Below are positions 1-44,856 of a stretch of 44,856 bases of DNA, in pieces. The notes beneath the pieces were generated by a model that was given only the letters and a program-made list of their open reading frames with translations, did no database searches and was not told the origin of the DNA. Made by a program: the position numbers and the translations under genes. The stretch lies in the IMG/VR virus record IMGVR_UViG_3300035698_002097, positions 1-44,856 of that record; one strand, written 5' to 3'. This DNA comes from a virus. Within the stretch, counting starts at the first letter, position 1; each line of letters starts with the position of its first letter.

Positions 1-127
1 AATTAAAAAAGATGCCTAACACGTTGTATAATTAATTTTTAATTTTTTCCCAACGCTCAAAGAAAAACTCAATCGGCTTATTGTCCTCAACTATCATACT
101 ATAATCAAGTGCCATTCTATAATTAGA
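1..127. repeat. Direct repeat, copy 1 of the contig-end overlap
   Basis: These 127 bases are identical to 44730-44856. The repeat includes the 3' part of the HNH gene at 32-421. Its length equals the largest common k-mer of de Bruijn assemblers, so the likeliest meaning is that the contig is circular with 44,729 unique bases. A true 127-bp terminal repeat cannot be excluded from sequence alone. Confidence 0.93.
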
Positions 128-421
128 GCTATCCCTTTTAAGCCGTATAAGCTGTTGTTGTATCTCGTTCCTAAAGGTTTCAATAGTAAATGTACTTTTC
201 CGTCTATTGCACCTTACACAACTTGGGTTAAAGTTTTCTATTTCGTGTTTGCCTTTAGTCACTTTCCACTTTTTACATTCTTCTTCAGTTCCATTATGCC
301 AATGCGCTTCTATATGGTCAACCTGCAACTGCTTATACTCTAATTCAGTTCCACAATAAGCACAACGTTTATCGTACTTATTCCAAACTTGTTCTCTTAT
401 TTCCTTTTTTATATATGCCAT
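32..421 (-). CDS. HNH endonuclease
   Basis: A 129-residue protein with a classical zinc-bound HNH nuclease core: a CAYC knuckle near residue 20, a VDHI motif near residue 34 supplying the catalytic His, then an NPSCVRCN segment with the second Cys pair and the distal Asn, followed by RRKS. HNH proteins of this size in phages are either homing nucleases or terminase-associated nicking enzymes. On the circular map this gene lies about 0.2 kb beyond the small gene at 44288-44548 and about 1 kb from the terminase genes, so both roles are open. The start is the ATG at 419-421. The 3' end of the gene falls in the contig overlap and is therefore repeated at the right end of the window. Confidence 0.85.
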   Translation of the reverse strand: MAYIKKEIREQVWNKYDKRCAYCGTELEYKQLQVDHIEAHWHNGTEEECKKWKVTKGKHEIENFNPSCVRCNRRKSTFTIETFRNEIQQQLIRLKRDSSNYRMALDYSMIVEDNKPIEFFFERWEKIKN

Positions 422-472
422 CGCTAAAAATTAAAATCTAATCATACAACCATACGTTATAAACAACCTTGC

Positions 473-919
473 TTACAACTTCTTTCCACAATAAAAACAC
501 TTCCCGTCACCTTGTTCAATCTCACCTAATGTATTACCGCATTCGCAAGGCAGATTTATAACATTTTGTATAGATAATGTGTTTTCGCTCATCTCAACTA
601 CCTTGTTATCCTCGGTGGTTGGTTGATTTATTTCACCTACTATTTCCTCCTGTAATGCGATTAGCAAATCAAATCCATCATCAAAAGATAATTTATCCCT
701 CCATTTCCACTTTCTCAATCCTCTATTTATTGAGTCTAATAATATTGTTTCATTATCACCTTGCTTGACTTCCTGCTCTTGTTCTCTCATTTCCTCCGCT
801 GTTTGAAATGGTCCATCCTGCCATTGTTCGTTAAATTCGCCTGCTGTTTTCATATCCGCTAAGTCAGTTTTAACCTTGCTTTCCTGTTGTGAATCGATAC
901 TTTCTCTACTCTTTTGCAT
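473..919 (-). CDS. Hypothetical protein with C-terminal zinc ribbon
   Basis: A protein of 148 residues if translation starts at the ATG at 917-919. The frame is open back to a TTG at 946, but the ATG has the usual A/T-rich upstream context of this phage. The N-terminal half is charged and Gln/Glu-rich. The middle contains a LLDSINRGLRKWKW segment that resembles the LLDSIRIWKW segment of the DUF6948-like neighbour at 1221-1598. The last 25 residues hold two Cys pairs, CECG and CFYCG, a typical zinc ribbon. I do not recognise a function. It is downstream of the glycine-rich gene and probably in the same operon. Confidence 0.6.
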   Translation of the reverse strand: MQKSRESIDSQQESKVKTDLADMKTAGEFNEQWQDGPFQTAEEMREQEQEVKQGDNETILLDSINRGLRKWKWRDKLSFDDGFDLLIALQEEIVGEINQPTTEDNKVVEMSENTLSIQNVINLPCECGNTLGEIEQGDGKCFYCGKKL

Positions 920-990
920 GATGTTTAAATTAAAGGGGGCGTTCAATTTTGATAATATTGAACTGTTAATAATACCCCCTTATTTAGTGT

Positions 991-1233
991 TTAGCCGTTT
1001 CCGTTTCCGCTGCCGTTTCCGCTGCCGTAGCCGTAGCCGCTGCCGTAGCCGTTGCCGTAGCCGCTGCCGTAGCCGTTGCCGTCGCCGTTGCCGTAGCCGC
1101 TGCCGTAGCCGCTGCCGTAGCCGTTGCCGTAGCCGTTGCCGTCGCCGTTGCCGTAGCCGTAGCCGTAGCCGTAGCCGCTGCCGTAGCCGTCGCCGTTGCT
1201 GTTGCCGATATTAATACTATCTAATTCTTCCAT
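991..1233 (-). CDS. Glycine-rich hexanucleotide-repeat protein
   Basis: An 80-residue protein in which, after a short MEELDSIN leader, almost every second residue is Gly and the others are Tyr, Asn, Ser or Asp. The start ATG at 1231-1233 overlaps the end of the DUF6948-like gene by 13 bases, which suggests translational coupling. There is no signal peptide or hydrophobic segment. The very low complexity points to a flexible or phase-separating tail, or to a polymorphic repeat with no fold. The strict repeat coding also gives a spurious Cys/Arg-rich frame on the plus strand. It uses GGC almost exclusively for Gly, unlike its AT-rich neighbours. Confidence 0.6.
   Translation of the reverse strand: MEELDSINIGNSNGDGYGSGYGYGYGYGNGDGNGYGNGYGSGYGSGYGNGDGNGYGSGYGNGYGSGYGYGSGNGSGNGNG
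994..1205 (-). repeat. GC-rich hexanucleotide tandem repeat
   Basis: About 35 units of the pattern GGC-NNN on the minus strand (gccgta, gccgtt, gccgct or gccgtc on the plus strand) run for 212 bases with no interruption of the six-base period. It is the most GC-rich stretch in the window. It encodes the glycine-rich protein and is a likely site of slipped-strand length variation in steps of two residues. Confidence 0.92.
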
Positions 1234-1598
1234 GGCTCAACATTTTGAATTGATTGCCTTGCTGTTTCTGTCATTTCGATAACCTCAATAGATTCAGTTA
1301 AGATTAATTGAGTAGTGATAGTCATTCCAAATTTACATTCACTGGGGTTATTTGTACCTTCCATTGATAACTGACTTAATGATGCTGCCCCTGACCATTT
1401 CCAGATACGAATAGAGTCTAATAATTTGACTTCTTTTCCGTTTCGTTCTTTCAGATAACCACAATGAACGCCGGCGGAATAAGTACGAACCATTACAAAT
1501 GGCATCCCGTCACGTGTTTCAGCTATTTCATTAATACTTCCTTTTGGCACGTATGTAGTACCGTCGATTACGATTTCTTGAACTGTTACTTTTTTCAT
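1221..1598 (-). CDS. DUF6948-like phage protein
   Basis: A 125-residue protein. The stretch VRTYSAGVHCGYLKERNGKE followed by LLDSIRIWKWSGAASLSQL and CKFG matches what I recall of the DUF6948 family of phage and mobile-element proteins, whose members end in a segment about a cluster of ILTE...IEVIEMTE followed by a short tail, as here. The function of the family is not known to me. The start ATG at 1596-1598 has an A/T-rich upstream sequence and no Shine-Dalgarno. The gene overlaps the glycine-rich gene downstream. Confidence 0.7.
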   Translation of the reverse strand: MKKVTVQEIVIDGTTYVPKGSINEIAETRDGMPFVMVRTYSAGVHCGYLKERNGKEVKLLDSIRIWKWSGAASLSQLSMEGTNNPSECKFGMTITTQLILTESIEVIEMTETARQSIQNVEPWKN

Positions 1599-1608
1599 TT
1601 TGTTTAAT

Positions 1609-1980
1609 TTATTTATATTCTTTGGTATTGCTGTACAATCTTTCTGTATTGCGCTTAATTAGCTTGTCAATGTCTGGTAACGGCACATCCTTAATTTCAA
1701 CAGGATGGATGTTACGATTCTTAGGCATAGACCAAATGATTGAAAATTCATCGCTTCCCTGTATTACTTCAACTTTGCGCCACCTCTTTATATCCGGTAA
1801 CCTGGCTTTTAGTATGTTCTCTAATTGGATAACCTTAGCATTCGTTTCATGATCTAATTCACTCATATAAGTTCTATTTACAAATTCCTCAATTCGATTA
1901 AATGCTACTCGTTTACTCGGCCCAAGTTCGAATATAACGTGAATAATATCTTTTAGCTCTGTTATGTGGACGCGTTTCAT
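1609..1980 (-). CDS. Hypothetical protein
   Basis: A 123-residue, charged protein without signal peptide, membrane segment or Cys cluster. It is predicted mostly alpha-helical in its first half. I do not recognise the family. Its ATG at 1978-1980 overlaps the stop codon of the 51-residue gene at 1977-2132 as ATGA, so the two are probably translationally coupled. It belongs to the chain of small genes that runs from 3251 down to 1609. Confidence 0.6.
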   Translation of the reverse strand: MKRVHITELKDIIHVIFELGPSKRVAFNRIEEFVNRTYMSELDHETNAKVIQLENILKARLPDIKRWRKVEVIQGSDEFSIIWSMPKNRNIHPVEIKDVPLPDIDKLIKRNTERLYSNTKEYK

Positions 1981-2132
1981 TCGTCAAAGTCATAAGCTAA
2001 CCATCCAGAAACTCCGTATTCCTTATGTAACTCTTTAGCCATTTCTTCATAGCTTAGGCTTGAATCAATATTAAAATATACAATCGATTCGTTTTGATCT
2101 GATAACGTCACTTCTAATCTTATTGTTTTCAT
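1977..2132 (-). CDS. Small hypothetical protein, 51 aa
   Basis: A 51-residue frame starting at the ATG at 2130-2132 (MKTIRLEVTLS...) and ending in TGA at 1977-1979. The product is acidic and has an SLSYEEMAKELHKEYG helix and a WLAYDFDE C-terminus. Both ends overlap the adjacent genes by the four bases ATGA, which is the strongest argument that it is real. No function recognised. Confidence 0.6.
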   Translation of the reverse strand: MKTIRLEVTLSDQNESIVYFNIDSSLSYEEMAKELHKEYGVSGWLAYDFDE

Positions 2133-2275
2133 CTATTCCGTTTTGAGATTAAACACGCTGCAAACATCTGCTTATTACTCCCTGACTTATTCAACATCTC
2201 ATCTATAGGTATCAATAGCAATGGGAGAAGTAATATAGGGACTATTGAGATTGATAGTATTAGTATAGGGATCAT
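2129..2275 (-). CDS. Small single-pass membrane protein, 48 aa
   Basis: A 48-residue frame starting at the ATG at 2273-2275. The first 22 residues are almost entirely Ile, Leu, Pro, Ser and Val and form one predicted membrane helix; the rest is a basic tail ending SKRNR. ATGA overlaps join it to both neighbours. A membrane role such as an accessory lysis or exclusion protein is possible, but nothing in the sequence decides it. Confidence 0.5.
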   Translation of the reverse strand: MIPILILSISIVPILLLPLLLIPIDEMLNKSGSNKQMFAACLISKRNR

Positions 2276-2547
2276 GATTGTCGTCTTGCTGAATCTGAAC
2301 GCATTGAAGGCCCGCCTGTTTTGCTTGGTATAACTTTCTTATTTACGCCCTCATCTATTAGATTTAATTGCTCTTCATCCATCCACCATGCTTCAGGCTT
2401 AGTTATTTGACCCTTTTTAATCTTTGGCTGTACTGAATATCTTACACATCCATTTAACCACATGGATGAACATTCAATTATTCCGGATAAACCAGAAACA
2501 ATGTCTTTTACTTTTTGCCCGTTCTTAAATTTAAATTCAATTTTCAT
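2272..2547 (-). CDS. Conserved small phage protein
   Basis: A 91-residue protein. The pattern FKNGQKVKDIVSGLSGIIEC, an NGCVRYSVQPK segment and WWMDEEQLNLID resembles a small beta-rich domain that I recall from many phage genomes, with a glycine turn after a KVKD strand and a W-x-D-E motif near the end. Its function is unknown to me. The last 20 residues are Ser/Arg/Lys-rich and probably disordered. The ATG at 2545-2547 overlaps the preceding stop as ATGA. Confidence 0.65.
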   Translation of the reverse strand: MKIEFKFKNGQKVKDIVSGLSGIIECSSMWLNGCVRYSVQPKIKKGQITKPEAWWMDEEQLNLIDEGVNKKVIPSKTGGPSMRSDSARRQS

Positions 2548-2675
2548 AATTTCTCAAATATTCGTTTATAAAATAATCTCATCTCTGACCATTCACACAT
2601 CTGTAAAAATTCGATAACCTTTGACGGCTCAAACTTACACGCTGCTAATATGGTTCGTTGCTCTTGTTCGTTCAT
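2544..2675 (-). CDS. Small hypothetical protein, 43 aa
   Basis: A 43-residue frame from the ATG at 2673-2675 to TGA at 2544-2546, mostly helical and rich in Glu, Lys and aromatic residues. ATGA overlaps at both ends place it in the same tightly packed chain of small genes. No function recognised. Confidence 0.5.
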   Translation of the reverse strand: MNEQEQRTILAACKFEPSKVIEFLQMCEWSEMRLFYKRIFEKL

Positions 2676-2842
2676 ATCGCTGTATGATTAATTCGTCTAA
2701 TATTTGCACCAATATCTAAAAGTCTATTTTCAAAGTCTCCAGGAAATGAAGGCTTAAAAGATCCTGACTTTATTAGTATAATATAATATCTCATGTCTTC
2801 CCTTTCTTTTCTTAACCAATGAAATTGTACTTTTGTTTTCAT
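2672..2842 (-). CDS. Small hypothetical protein, 56 aa
   Basis: A 56-residue frame from the ATG at 2840-2842 (MKTKVQFHWLRK...) to TGA at 2672-2674. It is basic at the N-terminus with a YYIILIKSGSF strand. Its stop overlaps the next start as ATGA. Thirty-eight bases separate it from the upstream gene, and I see no promoter there. No function recognised. Confidence 0.5.
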   Translation of the reverse strand: MKTKVQFHWLRKEREDMRYYIILIKSGSFKPSFPGDFENRLLDIGANIRRINHTAI

Positions 2843-2880
2843 GATGTAAATGTAATCTATTCCTTATTAAGAACCTATAT

Positions 2881-3051
2881 TTATAAGCGTTTCTCTAGTA
2901 CCTTCATAAACTTACTGCAGTCGTCATTATACAAATACCCTGCACCGTAATTGGAATCAATCAGCTCAATACGTTCAGTATTTACAGGCGTGTAATACCA
3001 TGTATAATATTTTAGCCTCGCCAGGTGCTCCTTATGCTTTGCTATTTCCAT
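2881..3051 (-). CDS. Small hypothetical protein, 56 aa
   Basis: A 56-residue frame from the ATG at 3049-3051 to TAA at 2881-2883. The product is rich in Tyr and Lys and carries a YLYNDDCSKF segment close to the C-terminus. The start shares one base with the stop of the membrane-protein gene upstream. No function recognised. Confidence 0.5.
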   Translation of the reverse strand: MEIAKHKEHLARLKYYTWYYTPVNTERIELIDSNYGAGYLYNDDCSKFMKVLEKRL

Positions 3052-3251
3052 TATGGTAAAATTAAATATACAAAGTTACATAATAATAATATAGAGGATG
3101 ATATAAATGCAAATAAGCACAAATAGTGCATAAATCCAGCGTCATAAAGATCTTCGTATCTCCCATTTATTCTCCTGCATATATATACTATATTCGGTAT
3201 AATGGTAACTATAGTTAGAGTTATCCAAATTGTTAAAATTATTTTATCCAT
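3051..3251 (-). CDS. Small two-helix membrane protein
   Basis: A 66-residue protein with two hydrophobic segments, about residues 4-24 and 44-65, separated by a polar loop containing RRINGRYEDLYDAG. It is likely an inner-membrane hairpin. It follows the replication protein gene directly and may be coupled to it. It could be an exclusion or holin-like protein, but it sits far from the lysis genes and I do not assign a role. Confidence 0.5.
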   Translation of the reverse strand: MDKIILTIWITLTIVTIIPNIVYICRRINGRYEDLYDAGFMHYLCLFAFISSSILLLCNFVYLILP

Positions 3252-3252
3252 A

Positions 3253-3975
3253 TCATTTATTTTTAAGTTGTTTAAATTCCTCTCGTGTCATTGATGTTTT
3301 ACTTACTACCCCGTAATCATTAGGGATAGTCTCTATTGCGTGGTTTGTGACTGACGCTGTGGATGTGTTTTTTATCTTTAGCTTGTTATCAGCAACATCC
3401 TTCCTTGCAAATGTTCTAACTGTAGCTACCCAGTCCTTTCTCATTTCGCCCTTTGCCTCACTCCAATCAAATGCAGCATTAAAATAGTGTTTAGGATCAG
3501 CTTTTTTTAAGTCATCACTTTTATTAAAAGCGTCACTAATATCTAAAGTTGTTACACCTGAATTTTTCATTAAACATTTTCCAGTTCCTTTTTTAATTAC
3601 ATTTTCATTTTCATTTACATTTTCATTTTCCATATGTGGTTCATATGTAGAAGATGTGTTTATCATATCTTTATTGCCTTTACCCTCTCTATTCTTACGT
3701 CTAGAATCGCTATAAGCCTTGCGCTTAGTGATACTATCAGCAACCCACTCTATATGATAACCTCCATTTGTTTCGGTTAGAACAAACATTAACTCATCCA
3801 CCTCGTCCTCGTTAAGTCGTTTCGTGAAGAATTTTAGTTGCTTTTGTGAAATACATATGTTTCTCATATGTTCACACATGATGCGATCATATGCTACCTG
3901 TGAATTTCCGCTTAGAGTTTGTGTGTCTCTAAGGTAATCTCCAGGATAAAATAGAAATGCTGGGTCTTTAGCCAT
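3253..3975 (-). CDS. DUF1376-like phage replication protein
   Basis: A protein of 240 residues from the ATG at 3973-3975. That start is chosen over an upstream TTG at 4005 because GGAGG lies five bases before it, one of the few canonical Shine-Dalgarno sites in the genome. The N-terminal domain begins AFLFYPGDYLRDT with a later QVAYDRIMCEHMR, as in DUF1376-type proteins that act in phage replication initiation, probably as DNA-binding or helicase-loading factors. A low-complexity Asn/Glu linker (residues 110-130) joins a C-terminal domain with a HYFNAAFDWSEAKG and DWVATVRTFARKD pattern. No helicase or polymerase gene is seen, so this is the best candidate for replication initiation. Confidence 0.65.
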   Translation of the reverse strand: MAKDPAFLFYPGDYLRDTQTLSGNSQVAYDRIMCEHMRNICISQKQLKFFTKRLNEDEVDELMFVLTETNGGYHIEWVADSITKRKAYSDSRRKNREGKGNKDMINTSSTYEPHMENENVNENENVIKKGTGKCLMKNSGVTTLDISDAFNKSDDLKKADPKHYFNAAFDWSEAKGEMRKDWVATVRTFARKDVADNKLKIKNTSTASVTNHAIETIPNDYGVVSKTSMTREEFKQLKNK

Positions 3976-4075
3976 TGTTACCTCCAAAAAATAAAGCCCG
4001 TTCAAATATCTGGCTTACCCCCTGGAACGAGGCAGATACTTTACTAAGGCTTAATGTTTTTATGAGTTGTTCCAT
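3968..4075 (-). CDS. Possible leader peptide, 35 aa
   Basis: A 35-codon frame from the ATG at 4073-4075 to TAA at 3968-3970, starting about 20 bases after a promoter-like element at 4095-4102. It runs through the GGAGG site and start codon of the replication gene, so its translation would affect initiation there. The sequence alone does not show that it is translated. Confidence 0.3.
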   Translation of the reverse strand: MEQLIKTLSLSKVSASFQGVSQIFERALFFGGNNG

Positions 4076-4094
4076 ATTGATATTGTAAGCACCT

Positions 4095-4126
4095 CAAAGG
4101 TACGGTTTTAATCTGACATAAACTAA
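4095..4126 (-). promoter_or_regulatory. Promoter-like element before the replication gene
   Basis: On the minus strand TACCTTTG (4095-4102) matches the Bacteroidota -7 consensus TAnnTTTG exactly. TTAG lies 20 bases upstream (4123-4126), a partial match to the -33 TTTG. Transcription would start near 4088 and serve the replication gene. Confidence 0.5.
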
Positions 4127-5341
4127 TTAACTTAGTTCCTTTTCGCGTTTTCTTTTGTGTTTTATGTCTAGGTATTTAGAGTAAGCCTCTGACTTAGGCT
4201 GTGTTAATCCCAATCCCTTACACCACCAATCATTCCGCAATAATACCTTACACATTCTACGATAAGATGGAACCCAATAAGCGTTCTCTAAAACTAGCGG
4301 TGCTTCATCTGGGATACCGTCTTCATATCCTCTCTTTTTCCATCCCTGTACAAAAGTTCTAAAGCGTGAAATATAATGATCTCTAGTTATTTTAGGCATA
4401 GTGTTAAATATCAATTTAAAAAATGATTCGTAAGTGTGTCCAGGTGGTTTATTAATCTTATATGATCCAGATATATTACCAGACTCACGAACGTACATAG
4501 CTCCAGAATTAACACCGTTTACTCTTACAAGTAATTTATACCAAGTCTTTGGCTCTATGATATGATATAGCCATAAACCCCTTTTTTGATCTGCTCCGTA
4601 TGGCTGGCATAATCTCTGTTGAGATAAAGGAACGCCGGCTTTATTCATTAGATCATATACTTTATTATGGCACTTATCTTTAAACTTAGCATGATAAACC
4701 CAAATATCACGAGTTTTAAAGTCATAAATAGGATAAGCATTATAAGTATTTTTAGTTATCTGAGTTGTATATCTCTTATCTTTGTATGTTCGTTTTTTGA
4801 TAGTGCAAATAGTTCTAAATCTATTCAATGATTCATCAGCACGAATACCAATAAACCCGATTGCATCACCTTCACTGGCGTACCACTCACCAAATAAAAC
4901 TACAAACTCCTCAAACTCCATACCATCCTCAAAGAAATCAAAGAAATCTAATTCACTTATGCAATTCTTTGGAAGATCACGAACCCATAAATCTTTTTTC
5001 TCTGAATCCCAACACTTCCAGCGCGGTTCAAAATTACTAACTGCATTTGATAGCGATATAGGTAAACATACCCAATATGGTATAATGTTATCTTTGTAAA
5101 TTTCGTACATTTCTTCAGCATGTGCAATAGTTTCGGTATATTGCGCCTCTAGGTCAATTAATAAAACACCTACTTTCCTATTCCTTTTTATTGCCTCTTC
5201 CATTACAATGTGAAGCATAACAGAACTATCCTTCCCACCCGAAAAAGAAACGTATATTTGTTCAAACTCATCGAATACAAATTTCACCCTTTTCTTGGCT
5301 TCGGTAAGCACGTCCGACCCTATATATTTTTTAGTTTCCAA
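4127..5341 (-). CDS. DUF3440 PAPS-reductase-like protein (IbrA-like)
   Basis: A 404-residue protein of the adenine nucleotide alpha-hydrolase fold. The PP-loop SGGKDSS lies at residues 34-40 and would bind the phosphates of an adenylated or PAPS-type nucleotide. The C-terminal two thirds, with WLYHIIEPKTWYKLL and an aromatic-rich end, fit the DUF3440 group that includes IbrA. The start is TTG at 5339-5341: no ATG lies upstream before a stop, and the family begins at about this distance from the PP-loop. A ParB-like gene and a conserved small gene lie just upstream, the arrangement known for IbrA/IbrB pairs. The reaction is not established; a true assimilatory sulfate reductase is unlikely in this setting. 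Confidence 0.8.
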   Translation of the reverse strand: METKKYIGSDVLTEAKKRVKFVFDEFEQIYVSFSGGKDSSVMLHIVMEEAIKRNRKVGVLLIDLEAQYTETIAHAEEMYEIYKDNIIPYWVCLPISLSNAVSNFEPRWKCWDSEKKDLWVRDLPKNCISELDFFDFFEDGMEFEEFVVLFGEWYASEGDAIGFIGIRADESLNRFRTICTIKKRTYKDKRYTTQITKNTYNAYPIYDFKTRDIWVYHAKFKDKCHNKVYDLMNKAGVPLSQQRLCQPYGADQKRGLWLYHIIEPKTWYKLLVRVNGVNSGAMYVRESGNISGSYKINKPPGHTYESFFKLIFNTMPKITRDHYISRFRTFVQGWKKRGYEDGIPDEAPLVLENAYWVPSYRRMCKVLLRNDWWCKGLGLTQPKSEAYSKYLDIKHKRKREKELS

Positions 5342-5525
5342 TGTTTCTGAGATAAATAACAGTTCCTTTAATTGATTTTTTAGTAGCCCTCCCAGTTGAC
5401 CTGCTCACACATAAAATAGTTTTTTCATTTACCTGCTCTACAACAAATGCCTCCCTATTTATTAACTTTAATGCATGAGTAAATACATCACCATTTTTTA
5501 ATTCCTCCATTTTAATAGTTTTCAT
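5331..5525 (-). CDS. Small hypothetical protein, 64 aa
   Basis: Starting at the ATG at 5523-5525, this is a 64-residue protein with the pattern KMEELKNGDVFTH, then KLINREAFVVEQV and a basic TGRATKKSIKG segment, predicted as a small beta barrel-like fold. The frame is open further upstream, but the earlier residues look like read-through of the preceding gene. It overlaps the TTG start of the DUF3440 gene by 11 bases. No function recognised. Confidence 0.55.
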   Translation of the reverse strand: MKTIKMEELKNGDVFTHALKLINREAFVVEQVNEKTILCVSRSTGRATKKSIKGTVIYLRNIGN

Positions 5526-5535
5526 AATATTTGTT

Positions 5536-5961
5536 TTAATATAAATTAGCTTCTGTTCGTGACTTAATTGATTTAAGAGTAAAAGATCCGTAACCATGTA
5601 GAAACATCCAATAGTTAATTACCTCTAAAGCGGTCTCGTCTGCTGCTTTTTGCTGTGGCTTACTTAGTAAATGATAACCGCCTCTAAATTTTGCTGGTAT
5701 TCCATGAGCAATGCACATTGAGGCTTGTCCTATCCATGCTATCCTGTTCATACTTGGATTAGTTAAATTATGTTCACATGAATTAATCCATTCATCAACA
5801 ACGCGATAAGCGTTTAATTTAAATAGCTTTAAGTCTGAAAGAAATTCAGAATATTTATTCTGGCAGTCCTCGTGTGTCATTCCTTCGGGTGGATGCTCTT
5901 CAAAGAATCCAGCGGGATAGCACTCCCACATTTCCCACCTATGATAAATCCTGGCTATCAT
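5536..5961 (-). CDS. Conserved protein of the ParB/DUF3440 cassette
   Basis: A 141-residue, Trp/Tyr-rich protein beginning MIARIYHRWEMWECYPAGFF. The SCEHNLTNPSMNRIAWIGQA segment and the following AKFRGGYHLLS are the most distinctive parts. I recall similar proteins next to ParB-like and DUF3440 genes in phages of several phyla, so I treat it as the third member of that cassette. It has no signal peptide and no recognised catalytic motif. It overlaps the ParB-like gene by 23 bases and precedes the PAPS-reductase-like gene, which suggests co-translation and a joint function. Confidence 0.65.
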   Translation of the reverse strand: MIARIYHRWEMWECYPAGFFEEHPPEGMTHEDCQNKYSEFLSDLKLFKLNAYRVVDEWINSCEHNLTNPSMNRIAWIGQASMCIAHGIPAKFRGGYHLLSKPQQKAADETALEVINYWMFLHGYGSFTLKSIKSRTEANLY

Positions 5962-6643
5962 CTTCGAAATTTATGTCTGGATCATCATCAAATATCTCAC
6001 TTACCCATGCCTCGCTAAACTCTTCATTCTCGAACGCCTCAGCAAGTCCGCTGATTTGGCAAAGCCTTAACACCTCATCCTCATCCATTCCAAGTTCTTT
6101 TCCAACCCTTGCATCCGACCAATTACGTTTTTTTAGTTCAAGTACAATATCGGACATAGCATTAACGGCGTGTTTTCCCCTCGCTCTGTTATGTCGAATA
6201 GTTGAGGCTATACGGTCCCCCTTTCCCTCGTGTTCTTTTCGAATTATTACAGTCGGTAAATAGCCTTTTATACGCTCATTTATTACCTTTGATTCCTTAC
6301 CCACCCTATGTCTATGAAAGCCATCAATAACCTCCACCTTGTCGTCGTGGGGCCAGGTAACAATTGGTTGAGTAAATCCATCATTGTCAATACTTATTTC
6401 AAGTAATTCCATTTCTGGAGGGGCAACTTCATTTGGGTTGTAGTCGTTTGCAACAACATTGTCATTTTTAATCCACTTAACAAAATCAACAGGTTCGTTT
6501 TTGAACGGACTTTGATAGTGTATAGACTCTCTAATGTCATTTATAAAATTGATCTTGTCGTTATCATTAAGTCCGCTTAATACATTTCGAATATCAATCT
6601 GTATAGAGGCTAGACTTTCTGTATATGGCATAATTTGTTCCAT
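5939..6643 (-). CDS. ParB/Srx-fold protein (IbrB-like)
   Basis: A 234-residue protein with a ParB/sulfiredoxin-type core. After an N-terminal region, residues about 65-160 contain LLEISIDNDGFTQPIVTW, VEVIDGFHRHRVG and IRHNRARGKHAV. The GFHRHR and R-A-R-G-x-H motifs are where ParB-fold proteins bind or hydrolyse nucleotides. A helix-turn-helix-like segment follows (DARVGKELGMDEDEVLRLCQ), then a very acidic tail. Together with the DUF3440 gene two positions downstream it resembles the IbrB/IbrA pair. A role in plasmid-type partition is unlikely because no ParA is present. Regulation of gene expression or nucleotide chemistry are both possible. Confidence 0.78.
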   Translation of the reverse strand: MEQIMPYTESLASIQIDIRNVLSGLNDNDKINFINDIRESIHYQSPFKNEPVDFVKWIKNDNVVANDYNPNEVAPPEMELLEISIDNDGFTQPIVTWPHDDKVEVIDGFHRHRVGKESKVINERIKGYLPTVIIRKEHEGKGDRIASTIRHNRARGKHAVNAMSDIVLELKKRNWSDARVGKELGMDEDEVLRLCQISGLAEAFENEEFSEAWVSEIFDDDPDINFEDDSQDLS

Positions 6644-6679
6644 GATTGCAAGTAACGAATAATTAAGTTAAGAATAGTT

Positions 6680-7069
6680 CTAAATAAGCGTACCAGCACC
6701 TCGCCTTTCAACTCCAGCCTTGACAAGTCTACGATAAACTCCACTCTGAGACATTCCGACTACCTCCGCTATTTGCTTCAATGTATTGGTCTCGTAAAGT
6801 AGAATTATCTCATCGGTTAACGGGTCCGTTTTCTCATCTACTGATTCCCATGATGTAGGATTCTGTATAGTTAGCTTTTCGGCAAGTCGATTCATTCGAT
6901 CTTCATCATCGTCTAATATCCAAAGCCTTAATTCTGGCATTGCGTGGATATATGGCTTCTTAGTATGATCGTTTTTAAATTGCTTTACTTTATTCCTATC
7001 TTTTCGTGCCCTCGCCTTAGAGTCATCGTATACTGAATAGGTCTTGGCTGTGAAGTCTTTTAGTTTCAT
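6680..7069 (-). CDS. Helix-turn-helix DNA-binding protein
   Basis: A 129-residue basic protein. The C-terminal 50 residues form a resolvase/Sigma-70-region-4-like helix-turn-helix: ILLYETNTLKQIAEVVGMSQ followed by GVYRRLVKAGVERRG. The N-terminal part is rich in Lys, Arg and Asp and may also contact DNA. It could be a transcription regulator of the early genes or a terminase-small-like protein; the position upstream of the ParB-like gene favours a regulator. The start is ATG at 7067-7069. Confidence 0.6.
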   Translation of the reverse strand: MKLKDFTAKTYSVYDDSKARARKDRNKVKQFKNDHTKKPYIHAMPELRLWILDDDEDRMNRLAEKLTIQNPTSWESVDEKTDPLTDEIILLYETNTLKQIAEVVGMSQSGVYRRLVKAGVERRGAGTLI

Positions 7070-7166
7070 CTCGTTTAATTATTAGTTCTAATTCGTTTGC
7101 GTTTTTAATCATCCTGTCCAGTATTATGTCGGACTTGACAAGTGTGATTATTATGTTATCTTTCAT
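7023..7166 (-). CDS. Possible small protein, 47 aa
   Basis: A 47-residue frame from the ATG at 7164-7166 to TGA at 7023-7025. It overlaps the helix-turn-helix gene by 47 bases and lies directly after a promoter-like element. The product is charged with alternating hydrophobic residues. The overlap makes it uncertain; the region could instead be a simple leader. Confidence 0.35.
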   Translation of the reverse strand: MKDNIIITLVKSDIILDRMIKNANELELIIKRDETKRLHSQDLFSIR

Positions 7167-7171
7167 ATGTT

Positions 7172-7201
7172 GAAAGTACGCTATTAACTATTAAGAAACA
7201 A
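7172..7201 (-). promoter_or_regulatory. Promoter-like element
   Basis: On the minus strand TTG (7199-7201) is followed after 19 bases by GTACTTTC (7172-7179), a partial match to TAnnTTTG. It sits in the gap between the small HNH gene and the helix-turn-helix gene and would serve the genes from 7166 downward. Confidence 0.35.
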
Positions 7202-7207
7202 TATTGA

Positions 7208-7411
7208 TTAGCCGTTGTGTATCTTATAGTGGCAATCAAAACAAAGTATCTGTAAATTATCAGGATCATCAGTTCCCCCCTTGCTTCGATATATCTTGTG
7301 ATGTAAATTCATGTTCTCAATATAATCCTGGTAGCCGCAAATTTCACAGGAGACAATGTCACCTTGATATAATCTATGATGTTTCAAGTAATCATTAACA
7401 TACTTTTTCAT
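7208..7411 (-). CDS. Small HNH nuclease domain protein
   Basis: A 67-residue protein that is little more than an HNH core: CEICG near residue 22, NLHHKIYRSKGGTDDPDNL and then CFDCHYKIHNG. All Cys and His ligands of the zinc site and the catalytic His are present. The start overlaps the stop of rusA by four bases, so it is co-translated with the resolvase. It may be a minimal nicking nuclease or a small homing nuclease. Confidence 0.75.
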   Translation of the reverse strand: MKKYVNDYLKHHRLYQGDIVSCEICGYQDYIENMNLHHKIYRSKGGTDDPDNLQILCFDCHYKIHNG

Positions 7412-7803
7412 TCTATGTTTTGTATTATTATTGAACTTTGATTGTTAGACCAACTTTTTGATATATGAACCTCATGTATTCCTGAATCCTCTTTCATCAA
7501 TATATCTTGTATCGATTTGAGTATATTATCTAAATCTGGCTTTTGTCTATGAGGCATAAGACACATTTCCTGCCTTTTCTTTGCACTCCAACTTTTAGGC
7601 ATCTGAATATTAACCGATACTCTTATTTTTTCGCCAAGCGTGAATCCTTGTTGTCTGGCTGCAATAGTCAGCATATCTTTAAACGCCCAGTATTTAGTCG
7701 TTGCTGGTCGAACCTTCCATTTATCTGATTGAGTCATTCGTGGCTTTGCTGAAATTTCGCCAGAGTATTTAAGAATCTGATTTTCGGTTTTCTTCTTTGC
7801 CAT
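7408..7803 (-). CDS. rusA: RusA-type Holliday junction resolvase
   Basis: A 131-residue protein close to the usual RusA length. It has the family signature: a strand ending IQMPKSWSAKKRQ, then PHRQKPDLDNILKSIQDIL with the two Asp residues of the D-x-D metal site, then EDSGIHEVHISKSW with a further acidic residue. RusA cuts four-way junctions, here presumably during recombination-dependent replication together with the ERF annealing protein encoded upstream, or before packaging. It overlaps DUF1367 upstream by one base and the HNH gene downstream by four. Confidence 0.88.
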   Translation of the reverse strand: MAKKKTENQILKYSGEISAKPRMTQSDKWKVRPATTKYWAFKDMLTIAARQQGFTLGEKIRVSVNIQMPKSWSAKKRQEMCLMPHRQKPDLDNILKSIQDILMKEDSGIHEVHISKSWSNNQSSIIIQNIE

Positions 7804-8210
7804 TAGATAAAGTTTATAATTTCATTTTGTATATCCTCATTGCTCAAGTCTAGCCACTTACATACTTCGTCCATCACTCTACTGTAAACCCCCTGAAATT
7901 GGATTTCGTCTTTAGACGCGAAGGATATTGATTCAGATTCATACATGGTGCCGGTGGGTGTGATTGTCTCGATAAAAAAGCCGGCCTTCATTTGTAACCA
8001 TTTACGCATTGAATCGAAGTTGTTAAACGTCTCCTGATTCATATATGCAAGATTCAATAAAGCCATATACTTTTTATGAAACTCGTAATTCCTTTCTTTG
8101 ACCACATCAAAACGATAAGTAACACCCGAACGTATCTTGGCCATATTGTCCCTGTCACTGTCATGCTCAGGCACTAACTTACCGTTTATAATCTGTGCAT
8201 AGAATTTCAT
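7803..8210 (-). CDS. DUF1367 family protein
   Basis: A 135-residue protein. NGKLVPEHDSDRDNMAKIRSG followed by a VKERNYEFHKKYMALLNLAY segment is the typical DUF1367 pattern (R-N-x-x-F-H-K-K-x-x-A-L-L-N-L). DUF1367 proteins occur in the recombination regions of many phages beside rusA and SSB genes, and this one lies exactly there. They are small, basic and of unproven function; a DNA-binding recombination accessory role is inferred from position. Confidence 0.8.
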   Translation of the reverse strand: MKFYAQIINGKLVPEHDSDRDNMAKIRSGVTYRFDVVKERNYEFHKKYMALLNLAYMNQETFNNFDSMRKWLQMKAGFFIETITPTGTMYESESISFASKDEIQFQGVYSRVMDEVCKWLDLSNEDIQNEIINFI

Positions 8211-8518
8211 TAGAATGGAAGTGAGTCGTCTATTGGTGACGTTCCACTGCTTATATTTGCCTCGGCTTTATCAAGTAATGGGTCATTAATCGTGTTTTCT
8301 TCTTTCTTATCCCAGTCTTTCCCATTGCCTAAGTAAATAGCTTTTACTCCCGCTTCTCGATCTTCTTTCGATAGCCCTTGTTGAATAGCAAAGTCATTGC
8401 CATAATCGTCTTTTTTCTCATTGTCCCAAATGACAATATTAAGATACTTATCCCCATTCTTTCCTGTGAATAGTTTTTCCTTGTCAATTTTGCTTAAATT
8501 AATTGAAGCTGTTTTCAT
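8210..8518 (-). CDS. SSB-like protein with acidic C-terminal tip
   Basis: A 102-residue protein beginning with a basic strand region (SINLSKIDKEKLFTGKNGDK) followed by YLNIVIWDNEKKDDYGNDFA. It ends SPIDDSLPF, which closely resembles the acidic, Phe-terminated tip by which bacterial SSB recruits partners. I recall proteins of this pattern in Bacteroidota phages. An OB-fold SSB is the best guess but the length is short for a full OB fold plus tail. It sits between genes of the ERF and RusA recombination group. Confidence 0.55.
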   Translation of the reverse strand: MKTASINLSKIDKEKLFTGKNGDKYLNIVIWDNEKKDDYGNDFAIQQGLSKEDREAGVKAIYLGNGKDWDKKEENTINDPLLDKAEANISSGTSPIDDSLPF

Positions 8519-8520
8519 AA

Positions 8521-8997
8521 TTACTTTTTTAATGTTATTGTTATTCCTGTTTTACTTGACTTAGTTGGTGGTAGTACCGTAAACACCTCACCCGATTCAT
8601 CGTCAACGATTGTCATTTCATCCTTAACGGTCTTTAAAAATGTTTGTCTTTCCTTTAGTTCATCATTAGCGAACTTAACTTTACTTTCAATTCTTGCAAG
8701 TACCGGATCACAACATAGACTATAGTCATACTTTGTGCCCAACTCACGAACCGATATAGCGTGACCATCGTAATCAAATGACTTAGACTCATACTTACTA
8801 GCCTCTTCGATCATAAAGTCGTCTATACCCCCTCTAATGGTCTTTATGGCTAATTCTAACGCCTTCATCGAAGTGGCCACCTTTAGGGGGTTTACGTCTC
8901 CACTGTCTATGATGCTATCAATGATATTTTGTGACTGCTCAACGATCTCTGTTTTCGTTGGTGCCGTTCCTGTAAAAATAGTTGGTAGATTGTTCAT
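8521..8997 (-). CDS. Recombination-region protein of unknown function
   Basis: A 158-residue protein, mostly helical, with a conserved-looking N-terminal region (VNPLKVATSMKALELAIKTI) and a long C-terminal coiled-coil-like segment around residues 100-130 ending in the ITITLKK strand. Its start overlaps the ERF gene stop by four bases. Proteins with this outline lie beside ERF genes in other phages, where they may pair with the annealing protein. No catalytic motif is visible. Confidence 0.55.
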   Translation of the reverse strand: MNNLPTIFTGTAPTKTEIVEQSQNIIDSIIDSGDVNPLKVATSMKALELAIKTIRGGIDDFMIEEASKYESKSFDYDGHAISVRELGTKYDYSLCCDPVLARIESKVKFANDELKERQTFLKTVKDEMTIVDDESGEVFTVLPPTKSSKTGITITLKK

Positions 8998-9542
8998 TCT
9001 GATTCAATTATTAATTGTTGTACGTGTTCTTCTGTGATTACATAAGAGTCTTTAATCTTTTGGATTGTTCCACCCCCTTTAAGAAACTCAATAGCTTTGA
9101 TCCATTTTTCAGATCCAGGTAATATCTTAGTTTTAGTTGGCTTTGCAACATTGCTTTTAGTTTGCTTAGTTGTATCTAGGTCTAAGTTGTTATCTTTAAT
9201 ATCATAAGCCACCTGTAATAGATACCGTTCAGAATAAGTAACTGCGCCACCTAATTGTTGAGCTATGTTAGTGGCCTTAATTACAGGTATGTCTGTTGCT
9301 ATCTGAAAATCTACCGACTTACCAGATTCTAGGTCTATTACTGAAAGCTTGGCCATTAGACCGTATTCGGTGCGCACAAGATCGAATTTATTAAACAGTC
9401 CGAAATCTGGATTGTTAGTCAATTCTGATATTTGCTCAGGAGTAAAGTAATGGTATTCGGAATATGAATTAAAACCCAACTTTTTTAATTTAGATTTCTT
9501 AATCTCTTGTCGTGCGGTGTTTAGCTTCTTTATTGCTTCCAT
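8994..9542 (-). CDS. erf: ERF-family single-strand annealing protein
   Basis: A 182-residue protein. Residues 1-125 carry the ERF pattern: KLGFNSYSEYHYFTPEQIS near the N-terminus, then a GLMAKLSVID strand and the key AQQLGGAVTYSERYLLQVAY segment with D-N-N-L-D-L-D. ERF proteins bind ssDNA and anneal complementary strands, which allows recombination and, in phages with circularly permuted ends, circularisation of the genome after entry. A Lys/Thr-rich linker joins a small C-terminal domain. The neighbours (SSB-like, DUF1367, RusA) complete a recombination module. Confidence 0.82.
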   Translation of the reverse strand: MEAIKKLNTARQEIKKSKLKKLGFNSYSEYHYFTPEQISELTNNPDFGLFNKFDLVRTEYGLMAKLSVIDLESGKSVDFQIATDIPVIKATNIAQQLGGAVTYSERYLLQVAYDIKDNNLDLDTTKQTKSNVAKPTKTKILPGSEKWIKAIEFLKGGGTIQKIKDSYVITEEHVQQLIIESE

Positions 9543-9548
9543 TATCGT

Positions 9549-9695
9549 TTAGTTTAGTGAAGTTTCAAGATTTATGATAGGTATAAGTGAATTATAATCA
9601 CATAAATTAGTGTAAATAAACTGACCTAATTTGGTTCTGTATGTTCCACTTGAGATAGTTGCAATCTCGACAATGGATTTAGATTTGGTTTTCAT
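9549..9695 (-). CDS. Small hypothetical protein, 48 aa
   Basis: A 48-residue frame from the ATG at 9693-9695 to TAA at 9549-9551. It overlaps the stop of the upstream gene as ATGA and fills the gap before the ERF gene exactly. The product is basic at the N-terminus (MKTKSKS) and otherwise rich in Ile, Thr and Ser. No function recognised. Confidence 0.5.
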   Translation of the reverse strand: MKTKSKSIVEIATISSGTYRTKLGQFIYTNLCDYNSLIPIINLETSLN

Positions 9696-9949
9696 AGTGA
9701 TTCTAGTTCAGAATATAAATTATTAATGTTATCCGTAAGAATATCTTTTATTAATTCTCTAATCTTTTTTACCTCGCTTTTATGTTGTATTGCACTAATT
9801 ATAAAATGAAATTCTTTTTCGAATCCATCTTCACCACTAATCCTAATTTTACAAAACTCTCCAGTTTTACGAAACACCACTAGTCGTGAATTAGCGTCTT
9901 TAAGTTCCTTTACTTTTATTGCTATTTTATTTGCTTCATCTATTTTCAT
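9692..9949 (-). CDS. Hypothetical protein, 85 aa
   Basis: A charged protein with an N-terminal helix, a central strand region (SRLVVFRKTGEFCKIRISGE) and a C-terminal helix ending NNLYSELESL. One base overlap with the gene upstream. I do not recognise the family. It is likely part of the early operon that runs from 10233 into the recombination genes. Confidence 0.55.
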   Translation of the reverse strand: MKIDEANKIAIKVKELKDANSRLVVFRKTGEFCKIRISGEDGFEKEFHFIISAIQHKSEVKKIRELIKDILTDNINNLYSELESL

Positions 9950-10233
9950 TATTTCTGATTATTTGGTTTCAAAATTAAATTCAATGTCTCAAATATATCC
10001 TCAGTAATCTTGAGGCACTTAGTCTTATCCGCTTCCATACCTATATACCCATCCCATTTAAGCTGTATAAGATCAGAGGCGCACGAATCACAGAATACTT
10101 TAGAATCTATCTCACATGGGTCAAGTGCCTCATATACGTCTAAATCTTGACCACAACAATTACAATAGATATGATTTGCGTAGTCCTCATGATTCCAGGG
10201 GGCAAACTGTGAGTTAAATGTCATGTCGTTCAT
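9949..10233 (-). CDS. Zinc-finger-like small protein
   Basis: A 94-residue acidic protein with two Cys pairs, CNCCGQ near residue 25 and CDSCASD near residue 49, which could hold one zinc ion. The rest is helical. It is the first gene of the cluster that leads into the ERF and RusA genes. Function unknown; a DNA- or protein-binding regulator is possible. Confidence 0.55.
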   Translation of the reverse strand: MNDMTFNSQFAPWNHEDYANHIYCNCCGQDLDVYEALDPCEIDSKVFCDSCASDLIQLKWDGYIGMEADKTKCLKITEDIFETLNLILKPNNQK

Positions 10234-10387
10234 AATCTTAGTTTTTGATTCAGTGCTAAGTAACGATTAAATTCAATACGATGCAAGTGTTTTGTGTTGT
10301 TTAGATTCGTTATACATTAGATTTATCCTGATATTAGTAGTAATACTACTTGTATTGTAAAATAATTATTCTTTTACAGTTCTCTTC

Positions 10388-10903
10388 TTATAATTGGTCC
10401 ACAATTCTATCAACTACTCCTGAAACATCTCTCTTTACCTCCTGGTTCATAAATCGCATTACCCTTACATTATGTATATCCTTTAATCTCTGGCTTCTAA
10501 TTTCATCCTTTTTCTTTCTTTTATTATGACTAGGACCATCCAATTCAACAGCTAACTTAATCTGCCCGAAATAGAAATCAACTACACAAAATGTGGGTTC
10601 TATTGCAAAAGGTTGTTGGTGGTTAAATTGAATACCTCTTTTGATAAGTTCGTCTTTTAAGATCCGTTCAGACGTTACGATATTTTTTCTTTGATCTGTT
10701 GCTAATTTAACGGCCTTTAAGTAAAGACTATTATTGCCGGAATATGGTTTTATATTACGTTTTCTTTTTTCGGGTTTTCGATCAATAAGTTTTGACCTTT
10801 GTTTACTCATGTAGTCTAATTGTTTACAAAGTAGATTCTTTTCATAGTCATCTAAAGGTAAACTATTCTTTACTTTAATCTTTAACTTTTGTAAGTCTAT
10901 CAT
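10388..10903 (-). CDS. DUF559/Vsr-like PD-(D/E)XK nuclease domain protein
   Basis: A 171-residue basic protein. Residues about 75-171 form a restriction-endonuclease fold like that of DUF559 and very-short-patch repair nucleases: LKDELIKRGIQFNHQQPF, then CVVDFYF with the first catalytic Asp, then IKLAVELDGPSH with the E-x-D and following His, then MRFMNQEV. The N-terminal 75 residues are Lys/Arg-rich. Phages carry such domains as free-standing homing-type nucleases or repair enzymes. It is flanked on both sides by gene-free DNA, consistent with independent mobility. Confidence 0.75.
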   Translation of the reverse strand: MIDLQKLKIKVKNSLPLDDYEKNLLCKQLDYMSKQRSKLIDRKPEKRKRNIKPYSGNNSLYLKAVKLATDQRKNIVTSERILKDELIKRGIQFNHQQPFAIEPTFCVVDFYFGQIKLAVELDGPSHNKRKKKDEIRSQRLKDIHNVRVMRFMNQEVKRDVSGVVDRIVDQL

Positions 10904-11245
10904 AATGTTAAATGTTATTTGTCAAGCTAAGAAACAGGAGGGTGTTTAAGGCAAGACTAAATAAGTCCTACCCTTTCGTTCATTTGTCATAGCTGAAGTA
11001 TCCAGTATGGTATGTCTTGAGGCTGTTGCTGGGAATATAAGTCTTAGAAACCCGAACACAACAATTAAAAGATTTTGTGTGGCGCACCCTTATTACCACA
11101 TTTAACGCCTTTTATCGGCTCCATAGGCTTTAATGTAACGCAACCTATAACATGCAGTGCAAAGTGGCTCCTATGCCTCTCTATTAACTTGTATTAATGT
11201 ACTTTTTCATTGATTTCTGTTGTATGTGACTGGTATGTTTCAATG
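10904..11245. other. 342-bp gene-free region
   Basis: No open frame longer than about 20 codons occurs on the minus strand. The base composition is less AT-rich than in the other gaps. A TAGCTTGA element with TTG 22 bases upstream (10922-10929 and 10952-10954, minus strand) could be a weak promoter for the nuclease gene. One frame with a Cys-x-x-Cys pattern is open for about 22 codons between two stops near 11112-11178 and may be a remnant of a gene. An untranslated RNA or a replication origin are other possibilities. Confidence 0.4.
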
Positions 11246-11455
11246 TTATTTATTATACATTATTACAAATCTATCACTCTTCTTATTTAGGTCGGTAGAT
11301 ATAGCATAAGACGAATGATTTATATTACCGATCGACACATAACAATATTGTTTATTGTCATTACTCACTCGCCCCTCTTCAATAACCCTACTAACTAAAT
11401 CTAATGATTCAATATCTGATAGGGCGGTTCTGTTCTCAATTATTAGCTTATTCAT
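11246..11455 (-). CDS. Hypothetical protein, 69 aa
   Basis: A small protein with an IENRTALSDIESLDLVSRVI helix, an Asn-rich centre and a C-terminal KKSDRFVIMYNK strand. I recall similar small proteins in various phages but no function. It lies 37 bases downstream of the gene at 11493-12092 and is probably co-transcribed with it. Confidence 0.55.
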   Translation of the reverse strand: MNKLIIENRTALSDIESLDLVSRVIEEGRVSNDNKQYCYVSIGNINHSSYAISTDLNKKSDRFVIMYNK

Positions 11456-11492
11456 TATCTTATTGTTATTGTCTGTTAATTGTCAGGGGTGG

Positions 11493-12092
11493 TTATTTAG
11501 TATTTCTAAATGAATGTACTTTATCAAATCCAGCACAATCTATTTTTTCAATATCGGTTCTATTATCAATTATAGTAGGTGTATTAGATTTTATAATCCA
11601 ATTATATAAGTCTGTATGAATTTTCTCCGCAGGATAATATGACGCTATTCCTATGTGTTTAAGCATTGGAAATTTCTGTGCATCTTCATCTTTTCCGTAA
11701 TGAGTTCTTACATTGTTTAGAATAGGACAATTATATTTTATGTTTAAATCTGTTTTACGTGGAATATATTCAATATCATAATACTTATCGCCATCAAAAT
11801 AAGAAACAACCTTCTCGCCATGATAATTAACACTCTCTTCTCCGCATTCCTTTATTTGTTCGCCCCAATAAAAACCGCCTCTATTATCATAAAGTGCTGG
11901 ATATATCATATCACAAATACATACATAATAGTTTGAGTATATTTTTTGTTTTATAGTAAAGCAGCTTGTAGATCTTAATTCCTTTTCCTTAATAACATAA
12001 CCGACTCTACGATCAAGAACAATCTTGTTGTCTATTCCGCGAATACCAGACAGGTAGTCGTAGTAGTCCTTATATTTAGATATTATTTTCAT
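11493..12092 (-). CDS. Conserved phage protein of unknown function
   Basis: A 199-residue protein beginning MKIISKYKDYYDYLSGIRGI, a start I associate with a widespread but uncharacterised phage and bacterial family. It has scattered Cys residues (near residues 44, 58, 60, 83) and a central ALYDNRGGFYWGE region; the C-terminal half contains KFPMLKHIGIASYYPAEKIH. No catalytic signature is clear. The gene has its own promoter-like element about 120 bases upstream and a long structured leader, so its expression is probably controlled separately from its neighbours. AAGG lies three bases before the ATG. Confidence 0.65.
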   Translation of the reverse strand: MKIISKYKDYYDYLSGIRGIDNKIVLDRRVGYVIKEKELRSTSCFTIKQKIYSNYYVCICDMIYPALYDNRGGFYWGEQIKECGEESVNYHGEKVVSYFDGDKYYDIEYIPRKTDLNIKYNCPILNNVRTHYGKDEDAQKFPMLKHIGIASYYPAEKIHTDLYNWIIKSNTPTIIDNRTDIEKIDCAGFDKVHSFRNTK

Positions 12093-12097
12093 AACCT

Positions 12098-12200
12098 TAA
12101 TTATTAAACGTGAAAATCCCCCTAGCTAAGCACCGCGAAGAACTGCTAGAGGGATTTATATTAATCTAAACCAAAATCCAAGTGTATATCGCGATGCTAA
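12098..12200 (-). promoter_or_regulatory. Structured leader with possible pseudoknot
   Basis: In the transcript, 12157-12145 (AAATCCCTCTAGC) pairs with 12126-12114 over 13 base pairs, one of them G-U. The 18-nt loop contains CGCGGTGC (12137-12130), which is complementary over eight pairs to GCATCGCG near the predicted transcript start (12197-12190). The order of the segments is that of an H-type pseudoknot. The ATG of the conserved gene follows 21 nt after the stem. A terminator is less likely because only four U residues follow the stem. Confidence 0.6.
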
Positions 12201-12206
12201 TAAAGT

Positions 12207-12238
12207 GCAATCTACAACTTTAAATCCGAAAATGCAAA
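12207..12238 (-). promoter_or_regulatory. Promoter of the conserved gene
   Basis: On the minus strand TTTG (12235-12238) is followed after exactly 20 bases by TAGATTGC (12207-12214), a good match to the Bacteroidota pattern TTTG-N20-TAnnTTTG. Transcription would start near 12200, immediately before the GCATCGCG segment of the structured leader. Confidence 0.6.
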
Positions 12239-12283
12239 TTATTCTTTAATTAAATTCAAATTATATTACTATCAGTACTTGAA

Positions 12284-12439
12284 TCAGTACATTTTTAAAG
12301 TATCCATCGCTATTTTTAACACAATGTCGATAGCCTCACCTAATTCAGTTGGGTTTACCATCGGTGTAGGCACTTCGCTGTCTGACCGTCTCCAGGCGTT
12401 GTGATATTCTAGCATTGTAATCGCTTTTCGTGGTGTCAT
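12284..12439 (-). CDS. Small conserved phage protein, 51 aa
   Basis: Starting at the ATG at 12437-12439 this is a 51-residue protein: MTPRKAITMLEYHNAWRRS, then a short Pro-containing linker and NPTELGEAIDIVLKIAMDTL. The pattern of an A-I-x-x-L-E-x-H-N-x-W-R-R helix followed by a second amphipathic helix is common in small phage proteins. The frame also has an ATG at 12460, but a promoter -7 element covers that codon, so the second ATG is preferred. Function unknown. It is directly downstream of tandem promoters with operator-like palindromes. Confidence 0.6.
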   Translation of the reverse strand: MTPRKAITMLEYHNAWRRSDSEVPTPMVNPTELGEAIDIVLKIAMDTLKMY

Positions 12440-12457
12440 AAGTTTATTATGTTGTAC

Positions 12458-12488
12458 CATATCTAGTTACTATAGTAGCGATTTGCAA
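12458..12488 (-). promoter_or_regulatory. Promoter with palindrome in the spacer (proximal)
   Basis: On the minus strand TTG (12486-12488), 20 bases, then TAGATATG (12458-12465), close to TAnnTTTG. The spacer contains GCTACTATAGTAAC (12466-12479), a near-perfect inverted repeat of GCTAC/GTAAC with one mismatch, placed where a bound repressor would block RNA polymerase. Confidence 0.5.
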
Positions 12489-12530
12489 CCTTTATGGTAT
12501 AAGTTAGTTACTGGGGTAGCTATTTGCAGC
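12466..12530 (-). repeat. Two 24-bp direct repeats with operator-like palindromes
   Basis: 12466-12489 and 12507-12530 match at 19 of 24 positions. Each contains GTTAC-N4-GTAGC (plus strand) followed by ATTTGCA. Start to start they are 41 bases apart, close to four turns of the helix, so proteins bound to both would lie on the same DNA face. Confidence 0.7.
12499..12529 (-). promoter_or_regulatory. Second promoter-like unit (distal)
   Basis: The upstream repeat unit has the same geometry: CTG (12527-12529), 20 bases, then TAACTTAT (12499-12506). The spacer carries the second GTTAC-N4-GTAGC palindrome. Both boxes are less perfect than in the proximal unit. Confidence 0.35.
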
Positions 12531-12552
12531 ATCATTTAGTTTTTAATCTGAT

Positions 12553-13101
12553 TCATATAGTTACGTGTTTCCATGATTTATTTATATTTATACACGTTAT
12601 TGCCCCCCTTGTTACACCATGCTTTATTCCTAATAACCTATGTGAAGTGCCTTTTTTTAGTTCTTTTTTTATTTCTATAACCTGTTGTTCGTCCAATTTA
12701 GATAAATGTGATTTTGATCCATGCGGTGCAATTACTGATTTTATTAATCCGTGTTTTATTGCGTGTATAGTATTTTCACTATATGTTGCCCACTCTAAAT
12801 TAGATATATCATTATTGCCAACATTGCCATCCTTATGATTTATACATAGTTTATTTAATGGGTTTTCTATAAACGCATTTGCAATTAATTTATGTACTCT
12901 ATAGGTGTATGCATTGCCATTAACTGTAAGACTTGTTTTAGCATAGCCCTTGGTGTCGTTTGAGGGTTTCATTATTGTTTCCTTCTTATCGCTCCAATAT
13001 TTGCCTCTTTTAACTTTTCTGAAGCACGATTTCACTCGTCCCCAATTACTAACTTGATAATAACCCTCATAATCTTTAATGTCCCTAAATACTTCTACCA
13101 T
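12553..13101 (-). CDS. NUMOD4/HNH homing endonuclease
   Basis: A 182-residue protein with the layout of free-standing HNH homing nucleases. An N-terminal NUMOD4 segment (IKDYEGYYQVSNWGRVKS, residues 8-25) contacts DNA. The HNH core follows: YRVHKLIANAFIEN (68-81), LCINHKDGN (85-93) with the catalytic His, and NLEWAT (101-106). The last 60 residues hold a helix-turn-helix-like element (QVIEIKKELKKGTSHRLLG). The gene has its own promoter and a pseudoknotted leader shared with the GIY-YIG gene at 15277-15828, and lies directly after the exonuclease gene. It is a selfish element rather than a phage function. Confidence 0.9.
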   Translation of the reverse strand: MVEVFRDIKDYEGYYQVSNWGRVKSCFRKVKRGKYWSDKKETIMKPSNDTKGYAKTSLTVNGNAYTYRVHKLIANAFIENPLNKLCINHKDGNVGNNDISNLEWATYSENTIHAIKHGLIKSVIAPHGSKSHLSKLDEQQVIEIKKELKKGTSHRLLGIKHGVTRGAITCININKSWKHVTI

Positions 13102-13186
13102 AATAAAAAATCCTTATGCTTTCGCGATGACGGTCGCTACTCACACAAGGATTGTTAATGTTTTACTTTGAGTCCGTCACCCCATT
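13102..13186 (-). promoter_or_regulatory. Pseudoknotted leader of the HNH homing gene (copy 1)
   Basis: Transcript segments in order: P1a GTGACGG (13180-13174), P1b ACTC (13173-13170 complement region), 16-nt linker, P2 AATCCTT (13153-13147), 4 nt, P1b GAGT (13142-13139), 5-nt bulge, P1a CCGTCAT (13133-13127), 11 nt including GAAAG, P2 AAGGATT (13115-13109), 7 nt, ATG. P2 pairs with the ribosome-binding segment, so the fold should repress translation. P1a differs from the copy at 15829-15911 at most positions yet keeps pairing. Confidence 0.8.
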
Positions 13187-13192
13187 AAGAAT

Positions 13193-13224
13193 GCAAGTTA
13201 CAAAATATAATTGAAATAAACTAA
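13193..13224 (-). promoter_or_regulatory. Promoter of the HNH homing gene
   Basis: On the minus strand TTAG (13221-13224), 20 bases, then TAACTTGC (13193-13200). Both boxes are partial matches to TTTG and TAnnTTTG. The upstream box abuts the stop codon of the exonuclease gene at 13227. The same 15 bases, TATTTTGTAACTTGC, recur at 41990-42004. Confidence 0.45.
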
Positions 13225-13226
13225 TA

Positions 13227-14174
13227 TTAAGAAGGGTTTTTAATTTGATTAACTAAAAATTCCTGGTAGCTTTTATTAGATATTTTATACTGTTTCTTGC
13301 AGTTATTGCATTTCATATTACGCCTGATAACCCCCAATGGAGTTGAGTATGCTTTGTACATTTCCACGTCTTCACTAGCACATTCAGGACAATCATATTT
13401 ACCACCTCCCGTAAGTACTGCAAAGTTATTATTGTGTGTAATAAAGGGTGACATGATAAAGTAAACATCTTCTAAAAGTATTACGTCCCTTTCACAGTAT
13501 GAAATCATTTTAAGTAAATCCGGTTCGCTATTGTCTTCACATATTCTTTCCCACATTTCGAAGCCGTCATGCTCTTCTTTTCCTCCCACCCCAAAGAATG
13601 TACCTAAGTAGTCAAGTTTATTCGATGCGAAACTAAACGACGAACGCGCCTTTTTAAGCGTGTCTAAGGTTCTATAAGTAGGAAACATTAACACACCGTT
13701 CGCTATGCACCTGGTACGTATGAAACGAAGGTCAAAGCGGTCTCCATTGTGCCCGATCGCTTCGTCAGATTCTCCTATGATCTTAATGAACGCCTTTAGC
13801 ATTTCTTTTTCGCCCATTCTCCAATCTAACGTATGGACCTTATCTTCATATTGCCACTTATAGCTAATACAAATTATCTTCTTTTCGCTTATAATGTCTT
13901 TGGGATCGAAGTACTTTTTGAAGTTCTTTAACTGCCACGCCTTTATTTCTAGTTTGTAGTAACTTGTTTCAATGTCAAAGAATAGCCTTCGAATAGGTAT
14001 CTTCTTAGCCTCAATCTTTAGCCTGTTTCTTATTCTACTTACTTTGCGCCTTACTACATCTTGCTCATAATCTAATGCAAACTTATTAAGAACGTCCCTC
14101 GCTATTTGTGTGTTGTTAGGTGATTGTTCAAGTCGAACTTTGATAAATTCGGTAACTTGTTTTGGGTATTCCAT
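13227..14174 (-). CDS. DnaQ-like 3'-5' exonuclease with C-terminal zinc ribbon
   Basis: A 315-residue protein. The RNase H-like DEDD exonuclease core is complete: FFDIET (residues 65-70, first Asp and Glu), GHNGDRFDLRF (141-151, second Asp) and YCERDV (226-231, Tyr and last Asp, a DEDDy type). Residues 1-60 form a basic helix-turn-helix-like region, and four Cys at about 262, 265, 289 and 292 form a zinc ribbon. It resembles the exonuclease part of family B polymerases but no polymerase domain is present. It may trim DNA ends for the ERF annealing pathway or degrade host DNA. A 90-nt structured leader and a terminator lie upstream. Confidence 0.82.
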   Translation of the reverse strand: MEYPKQVTEFIKVRLEQSPNNTQIARDVLNKFALDYEQDVVRRKVSRIRNRLKIEAKKIPIRRLFFDIETSYYKLEIKAWQLKNFKKYFDPKDIISEKKIICISYKWQYEDKVHTLDWRMGEKEMLKAFIKIIGESDEAIGHNGDRFDLRFIRTRCIANGVLMFPTYRTLDTLKKARSSFSFASNKLDYLGTFFGVGGKEEHDGFEMWERICEDNSEPDLLKMISYCERDVILLEDVYFIMSPFITHNNNFAVLTGGGKYDCPECASEDVEMYKAYSTPLGVIRRNMKCNNCKKQYKISNKSYQEFLVNQIKNPS

Positions 14175-14200
14175 TTAATTAGTTTTTAGTTTATATTAAG

Positions 14201-14290
14201 AAGGTGCGCTTCGGGTCTTTCGGGGTTACTGCTTTAATGGAGGGTAACCCTTCCCTATTTCCATAATAATGCAGCTTCACTACGCACCTT
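14201..14290 (-). promoter_or_regulatory. Structured RNA leader of the exonuclease gene
   Basis: The element is closed by AAGGTGCG (14290-14283) pairing with CGCACCTT (14208-14201). Inside, CTGC (14274-14271) pairs with GCAG (14232-14229), enclosing a hairpin made of ATGG/CCAT and AGGG/CCCT. The hairpin loop GGGTTA is complementary to TAACCC (14228-14223) just after GCAG, giving a pseudoknot. The exonuclease ATG is 27 bases downstream. I cannot match it from memory to a named riboswitch class. Confidence 0.6.
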
Positions 14291-14312
14291 ATTTTGTTTT
14301 GATTAGCTTAAT

Positions 14313-14344
14313 AAAAAACCCATCGCGACTTTCGCCACGACGGG
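14313..14344 (-). terminator. Rho-independent terminator of the late operon
   Basis: On the minus strand CCCGTCGTGGC, a GAAA tetraloop and GTCGCGATGGG form an 11-bp stem with three G-U pairs, followed by six T residues. It lies after the last lysis-region gene (14442-14693) and before the structured leader of the exonuclease gene. It separates late from middle transcription, or acts as an attenuator. Confidence 0.9.
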
Positions 14345-14441
14345 CCAAACTAAAACTAATCAACTATGAAAAATCATTTGTAATATTACGAAAGTTCTTA
14401 TTAAGAAACAAACTAAATTAATGTTTACTCAGATTTAGACA

Positions 14442-14693
14442 TTACTTCTTATTCGCCCTTTTCTCTTTGCGCTTGTCCTTTTTGGTCTGAGTGTTGTCTT
14501 GAGTATCTTGTTTAGTGATGTCCACAGCATCGGTGACCGTTGCATTGCGCTTGGCTTTGATAGTAATATTACCGACCTGAATAGATTGACTTGGCGGCAT
14601 GTTATTGCGAACTATTGTGATTGTTACGAGGCAGCCTAAAGCGAATCCTATTAGTGCTATTCCTAACCATCTCCAGATTACTGATACTTTCAT
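14442..14693 (-). CDS. Small membrane-anchored protein, spanin-like position
   Basis: An 83-residue protein with one N-terminal membrane helix (about residues 9-29, IALIGFALGCLVTITIV) and a hydrophilic remainder that ends in a highly basic Lys/Arg/Asn tail. It is the last gene of the late operon, after the endolysin, where inner-membrane spanins or accessory lysis proteins are usual. The short, non-coiled periplasmic part is unlike a classical i-spanin, so the assignment stays open. Confidence 0.5.
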   Translation of the reverse strand: MKVSVIWRWLGIALIGFALGCLVTITIVRNNMPPSQSIQVGNITIKAKRNATVTDAVDITKQDTQDNTQTKKDKRKEKRANKK

Positions 14694-14697
14694 AATT

Positions 14698-14889
14698 CTA
14701 TTTATTAAATCCCGTTTTCCTTAACGCTCTTTCTTCCCAAATATTTGAATCTTGCCTGAATTGTTTACGATAAAATACAACACCAAATAAGCTCTTTTGT
14801 AACCAAAACTTTTCATGAACGATTTCAGCATCCTGAGGGTTGTTATATGTCACATAATTACACTTGTCTATCTTGTATATTGGCTTCAT
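14698..14889 (-). CDS. Hypothetical protein, 63 aa
   Basis: A small basic protein rich in aromatic residues (YKIDKCNYVTYNN, KFWLQKSLFGVVFYRKQFRQ). No signal peptide or membrane helix. The start overlaps the endolysin stop by four bases, so it is part of the lysis operon. Function unknown. Confidence 0.5.
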   Translation of the reverse strand: MKPIYKIDKCNYVTYNNPQDAEIVHEKFWLQKSLFGVVFYRKQFRQDSNIWEERALRKTGFNK

Positions 14890-15272
14890 TTTATCTGTAT
14901 ATGTGGACGATCAGAAAAGGAATTCCAATTACCGCCCCACTCTAGTCTATGCTCAATTAATCCGTATTCCTTTAATATAGCTGCAACACCTAATATAAAA
15001 GATGCTACCCGGGTGAAGTCCTCCGCTTTATCCCATCCATCAAAAGGGTAGGGAATGAAGTCAAATGCCTTAGAGGGCGTTTTATTGTGCTTACTCTTAG
15101 GGTATCTTAGCTGTGAATTGCCTTTATCATAGGCTTCGTTCTGCTCCTTTTCGCCCCTATGCCCTTTTATAACCGTAAAGTCTACGTACTTTATAGCATA
15201 GTTGCAAGCGGTTTGTATGTCCTGGTGGCATTCCGATAAGTTATCTAAACTTCTTTTGCTGAATTTATTCAT
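14886..15272 (-). CDS. Peptidase M15-type endolysin
   Basis: A 128-residue protein of the LAS/M15 peptidoglycan peptidase fold, the size of single-domain phage L-Ala-D-Glu or D-Ala-D-Ala peptidases. Zinc ligands are visible in S-K-H-N...AFD (His62, Asp71) and RPHIQ (His124), and the catalytic Glu in LEWGG (about residue 111). It cleaves the peptide part of peptidoglycan to release virions. No signal peptide is present, so export depends on the holin-like proteins encoded just upstream. It directly follows the GIY-YIG gene by four bases. Confidence 0.88.
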   Translation of the reverse strand: MNKFSKRSLDNLSECHQDIQTACNYAIKYVDFTVIKGHRGEKEQNEAYDKGNSQLRYPKSKHNKTPSKAFDFIPYPFDGWDKAEDFTRVASFILGVAAILKEYGLIEHRLEWGGNWNSFSDRPHIQIK

Positions 15273-15276
15273 TCTT

Positions 15277-15828
15277 TCACTTTTTTAATTTATTTGCTCT
15301 TCTTGTTTTCCATGCCTTAAGTGAAATTTCTCTAGCCAAATGCCTATCTCTCTCCCATCTTTTAGTCTGAGCAATACTTAATTTCTTTCTCTCCTCATCC
15401 GTATATATTCTACCCTTCTTAAATTTTGTTGGCATATTTTCAACATGCTCTTTACTTTTCTTCACGCCTAAAGAAGCCTTGCTTAATTTCTTTTTATGCT
15501 CTTCAGAAAAAACTGTTTTATATCTGTTTATTGATTTATTTTTACCCTTCTCAATAAATACAGTATTAAAATAAGGATTAAGGTTTTCTATATACCATAA
15601 TTCCTTTTCATTAAGCTCATTAGTAGTGCATTCAATTATAATCGAAAATTCAAGATCTGACTCCCCATATTCATTATAGTGCATTTGCATTTTTAATGAA
15701 TGATGTTTATTCAATCTTAAATCAGAGTAATGATGTATTTTTCTTTTGTGTAAACTGCATGACGCGCCTATATAATATTTCTCTTGATCTGAAATTGATT
15801 TAATAATATACACTCCACATTTTCCCAT
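15277..15828 (-). CDS. GIY-YIG homing endonuclease with NUMOD3 repeats
   Basis: A 183-residue protein. The N-terminal GIY-YIG nuclease has GVYII (5-9), YYIGAS (18-23), the catalytic Arg near 29 and Glu76 (NEKELWYI), followed by NPYFN. The C-terminal half has NUMOD3-type DNA-binding repeats (FSEEHKKKLSKASLGVKKS and a second copy around TDEERKKLSIAQ) and a Lys/Arg-rich tail. It is inserted between a holin-like gene and the endolysin and has its own promoter and pseudoknotted leader, the same leader type as the HNH gene at 12553-13101, although the proteins are unrelated. Confidence 0.92.
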   Translation of the reverse strand: MGKCGVYIIKSISDQEKYYIGASCSLHKRKIHHYSDLRLNKHHSLKMQMHYNEYGESDLEFSIIIECTTNELNEKELWYIENLNPYFNTVFIEKGKNKSINRYKTVFSEEHKKKLSKASLGVKKSKEHVENMPTKFKKGRIYTDEERKKLSIAQTKRWERDRHLAREISLKAWKTRRANKLKK

Positions 15829-15911
15829 AATATAAAATCCTTACACTTTCAGAGGTCGTAGCTCTTACTCATGCAAGGATTGTTAATGTTTTTAATTGAG
15901 TCTACGACACC
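15829..15911 (-). promoter_or_regulatory. Pseudoknotted leader of the GIY-YIG gene (copy 2)
   Basis: Same order and spacing as copy 1: P1a GTCGTAG (15908-15902), P1b ACTC (15901-15898), 16-nt linker, P2 AATCCTT (15881-15875), 4 nt, P1b GAGT (15870-15867), 5-nt bulge, P1a CTACGAC (15861-15855), 12 nt including GAAAG, P2 AAGGATT (15842-15836), 7 nt, ATG. The predicted transcript starts just before P1a. The fold would hide the ribosome-binding segment. Confidence 0.82.
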
Positions 15912-15917
15912 CAATAA

Positions 15918-15949
15918 CAAAGATAGTATTTTATATCGAAGTAACACAA
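15918..15949 (-). promoter_or_regulatory. Promoter of the GIY-YIG gene
   Basis: On the minus strand TTG (15947-15949) is followed after 21 bases by TATCTTTG (15918-15925), a perfect TAnnTTTG. The TTG starts directly after the stop codon of the holin-like gene. The transcript would begin near 15911, at the base of the leader pseudoknot. Confidence 0.65.
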
Positions 15950-16165
15950 TTATTTTATTTTAATTTCTGCAATCTTATGCAAATACTTAGGGGCAAATAT
16001 GGCAAGTAAAAACAATAGATTTAATATGATAAAGCTATCGTCTATTTTATGAACCTTAAACACCCAAAGATAGTCAAAACCAATTGTAAAAAACATCATT
16101 ATAAAACTGTTTAACCTGGTGGAACTTTTCACGCCCTCGGCCTCTTCAAAAAATCCTGTCTTCAT
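15950..16165 (-). CDS. Holin-like two-helix membrane protein
   Basis: A 71-residue protein with an N-terminal FFEEAEGVKSSTRLNSF segment that I recall from putative Bacteroidota phage holins, then two membrane helices (about residues 19-37 and 44-60) and a short basic tail. It lies in the lysis cluster, two genes from the endolysin. Holins of this type form the inner-membrane lesions that let the endolysin reach the cell wall. Confidence 0.65.
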   Translation of the reverse strand: MKTGFFEEAEGVKSSTRLNSFIMMFFTIGFDYLWVFKVHKIDDSFIILNLLFLLAIFAPKYLHKIAEIKIK

Positions 16166-16167
16166 AA

Positions 16168-16521
16168 TTATTCTTTTAATATTACTCCGTTATTACTTAA
16201 CACCTTCTCAATACTTTTCTCTACGTCAACCATGTCAGACTTATCAATTAACCAATTAGACAGCAAAGCAGATCCAAAGATAACCAAAAACGATGCGGCG
16301 GCTATCCATTTCCAGTTCTTTTTAACCTTATTCGTATTGTCAACGTGCTTGCTGTAGGTCTCACAATCAGACTCTAGTTTGTTTACCCTGTGATTAGCTA
16401 TATCCTGACGATCTGTAACGCCCTTAATTTGTAACGATAACATGTCATGACTAGCTTTCACTTCTGCATTTATCGCTCTGGTATGGACTTCGAATAGTAT
16501 GGCTATGTCTTCGTTTTTCAT
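16168..16521 (-). CDS. Coiled-coil protein with C-terminal membrane anchor
   Basis: A 117-residue protein: residues 1-68 are polar and helical, probably a coiled coil, and residues about 70-90 (KWIAAASFLVIFGSALLSNWL) form one membrane helix, followed by a short polar tail. The layout is like XhlA-type lysis accessory proteins or antiholins. It is two bases upstream of the holin-like gene. Confidence 0.55.
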   Translation of the reverse strand: MKNEDIAILFEVHTRAINAEVKASHDMLSLQIKGVTDRQDIANHRVNKLESDCETYSKHVDNTNKVKKNWKWIAAASFLVIFGSALLSNWLIDKSDMVDVEKSIEKVLSNNGVILKE

Positions 16522-16522
16522 G

Positions 16523-17002
16523 TTAAAGTTCGTTTAAAGGGATTGCTATGCCTACGGTAAAATATAGACTTTGAAATGCTAGTTTCCAACCGTCAGGAGC
16601 TTTTACGCTTTGCCACCCCTGATCCCATATACTTGTTGTCCCAGAATATCCCAAAGGCAGCCCCCTAGTTGCGTTGTAGATAGGATCAAATGAACCCATT
16701 CTAAGTAGGATATAACTTGACACATACCATCCTGCTGATTTAATATCCATCTTACTCATGAATGGTCGTGCTACCAATACACCAACTGAAGCGGCGTTTA
16801 AGAAGTGTCCTAATTCTTTTTTTCCTGAGTCCAAAAATGAATCACCCATTGCATCCAATGTAATACACGCTATGTTAGCCGCTATTGTGATTACAGCCTC
16901 TTTATGCTTCCATTCGCGTTGTATTAGATTGCTTTGGTAAGGATTATATTGTCCGAATAAAACAGAGCAGGATAAGAATAATATGATTAATGACTTTTTC
17001 AT
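16523..17002 (-). CDS. Exported protein with signal peptide
   Basis: A 159-residue protein with a Sec signal peptide (MKKSLIILFLSCSVLFGQ), whose cleavage would follow FGQ as in many Bacteroidota exported proteins. The Cys at 12 is inside the hydrophobic core, so it is not a clear lipoprotein. The mature part has hydrophobic stretches (VITIAANIACITLDA, AGWYVSSYILLRMG) and could be membrane-associated. It lies between the tail fibre and holin genes. A role in lysis, for example outer-membrane disruption, is inferred from position only. Confidence 0.55.
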   Translation of the reverse strand: MKKSLIILFLSCSVLFGQYNPYQSNLIQREWKHKEAVITIAANIACITLDAMGDSFLDSGKKELGHFLNAASVGVLVARPFMSKMDIKSAGWYVSSYILLRMGSFDPIYNATRGLPLGYSGTTSIWDQGWQSVKAPDGWKLAFQSLYFTVGIAIPLNEL

Positions 17003-17235
17003 TTTTTAATTGTAATAGGTGAAATTTCAAAATCACTATCAACCTTTAAACTAATTCTTTTAAAATCTATTTTAGTAATTAATTTTAGTTTATCACTTAT
17101 TAATTTTATCTTAATTTTAGGCAATAAATCGGATCTTAAATACCAATTACCTTCTTTATCTTGAATTACAGATTTTATAATGTTGTTCGCGTCAACTCTG
17201 TATTCTATTGCTTTAGTTAGTTTTATAAAATACAT
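16999..17235 (-). CDS. Hypothetical protein, 78 aa
   Basis: A basic, Ile/Lys-rich, mostly beta-strand protein. The start MYFIKLTKAIEYRVDANNI leads into alternating hydrophobic strands. It overlaps the exported-protein gene by four bases and follows the lectin-like gene. No function recognised. Confidence 0.5.
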   Translation of the reverse strand: MYFIKLTKAIEYRVDANNIIKSVIQDKEGNWYLRSDLLPKIKIKLISDKLKLITKIDFKRISLKVDSDFEISPITIKK

Positions 17236-17237
17236 AA

Positions 17238-17924
17238 TTATAAATTTACACCTGTTAAGTCATATGAAGTGCCTCCGAAGCCTGTAAGAGTTGGTAAGTT
17301 CCACCATGCTTTTTCATCACCTAATTGTTCACCGTTTATCCAAGACGTTTGGTTGGCTGAAGAAGATACGTCTTTATGGTAGATTCTACAATCTTGCAAC
17401 AGGCCATTAAAAAAATTCGCATAACTTGCCCCGTTATCATTAGCACCTAAAACTAAATCTACCGTATTTGCTAATGTTGCAAATGATCCAATAAATGATG
17501 AACCGTCAGAATTTTGAAGCACTTTATCAATATAAAAGTAAACTTTAGAATTTGTTATGTCAATTCTGGCTAGAATAAAATATTTTGTATTTATAGCTAA
17601 AGTTATATTGTCAATTGGTGTAACAGTGTTACCAGCTATGGCACTAAAATATATATGCCCACCAGTTATATAAAAATAATAAGTACCTGATAAATTATTA
17701 TATTTACTACCAACTACTTGAAGAGTCGTTATATCGCTCCCCGTCACAATAGTCAAACCAACACAAAAGTCTGTTGTAGCTTGGTTAATATCCAGTGCTC
17801 CGTTATCTGCTATATAAGCATATTGATCTGTACCGTTGAATGATTGACCTGCTCCGTCTGCGATTACTGTACCCCCACCGCCTTGATTAAACCACAATCC
17901 TAGTCCGTTTCCTAATTTCGTCAT
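17238..17924 (-). CDS. LamG/concanavalin-like virion protein
   Basis: A 228-residue protein whose residues 28-210 have the features of a laminin G/concanavalin-like sandwich: QSFNGTDQYAYIADNGALDI, a central YFYIDKVLQNSDG (the x-Y-I-D-G-x type turn), and the closing FFNGLLQDCRIYHKD. Such domains bind carbohydrates on the host surface and are common at phage tail tips. The Gly-rich N-terminus (FNQGGGGT) may attach it to the tail. It ends with LTGFGGTSYDLTG, like other lectin-like fibre tips. Confidence 0.72.
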   Translation of the reverse strand: MTKLGNGLGLWFNQGGGGTVIADGAGQSFNGTDQYAYIADNGALDINQATTDFCVGLTIVTGSDITTLQVVGSKYNNLSGTYYFYITGGHIYFSAIAGNTVTPIDNITLAINTKYFILARIDITNSKVYFYIDKVLQNSDGSSFIGSFATLANTVDLVLGANDNGASYANFFNGLLQDCRIYHKDVSSSANQTSWINGEQLGDEKAWWNLPTLTGFGGTSYDLTGVNL

Positions 17925-18109
17925 GGCTTATATTTTATTGATTTCCATTTGTACGTCCTTTTGTTGCCAACTATTGCCTGTTCTATTTTGACACGCTCAA
18001 GCCAACGAGTTTCAATTCCTAGTGTCCTGGGAATAATTAAAAACCTTTTAACAGTCCTTTTTTCATTAAGTCTGCTTTGTAGCCTATGTTTTCTATTAAT
18101 CCATCTCAT
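17921..18109 (-). CDS. Small basic protein of the tail region
   Basis: A 62-residue protein with about one third Arg and Lys. The FLIIPRTLGIETRWLERVKIEQ segment looks like a short conserved core that I have seen in Bacteroidota phages between tail genes. It overlaps both neighbours by four bases. Function unknown; a chaperone or adaptor is possible. Confidence 0.5.
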   Translation of the reverse strand: MRWINRKHRLQSRLNEKRTVKRFLIIPRTLGIETRWLERVKIEQAIVGNKRTYKWKSIKYKP

Positions 18110-19647
18110 TCGTAAACTAAATTAAGATTGCTATTTTGTATCGTAATTGCTAAAGTCAATCCTATGCTAAATGGTAATCCAAAAAATTCTATCGGAAATG
18201 GATTTGTTTTTTTCTCCATTGAACCACTTTCCCATATCACTTTTCCTGTTGCCGTTAAAGAATCGTAAATTGTGATTACACTATTCGCCACAACACCCCC
18301 AAGCATGCCGCCATATAATTTACCTGCACCGACCTTTAGATTCACAGTACCCGTCCCCTCTTGATAAAAGCTAGATCGTTCAGTTGTTAACTCCCCCTGT
18401 CTTGCAATGTACATTCCTACTGTGTGAAATGCTATGTCCGTATCTATTGTGGTGTTTGTATTTTCTATTGTAATGGGTAGGTCCATTGTTGCAGATTGAC
18501 CCGCGCCTACTTTTGTATGTAGAAGTTTTCCGTTTATATAAAAATCTACAGATAGTGGGGTGTATTCAATAGATAGCTTATAATATGTAGCCGCTGCGGG
18601 TGTGAAATCACTTCCCAAATTACCATTAAAATTACCACTTGTAATCAATGAATCTACTGGACTACCTGTGATATTTGTTCTTGAACCTATACTAAATGTT
18701 GTACCGTCTAATCTGAAAAAGAATCCATTATCAGTTTCATATGGTCCAATAGCTCGTAAATTTCCAACAGTTCCAGACGTTACAAAATTAGCTGCACCAA
18801 CAAATAACATCGCTGAACCGCCCACAAATCTACCCTTTATATAAACATCATTACGATCAGCGGAGGTGTATTTAGCCGCCCCTGACGCAGTGACGTTTGT
18901 TTCAAGTTGAACCACTCCAGCCGCCTGTACTACAGTTCCATTGTTAGCAATAGTCTCACTCCAGAAGTTTACATCTTTATTCGCTTCTATGAAAGCCGTT
19001 CCTACAATTCTATAAACAGGACTTACAGCAAGTTCATTAGTAGGATTAACCCATACATGACGGCTATAATTTTCATTTCCCCTTAAAGACGTAACGACTT
19101 GTAAATTTCCTGAATTGCTTAATTTTCTAGGCACCGGATCAGCAATAGGACAAAGCACTCCAGAGAGTCTAAAATATCCAGTATCTTCTGTTCCAGTCAA
19201 TGTTACTGTAATTCGCCAGTATGATTTTAACGCTTGTGCGGTTCCACCCGTTCCACCTTTTGAGTAAAAATAATCCCAGCAATCTGATAAATCCCAGTTT
19301 GATTCATCGTCGCTTTGTTCAATGCAAACCGTAGCATTTTTATCTGTCTTTAATGCCCATTGTAATCCGACCACCCCAAGAGTAGAACGAGAAGCCCCTG
19401 TAAATTTATGAGCATTAGCATTTGTTAAATTAGTTGTGCTTGAATTTCCTACATCAGCAAAAACGCTTTGCTCAATAGCAACACCTAAGTGATAACCACC
19501 ATCAGCAGATACGTGCGAGTCGATAGGGTTTCCCCCCGTGCTGGTCAATACATGATGAGTTATATAAGGATCTCCATCTGTAGTTCCACCCCCAGAAGTT
19601 TCCATGTATCGCATGAACCCCTCGCCGTTTTTTACTTTTAAAGCCAT
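18106..19647 (-). CDS. Tail fibre or receptor-binding protein
   Basis: A 513-residue, Ser/Thr/Gly/Asn-rich, nearly all-beta protein without signal peptide. Around residues 350-400 it has another concanavalin-like sheet (YYKLSIEYTPLSVDFYING followed by KLLHTKVGAG), and the C-terminus repeats short strands. The N-terminal MALKVKNGEGFMRYMETSGG segment, with a GDPYITHHVL strand, probably docks to the tail. Its position after the tail-tip genes supports host recognition. No enzymatic motif is visible. Confidence 0.6.
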   Translation of the reverse strand: MALKVKNGEGFMRYMETSGGGTTDGDPYITHHVLTSTGGNPIDSHVSADGGYHLGVAIEQSVFADVGNSSTTNLTNANAHKFTGASRSTLGVVGLQWALKTDKNATVCIEQSDDESNWDLSDCWDYFYSKGGTGGTAQALKSYWRITVTLTGTEDTGYFRLSGVLCPIADPVPRKLSNSGNLQVVTSLRGNENYSRHVWVNPTNELAVSPVYRIVGTAFIEANKDVNFWSETIANNGTVVQAAGVVQLETNVTASGAAKYTSADRNDVYIKGRFVGGSAMLFVGAANFVTSGTVGNLRAIGPYETDNGFFFRLDGTTFSIGSRTNITGSPVDSLITSGNFNGNLGSDFTPAAATYYKLSIEYTPLSVDFYINGKLLHTKVGAGQSATMDLPITIENTNTTIDTDIAFHTVGMYIARQGELTTERSSFYQEGTGTVNLKVGAGKLYGGMLGGVVANSVITIYDSLTATGKVIWESGSMEKKTNPFPIEFFGLPFSIGLTLAITIQNSNLNLVYE

Positions 19648-19784
19648 TATAAAATCATTATATACATACTATTTTCAGGACATCGAAAGTCTAATCTATA
19701 CCCCCCACATATCAATCTATAGTCCCCATTTTGCAAAGTGAGTCTATATTTCAAATCAAACGGTATGCCTAGAATTGGAGGCAT
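19647..19784 (-). CDS. Small conserved-looking protein, 45 aa
   Basis: A 45-residue frame starting MPPILGIPFDLKYRLTL and rich in Arg, Tyr and Cys (LICGGYRLDFRC). It fills the space between two tail genes exactly, sharing one base with the stop of the upstream gene and ending at the first base of the downstream ATG region. That packing supports it as real. Function unknown. Confidence 0.5.
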   Translation of the reverse strand: MPPILGIPFDLKYRLTLQNGDYRLICGGYRLDFRCPENSMYIMIL

Positions 19785-20104
19785 TAGCTGTCATTTCTGC
19801 TATAATAAGCTATTTGCCCCCCACTGTGTGAGATGCTGAAAAACTTATTGTTATATCCAGGACCGAACCTTGCACCCGCTTTTGTAGCTACCCCAGTAGG
19901 AACATTAACACCTAAACCTTCTAAAGCTGTCGAAGTGGTGTAATTCCATCCTGACAATACAGAAAACGTAGTGTCTGATAGCACTTCAATCCATACACCA
20001 TCTAAACCGGTGAGAGTAGCTGTAGCCACTGAAGCGTCTGATACAATACCGCCGGAGGATCCACCTAAAGCCAGTATTCCAAGTTCAATTAAATTTTTAC
20101 TCAT
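19784..20104 (-). CDS. Small virion-associated protein
   Basis: A 106-residue protein with a Gly/Ser-rich N-terminal turn (LGGSSGGIVSDAS), then beta strands (VWIEVLSDTTFSVLSGW) and a Tyr-rich end. It resembles short minor tail proteins that cap or decorate the tail. It is the first gene after the promoter at 20121-20152. Confidence 0.5.
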   Translation of the reverse strand: MSKNLIELGILALGGSSGGIVSDASVATATLTGLDGVWIEVLSDTTFSVLSGWNYTTSTALEGLGVNVPTGVATKAGARFGPGYNNKFFSISHSGGQIAYYSRNDS

Positions 20105-20120
20105 GTCTTTATATTTTATG

Positions 20121-20152
20121 TAAAGTTATTAATATTAGCTTAATAATGCAAA
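20121..20152 (-). promoter_or_regulatory. Late promoter in the tail module
   Basis: On the minus strand TTTG (20149-20152), exactly 20 bases, then TAACTTTA (20121-20128). The 11 bases TAACTTTACAT recur at the promoter-like sites at 34507 and 39803. It would drive the genes from 20104 down to the terminator at 14313. Confidence 0.75.
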
Positions 20153-20153
20153 A

Positions 20154-21371
20154 TTATGTTATAGCCTCCTGATCATTTACCCAATCCATAGAACCGTTAT
20201 TAAATGTCAGTCTTAATGTCCCTGTGTCGAATGTGTCCCAATCTATTGCTGTATCTATGTTTCCGACGTCAGGTGAATACTCATTTCCCACCTCGTCAGT
20301 GATTGTAATGGTATCGTGCATCTTTAGATATTGTAATCCCGAATACATCGACCGCGAAACATAATCTACTATGCTAAATTTAGGAGTTACATTTATCTGT
20401 TCTGCAGAGAACAATCCGTTTATCTCTTCGCCTATCTCTGACACTTCATCTGATGGTGTGTTCATTCTTGTTTCAAGGTAAACGCGCTGTGCAAAACCAC
20501 CCGTAGCGTAAAGAATATCATTGCCCTCGGATTGCCTTAGATCGTCTGTGTTTGAAAATTCTAGACTTATAAAGTCGCCGCGTGTATTTCTTAGAAAAAT
20601 TTGACATATCCAATTTGTATCAGTAGTATTAAATATTCTAAAAGTATTACTTGTACTTAATTCAGAATCTTTAGTTGTAGTCAAAACAACATTATTAGCC
20701 CCCGCTGCCAATAGAACCGTATTAGATATAGCTGATGCTGTGTCGTCGTTTATACGTACTGACGGAGCCTCTCCGGAGTTAAGTGCCAAACTAACACGCA
20801 AATTAAATTTTTCACCTGCTTTAAATGATAATGTAGACAAAGATCCGCCTATTGAATTGCTAGACGCAGCCTTTGCTACAGAAGTGGTTGTTCTGGCGGC
20901 TACCCTTGGCCCGATAACGCTAAAGACATCATAATTTTCAACCCATCCCGTTGGTGTTATTAAATTAGGAAGTATGTCTTTTACTATAAAATGCTCAGAA
21001 TAAAAAACATTATAAGAGTCCTTTATCTCAATATAATAAACGCCGTATGGAAGTTGGTCACTTTTTGGAGTCCCATTATTATATTCAAATTGTCCCCCGT
21101 TGTATTGAATATAATCATAGCTAGTAAAGGAAATTATACCAACGCCAGACGTTCCTACGCTTGCTGTAGATATGAAATATGCTGATACATCTGTTTTATT
21201 GCCACTACAGTCTACTATATTAATATCACTTATTACGCTTGTATTGTGTGACCTTCTAATCTGAAAAGGCAAGAATCTATTTCGTGGACATACTCTTATA
21301 AAAGCCGTGTTACTCCTATTAGCGTCCTGCATCGCCGTTGCTGTGTAAAATGGGAATGTTGTATTAGTCAT
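20154..21371 (-). CDS. Minor tail protein
   Basis: A 405-residue beta-rich protein beginning MTNTTFPFYTATAMQDANRS. Residues 1-130 look like one sandwich domain (YGVYYIEIKDSYNVFYSEHF), residues 140-270 like a second jelly-roll (FKAGEKFNLRVSLALNSGE). The C-terminal part has QRVYLETRMNTPSDEVSEIG and a terminal WDTFDTGTLRLTF. It follows the distal-tail-like gene with an 8-base overlap, as tail-tip genes do in siphoviruses. No enzymatic motif is seen. Confidence 0.55.
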   Translation of the reverse strand: MTNTTFPFYTATAMQDANRSNTAFIRVCPRNRFLPFQIRRSHNTSVISDINIVDCSGNKTDVSAYFISTASVGTSGVGIISFTSYDYIQYNGGQFEYNNGTPKSDQLPYGVYYIEIKDSYNVFYSEHFIVKDILPNLITPTGWVENYDVFSVIGPRVAARTTTSVAKAASSNSIGGSLSTLSFKAGEKFNLRVSLALNSGEAPSVRINDDTASAISNTVLLAAGANNVVLTTTKDSELSTSNTFRIFNTTDTNWICQIFLRNTRGDFISLEFSNTDDLRQSEGNDILYATGGFAQRVYLETRMNTPSDEVSEIGEEINGLFSAEQINVTPKFSIVDYVSRSMYSGLQYLKMHDTITITDEVGNEYSPDVGNIDTAIDWDTFDTGTLRLTFNNGSMDWVNDQEAIT

Positions 21372-23085
21372 CTTCTTGATATGTTAAGTCTATTTGATAG
21401 AATCCTGTCTTTAAATTACGTGTCCATTTCTCAATCTGTGCTATTCGTGTGCCGTCATTGAATCCATACAGCGGATTAATAACACTATTTAGATTGAATC
21501 GTACCGTTTTGCGCCTTAGATTGTATTGAGTGCCGTCGAATGTGTAAGCAGAACCGTTTATAGTTGCATCCCTTGATGGTCTGTCATCTTTCCACCATGA
21601 ATCAATTATATTAGCAGTGCTAAATGCTCCGTTTGACTTTGGACTTCCGGAATTAACGCCGTCAATAGTCGGGATAACGACCCGATAAATTGATCCTTGG
21701 GGCTTTAATGTCATCCATCCTTGTGCTGAACCTCCTATTGAAGATCCTGTAATTCTAAAATAAGCGTCTTCAGTTGGCGTGCCTCCCGTTGTTAGCGTTA
21801 ACGTTCCTGAATGTGTAGCGGTGTTTATCGTTATTGTGTTTGAAATAAGTGACGCACTTCTGTCTCGTATCTCTACATCATATTCTCCAGAAAACGAACC
21901 ACTAAAGTCTGCAACGAAATCATAGGATTGATTGCCAGATGCGTAAAAATCATTTGAATTTGCAAACGATCCGCTATTCCAAGAAACGTCAATATAGTTA
22001 AAGTCTGAACTAAATGTTAGCATACTTGAATCAGACATCTTATAAATATGATTCTTTAAAGCAGAAAAGAAACTAAGGTCTGAATTTATTGTAGTGCCTA
22101 CGTATCCTAGATTTGTTTTTAAATCAGATCTGAAACTTCTATCTTGTGCGTCGATTCTATTTCTTACATCGTTGTAAATAATATCAGTTTCTCTAAAGTC
22201 TGAATCGTTATCGTCCGACTCAGTAGCTAAAGCAACCTTTTCAAGTGTGGGTATAGACACTGTTTCGTAGTTCCACTCATCATCGTATTCTTGAATATTG
22301 GCCGAAAAATCAACAGCATTATTAGTTAGCTTGTCATTAAAGAACTTTATATGTTCGATTCGTAATTTATCGTTTGAATCAAAGTATATTAAAGCTCTGA
22401 ATAAATCAGTCCAAGCGATAACATCGTTTACACTTCTGCCAGTTAGCGTAATTATTCCAGATTCTTTTAAAAATGATTGTACTCCCGTTACGTAATCCAA
22501 CGGCATACCCCTATAAGTTCCGACAGCGGACGTATCTTCATAATCATCCTGCCACATAAAAGAACTTACTATGTTAGTGTCGGTCCACCCGCCTACGTCT
22601 GTTAAATAGTGCTTTATAGTATCTTCTAGTATCTTTTCGCTCGTTACGTTAGCCACATAAGGAAAATTCGTAGTTGTGTTATAATACTCATAACTATTAC
22701 TTGTACCCGTGAATATGTCAGCATTAACACCTTTTATCGCTTCAAAGTATTGCCCCCAAAAGTCATATACAATAGGCTGAACAGTGAACGTCTTTTGATA
22801 TTCGTTTATTGTGCCCCACTTTATCCCGAACCAATGAATCGATTCCTCAACGCTGTCTTTTAGAATCTTAATATATATTCTGGTCTCAAATTTCGTATCG
22901 TCAGAAAACCACGACTCTAATTGGTCGTAAATTGTAGCGTTATCTTTGCGGAGGATCTTAAATTCGCTTATCGTTTCGCGCCATATCTTAGTGCCTTCAA
23001 TAAATCCGCCGTCCATTTCTATGTGAGTAGCTGGTATTACTGCGGCATAACCGCCCGTGTTGAATTGTAATTGAAAACTATACAT
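21364..23085 (-). CDS. Distal tail/tail-tip protein
   Basis: A 573-residue protein directly after the tape measure gene, where distal tail and tail-associated proteins are encoded in siphoviruses. The first 120 residues have strands such as YIKILKDSVEESIHWFGIKW. A large beta-rich region with SFSGEYDVEIRDRSASLIS lies around residues 390-480, probably an embedded sandwich domain. The final 50 residues (IEKWTRNLKTGFYQIDLTY) resemble the end of tail hub proteins. Confidence 0.6.
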   Translation of the reverse strand: MYSFQLQFNTGGYAAVIPATHIEMDGGFIEGTKIWRETISEFKILRKDNATIYDQLESWFSDDTKFETRIYIKILKDSVEESIHWFGIKWGTINEYQKTFTVQPIVYDFWGQYFEAIKGVNADIFTGTSNSYEYYNTTTNFPYVANVTSEKILEDTIKHYLTDVGGWTDTNIVSSFMWQDDYEDTSAVGTYRGMPLDYVTGVQSFLKESGIITLTGRSVNDVIAWTDLFRALIYFDSNDKLRIEHIKFFNDKLTNNAVDFSANIQEYDDEWNYETVSIPTLEKVALATESDDNDSDFRETDIIYNDVRNRIDAQDRSFRSDLKTNLGYVGTTINSDLSFFSALKNHIYKMSDSSMLTFSSDFNYIDVSWNSGSFANSNDFYASGNQSYDFVADFSGSFSGEYDVEIRDRSASLISNTITINTATHSGTLTLTTGGTPTEDAYFRITGSSIGGSAQGWMTLKPQGSIYRVVIPTIDGVNSGSPKSNGAFSTANIIDSWWKDDRPSRDATINGSAYTFDGTQYNLRRKTVRFNLNSVINPLYGFNDGTRIAQIEKWTRNLKTGFYQIDLTYQEDD

Positions 23086-25777
23086 GCTTTCTTATTGTTC
23101 TTTTACGTCCGTTCATATATTCCACTACCTGGTTACCGTCGCTGTCTTCGTATGTGTTCGCCTGACGTAACATTGTTTCATACATTTTCTTTGTGTAAGG
23201 ATCTTTAAATATACCCCCTTTGTTTAGCTCAATGTTAGCGCGCGAAAATACGTCGTGGAACTTGCCGCGATTCAGCGAGTCGAATATAGTAGGTAGATCA
23301 TCTTTGTATTTGCTTGTCATGCGCTTGTTAATGATTCCGAAGTACTCACTACCTTCTGCCTCTCCTATCTCACCTAAGTTAACACCACCGCCGGCATGAG
23401 ATGGGCCGCTTAATACTCCGCCCTTGTCTCCAAGCAATCCATGACCACCTTCGGCAAATTTTTGGGATTTAATAGCAGATACTTGAAACGCTATTATAGC
23501 TGCACTTAATATGAGTGCCGGAAGCGAAAACGCCCCAAGTTGTGCCTGCGTTTTAGTTGCAGATAACGCACCATTTATTATTGCCATTTTAACAGCCAAA
23601 TCTTGCTGTTCCTTTGCCTGTTGAATTTGTATTTCTTCTATCTTTTTCGCGTTACCATCTGCCGCTTCAATCTCTGCGTTGTATTTGTTGTCTATTTGTG
23701 ATTGTTGATATGAATTAAACGCATCACTAACTTGTTGCACCTGTTCAATCGTTCTTAATATAAATTCCTTTCTTTTATCTTCATCTTCTAATTCTATTTT
23801 TCTTGCAGCGCTTCTTTTTTGTATTTCGCTTAATGTAGCCGCTGTTTTTGCCTCTTCACCTTCTATAAATGTTTCATCAGCATCCATCAATGATTCAAGA
23901 TAACTATCAAGGTCTTCAATTCTTTCGTCTGTTAATTTTTCTTCATCTAGTGCGTATTTCTCTCTAATTTTAGCAGAATCATCTTCAAACTTTCTTTCTT
24001 CACGGCGTTTATCAATCATTGCCTGTACGCCCTTTAATCGTTTCTTTTCGGACGCTTCAAATGCAATCTCAGCATCAGCTATTCTTTTTAACTCCGCATC
24101 TGCAAGCACTTTCTCCCTTAAAGCAGCGCCTTCTCTTGCTTTTTTTACACCTAAAATAAATCTCTCTTGATCTGTCATTAAAACACCAGCCGCTTCAGAT
24201 GCTTTTTTAAGTGCATCATCCATTGCTATCTCACTGAAGTCTTTAAATGATATACTCATTAAGCTAGTTGTCCTTATTAGATTTTCAAGCTGCTCTCTAA
24301 GAAATGATCCTGAAGTTGCAAATAATTTAAACGCTGCTCTTGCTTCGTTTGGATGTTCAGATAATAAAGAAAGAGCATCTGAAGTTGTTTCTATTGCTCC
24401 CTTTGTGCCCTCAACTGCATCTGTAGCGTCTACCTGGCTTTGTACTAATTTATCCCAGGAGGACTTAAGAATTTTCATTCTATTTTCTATCGTTGCCTCC
24501 ATGATCTCAACCATGTCCTCCAACTCATCATTCACCTCGCTAATGCTATCCCTTAATTCTACAGCTCCTTTGGCTGTATTGCTTAATGCAAGAAACGCAC
24601 TTACAGACCTTTTGTCAGTTAAGTCCAACGCCTCAGCTAGATTAACGTTCTCATCGTCTAACCTTTGCAACCCATCAATAAGTCCCTCTAATGTATTTAC
24701 ACTTCCACCAAGCCTTTGAGCTAATGCACCGTTTGCGTCAGCTAAGTTTAAAAGTATATTTCTTGTAGCAGTAGCAGCCTTGCTTGTATCAAAGTTAGCA
24801 TTTTTAAGTTGCCCCATTAAGGCTATAGTATCTTCAAGCGAAAACCCAAAAGCACGAGCAACTGGGGCGAGTGTACTTAATGTAGTTGAATAGTCTTCAA
24901 ATGTTAATGCGCTTTTTGTAGTTGCGACGGCTAAAGTGGCAGAAACTCCAGCCGCGTCTTTCATTTCTAAGCCATAAGCGCGCATAGCACCACCAACAAT
25001 TAAAGCAGCATCACCTAAGTCGGCACCTGTAGCAACAGCCAAGTCTAATGTAGCTGACTGTAATTCTAATATTTGCTCTGTAGTAAAACCAAGTTTAGCA
25101 TATTCTTTTTGAAGTCCGGCAACCTGTGACGCTGTGAATTTAGTTGATCCACCCAACGCCTTTGCTGAGTCTCTTAATTTTTTAAACTCTTTATCTGTAG
25201 CTTGTGATATGGCTTTTACGTCTGCCATTGCTTGATCGAACTCAACTACCGTATCAATAGCGCCCTTTAACGCCCTCGTAAACGTCCTGGCTATCACGCT
25301 TGCAACATTGGATGCAATATTACCAATGGTGTTGAATTTGGCAGCAAACGAACCTAAAGCCTTACTCCATGTATTTGTTGTTTTTACTCCGGTTCTTTGC
25401 GCTTTTTCGGCCTGTCTCATTGCGGCCGTTTGAGCATTTATAGCGCCTTTTGTTTTTATTAATTGCTTATATTTAGCTGAATTAATAAGTTCTGCCTTAG
25501 CCTCTGCCTGTTCGAGTTGTCTAACTATCTTTAATCTTTCCTTTTCCTTAACAGTTAGTTTTTGAGTTTCGTCAGCAGCCTTCTTTAATCCCTCTTGACC
25601 CTTCTTAGTTGTAGCGTTTTGCTTAGAGGCAAACTTAGCCCATTCAGTGGCACCTTCTTTGATTTCCTTGCCCATCTTATCAAGCAAGACAATCATTTCC
25701 TTTATGCCCTTTATAGCACCATCAAACGGATTGCCGTCCTGAATAATATCACTGTGTTTTATTGGATTATCTGCCAT
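23078..25777 (-). CDS. Tail tape measure protein, TP901 type
   Basis: An 899-residue protein, the longest in the genome. After an N-terminal coiled coil, residues about 175-450 match the phage tape-measure core: FDQAMADVKAISQATDKEF, KALGGSTKFTASQVAGLQ, then long Ala/Leu-rich helices with ALDLTDKRSVSAFLALS. The middle is a highly charged coiled coil, and hydrophobic helices lie around residues 730-785. It sets tail length and reaches into the host membrane at DNA entry. Its length would imply a tail of roughly 130 nm by the common 1.5 angstrom per residue rule. It follows the frameshifted chaperone genes. Confidence 0.92.
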   Translation of the reverse strand: MADNPIKHSDIIQDGNPFDGAIKGIKEMIVLLDKMGKEIKEGATEWAKFASKQNATTKKGQEGLKKAADETQKLTVKEKERLKIVRQLEQAEAKAELINSAKYKQLIKTKGAINAQTAAMRQAEKAQRTGVKTTNTWSKALGSFAAKFNTIGNIASNVASVIARTFTRALKGAIDTVVEFDQAMADVKAISQATDKEFKKLRDSAKALGGSTKFTASQVAGLQKEYAKLGFTTEQILELQSATLDLAVATGADLGDAALIVGGAMRAYGLEMKDAAGVSATLAVATTKSALTFEDYSTTLSTLAPVARAFGFSLEDTIALMGQLKNANFDTSKAATATRNILLNLADANGALAQRLGGSVNTLEGLIDGLQRLDDENVNLAEALDLTDKRSVSAFLALSNTAKGAVELRDSISEVNDELEDMVEIMEATIENRMKILKSSWDKLVQSQVDATDAVEGTKGAIETTSDALSLLSEHPNEARAAFKLFATSGSFLREQLENLIRTTSLMSISFKDFSEIAMDDALKKASEAAGVLMTDQERFILGVKKAREGAALREKVLADAELKRIADAEIAFEASEKKRLKGVQAMIDKRREERKFEDDSAKIREKYALDEEKLTDERIEDLDSYLESLMDADETFIEGEEAKTAATLSEIQKRSAARKIELEDEDKRKEFILRTIEQVQQVSDAFNSYQQSQIDNKYNAEIEAADGNAKKIEEIQIQQAKEQQDLAVKMAIINGALSATKTQAQLGAFSLPALILSAAIIAFQVSAIKSQKFAEGGHGLLGDKGGVLSGPSHAGGGVNLGEIGEAEGSEYFGIINKRMTSKYKDDLPTIFDSLNRGKFHDVFSRANIELNKGGIFKDPYTKKMYETMLRQANTYEDSDGNQVVEYMNGRKRTIRKHV

Positions 25778-26533
25778 TACTCTTTTTTATTTGATCATTT
25801 CTATAACTCAACAAACTAAAATATTCTTTTGTCGTTAGCTCCTTAACAGGTTTATTCGCGTACTCATTCAATAAAATACAATTCAATTCAAACGCTTTCT
25901 CAAATCTAATCTCATCGTTGTAATCTGACATGAAATCCTTAGGCTTAACGAACCGCGCAAAATAGTTGTTTATCTCATCCTGTTCATCTGTCAAATCCAC
26001 ATCATCGGTTAACATCTTTAAATCGTTCAGTATCTTCTCCTTTTGCTTCTGCCAGAACCCGTTAGGATTAATCAGTTTGAACTCACTCGGAAAAGACGTT
26101 TCAAGAGCGTTTTGGATTGATTCTCTGGTTTCTGTATTTTTTTTTTTAATGTCTCTTCCTTCAATCCCAAGTCAGAGAGTTCCTTTAACACCCCTTTTAA
26201 ATTTTCCTCTGTTAAATCTGTCACCAACTTATCATTGATCGAATAAACCAAACAAGCAAAAGACAAATGATTTACATTCACTTCATTGATTATATTATAA
26301 ACTAATATCCTAAAGTTTTCTAACTGTTTTAAAAGTTTAACTTTGTCATCAACTACTAACTGAAGTTTCCCGTAATGGTTCTTATCAAAGTCAGAGATTG
26401 AGGATCCTATGTTATCATTCAGCATCCAATATTTATTCATCTTGTTGAATCGCTCAATAGGCATCTGTTCAATGTCATTGTACAACTTGACGAACGTTCT
26501 TTTAATTCCCTTTTTTAATATTAATTCTGTCAT
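25767..26533 (-). CDS. Tail assembly chaperone, -1 frameshift fusion (G-T type)
   Basis: Translation starts at the ATG at 26531-26533. A -1 shift on the run of 11 A residues at 26147-26137 would move the ribosome into a frame that is open to 25767, giving a fusion of about 254 residues. The extension contains QKEKILNDLKMLTDDVDLTD and ends QIKKSNGR. This is the arrangement of lambda gpG/gpGT and its analogues: a short and a long chaperone that coat the tape measure before the tail tube assembles. The tape measure gene follows with an 11-base overlap. The 3' frame by itself (ATG at 26015) is therefore probably not an independent gene. Confidence 0.82.
26072..26533 (-). CDS. Tail assembly chaperone, short form (G type)
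   Basis: The zero-frame product has 153 residues, with an N-terminal helical domain (MTELILKKGIKRTFVKLYND) and an acidic second half (TDLTEENLKGVLKELSDLGL). After the A-run it adds only about 22 residues (KPENQSKTLLKRLFRVSSN). It starts four bases inside the stop of the beta-helix gene. No sequence similarity to lambda gpG is claimed; the role rests on the frameshift and on its place just before the tape measure. Confidence 0.75.
   Translation of the reverse strand: MTELILKKGIKRTFVKLYNDIEQMPIERFNKMNKYWMLNDNIGSSISDFDKNHYGKLQLVVDDKVKLLKQLENFRILVYNIINEVNVNHLSFACLVYSINDKLVTDLTEENLKGVLKELSDLGLKEETLKKKIQKPENQSKTLLKRLFRVSSN
26137..26147 (-). other. Programmed -1 frameshift site
   Basis: Eleven A residues in the transcript, within the codons TTA AAA AAA AAA ATA, provide the slippery heptamer A-AAA-AAA in several registers. 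The -1 frame is open on both sides and leads to the 25767-26015 coding segment. Polymerase slippage on the A-run could give the same product. Confidence 0.8.
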
Positions 26534-29163
26534 TGCAATATTCTATTACCTATCATAAATGGTCTTGATCCCTTCATGTATGATCGTGTGGTGGATGTCG
26601 GGTATTCAAATGCTCCAAGATCGGGAGCTGATCCATTGAATATTATTGTATAAACTATCGTATCCGAAGCAGGGATTTGAATACCTTGATCTATAAGTTG
26701 TGATGTAGAAGATAAGTGTCCGAAGGTTATCTCTGGTAAACTACCATCTGCTTGTCTTGCATCATCTAATTGCAGTGTATCAAGTGAAATAAAATCAGCA
26801 TCGGTTAAAGTATATGCTTGAGTATATCCAGGGTAGCCACTTTCGTAATCCCATGTATTATTGCTTTCAACATATCCAGTATATACATTAGAGAAAGGGA
26901 AACCACCAACATCATAAGATATATTATTCCTAAACACAAGAAATATTGTATCAGGGTCTATGTCGTTATCATTAGATGGAGAGTAAGACGTCCCTTCTTC
27001 TTTGTATGAAAAATTATTATAATAACCACCTACTGCTCTATTATACCCTGAATATTCTAAGGGAAAAAATCCTGATAAGTTACAAGCAGATACATTATTA
27101 TGTACAAATCGTCTAGGTTTAATAATGCTACTTGATGCGCCTATTTTAAACCCAGTTCCATCACCTTGAATTAAGTAACCATTTCGAAAAGACCAGTTAT
27201 TTCTAACAATTAAATAACCAGCTAATGATACATCAAATCCATCATCTGAGTTAAACCATGATCTATTTGCATCTATTGTCATTGTGAGCAATGATGAATC
27301 ACTTGAAGAACCATAGCACTTAATTCCATCTGCTGCATTACCTGCACCATCTCCAACAGCCCTAGCTAAACTATCCGCACATTGATATACATCACAGTTG
27401 ACTAGGTAGTTGAAACTGTAAGGATACCTGATCTGCCAGAGGAAATAATCGACTACATAATTAGGTTGTACGAATAATCCCTTACCTGCGACATCATGGA
27501 CTGTAACGTTTTCGATTCTTGAACTTATGCTACTATAAACTTCTAATCCTGAGATGTCAACATTGGCTTGATTCTGCTTAACATTAGATATTGTTATATC
27601 ATGTAATTCAGTGAAAGCAGTATGAGAAATCTTGATACCCTGAAGATAACTATTCCCAGCACCATTCGGAGCATACGGAAGGACATCCTTAAAATCGAAT
27701 ACAGGAGTCTCGTTCTCATACGCCATATAGACGATAGGATAAGCCTCCATACCTCGATTGCCAATACTAGCTTCGGGATTCAGATAAATTGCTTCACCAC
27801 TACTAGCACTGTACTTAGAATCAGGATACCATGTACCACCCCTAATAAACACCGTATCACCAGCATCAACAGTATTAAATGCTTTTTGAAGAGTCGCCCA
27901 AGGTAAAGCTATATCAGTACCTACATTTGCATCACTAGCATTTGAATTCTCAGAAGTGTCTTGTACATAATAATTTAAAGAAGTATCTATTCCAAAGGGA
28001 TTAGTATATGTAATTCCATCAGCGTTATATAACTCTGCTCTTACAAAGTTTGAAGTTGTCACATAATCAGATATATCAATGGAGGTGGCAGTAAGTAAAG
28101 TATCTGAATACGCACCGAACCAACGAACACTATCCGTACCTGTTACTGTTAAGGTAATAATACTATCTGTTATTGTTACTCCAGTTAATTTAGGAGAAGG
28201 AGCATCACCATCATAATCAGGAGTTTCTTCATAGGAGGCTGTGAAAGCACCATTAACCATATTACGTCTTAATTCTGTCTCAGTTAAAGTATCTATATAA
28301 TGATGATTGTAATTTCTAAATTGATCTGTATTACCTACGGATTGATGAATATCAGAATTAGAAAAACCATTAACAAGGTCATTAAATTCTCTTACAGAAT
28401 TAATGGAGTCCCATAATATTCTAGGATTTTGAGTTGGTTGATAATCACCATAGTTATGTATCTCAATACCAACAATCATGTCCGTTCCATAAGTATCATA
28501 ATAACCATTATAAAATGAAGCTGGAGCAGTATGCCTACCAGGATGATTAAACACAGCAATTCCTTTCTTAGCCTCTACAGAATCAAAATAAGTATCAAAG
28601 TTATTAGGTGGACAAGTAAACCAACCAAGATCACAGAAATACGCATTAATGTGAGTGTAATAAGAACCATCAGCACCCTCTCCCGAAGAACAATCAGTCA
28701 ACTCGTTTCCTCTAATCACAAACGCACCATTTGTACCAAGCTGAGAATAATAAGCAGATGTTGTATCCATATTCCAAGCATCCCTATCATTCCACACATA
28801 ACTTATATCTTGAACTAATGTATCTAAACCATCATACTTTTCGAGTGGCCATGTAGAAGTGCTATCCCAATATTCGGCAGGAGAATCATTATCTTGATAA
28901 GAATCATGATCAGTAACAGAAAGTATAGTAAAGTCATAATCAACTAAACCATAATAAGTAACTGCTCCATTTGAACTTATTCTATCTCCTGCAATACGCT
29001 GTTGAACAGTTTGATTACCATCACTTTCTCCAGTGTGCATATGTAAAGCTGATTTGAAAGAAGTATCAAACTCAATTCCATGATAAGGATTTGAAATAAC
29101 ATAACCTTGCCCGAACATTAAAGTTGGAACAACGACTAACAATATGTATATTAATTTCTTCAT
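26530..29163 (-). CDS. Secreted PHP-domain and beta-helix protein
   Basis: An 877-residue protein with three parts. Residues 1-19 are a Sec signal peptide (MKKLIYILLVVVPTLMFGQ). Residues about 35-330 are a PHP phosphoesterase domain whose metal ligands are all visible: ALHMHTGESDG (His41, His43, Asp48), SVTDHD (83-87), IRGNELT, FNHPGRH, IEIHN and SNSDIH. Residues about 400-850 form a right-handed parallel beta-helix that starts like DUF1565 (PWATLQKAFNTVDAGDTVFI) and contains NSDDGFD, a motif of polysaccharide lyase family 9. It probably degrades or binds surface polysaccharide. A signal peptide on a gene inside a tail module is unusual. It could be a soluble depolymerase or a captured host gene. 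Confidence 0.75.
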   Translation of the reverse strand: MKKLIYILLVVVPTLMFGQGYVISNPYHGIEFDTSFKSALHMHTGESDGNQTVQQRIAGDRISSNGAVTYYGLVDYDFTILSVTDHDSYQDNDSPAEYWDSTSTWPLEKYDGLDTLVQDISYVWNDRDAWNMDTTSAYYSQLGTNGAFVIRGNELTDCSSGEGADGSYYTHINAYFCDLGWFTCPPNNFDTYFDSVEAKKGIAVFNHPGRHTAPASFYNGYYDTYGTDMIVGIEIHNYGDYQPTQNPRILWDSINSVREFNDLVNGFSNSDIHQSVGNTDQFRNYNHHYIDTLTETELRRNMVNGAFTASYEETPDYDGDAPSPKLTGVTITDSIITLTVTGTDSVRWFGAYSDTLLTATSIDISDYVTTSNFVRAELYNADGITYTNPFGIDTSLNYYVQDTSENSNASDANVGTDIALPWATLQKAFNTVDAGDTVFIRGGTWYPDSKYSASSGEAIYLNPEASIGNRGMEAYPIVYMAYENETPVFDFKDVLPYAPNGAGNSYLQGIKISHTAFTELHDITISNVKQNQANVDISGLEVYSSISSRIENVTVHDVAGKGLFVQPNYVVDYFLWQIRYPYSFNYLVNCDVYQCADSLARAVGDGAGNAADGIKCYGSSSDSSLLTMTIDANRSWFNSDDGFDVSLAGYLIVRNNWSFRNGYLIQGDGTGFKIGASSSIIKPRRFVHNNVSACNLSGFFPLEYSGYNRAVGGYYNNFSYKEEGTSYSPSNDNDIDPDTIFLVFRNNISYDVGGFPFSNVYTGYVESNNTWDYESGYPGYTQAYTLTDADFISLDTLQLDDARQADGSLPEITFGHLSSTSQLIDQGIQIPASDTIVYTIIFNGSAPDLGAFEYPTSTTRSYMKGSRPFMIGNRILQ

Positions 29164-29165
29164 AA

Positions 29166-30014
29166 TTAATCTAGTATGCCATATCCCATTAAGTCAGCGT
29201 AATTTTCTAATATATTTGTAATAATTAAAGCCTCCGCATCAGATACTCCATCCATTATAAATACAAAAGATACTTGTAGATTGACAGATCCAGTTGTTCC
29301 GTAGCTGAATATCCTGAAATCTATTGCTGCCAAGCCTGTTGAAGCCTCTGTATTTGATCCAACTGAAACCCCATTTCTATAACCTTCCGTAGCATTAGAA
29401 GCAGTTCTTGTAATAAGAAATATTCCGTTATCATACTCACTACCATAAGCAACAGCAGTATTTGTATTTATTTTCCATGTTAACTGATCTGAATTATAGG
29501 GATATAAGTATGTGTCATTATTCCCATCTAATATACCCATCGCACGGTCAGTATCGCTCGATGTGTATTGACAATACATACCTATTGTCGCATCATTAAG
29601 AGTATAACTCCCAGCATCATCCGTAGGATTCCAATTTGTTGATAGATAATTTACGTTATCAGTAACAATGGCTGAATCTGTATAAACTAATGCACCGGCT
29701 CCTACTTCAGTAGCATCGAAAGTACCAGGATCAATCCAATTAATCAAGTATTCATCATCTCCCCATTCTGGTCCCATCATTACATACAACCAAGGCATCC
29801 TTTCCCAATACCCTCTATTCACTAAAGAATCAACTAAAGCATTTTGCCACGTTAATGTATCGCCTGTTGGATCGGTAGTCATTGCGTCGAGTACGTCTTG
29901 GTATTCTGTTTCATATCCACCAGAAACCGCAGGGGCAGAATAAACCATCGTACTCACCTGTGAGAATGATACAAACGACCAAAACAGTAATAATGTTATT
30001 AATATCTTTCTCAT
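29166..30014 (-). CDS. Secreted lectin-like protein
   Basis: A 282-residue protein with a signal peptide ([19 protein letters not shown]). The N-terminal part has [13 protein letters not shown]-like helices, and residues 90-282 look like a concanavalin-type sandwich with [21 protein letters not shown], then [13 protein letters not shown] (a lectin-type hairpin turn) and the terminal INFRIFSYG-like strands. Phage proteins with this outline are tail-associated lectins. It overlaps the fibre-like gene upstream by four bases and precedes the PHP/beta-helix gene by two, so the three signal-peptide genes are one unit. Confidence 0.6.
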
Positions 30015-31615
30015 TTCGTTAAGTATCCGTAAAAGTTAATAATACACTGTGTAGGCTGTGCTGTCTGTTGGTCAACACGAACCCATATCCACGCATCGGG
30101 GGCAATTGTGGCACTTGCAAAACTCGTTGCTGAGTTTCCTGTTGTTGTGCTTGTAATAGTTAAATCTGCACTCAATACAGTTGTGGGTGTTGCATCTCTA
30201 AAATTCACATCAGAAAGAACAGCTATATCAATATCGGGAGTAGTGCCATAAACCACCCCTGTAACTTGTGTTAAAACTAAATTATGAGTACCTCCCCACT
30301 TTACCCCGTATATCACATCATTTAAACTAAAGGCAATCGTATCTCCATCATTACCTACTCCAATAACCGCAGCTAATCGCAATGATGTATCACTCATAAA
30401 TACCAAAGTATCTGAGGCTATAATTGGATTGGTCTTTGCTACTGCATAATCCACAACAGCACCCGAAGTTGGTATGTCTGTATCATCGTCTGTTAAAACT
30501 GTTTCTAAAGAAGCCCCCTCTAACAACTCTGCATTAAGATTTGTAACCATAGTAGTGGATGTAACTACTAGTGGAGCAGTTCCTATTGCTATATCAGATA
30601 TAAATTGTGTACCAGTTAAGGTATAAGCACCTACATCCCAATTAGCTGTTAAAGGTATTGTACCATCTGCAAGTAGATCGCCTGAGCCAGCAGGAGTAGC
30701 CCAAGTATTATCACCTCGCAAATATGTTGTCGCACCTGCTGTACCTGTTGCACTAAGCATTGCAATATCAACAGCATCCGTACCAATAGATGTTACACCT
30801 GCGTTCAAAGATATATCTCCTGACATAGCTGCCGAAGTCCAGGCTGAACCCGGATCATTATAATATAAAATTGCATTGTTTGGAAGAGTACCTGAGAAAT
30901 CATCTACTTTAGCGTTAAGCTGAGTCTGAATTGCCGAAGTAACACCGTCAACATAATTTAATTCAGTGGTTGATAATGTTGCGCCATCTAGTACTTCAAA
31001 CTCAACCTCATCAACCAAAGCATCACCATACCTCAATGTTCCCGTTCCCCCAGGAACAAATACAACATCATCTGCACCCGTTAAATATATATCATCTACT
31101 TGTGTGTATAATGTAGACGTATTAGTTCCGCCGTCTGAACTAAATGAAATCCCAGTGAATCCACTAGGTCTTTCTATAGATATAAAATATGTAGCAGGGT
31201 CATAAGTGAACGAACTAACACCCTCTATAGTGCCATCGCCTGTCCATAATCCAATTTGATTATCTGCAGGAGTACCCACTTTAGATACATCACCCGTTCC
31301 AATTGGAATTGCCCACGTTCCATCACCTCTCCAGAATGTTGTAGCGCCCGCTGAAGTTCCGCTATTCAAATTAGTCACAGGAAGATTACCCGTTACGTCA
31401 GATGTTAGGTCTACAGTCTTTAAGAAAATATTATCTAATCGCACCATTCTGCTTGTGGGTGTGGTTTTTGGGTCATTCACGACATAGAACCACGAAGTAC
31501 TAGATGTAGTCTCTACTGTGTCGCCATCAGTGACCAATACAGAGAATTTTTTGCTTTGCCCGTAACTTATTACAGATATTAAAATTATAATTATTAGTAA
31601 GCTAAACTTTTTCAT
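30011..31615 (-). CDS. Tail-fibre-like protein with signal peptide
   Basis: A 534-residue protein that begins with a signal peptide ([20 protein letters not shown]) and continues with segments typical of trimeric phage fibres: [39 protein letters not shown] and a near-repeat of the first, [15 protein letters not shown]. The last 150 residues are a beta-rich tip domain ([14 protein letters not shown]). Phage fibres are assembled in the cytoplasm and normally lack signal peptides, so this leader is remarkable. It heads the group of three exported fibre-like proteins. Confidence 0.68.
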
Positions 31616-31625
31616 ATTCTTTTAT

Positions 31626-32282
31626 TTAATCAATAAGTAATGTCTTTCCTAATTCATCTAACATGATATAACCGTCTTCATATAATGCGACTGTAGTATT
31701 ACAGTCCTGCTTAAAGGTTATCGTTCCATTCACACGAAACGCCGCCACGTCACCACGAAGTATAATAAGCGGATCCGCAATATCATAACCCTCGAAGATT
31801 TCTTCAATGTCGCGTTCGATAATGTCACTTAATATAAACTTACCCTGAAAACGTATCGTAAATCCAAAGTAATTAAGTATCGCTTGTCGTGCCATGCTTC
31901 TAGCTACCTTTGGATCAGAATTGATGTTGTCTAAATGGATAACAAAGATACAAGCCACATCATAATTCAGTACAGGATAAGCACGAGCCCCAAAGTTATC
32001 TGAATAGTCCATTGCATTATCTCCCATGTCCCAAAAACAATATGATTGATGAGCGTCGTCTAAGAATGGGCGCATATCGAGCACGTCCGTTGCATTGTCT
32101 ACGTGACATACAGGCATAACCTCAACCTCTTCACCATTCTGAGTCAACACCCTATCACATAAGCCAAACGAATATTGCAGCCACGAGATGCCACTAGATA
32201 AGCTAACCTGTATCTGTTGAATCCTTAAGTCTATTCCTTGAAGATTACTGAAAATTGGTATTCTAGGTACTTTATACTGCAT
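31626..32282 (-). CDS. Tail completion/terminator-like protein
   Basis: A 218-residue protein encoded between the connector genes and the fibre genes. It begins MQYKVPRIPIFSNLQGIDLR and contains YPVLNYDVACIFVIHLDNIN and a C-terminal ALYEDGYIMLDELGK. The size, mixed alpha/beta pattern and place after a neck-type gene fit a tail terminator or tail completion protein, which caps the tail tube and joins it to the head. No direct family match is recognised. Confidence 0.45.
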   Translation of the reverse strand: MQYKVPRIPIFSNLQGIDLRIQQIQVSLSSGISWLQYSFGLCDRVLTQNGEEVEVMPVCHVDNATDVLDMRPFLDDAHQSYCFWDMGDNAMDYSDNFGARAYPVLNYDVACIFVIHLDNINSDPKVARSMARQAILNYFGFTIRFQGKFILSDIIERDIEEIFEGYDIADPLIILRGDVAAFRVNGTITFKQDCNTTVALYEDGYIMLDELGKTLLID

Positions 32283-32712
32283 TTCTAAATTGTTTTATAA
32301 GTTTATCAGCTACCCAATCCCTAAGTAAAGACATTGATTCGTCTGTTAAGCCCAAGGCATTCTCAAATCTGCCCTGTACCTTTAAATAACTATTCCACTT
32401 TGTATCGTCAGAATGAATCAAAAAGCTATCTTTTCCGAACTTAATCTTTAAGTCCTTATGAAAATCGCCCTCCCATTTTAAAGTGATATGATCCGTTCTA
32501 GGATAAGCGGCACGGCCTTTTTTATTCTTAATCGTCGATGGTGCATAGCGAAGTATTGACCCAGGGTTATGAATATCCATCACCCCATCTTCATACATTT
32601 GATCGCGGTTCATTTTTAGGATGCGCTTTTCCAACGACATTAATATGTTATTCAAAACTAAATTAATATCAGAGAATTTTAACATTCTTTTATATGTCGC
32701 TTTTAACGCCAT
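32272..32712 (-). CDS. Neck/head-tail joining-like protein
   Basis: A 146-residue basic protein with an N-terminal helix, then PGSILRYAPSTIKNKKGRAA and ITLKWEGDFHKDLKIKFGKD. The pattern of a long helix followed by a strand-rich, Lys-rich region is similar to HK97 gp10-like and other head-tail joining proteins. It lies between the large structural gene upstream and the terminator-like gene downstream, with 11- and 10-base overlaps. Confidence 0.5.
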   Translation of the reverse strand: MALKATYKRMLKFSDINLVLNNILMSLEKRILKMNRDQMYEDGVMDIHNPGSILRYAPSTIKNKKGRAAYPRTDHITLKWEGDFHKDLKIKFGKDSFLIHSDDTKWNSYLKVQGRFENALGLTDESMSLLRDWVADKLIKQFRNAV

Positions 32713-33950
32713 GTGCTTTTCATTCCTGGTTTACGCTTTGGCAATACTTGGGAAATCTCACTAAAATCAAATTCCATTGCTGAAATTGCATTATCAACTT
32801 TCTTCTGTAGGCTATCTGTGTTTTCATCTCCCGTTAATTCGTATAGTATTTTATTTCTGGTTGCATTCTCTTGGTTGCGGTTTATCCTGGAGCTTGGATT
32901 ATGTAACATCTCATTTAACATATCGTTCGCAAATTGGTAACCCAGCGCGTTAGTGAGTATCGTTTTATTTGAAACTAAAAGAGCAGTTATATCTGTCTTC
33001 ACTGATATAGACAAGTTCATCCCGAACGAACTCTCTGTATATCCCACGTCGTCAATGTCAAATAGATTAGTACCTGACGTTCCGGATACTGAAATAGGCA
33101 TTATATCCATGAACTTGGAAAACATCTTTATATTAGCCTTTGAAAAGTCCTTTTCTATTGCTGATCCCGTTATGTCATCTTCATAATAGCCTAAATAGTA
33201 AGTCCCACCCGCGTCAATATTGCGCGTATAATCAACATAGGGCATGGTATAGCTACCTGTTGAAATGTTATCAGCCGCATTTAACCAGTCAAACGATCTG
33301 CCCGCTGTAGTTGTAAAGCTGAATGTTCCTATAGGTAAGTTTTGTGATGAGTGATAAAGGTAAACAGGAAGCGCTGTTTGTGCTGTTGAGAATTGTAAGC
33401 CTATGAAGTCCAATACGGGTGTAATGTTATTAGTAAATTTAGGTGTTATCTCAAAGCCAACGAAACGACTAGACGCTGTAATGGTGTCATCTAATCTACC
33501 AGCGCCATCTATTAACTGAACATTAGACAATAGTGTTTTAGTTGATTTTTGAATCTTTTTGTTCGTTTGAATCTTATTTCCCAGTGTTGATATTGAAGCA
33601 TTTATCTTATCAGTTATCCACGCATTCACAGGGCTTGACCATGCCGTTAAAGATGCTGGCAGTGTAGATGTGGCCGCTATTGTTCGGGTCGCTTTGTATG
33701 CTATGTTTACACTCTTTGCGAAATCTCCCGTTGCGTAATTTGTCGCGGCTGCGAAATCAGTATAGCTATTGCCGTCGTAATTTGGTGCAATGTAGTAGAG
33801 ATTCTCATACGTAATTGATGGATGAAAGTCATTGTAATATTGACCCGTGTCTGTACTTGTCAATGTACAATCTGGAAGTGTTGGATCGTCTGTATTTCTG
33901 AGCCCTATCGCTCCTACTAATTCCGTTTTTAATGTCGCTATGCTGAACAT
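32703..33950 (-). CDS. Structural protein of the connector region
   Basis: A 415-residue protein. Residues 1-150 are rich in Thr, Ala and aromatic residues, residues 150-270 look like an inserted beta-sandwich (FVGFEITPKFTNNITPVLD, TMPYVDYTRNIDAGGTYYLG), and the last 100 residues are helical with NDMLNEMLHNPSSRINRNQE. The mixed architecture and the position between the capsid gene and the neck genes suggest a virion protein such as a head-tail connector, but no family is recognised. Confidence 0.5.
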   Translation of the reverse strand: MFSIATLKTELVGAIGLRNTDDPTLPDCTLTSTDTGQYYNDFHPSITYENLYYIAPNYDGNSYTDFAAATNYATGDFAKSVNIAYKATRTIAATSTLPASLTAWSSPVNAWITDKINASISTLGNKIQTNKKIQKSTKTLLSNVQLIDGAGRLDDTITASSRFVGFEITPKFTNNITPVLDFIGLQFSTAQTALPVYLYHSSQNLPIGTFSFTTTAGRSFDWLNAADNISTGSYTMPYVDYTRNIDAGGTYYLGYYEDDITGSAIEKDFSKANIKMFSKFMDIMPISVSGTSGTNLFDIDDVGYTESSFGMNLSISVKTDITALLVSNKTILTNALGYQFANDMLNEMLHNPSSRINRNQENATRNKILYELTGDENTDSLQKKVDNAISAMEFDFSEISQVLPKRKPGMKSTWR

Positions 33951-34279
33951 AAGTAATAATATTTTATAGTTTTATAACCATTTTCGATTGCATATTTCTT
34001 TTTCGCGCACAACCTTTGGCCCTGCTTTCTGAAATATCCTACAGCCTTGACGGCCTTTGATAACGATTTGAACCTATGATTCTGCTTTAACTCCTTTTGA
34101 GCGATGCAGTTTTCTTTAATCAATACGTCTTTTTCTTTACGTAAATGATATTCTATTCCAGAAGGGTAGACAACTTCACAAATGTAAACGTTCTCATCTT
34201 CTTTTTGAAAATAATCAAGCAATCCTCCGAAAGCTATCTCTGGTTCTGAATATACTATTCCCATTTCGCTATTGGACAT
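33938..34279 (-). CDS. Hypothetical protein, 113 aa
   Basis: A Lys-rich protein with a first strand region (NVYICEVVYPSGIEYHLRK) and a basic C-terminal half (RFKSLSKAVKAVGYFRKQGQ). It overlaps both neighbours. No signal peptide or recognised domain. It is likely co-expressed with the connector genes from the promoter near 34507. Confidence 0.45.
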   Translation of the reverse strand: MSNSEMGIVYSEPEIAFGGLLDYFQKEDENVYICEVVYPSGIEYHLRKEKDVLIKENCIAQKELKQNHRFKSLSKAVKAVGYFRKQGQRLCAKKKYAIENGYKTIKYYYLCSA

Positions 34280-34491
34280 TTTTCTACTTTTGATCTAATC
34301 TTTGCGGGTAGATAACATCCGCATTCTTTACATATTTGCGCCTTATTCATCGCACATTCAGAGCATATCTTGGCACGTTTATATGCCATTGCTTCGGTCT
34401 CTTTATCACTCCATACTAAGTGCTTCCAGCCGTCTGCTATTGATTTGAGCTTCTCTGGAATTGTTAATTGTCTACACCCACTACATGCCAT
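34255..34491 (-). CDS. Zinc-binding small protein
   Basis: A 78-residue protein with six Cys: a CSGC pair at the N-terminus, CSEC near 43 and CKEC-x-C near 54-58, plus a final CPIAKW. The arrangement resembles small double-zinc domains found in phage genomes. It is the first gene after the late promoter that follows the major capsid terminator. Its role is unknown; regulation or assembly are both possible. Confidence 0.55.
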   Translation of the reverse strand: MACSGCRQLTIPEKLKSIADGWKHLVWSDKETEAMAYKRAKICSECAMNKAQICKECGCYLPAKIRSKVEKCPIAKWE

Positions 34492-34506
34492 TACCTTATT
34501 TTTATG

Positions 34507-34538
34507 TAAAGTTAGTTATTATTTGTTATTTATAATAA
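34507..34538 (-). promoter_or_regulatory. Late promoter after the capsid terminator
   Basis: On the minus strand TAACTTTA lies at 34507-34514, followed by CAT; the 11 bases TAACTTTACAT are the same as at 20121 and 39803. The -33 position 20 bases upstream is TTAT, a weak match. It lies between the terminator at 34562-34592 and the gene at 34491. Confidence 0.6.
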
Positions 34539-34561
34539 TTTTAAATAGAGTTTTTTCAAAC

Positions 34562-34592
34562 AAAAATAGGGCGGCCGATTTACCGACCACCC
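34562..34592 (-). terminator. Rho-independent terminator after the major capsid gene
   Basis: On the minus strand GGGTGGTCGG, a TAAA loop and TCGGCCGCCC form a 10-bp stem with three G-U pairs, followed by TATTTTTG. It lies 22 bases after the capsid stop codon and would hold down expression of the genes beyond, as expected if capsid is needed in excess. Confidence 0.85.
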
Positions 34593-34614
34593 CATTCATA
34601 TAATAAAAACTACC

Positions 34615-35652
34615 TTACTTCACTAAGTCAGACTTAAAGATAGGACCAGCATATGTGCCAGTAGCACTATTGTAAGCAGAGTTAAATGAATAATCAAAAG
34701 AGAAATGGAAGCTCTCAGTCAATGTAGCCTCATATCCAGTGCCAACATAACCAGTGGCACTTGAACAAGTAGACTGATAAAGTAAACCTGCTTCAATTCC
34801 TACACTTGGCAGAGTTTGTACACTCCACTCTTTACCGTCTCCGGAAGTGTGATTCATTACCGCGTCAGGATCTACCCATGATAAGAATGCTAGTGAACCC
34901 TGAGGTACAGCATACAATGTATCCCTATACGCAGAACTTGAAATAGTAACACGATTTGAAGACGCAAAGTTATATCCGCCAAATTGAAACACCCTATTCT
35001 CAGCATTACTGATGCCCTGTGCGCTGTATTCGCGTACCAAAGCCTGGAAGCGAGGTGAGTGAATTACATTGATTCCTTCACTTGGGAAATCGTTAGCATC
35101 CATGATAGCACCTAACTCGTTTAAGAAGATATCATTGTTAGCAGCAGGAACGATCATTGAATTACCCGTCACTGTGTAAGGATTACCATCAGAAGCATTT
35201 ACAGCCGTTCTGTTAGTGTTCAGATGAGTATATCCAGCAGTATCAAGGGTAGTCAATATTTGACGCTCCATTTGCTTCATCTTGTTATTGAAGTCAGCCT
35301 GATAGCTCAAGTGGTTTCCCTTGTATTGAGCGGGAGTCATTGAAAATCCATTTTTATATGTAGTCCATGATGGAGTTACATAAGCAGAAGTGTTGCGCCC
35401 TGTTAACGCTGTACATGTACGTTCAGAAGCCTCATTCCATGAAGTTTTACGATTAATAACAGGTATAGAAACAGTGCGCAGTGCGTCGCTTCTATTTGCG
35501 ATAAGTTCAGCAACGCCGGGGATTAAGTTGTTAGCGTCACTCTTAAATGTTTCAAACGCACCATAATTAGACATCCTTTGCTCCCAGGCGTCTAAGTTAG
35601 AGCGTTCATAAGCTAAACGATATTCGTCTAGTCTTGTTGCAGCTAAAGCCAT
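34615..35652 (-). CDS. Major capsid protein
   Basis: A 345-residue protein, typical in size for HK97-fold capsids of small tailed phages. The N-terminal region is helical, followed by strands such as ALRTVSIPVINRKTSW, QMERQILTTLDTAGYTHL (spine-helix-like) and NRVTISSSAYRDTLYAVPQG. The order coiled-coil scaffold gene, capsid gene, terminator is the standard head arrangement. No signal peptide or protease motif is seen. The assignment rests on position and on the pattern of helices and strands. Confidence 0.78.
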   Translation of the reverse strand: MALAATRLDEYRLAYERSNLDAWEQRMSNYGAFETFKSDANNLIPGVAELIANRSDALRTVSIPVINRKTSWNEASERTCTALTGRNTSAYVTPSWTTYKNGFSMTPAQYKGNHLSYQADFNNKMKQMERQILTTLDTAGYTHLNTNRTAVNASDGNPYTVTGNSMIVPAANNDIFLNELGAIMDANDFPSEGINVIHSPRFQALVREYSAQGISNAENRVFQFGGYNFASSNRVTISSSAYRDTLYAVPQGSLAFLSWVDPDAVMNHTSGDGKEWSVQTLPSVGIEAGLLYQSTCSSATGYVGTGYEATLTESFHFSFDYSFNSAYNSATGTYAGPIFKSDLVK

Positions 35653-35707
35653 AATAATTTATTTTTTAATGTTAATACTCAGTTTTTAGCTGCATTCTCA
35701 TTTCAGC

Positions 35708-36577
35708 TTATCTAAGAGCCGGTAAATGTTTCGTAAACTCTGCATAGTGTTGATTATACTCTTTCGTTCCGTTTCTCATTCCTGCTCCTATGAGGTATTG
35801 CGTAACCTCTTCTTGTGATTTTGCCATTGGGTTTGTCACTGTAATTACAACCTTGCCATCTTCGATCTTTTCCTTTGGATTTGGTAATCCGTCTTTCTTA
35901 TTTTCGACATCCAATATAGAATCTAATTCCTTGGATAGTAATTCTAATGTGGTGGTAGGACCCAATAAGTCATTCAATTCAGGTTTGCCGTCGCTATCCA
36001 TGTACACTATTTTATCATCTACCATCTTAGCCTTACTTATAAGCTGGCTCTTAATGGTTTTAATAAATGTATCTCTAACAGCGTCAGGAATATCCTTTTT
36101 GAACTTCAATCCCACCATAGCCTTATCCATCTCATTGGATAACTTGGTATGACTTTTATCTTTTTCAAATCCGGCCTTTTCCAAACTCCACCCATCTTTT
36201 TCTAACTTGTAAGTATCTCTTACTGCCTGAAGCTCCTTTTTCAGTTGCTCATCGCCAGCGTTGTTTTTTAACGCATCTTCAAGCTCCTTAATCTTCACTC
36301 TTAACGGTTCGGATTGATTGGAGGCGTCTTTTAGATCAGTGAACTCACGTTTTAGAAAGTCATAAGTCTTTTCGTTTTGATTTCTACTTTTTCCGAATAA
36401 CTCCTTCATATCATTATCATACTGATCATGAATTGATTTTGTCGTGTTGGAAATCGTTTCGTCAATCTTACTCTTTGCAAAATTTTCAAGGTACGTTTTG
36501 TGTTCGTCTTCTGCGAATACTACAAAGTCTGTTGCTTCTCCTGCATCAATCTTTGCTTTTGCTTCTTCTTTGTTCAT
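35708..36577 (-). CDS. Capsid scaffolding protein
   Basis: A 289-residue, highly charged and mostly helical protein. Residues about 75-160 are a coiled coil with REFTDLKDASNQSEPLRVKI and LKKELQAVRDTYKLEKDGW, and the C-terminus is a short separate domain (EEVTQYLIGAGMRNGTKEYN). This matches phage scaffolds that line the inside of the procapsid. It is 56 bases upstream of the capsid gene. No separate protease gene is found, so the scaffold may leave the head without cleavage. Confidence 0.72.
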   Translation of the reverse strand: MNKEEAKAKIDAGEATDFVVFAEDEHKTYLENFAKSKIDETISNTTKSIHDQYDNDMKELFGKSRNQNEKTYDFLKREFTDLKDASNQSEPLRVKIKELEDALKNNAGDEQLKKELQAVRDTYKLEKDGWSLEKAGFEKDKSHTKLSNEMDKAMVGLKFKKDIPDAVRDTFIKTIKSQLISKAKMVDDKIVYMDSDGKPELNDLLGPTTTLELLSKELDSILDVENKKDGLPNPKEKIEDGKVVITVTNPMAKSQEEVTQYLIGAGMRNGTKEYNQHYAEFTKHLPALR

Positions 36578-36605
36578 TCTCGTGGAACATTAAGGTTTAT
36601 AAAAT

Positions 36606-37025
36606 TTATTTCTGTAGCGTATATATAGTTACTTTTACCGTGTCTGTACTTATACCCGTTACAATGTATCGTAATTGTAAGTACTTCAATGGTGCATAGT
36701 ATTTGAACGCGTCAGTATCAGCCGATACAGTGGCAGCAGTCTTGCCAGAAACAGTAGCAGCGGCTAATATGGAGTTCCATACTCCGGTGTAAGTGTTTCT
36801 CATGTAAGAAACATAAGTAAAGTCTAAGCTGTCAGTCAATACAGCTCCCCATGTAGGAACGAATTGAACGCTTAGATAGTCAAGCTCAGTCATAAGGTTG
36901 AGCGTGATAGTGTCTGCGTCTACTCCTTGTAATGTAGTGGAATAGGTGCCTAATACTGGCCTAATTTGTGCGCTTAACATGGCAACAAATATAAGTCCAA
37001 ATAGAACTGTAAAAAGTTTTTTCAT
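36606..37025 (-). CDS. Exported protein within the head module
   Basis: A 139-residue protein with a clear Sec signal peptide (MKKLFTVLFGLIFVAMLSAQ, predicted cut after AMLSA or SAQ) and a mature part of strands (LGTYSTTLQGVDADTITLNL, KYLQLRYIVTGISTDTVKVT) that looks like a small beta sandwich. It is placed between the portal-adjacent gene and the scaffold gene. A signal peptide in this position is not expected for a capsid component. It may be a decoration protein with a leader acquired from a host gene, or a secreted effector co-expressed with the head. Confidence 0.6.
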   Translation of the reverse strand: MKKLFTVLFGLIFVAMLSAQIRPVLGTYSTTLQGVDADTITLNLMTELDYLSVQFVPTWGAVLTDSLDFTYVSYMRNTYTGVWNSILAAATVSGKTAATVSADTDAFKYYAPLKYLQLRYIVTGISTDTVKVTIYTLQK

Positions 37026-37026
37026 T

Positions 37027-37392
37027 TTATTCTTCTTTTAATGATTCATACTCGGTTTTCAATGCCTTTAGCTTTTTCAATCCTAACCTGGAATCAAAAG
37101 AAATCCCGTTCGCTGTTAAGAACGCTTTTATATCTTCCTTTTCAGACTCATCAACTTCTGGCTCAACCTTTGCGCTTCTAGGATCATGAACGACTTCCAT
37201 TTCGTGGTATTGGGTTATCCCTTTTAGTCCGAACTTGTCTATAGACGCTTTCATTTTGTCATATTCACGCGGATGAAACATCTGATAGGATAGAACGTCT
37301 TTAGTTCTTTGCCCCTCAGGCATTATCTTTGTAAATTGAACGTGTACCAAGTGATTCTCATTCGCCTTGGGTTTGTAATTCGCTGTTCTCAT
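37027..37392 (-). CDS. Hypothetical head-region protein
   Basis: A 121-residue protein from the ATG at 37390-37392. The frame extends upstream to a GTG at 37437 inside the portal gene, but the ATG gives a normal start and a smaller overlap (35 bases). It ends with an acidic helix and an SFDSRLGLKKLKALKTEYES segment, like the LEM/SAP-type helical C-termini of phage head proteins that bind DNA or the connector. No defined role. Confidence 0.5.
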   Translation of the reverse strand: MRTANYKPKANENHLVHVQFTKIMPEGQRTKDVLSYQMFHPREYDKMKASIDKFGLKGITQYHEMEVVHDPRSAKVEPEVDESEKEDIKAFLTANGISFDSRLGLKKLKALKTEYESLKEE

Positions 37393-39034
37393 TAGCGTAA
37401 ATTTTAAATGCTTTGTTAATACTTTCCAGCTTTGCACGGTATGTTATATTTTGACCGAACTGGATTAAATTTCCTTCTTCTCTCTCAAATCTTCTGACAA
37501 AGTTTAGTAGATTAGACTTTATAATAAATGCAGTCTTATCTATTCCTCCCTTATCAAAAACTTTTATAACTTCATCCATTGACTTCTCTGGCATCGGGTC
37601 AAGGTCTCGAATTATCATAGCCCTTGAACGCCCGCTTTTGTTGTCTCTGAACTTAGTATCTAGTATCGTGGTGGTGATCTCATCTAAGACCACGTCATTA
37701 GCTCCTGATTCTTTTGCTTGCTTATAGTCAACATGTAAATCCTCCACTGTCTTTAAAAAAAACTTAGTGCCATAATCTATTGTGCAATCCTCAAATGAAT
37801 CTCCATATCTTAATTTACATATTGTGCTATCTGCAAATTTTTGTATAATCTCAAAGTTAGCTTTTATCCTAAGTAGCACCGACGTCTGTGACTCATATGA
37901 GCCTTCAATCTGCATTTCGTTCTTGGCTGCGTCGTTTCTATTCTCTTGGTCCGTACCAACTACCGACTTAAATATCTTTTGGACTAGTCGAAGCTCTTCT
38001 TTAACATGCCAGTCTAATGTATTTACGTCAGGATTAAGGTATCTTGCCGGATTAGACATCATATCGGGCTGCCCCTCTTCAGGTGGATCTATTTTCCAGT
38101 GAGTACCCATGCCAAGATCAGACCCACCCTCTGGCTTAGTTCGTGGCTGTTGTGCGTTATCCGTTTGGCTATCGTCATCATAACCACCCTCAAGATCATA
38201 GGTAATTAATATAGGATAGGCATTTGCAATATCCAGGTATCGCTTAGAGGCCATATGAAACAGCAACCAATCAAAGTCTGAAAGCTCCTTAGTGATAGGG
38301 CATTCTTTGTTTAAGTGGTCTTCTTTGCGTAACCGCTTATTCCAGAACATTCTAGCCGGAGTATAACCCAATCCGTGTGGTATCTCAATAACTAAATCCT
38401 TTAATACGCTCTCTTCATAGTTAAATACCCTTATAAACTCACTATCATAAGCATAAAGATAGGATCCACGTTCAAATATTACCCATTGACAGTTATTGTC
38501 AGAATCAACACTAATGTCTATAACGTCATTAATATCTATTAGTCTGTTAGTTGGTTCTGGCTTGTCTCCCTTTTGTTCGAACGGAAGCCATGAAACCCAT
38601 ACAGAGTTAATAGCTGTCTGCATTGCCTCGAATCCTTTATCTGCCCAGAATGTATTATCTCTGTATTCCTGCCAGTCTTTATCCAGTTTTGGATCATTAA
38701 AATTATATTCAAAGAACGCATCTTGAGAATAAAACACCCTGTTCAATCGCGAATAGATACTTTCTGAAAGCTCTACTGTAGCGATAGGCGTTCTAATCAA
38801 TTGTTTAATCCTATCTACCTTGCCCGCTTCGAGCAGGATAGGCTTTTCAGAACTAATCCAGTTCGTAAAGTCAATCCAAGCCGGCCCTAAATCAGTCTTT
38901 TCCAGTATCGTCTCCGTGTGAAACTTTAGCCTGTTTTCGTGGTTTATTGCTTTTTGAATCTGCTCTCTGCAGGGTCTTGTCTCTACAAGTTTTTTTATCT
39001 GCTCGTGTGATAAGGGCATTGTCTTTATATTCAT
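37358..39034 (-). CDS. Portal protein
   Basis: A protein of 558 residues from the ATG at 39032-39034; a TTG at 39052 would add six residues. The Trp-rich N-terminal third, a central region of strands (QWVIFERGSYLYAYDSEFIR), a HVKEELRLVQKIFKSVVGTD segment that may be the clip or stem helix, and a C-terminal helical domain rich in Lys and Asp fit tailed-phage portals. It lies between the virion protein gene and the scaffold and capsid genes. A small 88-residue gene overlaps its first 143 bases in another frame. Confidence 0.72.
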   Translation of the reverse strand: MNIKTMPLSHEQIKKLVETRPCREQIQKAINHENRLKFHTETILEKTDLGPAWIDFTNWISSEKPILLEAGKVDRIKQLIRTPIATVELSESIYSRLNRVFYSQDAFFEYNFNDPKLDKDWQEYRDNTFWADKGFEAMQTAINSVWVSWLPFEQKGDKPEPTNRLIDINDVIDISVDSDNNCQWVIFERGSYLYAYDSEFIRVFNYEESVLKDLVIEIPHGLGYTPARMFWNKRLRKEDHLNKECPITKELSDFDWLLFHMASKRYLDIANAYPILITYDLEGGYDDDSQTDNAQQPRTKPEGGSDLGMGTHWKIDPPEEGQPDMMSNPARYLNPDVNTLDWHVKEELRLVQKIFKSVVGTDQENRNDAAKNEMQIEGSYESQTSVLLRIKANFEIIQKFADSTICKLRYGDSFEDCTIDYGTKFFLKTVEDLHVDYKQAKESGANDVVLDEITTTILDTKFRDNKSGRSRAMIIRDLDPMPEKSMDEVIKVFDKGGIDKTAFIIKSNLLNFVRRFEREEGNLIQFGQNITYRAKLESINKAFKIYANENSELQTQGE

Positions 39035-39158
39035 AATCGCAATCTTTGTCAAGTTTCCATCCTTCTTTTACTTTCATCTCCTTTTGAATGTGCAAAATTG
39101 CTTCTGCACGTTTGAATGAAACATCCCACCTCTGACTGCCTTGTATTAATGTAATCAT
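38892..39158 (-). CDS. Small protein overlapping the portal gene
   Basis: An 88-residue protein starting MITLIQGSQRWDVSFKRAEA, with a helix (ILHIQKEMKVKEGWKLDKD) and a very basic C-terminal tail. It shares 143 bases with the start of the portal gene in a different frame, unusual in extent for this genome. The first 45 residues precede the portal gene and resemble small head proteins found before portal genes of Bacteroidota phages, so I consider it real. Confidence 0.55.
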   Translation of the reverse strand: MITLIQGSQRWDVSFKRAEAILHIQKEMKVKEGWKLDKDCDYEYKDNALITRADKKTCRDKTLQRADSKSNKPRKQAKVSHGDDTGKD

Positions 39159-39160
39159 AA

Positions 39161-39772
39161 TTAAGCGTTAACCATGTCCAACGCGAATGTGGTGACTGAA
39201 GAAATCGCTAAAGTGTCTGACCAGTTGGGAGCAAGACTAAACTTTATCATGTTCTGATCTGGTACATCATACCCGCCTATGCTCTTATCTGAAACATACA
39301 GAGTGTTATTTATAATCTGGAATCCACTGAATGTAGATGTAGTGGAATAAATAATCTGATTCGATTCGTTCACAAATAATACGTCGAGTGATTCGCATTC
39401 CAGTTGTTTCATTGCGGCTATCACTGTTTGTGCTTCCATGTAGAATACACCGCTGAAAGGCACATTTTGTGATCCTTTGATTATTGCAGCGCCGTCTCTG
39501 GTTTCGTTTCCGCCACCGAACTCACGCGCTTCTGAATTAGGAAGTTCCACGTTTCCGATAAATGGTGAGGGTATTGCTTTTGTCGCGTCGGCAGCACTTA
39601 ACAGTGTGGTCCATGTTCCGACTACCTCAGCGGTTGCTACTGAAGCGATAGTGTTTCCACGTCTCCAGAAAATAAGTTTTTGTATTTGTCCTACGTCGGA
39701 TCTGCATGGATTCAAGGTTGTGACCGTTGAAGCAATAGCAGTTGGAATGGGACAGCAGATTGTCTTTGCCAT
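39161..39772 (-). CDS. Virion structural protein
   Basis: A 203-residue protein, Thr/Ser/Ala-rich and mostly beta. Features are QIQKLIFWRRGNTIASVATA, VGTWTTLLSAADATKAIPSP, an EFGGGNETRDGAAI loop and SLAPNWSDTLAISSVT near the end. I recall proteins with the same outline in Bacteroidota siphoviruses, where they are abundant in the virion, perhaps the tail tube or a head decoration. The strong late promoter 31 bases upstream and the first place in the transcript agree with a protein made in quantity. Confidence 0.6.
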   Translation of the reverse strand: MAKTICCPIPTAIASTVTTLNPCRSDVGQIQKLIFWRRGNTIASVATAEVVGTWTTLLSAADATKAIPSPFIGNVELPNSEAREFGGGNETRDGAAIIKGSQNVPFSGVFYMEAQTVIAAMKQLECESLDVLFVNESNQIIYSTTSTFSGFQIINNTLYVSDKSIGGYDVPDQNMIKFSLAPNWSDTLAISSVTTFALDMVNA

Positions 39773-39802
39773 ATCTATAGATTTTTAAGTTATTCGAACA
39801 TG

Positions 39803-39834
39803 TAAAGTTAAGTATAATGATTCTAAATAACAAA
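39803..39834 (-). promoter_or_regulatory. Late promoter of the head module
   Basis: On the minus strand TTTG (39831-39834), exactly 20 bases, then TAACTTTA (39803-39810) followed by CAT. It lies between the tRNA terminator and the virion protein gene and shares the TAACTTTACAT core with two other late sites. Confidence 0.78.
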
Positions 39835-39870
39835 TCTGTTTGTTTTATACGTTAATAATATTACAGACAT

Positions 39871-39903
39871 AAAAAAACCACACGCCAAATTAATGACGTG
39901 TGG
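39871..39903 (-). terminator. Rho-independent terminator after the tRNA
   Basis: On the minus strand CCACACGTC and GGCGTGTGG form a 9-bp stem with one T-G pair around an eight-base loop, followed by seven T residues. It begins three bases after the tRNA 3' end and closes the terminase-glycosyltransferase-tRNA transcript. Confidence 0.92.
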
Positions 39904-39906
39904 TTG

Positions 39907-39979
39907 TTGCGAGACTGGGACTTGAACCCAGAACCGGAGCTTATGAGACTCCTGAGTTAACCATTTTCTCCATCTCGCA
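39907..39979 (-). tRNA. tRNA with anticodon CAU (Met elongator or Ile2)
   Basis: A 73-nt cloverleaf. The acceptor stem TGCGAGA/TCTCGCA pairs over seven bases with discriminator A73. The D-stem is GAG/CTC. The anticodon stem GGAGT/GCTCC holds the loop CTCATAA with anticodon CAT. The T-arm CTGGG-TTCAAGT-CCCAG is perfect and the variable loop has four bases. Position 1-72 is a pair (T-A), so it is not an initiator tRNA. CCA is not encoded. It may be charged with Met, or with Ile if position 34 is modified to lysidine. It lies two bases after the stop of the GT2 gene and is followed by a terminator. Confidence 0.95.
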
Positions 39980-39981
39980 AT

Positions 39982-40920
39982 CTAATCAACTATACTATCA
40001 GCGCCATCCCGAACGAATAGCGCCCATTTATTGTCGGCAATATCTACAACGGCCTTCCAGTACTTCTTATAATTAGGATGTGATATGTTGTGAAGAAATA
40101 CCCACGGAGCCTTAAAGCTAGGTAGTAGCGATGCAGATTTCAAACATAGTTCAATCGCTCTATCTACGTCCCCAAGGTGTGCATAACATGTAGCTAAGAT
40201 ATAAGCAGCGTCAGCATATTCATTCGTATGTGGTGCGATCTTCATGTATCTTTCAAGATAAACAATAGCACGTTCAGGCTGTTGACGATTCAACCACTCA
40301 CGAGATACGTAATAAAGGCCGCGTGTATTCATTGGTTCTTTCTCCAGGACCTTAGATATAATTCTTAGCGTCCTGTCTTTATCCCGTTCATGATTAGGTG
40401 AATAGTTCGCCTTAATGCTAAATGAGCTTTTGAAGATCCTATCATCTGGTATTTGCTCATGTCCTGTCTCAGTTACTATATATGGTAAGTTGTGGAATTC
40501 TCCATGCCATTCGATGTTGTCCGTGTTACGAAATACCCTGATCTGGTCGTTCACCTCTGCACCCGTATCAACTGAAAAGAATATAGCGTCATACTTATCC
40601 GATAGTTGTGAATCTAAGAACCTCCGTAAATGATCTATGTCCTGCTCGAATATCTCATCACAGTCAATTATCAATAGCCATTCACCTTTACATTTATCTT
40701 TAGATACGTTACGAGCCTCCGAGAAGTTATCAGCCCATTTATAACCGCGAAATACTTTGGCGCCCTTCTCTTTGCATATCTTAACTGTTGAGTCTGTTGA
40801 TCCGGTGTCAACTACCATTATCTCATCGCATCCCTGAATACTGTCTATCATTGTGCCGATCATTTCCTCTTCGTTCTTGGCTATTACTGAGGCCGAAAGT
40901 AGTTTGTTATTTGCTGTCAT
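39982..40920 (-). CDS. GT2 glycosyltransferase with TPR-like C-terminus
   Basis: A 312-residue protein. Residues 7-110 are a GT-A fold: SASVIAKNEEEMIGTMIDSI, VVDTGSTDST (36-45) and IIDCDE with the D-x-D metal site (86-88). It then follows the pattern of WaaE/KdtX-like family 2 transferases. Residues about 205-290 hold helical repeats of the TPR kind (RGLYYVSREWLNRQQPERAI, AAYILATCYAHLGDVDRAIE). It probably transfers a sugar to a phage or host surface structure. It forms a pair with the GT9-like gene upstream, inside the packaging region, which is uncommon. Confidence 0.85.
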   Translation of the reverse strand: MTANNKLLSASVIAKNEEEMIGTMIDSIQGCDEIMVVDTGSTDSTVKICKEKGAKVFRGYKWADNFSEARNVSKDKCKGEWLLIIDCDEIFEQDIDHLRRFLDSQLSDKYDAIFFSVDTGAEVNDQIRVFRNTDNIEWHGEFHNLPYIVTETGHEQIPDDRIFKSSFSIKANYSPNHERDKDRTLRIISKVLEKEPMNTRGLYYVSREWLNRQQPERAIVYLERYMKIAPHTNEYADAAYILATCYAHLGDVDRAIELCLKSASLLPSFKAPWVFLHNISHPNYKKYWKAVVDIADNKWALFVRDGADSIVD

Positions 40921-41006
40921 TTACTTATTTATTTATTCGTTTGACTATTGTAAGTATAATTGATCTGTGCGTATATCTTCAATAGACCTTCTTTTACTAT
41001 CTCTAT

Positions 41007-41090
41007 TCATAATATTTCCTTATCTCCAAATAATTCAAATATAAGCGCCACGATTAAAAACGCAGCTATGAAGGATAGTATTGCTATCAT
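41007..41090 (-). CDS. Possible 27-aa membrane peptide
   Basis: A 27-residue frame from the ATG at 41088-41090 to TGA at 41007-41009; about 20 residues are hydrophobic and form one membrane helix. Its stop overlaps another tiny frame (40945-41010, 21 codons) as ATGA. It lies in the 179-base gap between the two glycosyltransferase genes. Too short to be certain. Confidence 0.3.
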   Translation of the reverse strand: MIAILSFIAAFLIVALIFELFGDKEIL

Positions 41091-41099
41091 TTTAATTCA

Positions 41100-41798
41100 T
41101 TATTCAACTAATTTTATCGTTGTGTTTAATCCTGGGTTGCCGTTCTTAGGCAGCAAAGTGTGTTTCCAAAGTATAACCACCTCTTTATTCATTGCCCCCG
41201 ATGCGTGTGCCAGTCCCGTATCGTTTGTGATAATCAAATCAGCCTCTCTAATCAATGCTATAGACTTTCTAATGTTATCCAAGTAGTGAGGCATGTGATT
41301 GAACCATGTCACCCTATTGAAGTCAGTCGTGGACCCCGTGAATATATCCAAGCCTTGATACATGTAGTCAGTATAATGATGCTGATCAGGTGTTTTCTTG
41401 CTCATGTAAACAGAATCTTCATTGCCTGATCCGTACATAAATAGATTGTAATTACCTTCATCTATCTTAATCTCACTGGCCTGATCTATATAAGTGTGTG
41501 GCATCTCTGGACTTATATTGTATCTAATAGCTGCATTCATGTAAACAAAGGCCCAATCTGGAAGCCTATTTCTGCCGTCTACCATCCATGATCCGAATAA
41601 CTCCCTGTTAAATGGCTTCTCATCTAGTATCTCAATGAAATCACAATCGGTAAAGCACTGCCTAACGTGGTCCAACTCGAAATAAACTGGGATAGGACAA
41701 TCAAAGTAATCTGCCAGTCCCTTAATCGCGGGCGTTAAGTTGATGAAATTACCTAAGCCGAAAAGCTGATGTTGCAATATCCAAATGTCGTCTTTCAT
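41100..41798 (-). CDS. GT9-like glycosyltransferase
   Basis: A 232-residue protein with hallmarks of heptosyltransferase-type GT-B enzymes: GLGNFINLTPAIKGL near the N-terminus (the acceptor-side Gly-rich turn) and the C-terminal donor-side motif IITNDTGLAHASGAMN. Length is shorter than the usual 320-350 residues of GT9 enzymes, mainly through a reduced linker. The donor sugar cannot be predicted. It could modify virion proteins or cell-surface glycans. The start overlaps the small gene upstream by four bases. Confidence 0.75.
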   Translation of the reverse strand: MKDDIWILQHQLFGLGNFINLTPAIKGLADYFDCPIPVYFELDHVRQCFTDCDFIEILDEKPFNRELFGSWMVDGRNRLPDWAFVYMNAAIRYNISPEMPHTYIDQASEIKIDEGNYNLFMYGSGNEDSVYMSKKTPDQHHYTDYMYQGLDIFTGSTTDFNRVTWFNHMPHYLDNIRKSIALIREADLIITNDTGLAHASGAMNKEVVILWKHTLLPKNGNPGLNTTIKLVE

Positions 41799-41977
41799 AA
41801 GTACTTTTCAATAAGTTCAAATAAGAAGTCGTCTGGTAGTAATATCCACCCTGCACCGATTGACTCTGAATAGGCCCTCCATGCCTTGTCGCACTCTGAT
41901 AGTGTCGCGCTGTAGTTGTTGTCAAACAATACGCTCTGTATTCGTTTACAGTCGTCAATGTAGTCTAGTCGTGTCAT
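41795..41977 (-). CDS. Small hypothetical protein, 60 aa
   Basis: A helical, acidic protein beginning MTRLDYIDDCKRIQSVLFDN and ending DDFLFELIEKYL, with two Trp. It overlaps the GT9-like gene as a four-base overlap, so it is co-translated. I do not recognise the family. It is the first gene after the terminase gene and may have its own promoter (41990-41997). Confidence 0.5.
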   Translation of the reverse strand: MTRLDYIDDCKRIQSVLFDNNYSATLSECDKAWRAYSESIGAGWILLPDDFLFELIEKYL

Positions 41978-41989
41978 TGTTTTTTGTTT

Positions 41990-41997
41990 GCAAGTTA
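41990..41997 (-). promoter_or_regulatory. Promoter-like -7 element
   Basis: TAACTTGC on the minus strand, within a 15-base segment (41990-42004) identical to the promoter region of the HNH homing gene at 13193-13207. No good -33 element is found at 20 bases; a TTG lies 15 bases upstream. Low confidence as a promoter by itself. Confidence 0.3.
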
Positions 41998-42049
41998 CAA
42001 AATAATTCGATTCAATACGCTATAATTGTGTTATTTATAATAAATTTAA

Positions 42050-43354
42050 TTATAGGTGCATCTTTTGGCGTGGTTTCTTAACGTAAAAGATCATAAGCAT
42101 TAGTAGTGCATCGAAGTGGTCAGGCGAATTACCTAGATACTCCTTCATCTTATCTTTGCCTATCAACTTCTTTTTATTATCGTCAGCATCTATCTTATCC
42201 CGCTTAAGACAATTCAATAGTTGTCGCTTTATCTCCTCTTGCTGCAGCTCATTTGCTTCTATTTTAAGTTCTCGCTTGTTAATCATTTCAGCCAGCTTAA
42301 ACGCACATTGACTCTTTAAATTGTTGAATTCCTTAGATTGAACCGCTTTCGATCCACCGTGAAAGGCTTTGATATTCTTAATATAACTCTCCAGATACGA
42401 ACCCATGCCGTCAGAGTCAGCAACCACATTAGTATTGCCTATCCTATATTCAATCATAAGTCCCTTTAATATCGTTTCTATATCTTTGCCTGTTGTCTTG
42501 GCCTTTTCAGATACTATACGAATAACACCACCATCCATTAATACAGCTATAAACTTGTCGCGTCCCTGCATGGCTAAGTCTGCACTGAGTCGCTTTACTC
42601 CATTTCTCATGATGTGATCGTTTGTGAATAGATCATTTACACTATCATAATCTACTAAGGCGCTCGGATCGTCAGAATAGTTCCAGTCTCCCAGCTTTAG
42701 TCGTTTGCGGCTTATCTCATCCAATGAATCCAGTACAGACTCATAATGTATCGATAAATATATATTATCACTAAAAAGGGATTGAATGAATTGCTTATCA
42801 TCTGCCAGAACGCCGTCTATACTTGGCTTATAAAACTGGTCGAATATCCATCCAAGAGTAGGGTTTGTAGTCATTAGCATCTTTGGTACTAATCCGTATT
42901 CATCTAACTTGAATCTAATACGAGATTTAACAATATTCTTAGCCTTTAACGTCACCTGGCTTGCTTCGTCTAAGAACGCACCTGTGATCTCAAGAGATCC
43001 AAGTTCATCAAAGTCTGGATCTGAAGGATAGAAAAATAAGTCCTTTAAAAGTATCTCTGAACCGTTTACAAATGTTATTGTGTTGGATTGTGCGTTATAT
43101 CTAAACACATCGGGGGGTATCTTTTGAAGTTTTATAACCTCGAATAGTGATTTTAAGGTAGTCTCTTTTAGGGTCTTCAGCTTTGATCTACCAATTAACC
43201 ATCTAGTACCAGGATATTTAAAGCAGTTTTTAAGAATCCAATATGCACCCAGTACAGATTTTCCGCCACCGGCACCACCACCGTATAGAATTTCATAAGT
43301 AACCTTATCCTCTAGGTAGTCTAAAGCAATGGTCTGCTTATGTGTTAAGTTCAT
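42050..43354 (-). CDS. terL: Terminase large subunit
   Basis: A 434-residue protein with both terminase domains. The ATPase has a Walker A motif GGAGGGKS (residues 26-33), a Walker B GAFLDEA, and a TTNP coupling motif. The RNase H-like nuclease has SADLAMQGRD with its Asp, ADSDGMGS with the second acidic site, and SPDHFDALLML with the third. It translocates and cuts phage DNA during packaging. The start overlaps the small subunit gene by four bases. By family, phages with this type often use headful or cos packaging; the sequence does not decide which. Confidence 0.95.
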   Translation of the reverse strand: MNLTHKQTIALDYLEDKVTYEILYGGGAGGGKSVLGAYWILKNCFKYPGTRWLIGRSKLKTLKETTLKSLFEVIKLQKIPPDVFRYNAQSNTITFVNGSEILLKDLFFYPSDPDFDELGSLEITGAFLDEASQVTLKAKNIVKSRIRFKLDEYGLVPKMLMTTNPTLGWIFDQFYKPSIDGVLADDKQFIQSLFSDNIYLSIHYESVLDSLDEISRKRLKLGDWNYSDDPSALVDYDSVNDLFTNDHIMRNGVKRLSADLAMQGRDKFIAVLMDGGVIRIVSEKAKTTGKDIETILKGLMIEYRIGNTNVVADSDGMGSYLESYIKNIKAFHGGSKAVQSKEFNNLKSQCAFKLAEMINKRELKIEANELQQEEIKRQLLNCLKRDKIDADDNKKKLIGKDKMKEYLGNSPDHFDALLMLMIFYVKKPRQKMHL

Positions 43355-43644
43355 GCTATGTCTGAATTATCATCTGGTATGTAGGTCTTATCCTCTTCCC
43401 AGTTTACAGTAAGTGTTTGCTTCGATTCTACTTCGCGCCTTTGTTGCTTTGGTTTGAAGTATTCTAATATCAAAAGATATGCCTTTATAAAATCCTCATC
43501 CTCGTAACCGTTCATTACTTCTTTAAACCTATCAGCACCTTCATTAATAATGGACTCACCAAGCTCTTCCCATGCCCTTGTCTTCGCGCTTAATGTTCCT
43601 TTTGGCTTACCTGCCGGATTATTTGAAACTCCCTTCTTTGGCAT
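43351..43644 (-). CDS. terS: Terminase small subunit
   Basis: A 97-residue protein starting with the basic NNPAGKPKGT-type tail (DUF5681 pattern) found at the N-terminus of many small terminases and related phage proteins, followed by two helices. It lies immediately before terL. The domain that binds the pac or cos site is not obvious by eye because it is short. A promoter lies 43 bases upstream. Confidence 0.72.
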   Translation of the reverse strand: MPKKGVSNNPAGKPKGTLSAKTRAWEELGESIINEGADRFKEVMNGYEDEDFIKAYLLILEYFKPKQQRREVESKQTLTVNWEEDKTYIPDDNSDIA

Positions 43645-43686
43645 CTTTGATATTCTTTGATATTTTCAAACTATGTCTTTAGTTTT

Positions 43687-43718
43687 CAAAGTTACGAAAT
43701 ATATTCTAAAAACACAAA
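43687..43718 (-). promoter_or_regulatory. Promoter of the terminase operon
   Basis: On the minus strand TTTG (43715-43718), exactly 20 bases, then TAACTTTG (43687-43694): a perfect match to the Bacteroidota pattern. It lies in the 3' end of the preceding small gene and would start transcription near 43680, before terS. Confidence 0.8.
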
Positions 43719-43903
43719 TTGTCATCGAAGTCATCTGGCATTTCGATAGCGTTGTCCATCTCGTATTTGATTAATCCAGCCATGAAGCATAGAAATACAA
43801 ACATCACATCTAAGAATGTTGATTTAATCACTGTCACACCTAATATAGTGCAGAGTATTAGCACTATATAGAATAATACTTTTTGAGTCGTTTCTTTTTT
43901 CAT
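43706..43903 (-). CDS. Small two-helix membrane protein
   Basis: A 65-residue protein with two membrane helices (about residues 9-25 and 28-44), separated by a tight turn, and an acidic tail ending DDFDDNLCF. It overlaps the gene upstream by one base. Its end overlaps the terminase promoter. Function unknown; an exclusion or lysis-inhibition role is only a guess. Confidence 0.5.
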   Translation of the reverse strand: MKKETTQKVLFYIVLILCTILGVTVIKSTFLDVMFVFLCFMAGLIKYEMDNAIEMPDDFDDNLCF

Positions 43904-44127
43904 TACTTTAATTTTATTAGATCAATTATGTTTATACTTTCAAATTCTTCTCTAATCATCGTCCATATTATTTCATGAGCTTTATATGAATCTTCTGTTT
44001 CATCTATTGCGTGCTCTGTTCGCTTAGGTAGATTCTGTAATAGTTCCCAAATACACATTGCCATATCCTCAGATTGTACTAATCGCTTGGCTTCCTTCTC
44101 GTCTTCTGTTGTTACCTTGAATTTCAT
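43903..44127 (-). CDS. Hypothetical protein, 74 aa
   Basis: An acidic, helical protein (MKFKVTTEDEKEAKRLVQSE, MCIWELLQNLPKRTEHAIDE) with no membrane segment or Cys pairs. It is followed without gap by the membrane protein gene. I recall similar small proteins in phages, without function. Confidence 0.5.
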   Translation of the reverse strand: MKFKVTTEDEKEAKRLVQSEDMAMCIWELLQNLPKRTEHAIDETEDSYKAHEIIWTMIREEFESINIIDLIKLK

Positions 44128-44287
44128 ATATTTAGGCTTTATTTGTGAAATTTCGTTTACATTTTGCGTTTTACATTTTGCACTTACTTTGATTCGTTAT
44201 GATACATTTTGATACGATAGACCCCACTTATTAGGGTTTATTCTTTATTTGTTTAGTTCGTTATCGTGCAGTGCATATACATCTATG
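44128..44287. other. 160-bp non-coding region with TACATTTTG repeats
   Basis: TACATTTTG occurs three times on the plus strand, at 44158-44166, 44172-44180 and 44203-44211. The first two lie in larger repeats (TTTACATTTTGC). The spacing between the second and third (31 bases) is about three turns of the helix. No gene larger than 20 codons is seen. It could be an operator, an origin iteron group or an unnoticed leader. Confidence 0.55.
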
Positions 44288-44548
44288 TTATAGTGCAGTT
44301 TGCTCATTGTATTTTATAGGTTTACGGCAAGTGGTACACCAGTCGGTTCCTGTAAATGTAGTGGTTGGTAATAAACATTCGCAAACAGTACTCGTTCCTT
44401 CTTTTTCCAAACGCTCCAATTCACTTATAAAAGTCCTGTAACAGCTTGCCTTTGTCCCAAGTCTGGTTAAGGTAATGCAATTTCCCCCTTTCGCAATCAG
44501 TTCCATTGCTGTTTTCAATCTTCTTTTGTAATCTAATAATAATCCCAT
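44288..44548 (-). CDS. Small protein with C-terminal zinc site
   Basis: An 86-residue protein: helices (MGLLLDYKRRLKTAMELIAK, FISELERLEKEG) followed by a Cys-rich end with VCECLLP and CTTCRKPI, able to hold one zinc. It lies at the beginning of the transcription unit that leads into the terminase genes. Function unknown. Confidence 0.5.
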   Translation of the reverse strand: MGLLLDYKRRLKTAMELIAKGGNCITLTRLGTKASCYRTFISELERLEKEGTSTVCECLLPTTTFTGTDWCTTCRKPIKYNEQTAL

Positions 44549-44729
44549 CGCTTGTAAATTTAAAGTTTATATCTCGTATCAAAGTTTTTTCGGTAATCAA
44601 TCAGCGGTCAAAACATAGATTCAACGTTGTGCGTAATACCCTCCCTATTTTTCTTTTACTTAGTTTCGTGTTTCAAATCAACGGAGGTGGTTAATTGTCG
44701 CACAGTTCTTATACTAATTCGTTAGTAAC
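44549..44729. other. Gene-free region at the circle junction
   Basis: About 180 bases plus the first 31 bases of the window hold no gene on either strand that I can support. No hairpin terminator and no good promoter were found. On the circle it separates the HNH gene (32-421) from the zinc-site protein gene. Confidence 0.5.
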
Positions 44730-44856
44730 AATTAAAAAAGATGCCTAACACGTTGTATAATTAATTTTTAATTTTTTCCCAACGCTCAAAGAAAAACTCA
44801 ATCGGCTTATTGTCCTCAACTATCATACTATAATCAAGTGCCATTCTATAATTAGA
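44730..44856. repeat. Direct repeat, copy 2 of the contig-end overlap
   Basis: Identical to bases 1-127. It carries a duplicate of the 3' part of the HNH gene at 32-421. It should be removed when the genome is circularised. Confidence 0.93.

Follow-up and report, generated by a model that had tools for sequence, protein, structure and literature searches.

The leaders of two unrelated homing endonuclease genes (HEGs) of a phage share one RNA architecture, whose structure we describe with confidence, in which the loops of two adjacent hairpins kiss. The leaders are best explained as members of an undescribed class of 5' leader RNA that is widespread in phages of Bacteroidota. Architecture, covariation, promoter position, enrichment of a U-run, and presence before HEGs as well as other phage genes are all established from sequence comparison. 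The module would escape sequence searches and single-family RNA searches, since complementarity is kept while the stems and loops themselves vary freely.

The two leaders of the window

The window, that is the whole stretch of DNA analyzed, covers a virus record of 44,856 bases with a repeat of 127 nt at its ends. The closest matches of its portal and exonuclease proteins come from phages infecting Parabacteroides, Bacteroides, Croceibacter, Elizabethkingia and Flavobacterium, and the phage therefore most probably infects one of the Bacteroidota. The two HEGs and their leaders are listed in Table 1. When relatives of these genes were sought in viral contigs, none could be confirmed for the GIY-YIG gene, and a leader of the kissing-hairpin kind was seen at none of the 44 loci found for the HNH gene.

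Table 1. Coordinates of the two homing endonuclease genes and of the elements of their leaders in the window.
Feature	Position	Strand	Details	Basis
NUMOD4-HNH HEG	12553..13101	-	182 aa	Pfam NUMOD4 E 6e-10, HNH_3 E 9.8e-7
Leader 1	13186-13102	-	upstream of NUMOD4-HNH gene	
Putative -7-like promoter element, leader 1	13193..13200	-	TAACTTGC, imperfect TAnnTTTG match	sequence reading
Hairpin A, leader 1	13170..13182	-	GGGU 13182-13179 / ACUC 13173-13170	sequence reading, descriptor match
Hairpin B, leader 1	13109..13153	-	P2 13153-13143/13119-13109 (11 bp); GAGUA 13142-13138 / GAAA 13123-13120; P3 13137-13134/13127-13124; loop CCGUCA 13133-13128	MFE; model R1 match 13194-13103, 51.1 bits, E 7e-8
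U-run, leader 1	13105..13110	-	UUUUUU; first 2 bases within P2, end 3 nt 5' of AUG (13101)	sequence reading
GIY-YIG HEG	15277..15828	-	183 aa	Pfam GIY-YIG E 6.4e-5, above curated cut-off
Leader 2	15911-15829	-	upstream of GIY-YIG gene	
-7 promoter element, leader 2	15918..15925	-	TATCTTTG	Bacteroidota consensus TAnnTTTG (PMC6847099)
Hairpin A, leader 2	15898..15912	-	GGGU-[GUCGUAG]-ACUC, 7-nt loop 15908-15902	sequence reading; present in MFE
Hairpin B, leader 2	15836..15881	-	P2 15881-15871/15846-15836; GAGUA 15870-15866 / GAAA 15850-15847; P3 15865-15862/15854-15851; loop CUACGAC 15861-15855	MFE; model R1 match 15924-15830, 40.3 bits, E 1e-5
Short U-run, leader 2	15834..15837	-	UUUU; first 2 bases within P2, then AUAUU-AUG	sequence reading

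Sequence and MFE folding give both leaders the same order of elements from 5' to 3', namely hairpin A, hairpin B, U-run and AUG. Hairpin B comprises an 11-bp P2, a GAGUA/GAAA internal loop, a 4-bp P3 and an apical loop of 6 or 7 nt, and the MFE fold contains it in both leaders; folded alone, it reaches -18.4 kcal/mol in leader 1 (z -5.3) and -16.1 kcal/mol in leader 2 (z -5.0), with none of 200 shuffles equally stable in either case. Its loop can pair with the loop region of hairpin A (CCGUCA/UGACGG in leader 1, CUACGAC/GUCGUAG in leader 2); the U of the leader 1 strand UGACGG (13179-13174) must choose between stem and kissing contact. TAnnTTTG precedes hairpin A and, by the rule of a G at -5 (PMC6847099), the predicted transcript includes this hairpin. 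The string TTTTGTAACTTGC recurs upstream of the terminase gene, within 41799-42049.

Comparison of the two leaders revealed extensive covariation. All four P3 pairs are altered on both sides (GCGA/UCGC in leader 1, AGAG/CUCU in leader 2), and the upper P2 carries two double changes (GTGT/GCAT versus GCAT/GTGT). The strands named P1a in a preliminary description of this DNA (GTGACGG/CCGTCAT and GTCGTAG/CTACGAC) are indeed complementary, with double changes in four of seven pairs, and represent the loop-loop contact. AATCCTT/AAGGATT and the block AAAACATTAACAATCCTTG are the same in both leaders, a 19-nt block being identical; overall, the spacer and the lower P2 are conserved to the letter, while P3 and the kissing pair are almost wholly changed.

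The preliminary description had correctly recognized a conserved, covarying RNA structure before two unrelated HEGs, but both the fold that it drew and its reading of that fold require correction. It noted the identity of the AATCCTT/AAGGATT strands, but gave P2 7 bp instead of 11 and overlooked P3 above it. Its P1b (ACTC/GAGT) finds no support in the relatives, FCL-2 included, which have GAGUA without ACTC: GAGT is a piece of the GAGUA loop, which is conserved, and ACTC fits better as the 3' strand of hairpin A. Since the P1a strands sit in loops A and B and P1b is unsupported, the two hairpins meet through their loops, A kissing B, in place of the H-type pseudoknot between P1 and P2 that had been proposed. 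A stem TTAATG/CATTAA was also considered as P1 and dropped in favor of GGGU/ACUC, because the leader 2 transcript probably begins 3' of its 5' arm.

Other features were observed in the window. A large predicted structure (14175-14300, minus strand) lies upstream of the exonuclease gene (13227-14174), with a closing stem AAGGTGCG/CGCACCTT and an inner GGGTTAC/GTAACCC hairpin, and a separate terminator-like hairpin is found at 14310-14345; the intergenic stretch 5' of the exonuclease gene folds at -70.5 kcal/mol and has no Rfam match at threshold. Moreover, AACTTTACAT recurs upstream of genes (20105-20153, 34492-34614 and 39773-39981 (-)), possibly as the phage's own or a late promoter motif, and positions 968-1231 hold a 12-nt tandem repeat (CCGTAGCCGTTG-like) within an ORF, encoding a repetitive peptide.

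Relatives in other phages

A pattern containing only TCCTT, GAGTA, GAAA and AAGGA, run on viral contigs, returned ten genuine relatives, with kissing loops UGGUGG/CCACCA and covarying P3 stems (GUUG/CAAC, GAUG/CAUC). A covariance model (R1) was built from eight IMG/VR relatives with the window left out, and ranked the two window leaders first, at the scores of Table 1, with the next match at 18.0 bits; its four anchor pieces derive from the window and are non-independent, while loops, P3, hairpin A and flanks are independent. As a model from other viruses alone ranks both leaders first, they represent more than a chance resemblance. In the relatives' own records, R1 detected diverged copies, one 5' of an HNH HEG (L275) and one 5' of a gene similar to the type that we take to be DUF6291 (L276).

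Other searches were less productive. A 15-mer was uninformative as a marker, its examined matches in viral contigs being due to chance, and patterns fixed on P2 alone gave chance matches only. A pattern search of genome contigs yielded 62 matches, none with the architecture; R1 found nothing in 300 genomes of a Mesonia genome's family, which is weak evidence of absence given the strict filters and narrow model; and blastn of the leaders against phages returned only short unrelated pieces (E 0.7-10).

The earlier suggestion that the RNA belongs to no named class was borne out: at the gathering threshold of Rfam 15, the window gives only a tRNA and four relatives give no match, and a reading of the window as a group I intron or HEARO-type element likewise has no Rfam match. 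Below threshold, RF03535 (TEG147, from S. aureus) matches leader 1 (E 7e-5, 31.6 bits versus a gathering score of 56.1) and resembles its hairpin B in stem, GAGUA/GAAA loop, upper stem and U-run. TEG147, however, is described as an sRNA of about 60 nt and, its model matching neither leader 2 nor FCL-2 nor L190, it was rejected as the family of the leaders. A literature search, in which subscription journals were thinly covered, retrieved no description of such a leader class.

A descriptor consisting of hairpin A, hairpin B, loop complementarity of at least 6 nt and a U-run located additional leaders, unrelated in stems and loops, in the same phages. It also located leaders in isolates, before gp54 of Flavobacterium phage FCL-2, before gp007 of Cellulophaga phage phi18:3, and before both HEG gp32 and the gp35-37 operon of Flavobacterium phage tooticki6-1. 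Many uncultivated viruses share the architecture, just 3' of the Bacteroidota promoter TAnnTTTG, and the genes behind the leader include HEGs, DUF6291-type, replisome-organiser and primase genes, among others. When the descriptor was anchored on the -7 box TAnnTTTG and matches were made non-redundant, 16 reached a score of at least 17, versus 1 in reversed sequence, and 29 versus 6 reached at least 15; below 15 it becomes noisy (46 versus 25 at 13). In phi18:3 (L281), we additionally observed two similar intergenic hairpins at 20375 (+) and 22488 (+), of the form TTAG..GTAGCGA..CTAA, whose loop is complementary to a stretch downstream.

The cleanest evidence for complementary tips in other phages comes from an unbiased test on 46 non-redundant DUF6291-type genes, in which the hairpin nearest the ATG was picked by energy alone and its loop compared with the upstream 75 nt. 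Complementarity of at least 6 nt was present in 23 of the 46, against 3.8 with permuted partners (maximum 9 in 500), and the mean match length was 5.30 nt against 3.69 (sd 0.15). Genes without it were often operon-internal.

The position of the structure relative to the promoter was also measured. From TTTG, the kissing strand starts at a median distance of 12 nt with a narrow spread (control 22), and hairpin B ends at a median of 92 nt. Hairpin A accordingly begins near the expected transcript start, as it would if the kissed hairpins shielded the mRNA 5' end from nucleases and the U-run served as a spacer and open landing site for ribosomes, which would also suit a structure kept without sequence. 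We nevertheless regard such a stabilizing role as quite unlikely: a plain 5' hairpin would suffice for it, the loop complementarity with a separate kissing pair per gene would be unexplained, and a U-run right behind a long stem risks termination.

Internal loops of the AGUA/GAA type recur in unrelated stems (window, L201, FCL-2, L340, L322, L315), and a second set, GGAU/UGAA, occurs with strands swapped (UGAA/GGAU) in two leaders, L330 and L384; the swap points to a structural bend, as far as sequence can tell, rather than to a ligand pocket. Many loop pairs are of the form CUNNNAC versus GUNNNAG, that of window leader 2 included. The response to a ligand envisaged earlier finds no counterpart here, as no sequence is common across leaders except for the interchangeable internal loop. 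A ligand-sensing riboswitch would fit the complex fold, the recurrence of GAGUA/GAAA in unrelated leaders and the weak similarity to TEG147; with no conserved pocket, an exchangeable internal loop and unrelated downstream genes, it appears extremely improbable. The guanidine-II riboswitch also has two hairpins in loop-loop contact, but it binds guanidine through conserved ACGR loops, whereas the loops of these leaders vary freely.

Within one phage, no loop pair was common to two of the leaders compared (window, L195, L201, L202, tooticki6-1). As loop pairs are private, and P3 and the kissing pair of the window leaders changed while spacer and lower P2 stayed identical, the sequences suggest selection against cross-kissing. 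Distinct loops could also be expected if terminated leader RNAs of about 90 nt kissed nascent copies and stopped their transcription in trans, as a plasmid- or P4-like dosage or immunity control; loops of 6-8 nt, largely fully paired, have the geometry of ColE1 RNA I/RNA II. In ColE1 and in TAR/TAR*, loops of 6-7 nt pair fully with each other, as here, but the partners described here are adjacent in one leader, and intramolecular kissing over 20-40 nt would outcompete pairing in trans. A separate antisense transcript was not seen either, and we consider control in trans very improbable.

Leaders carried with homing endonuclease genes

We surveyed NUMOD4-HNH genes of Bacteroidota phages, counting those with an upstream region of their own. 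HNH HEGs with the leader were found in L195, L381, L275, L304, L202 and tooticki6-1, with varied loop pairs. Phages tooticki6-1 and filifjonk9-1 are identical as far as the stop codon that ends the gene preceding the HEG; past that stop, tooticki6-1 has promoter, leader and HEG, then a diverged single-strand-binding gene, whereas filifjonk9-1 continues at once with its own single-strand-binding gene. As promoter, leader and HEG are absent from filifjonk9-1 as one block, this genome comparison indicates that HEG and leader move together, at least in tooticki6-1. Carriage by selfish genes, part of the original proposal, is in this respect supported, but the leader is not specific to HEGs, since other gene types have it too.

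Three further kinds of sequence were noted before HNH genes. A second leader type precedes NUMOD4-HNH genes in L392 (~4770-4865 (+)) and L293 (~2850-2945 (+)): TCGTAG or CGGTG, lying upstream, pairs with a hairpin loop further downstream, CGATTCTTTAAC and ATGCAAA are conserved, and the U-run is lacking. This type may represent a related class in which nucleotides are conserved. The HNH leader of L367 (~3040-3160 (+)) has an outer stem CCCGACA/TGTCGGG, a more complex interior, and an upstream CTTATTCGTT nearly complementary to an internal AACGGATAAG. Finally, AACGGGGAAAGC...AATCCCGTGCTAA-like sequences upstream of the HNH gene in L132, L142 and L143 resemble, by eye, group I intron P/Q elements, and introns may thus encode the HNH genes in question.

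In function, the closest precedent is the hairpin that hides the ribosome-binding site of T4-type HEGs (I-TevI, segB, Aeh1 mobE), from which the leaders differ in fold, host rules and gene range. In both, a structured leader abuts the HEG start codon, and in the T4 type it is thought to delay expression; there, a true Shine-Dalgarno (SD) sequence is hidden, and late transcripts escape because their promoter is located at the hairpin (PMC2988022, PMC3014915). In the leaders described here, by contrast, a buried SD used by the host is missing, two hairpins kiss, the predicted promoter stands before the whole structure, a U-run is present and non-HEG genes are also served.

Candidate modes of action

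Folding had originally been proposed to hide the SD-like AAGGA from the ribosome. An SD-like 4-mer at -20 to -5 occurs in 3 of 60 window genes against 2.7 expected from shuffled leaders, and the window gene leaders are A-rich in the manner usual for Bacteroidota. According to published work, Bacteroidia ribosomes do not recognize SD sequences (PMC9976891, PMC6847099); on that statement, and with SD use in the window not above chance, SD masking is untenable. Hiding of AAGGA is also unsupported as the mechanism of the class, as many of its leaders lack it. A steric block of the start region by the leader is possible, and a translational switch could operate on this basis, a kissing-locked hairpin B barring the 30S subunit without termination. 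Hairpin B mostly ends 7-25 nt from the ATG, and only about 7 nt from it in several leaders; structure near the start codon tunes initiation in F. johnsoniae (PMC6847099), and T4-type HEGs are repressed in such a manner (PMC2988022). We consider this switch unlikely, however, since SD masking itself fails, the AUG lies 25-50 nt away in several leaders, and the U-run, together with the terminator-like, GC-rich stem base and U-tract of many leaders, would be left unexplained.

The 7 nt behind hairpin B contain 4.55 T on average, where the composition of the leaders themselves predicts 2.26, although a strong U-run is missing from some members of the class. Since a long stem followed by a U-run about 90 nt behind a promoter has the anatomy of an intrinsic terminator, the leader may be a promoter-proximal attenuator, i.e., an intrinsic-terminator hairpin clamped by a kissing loop in cis and carried with HEGs as a cassette, a proposal that in our judgment stands at an even chance. 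Stable stem and U-run are found in the class as a whole; they are weaker in window leader 2 (UUUU), where termination could be weak because the U-run is short and the stem A/U-rich.

In such an attenuator, hairpin A would be transcribed first, right behind the host-type promoter, followed by hairpin B, with its long stem, rigid purine-rich internal loop and an apical loop of 6-8 nt that would kiss loop A. Hairpin B and the U-run would form an intrinsic terminator near the promoter and, the AUG being close, might also impede ribosome loading. The kissing contact would lock the terminator state in cis and keep expression low, until some change under phage control, be it an antitermination factor, RNA remodelling or high template number, allows the polymerase to pass. 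A private loop pair for each leader of a phage would avoid cross-kissing, and HEGs bringing promoter and leader as one cassette would plug into phage timing. No alternative antiterminator pairing or trans factor was identified for the leaders.

A phage promoter-proximal terminator is exemplified by lambda tR' behind pR'. Like it and other intrinsic-terminator attenuators, the leaders combine a promoter, a short leader and a stem with U-run before the first gene; they differ in the purine internal loop and cis kissing partner of the terminator hairpin, and in that an antiterminator pairing was not found. In HK022, put RNA likewise places two hairpins at the 5' end of a phage transcript, and the leaders might similarly bind the transcribing polymerase so that downstream terminators are ignored, which would agree with two hairpins opening phage transcripts directly behind a promoter. 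The function of put depends on specific bases, and put has conserved bases and, to our knowledge, has not been described as loop-loop kissed. The leaders conserve no nucleotides outside the interchangeable internal loop, and their second hairpin itself has a terminal U-run, which makes antitermination of this kind improbable.

On a tentative, more general view, to which we give somewhat less than an even chance, a sequence-free RNA module, a terminator hairpin clamped by a gene-specific kissing loop, would gate many transcription units in Bacteroidota phages, and HEGs would ship a private, orthogonal copy of it, inheriting phage timing wherever they home. The control of gene timing in these phages is largely uncharted, and their hosts rely on different promoters and disregard SD sequences. 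A module of shape and not of sequence, present in isolates whose hosts can be cultured (Flavobacterium sp. LMO6/LMO9, F. columnare, Cellulophaga baltica), offers an entry point into this control, and stand-alone homing endonucleases may carry their own regulation with them as a cassette.
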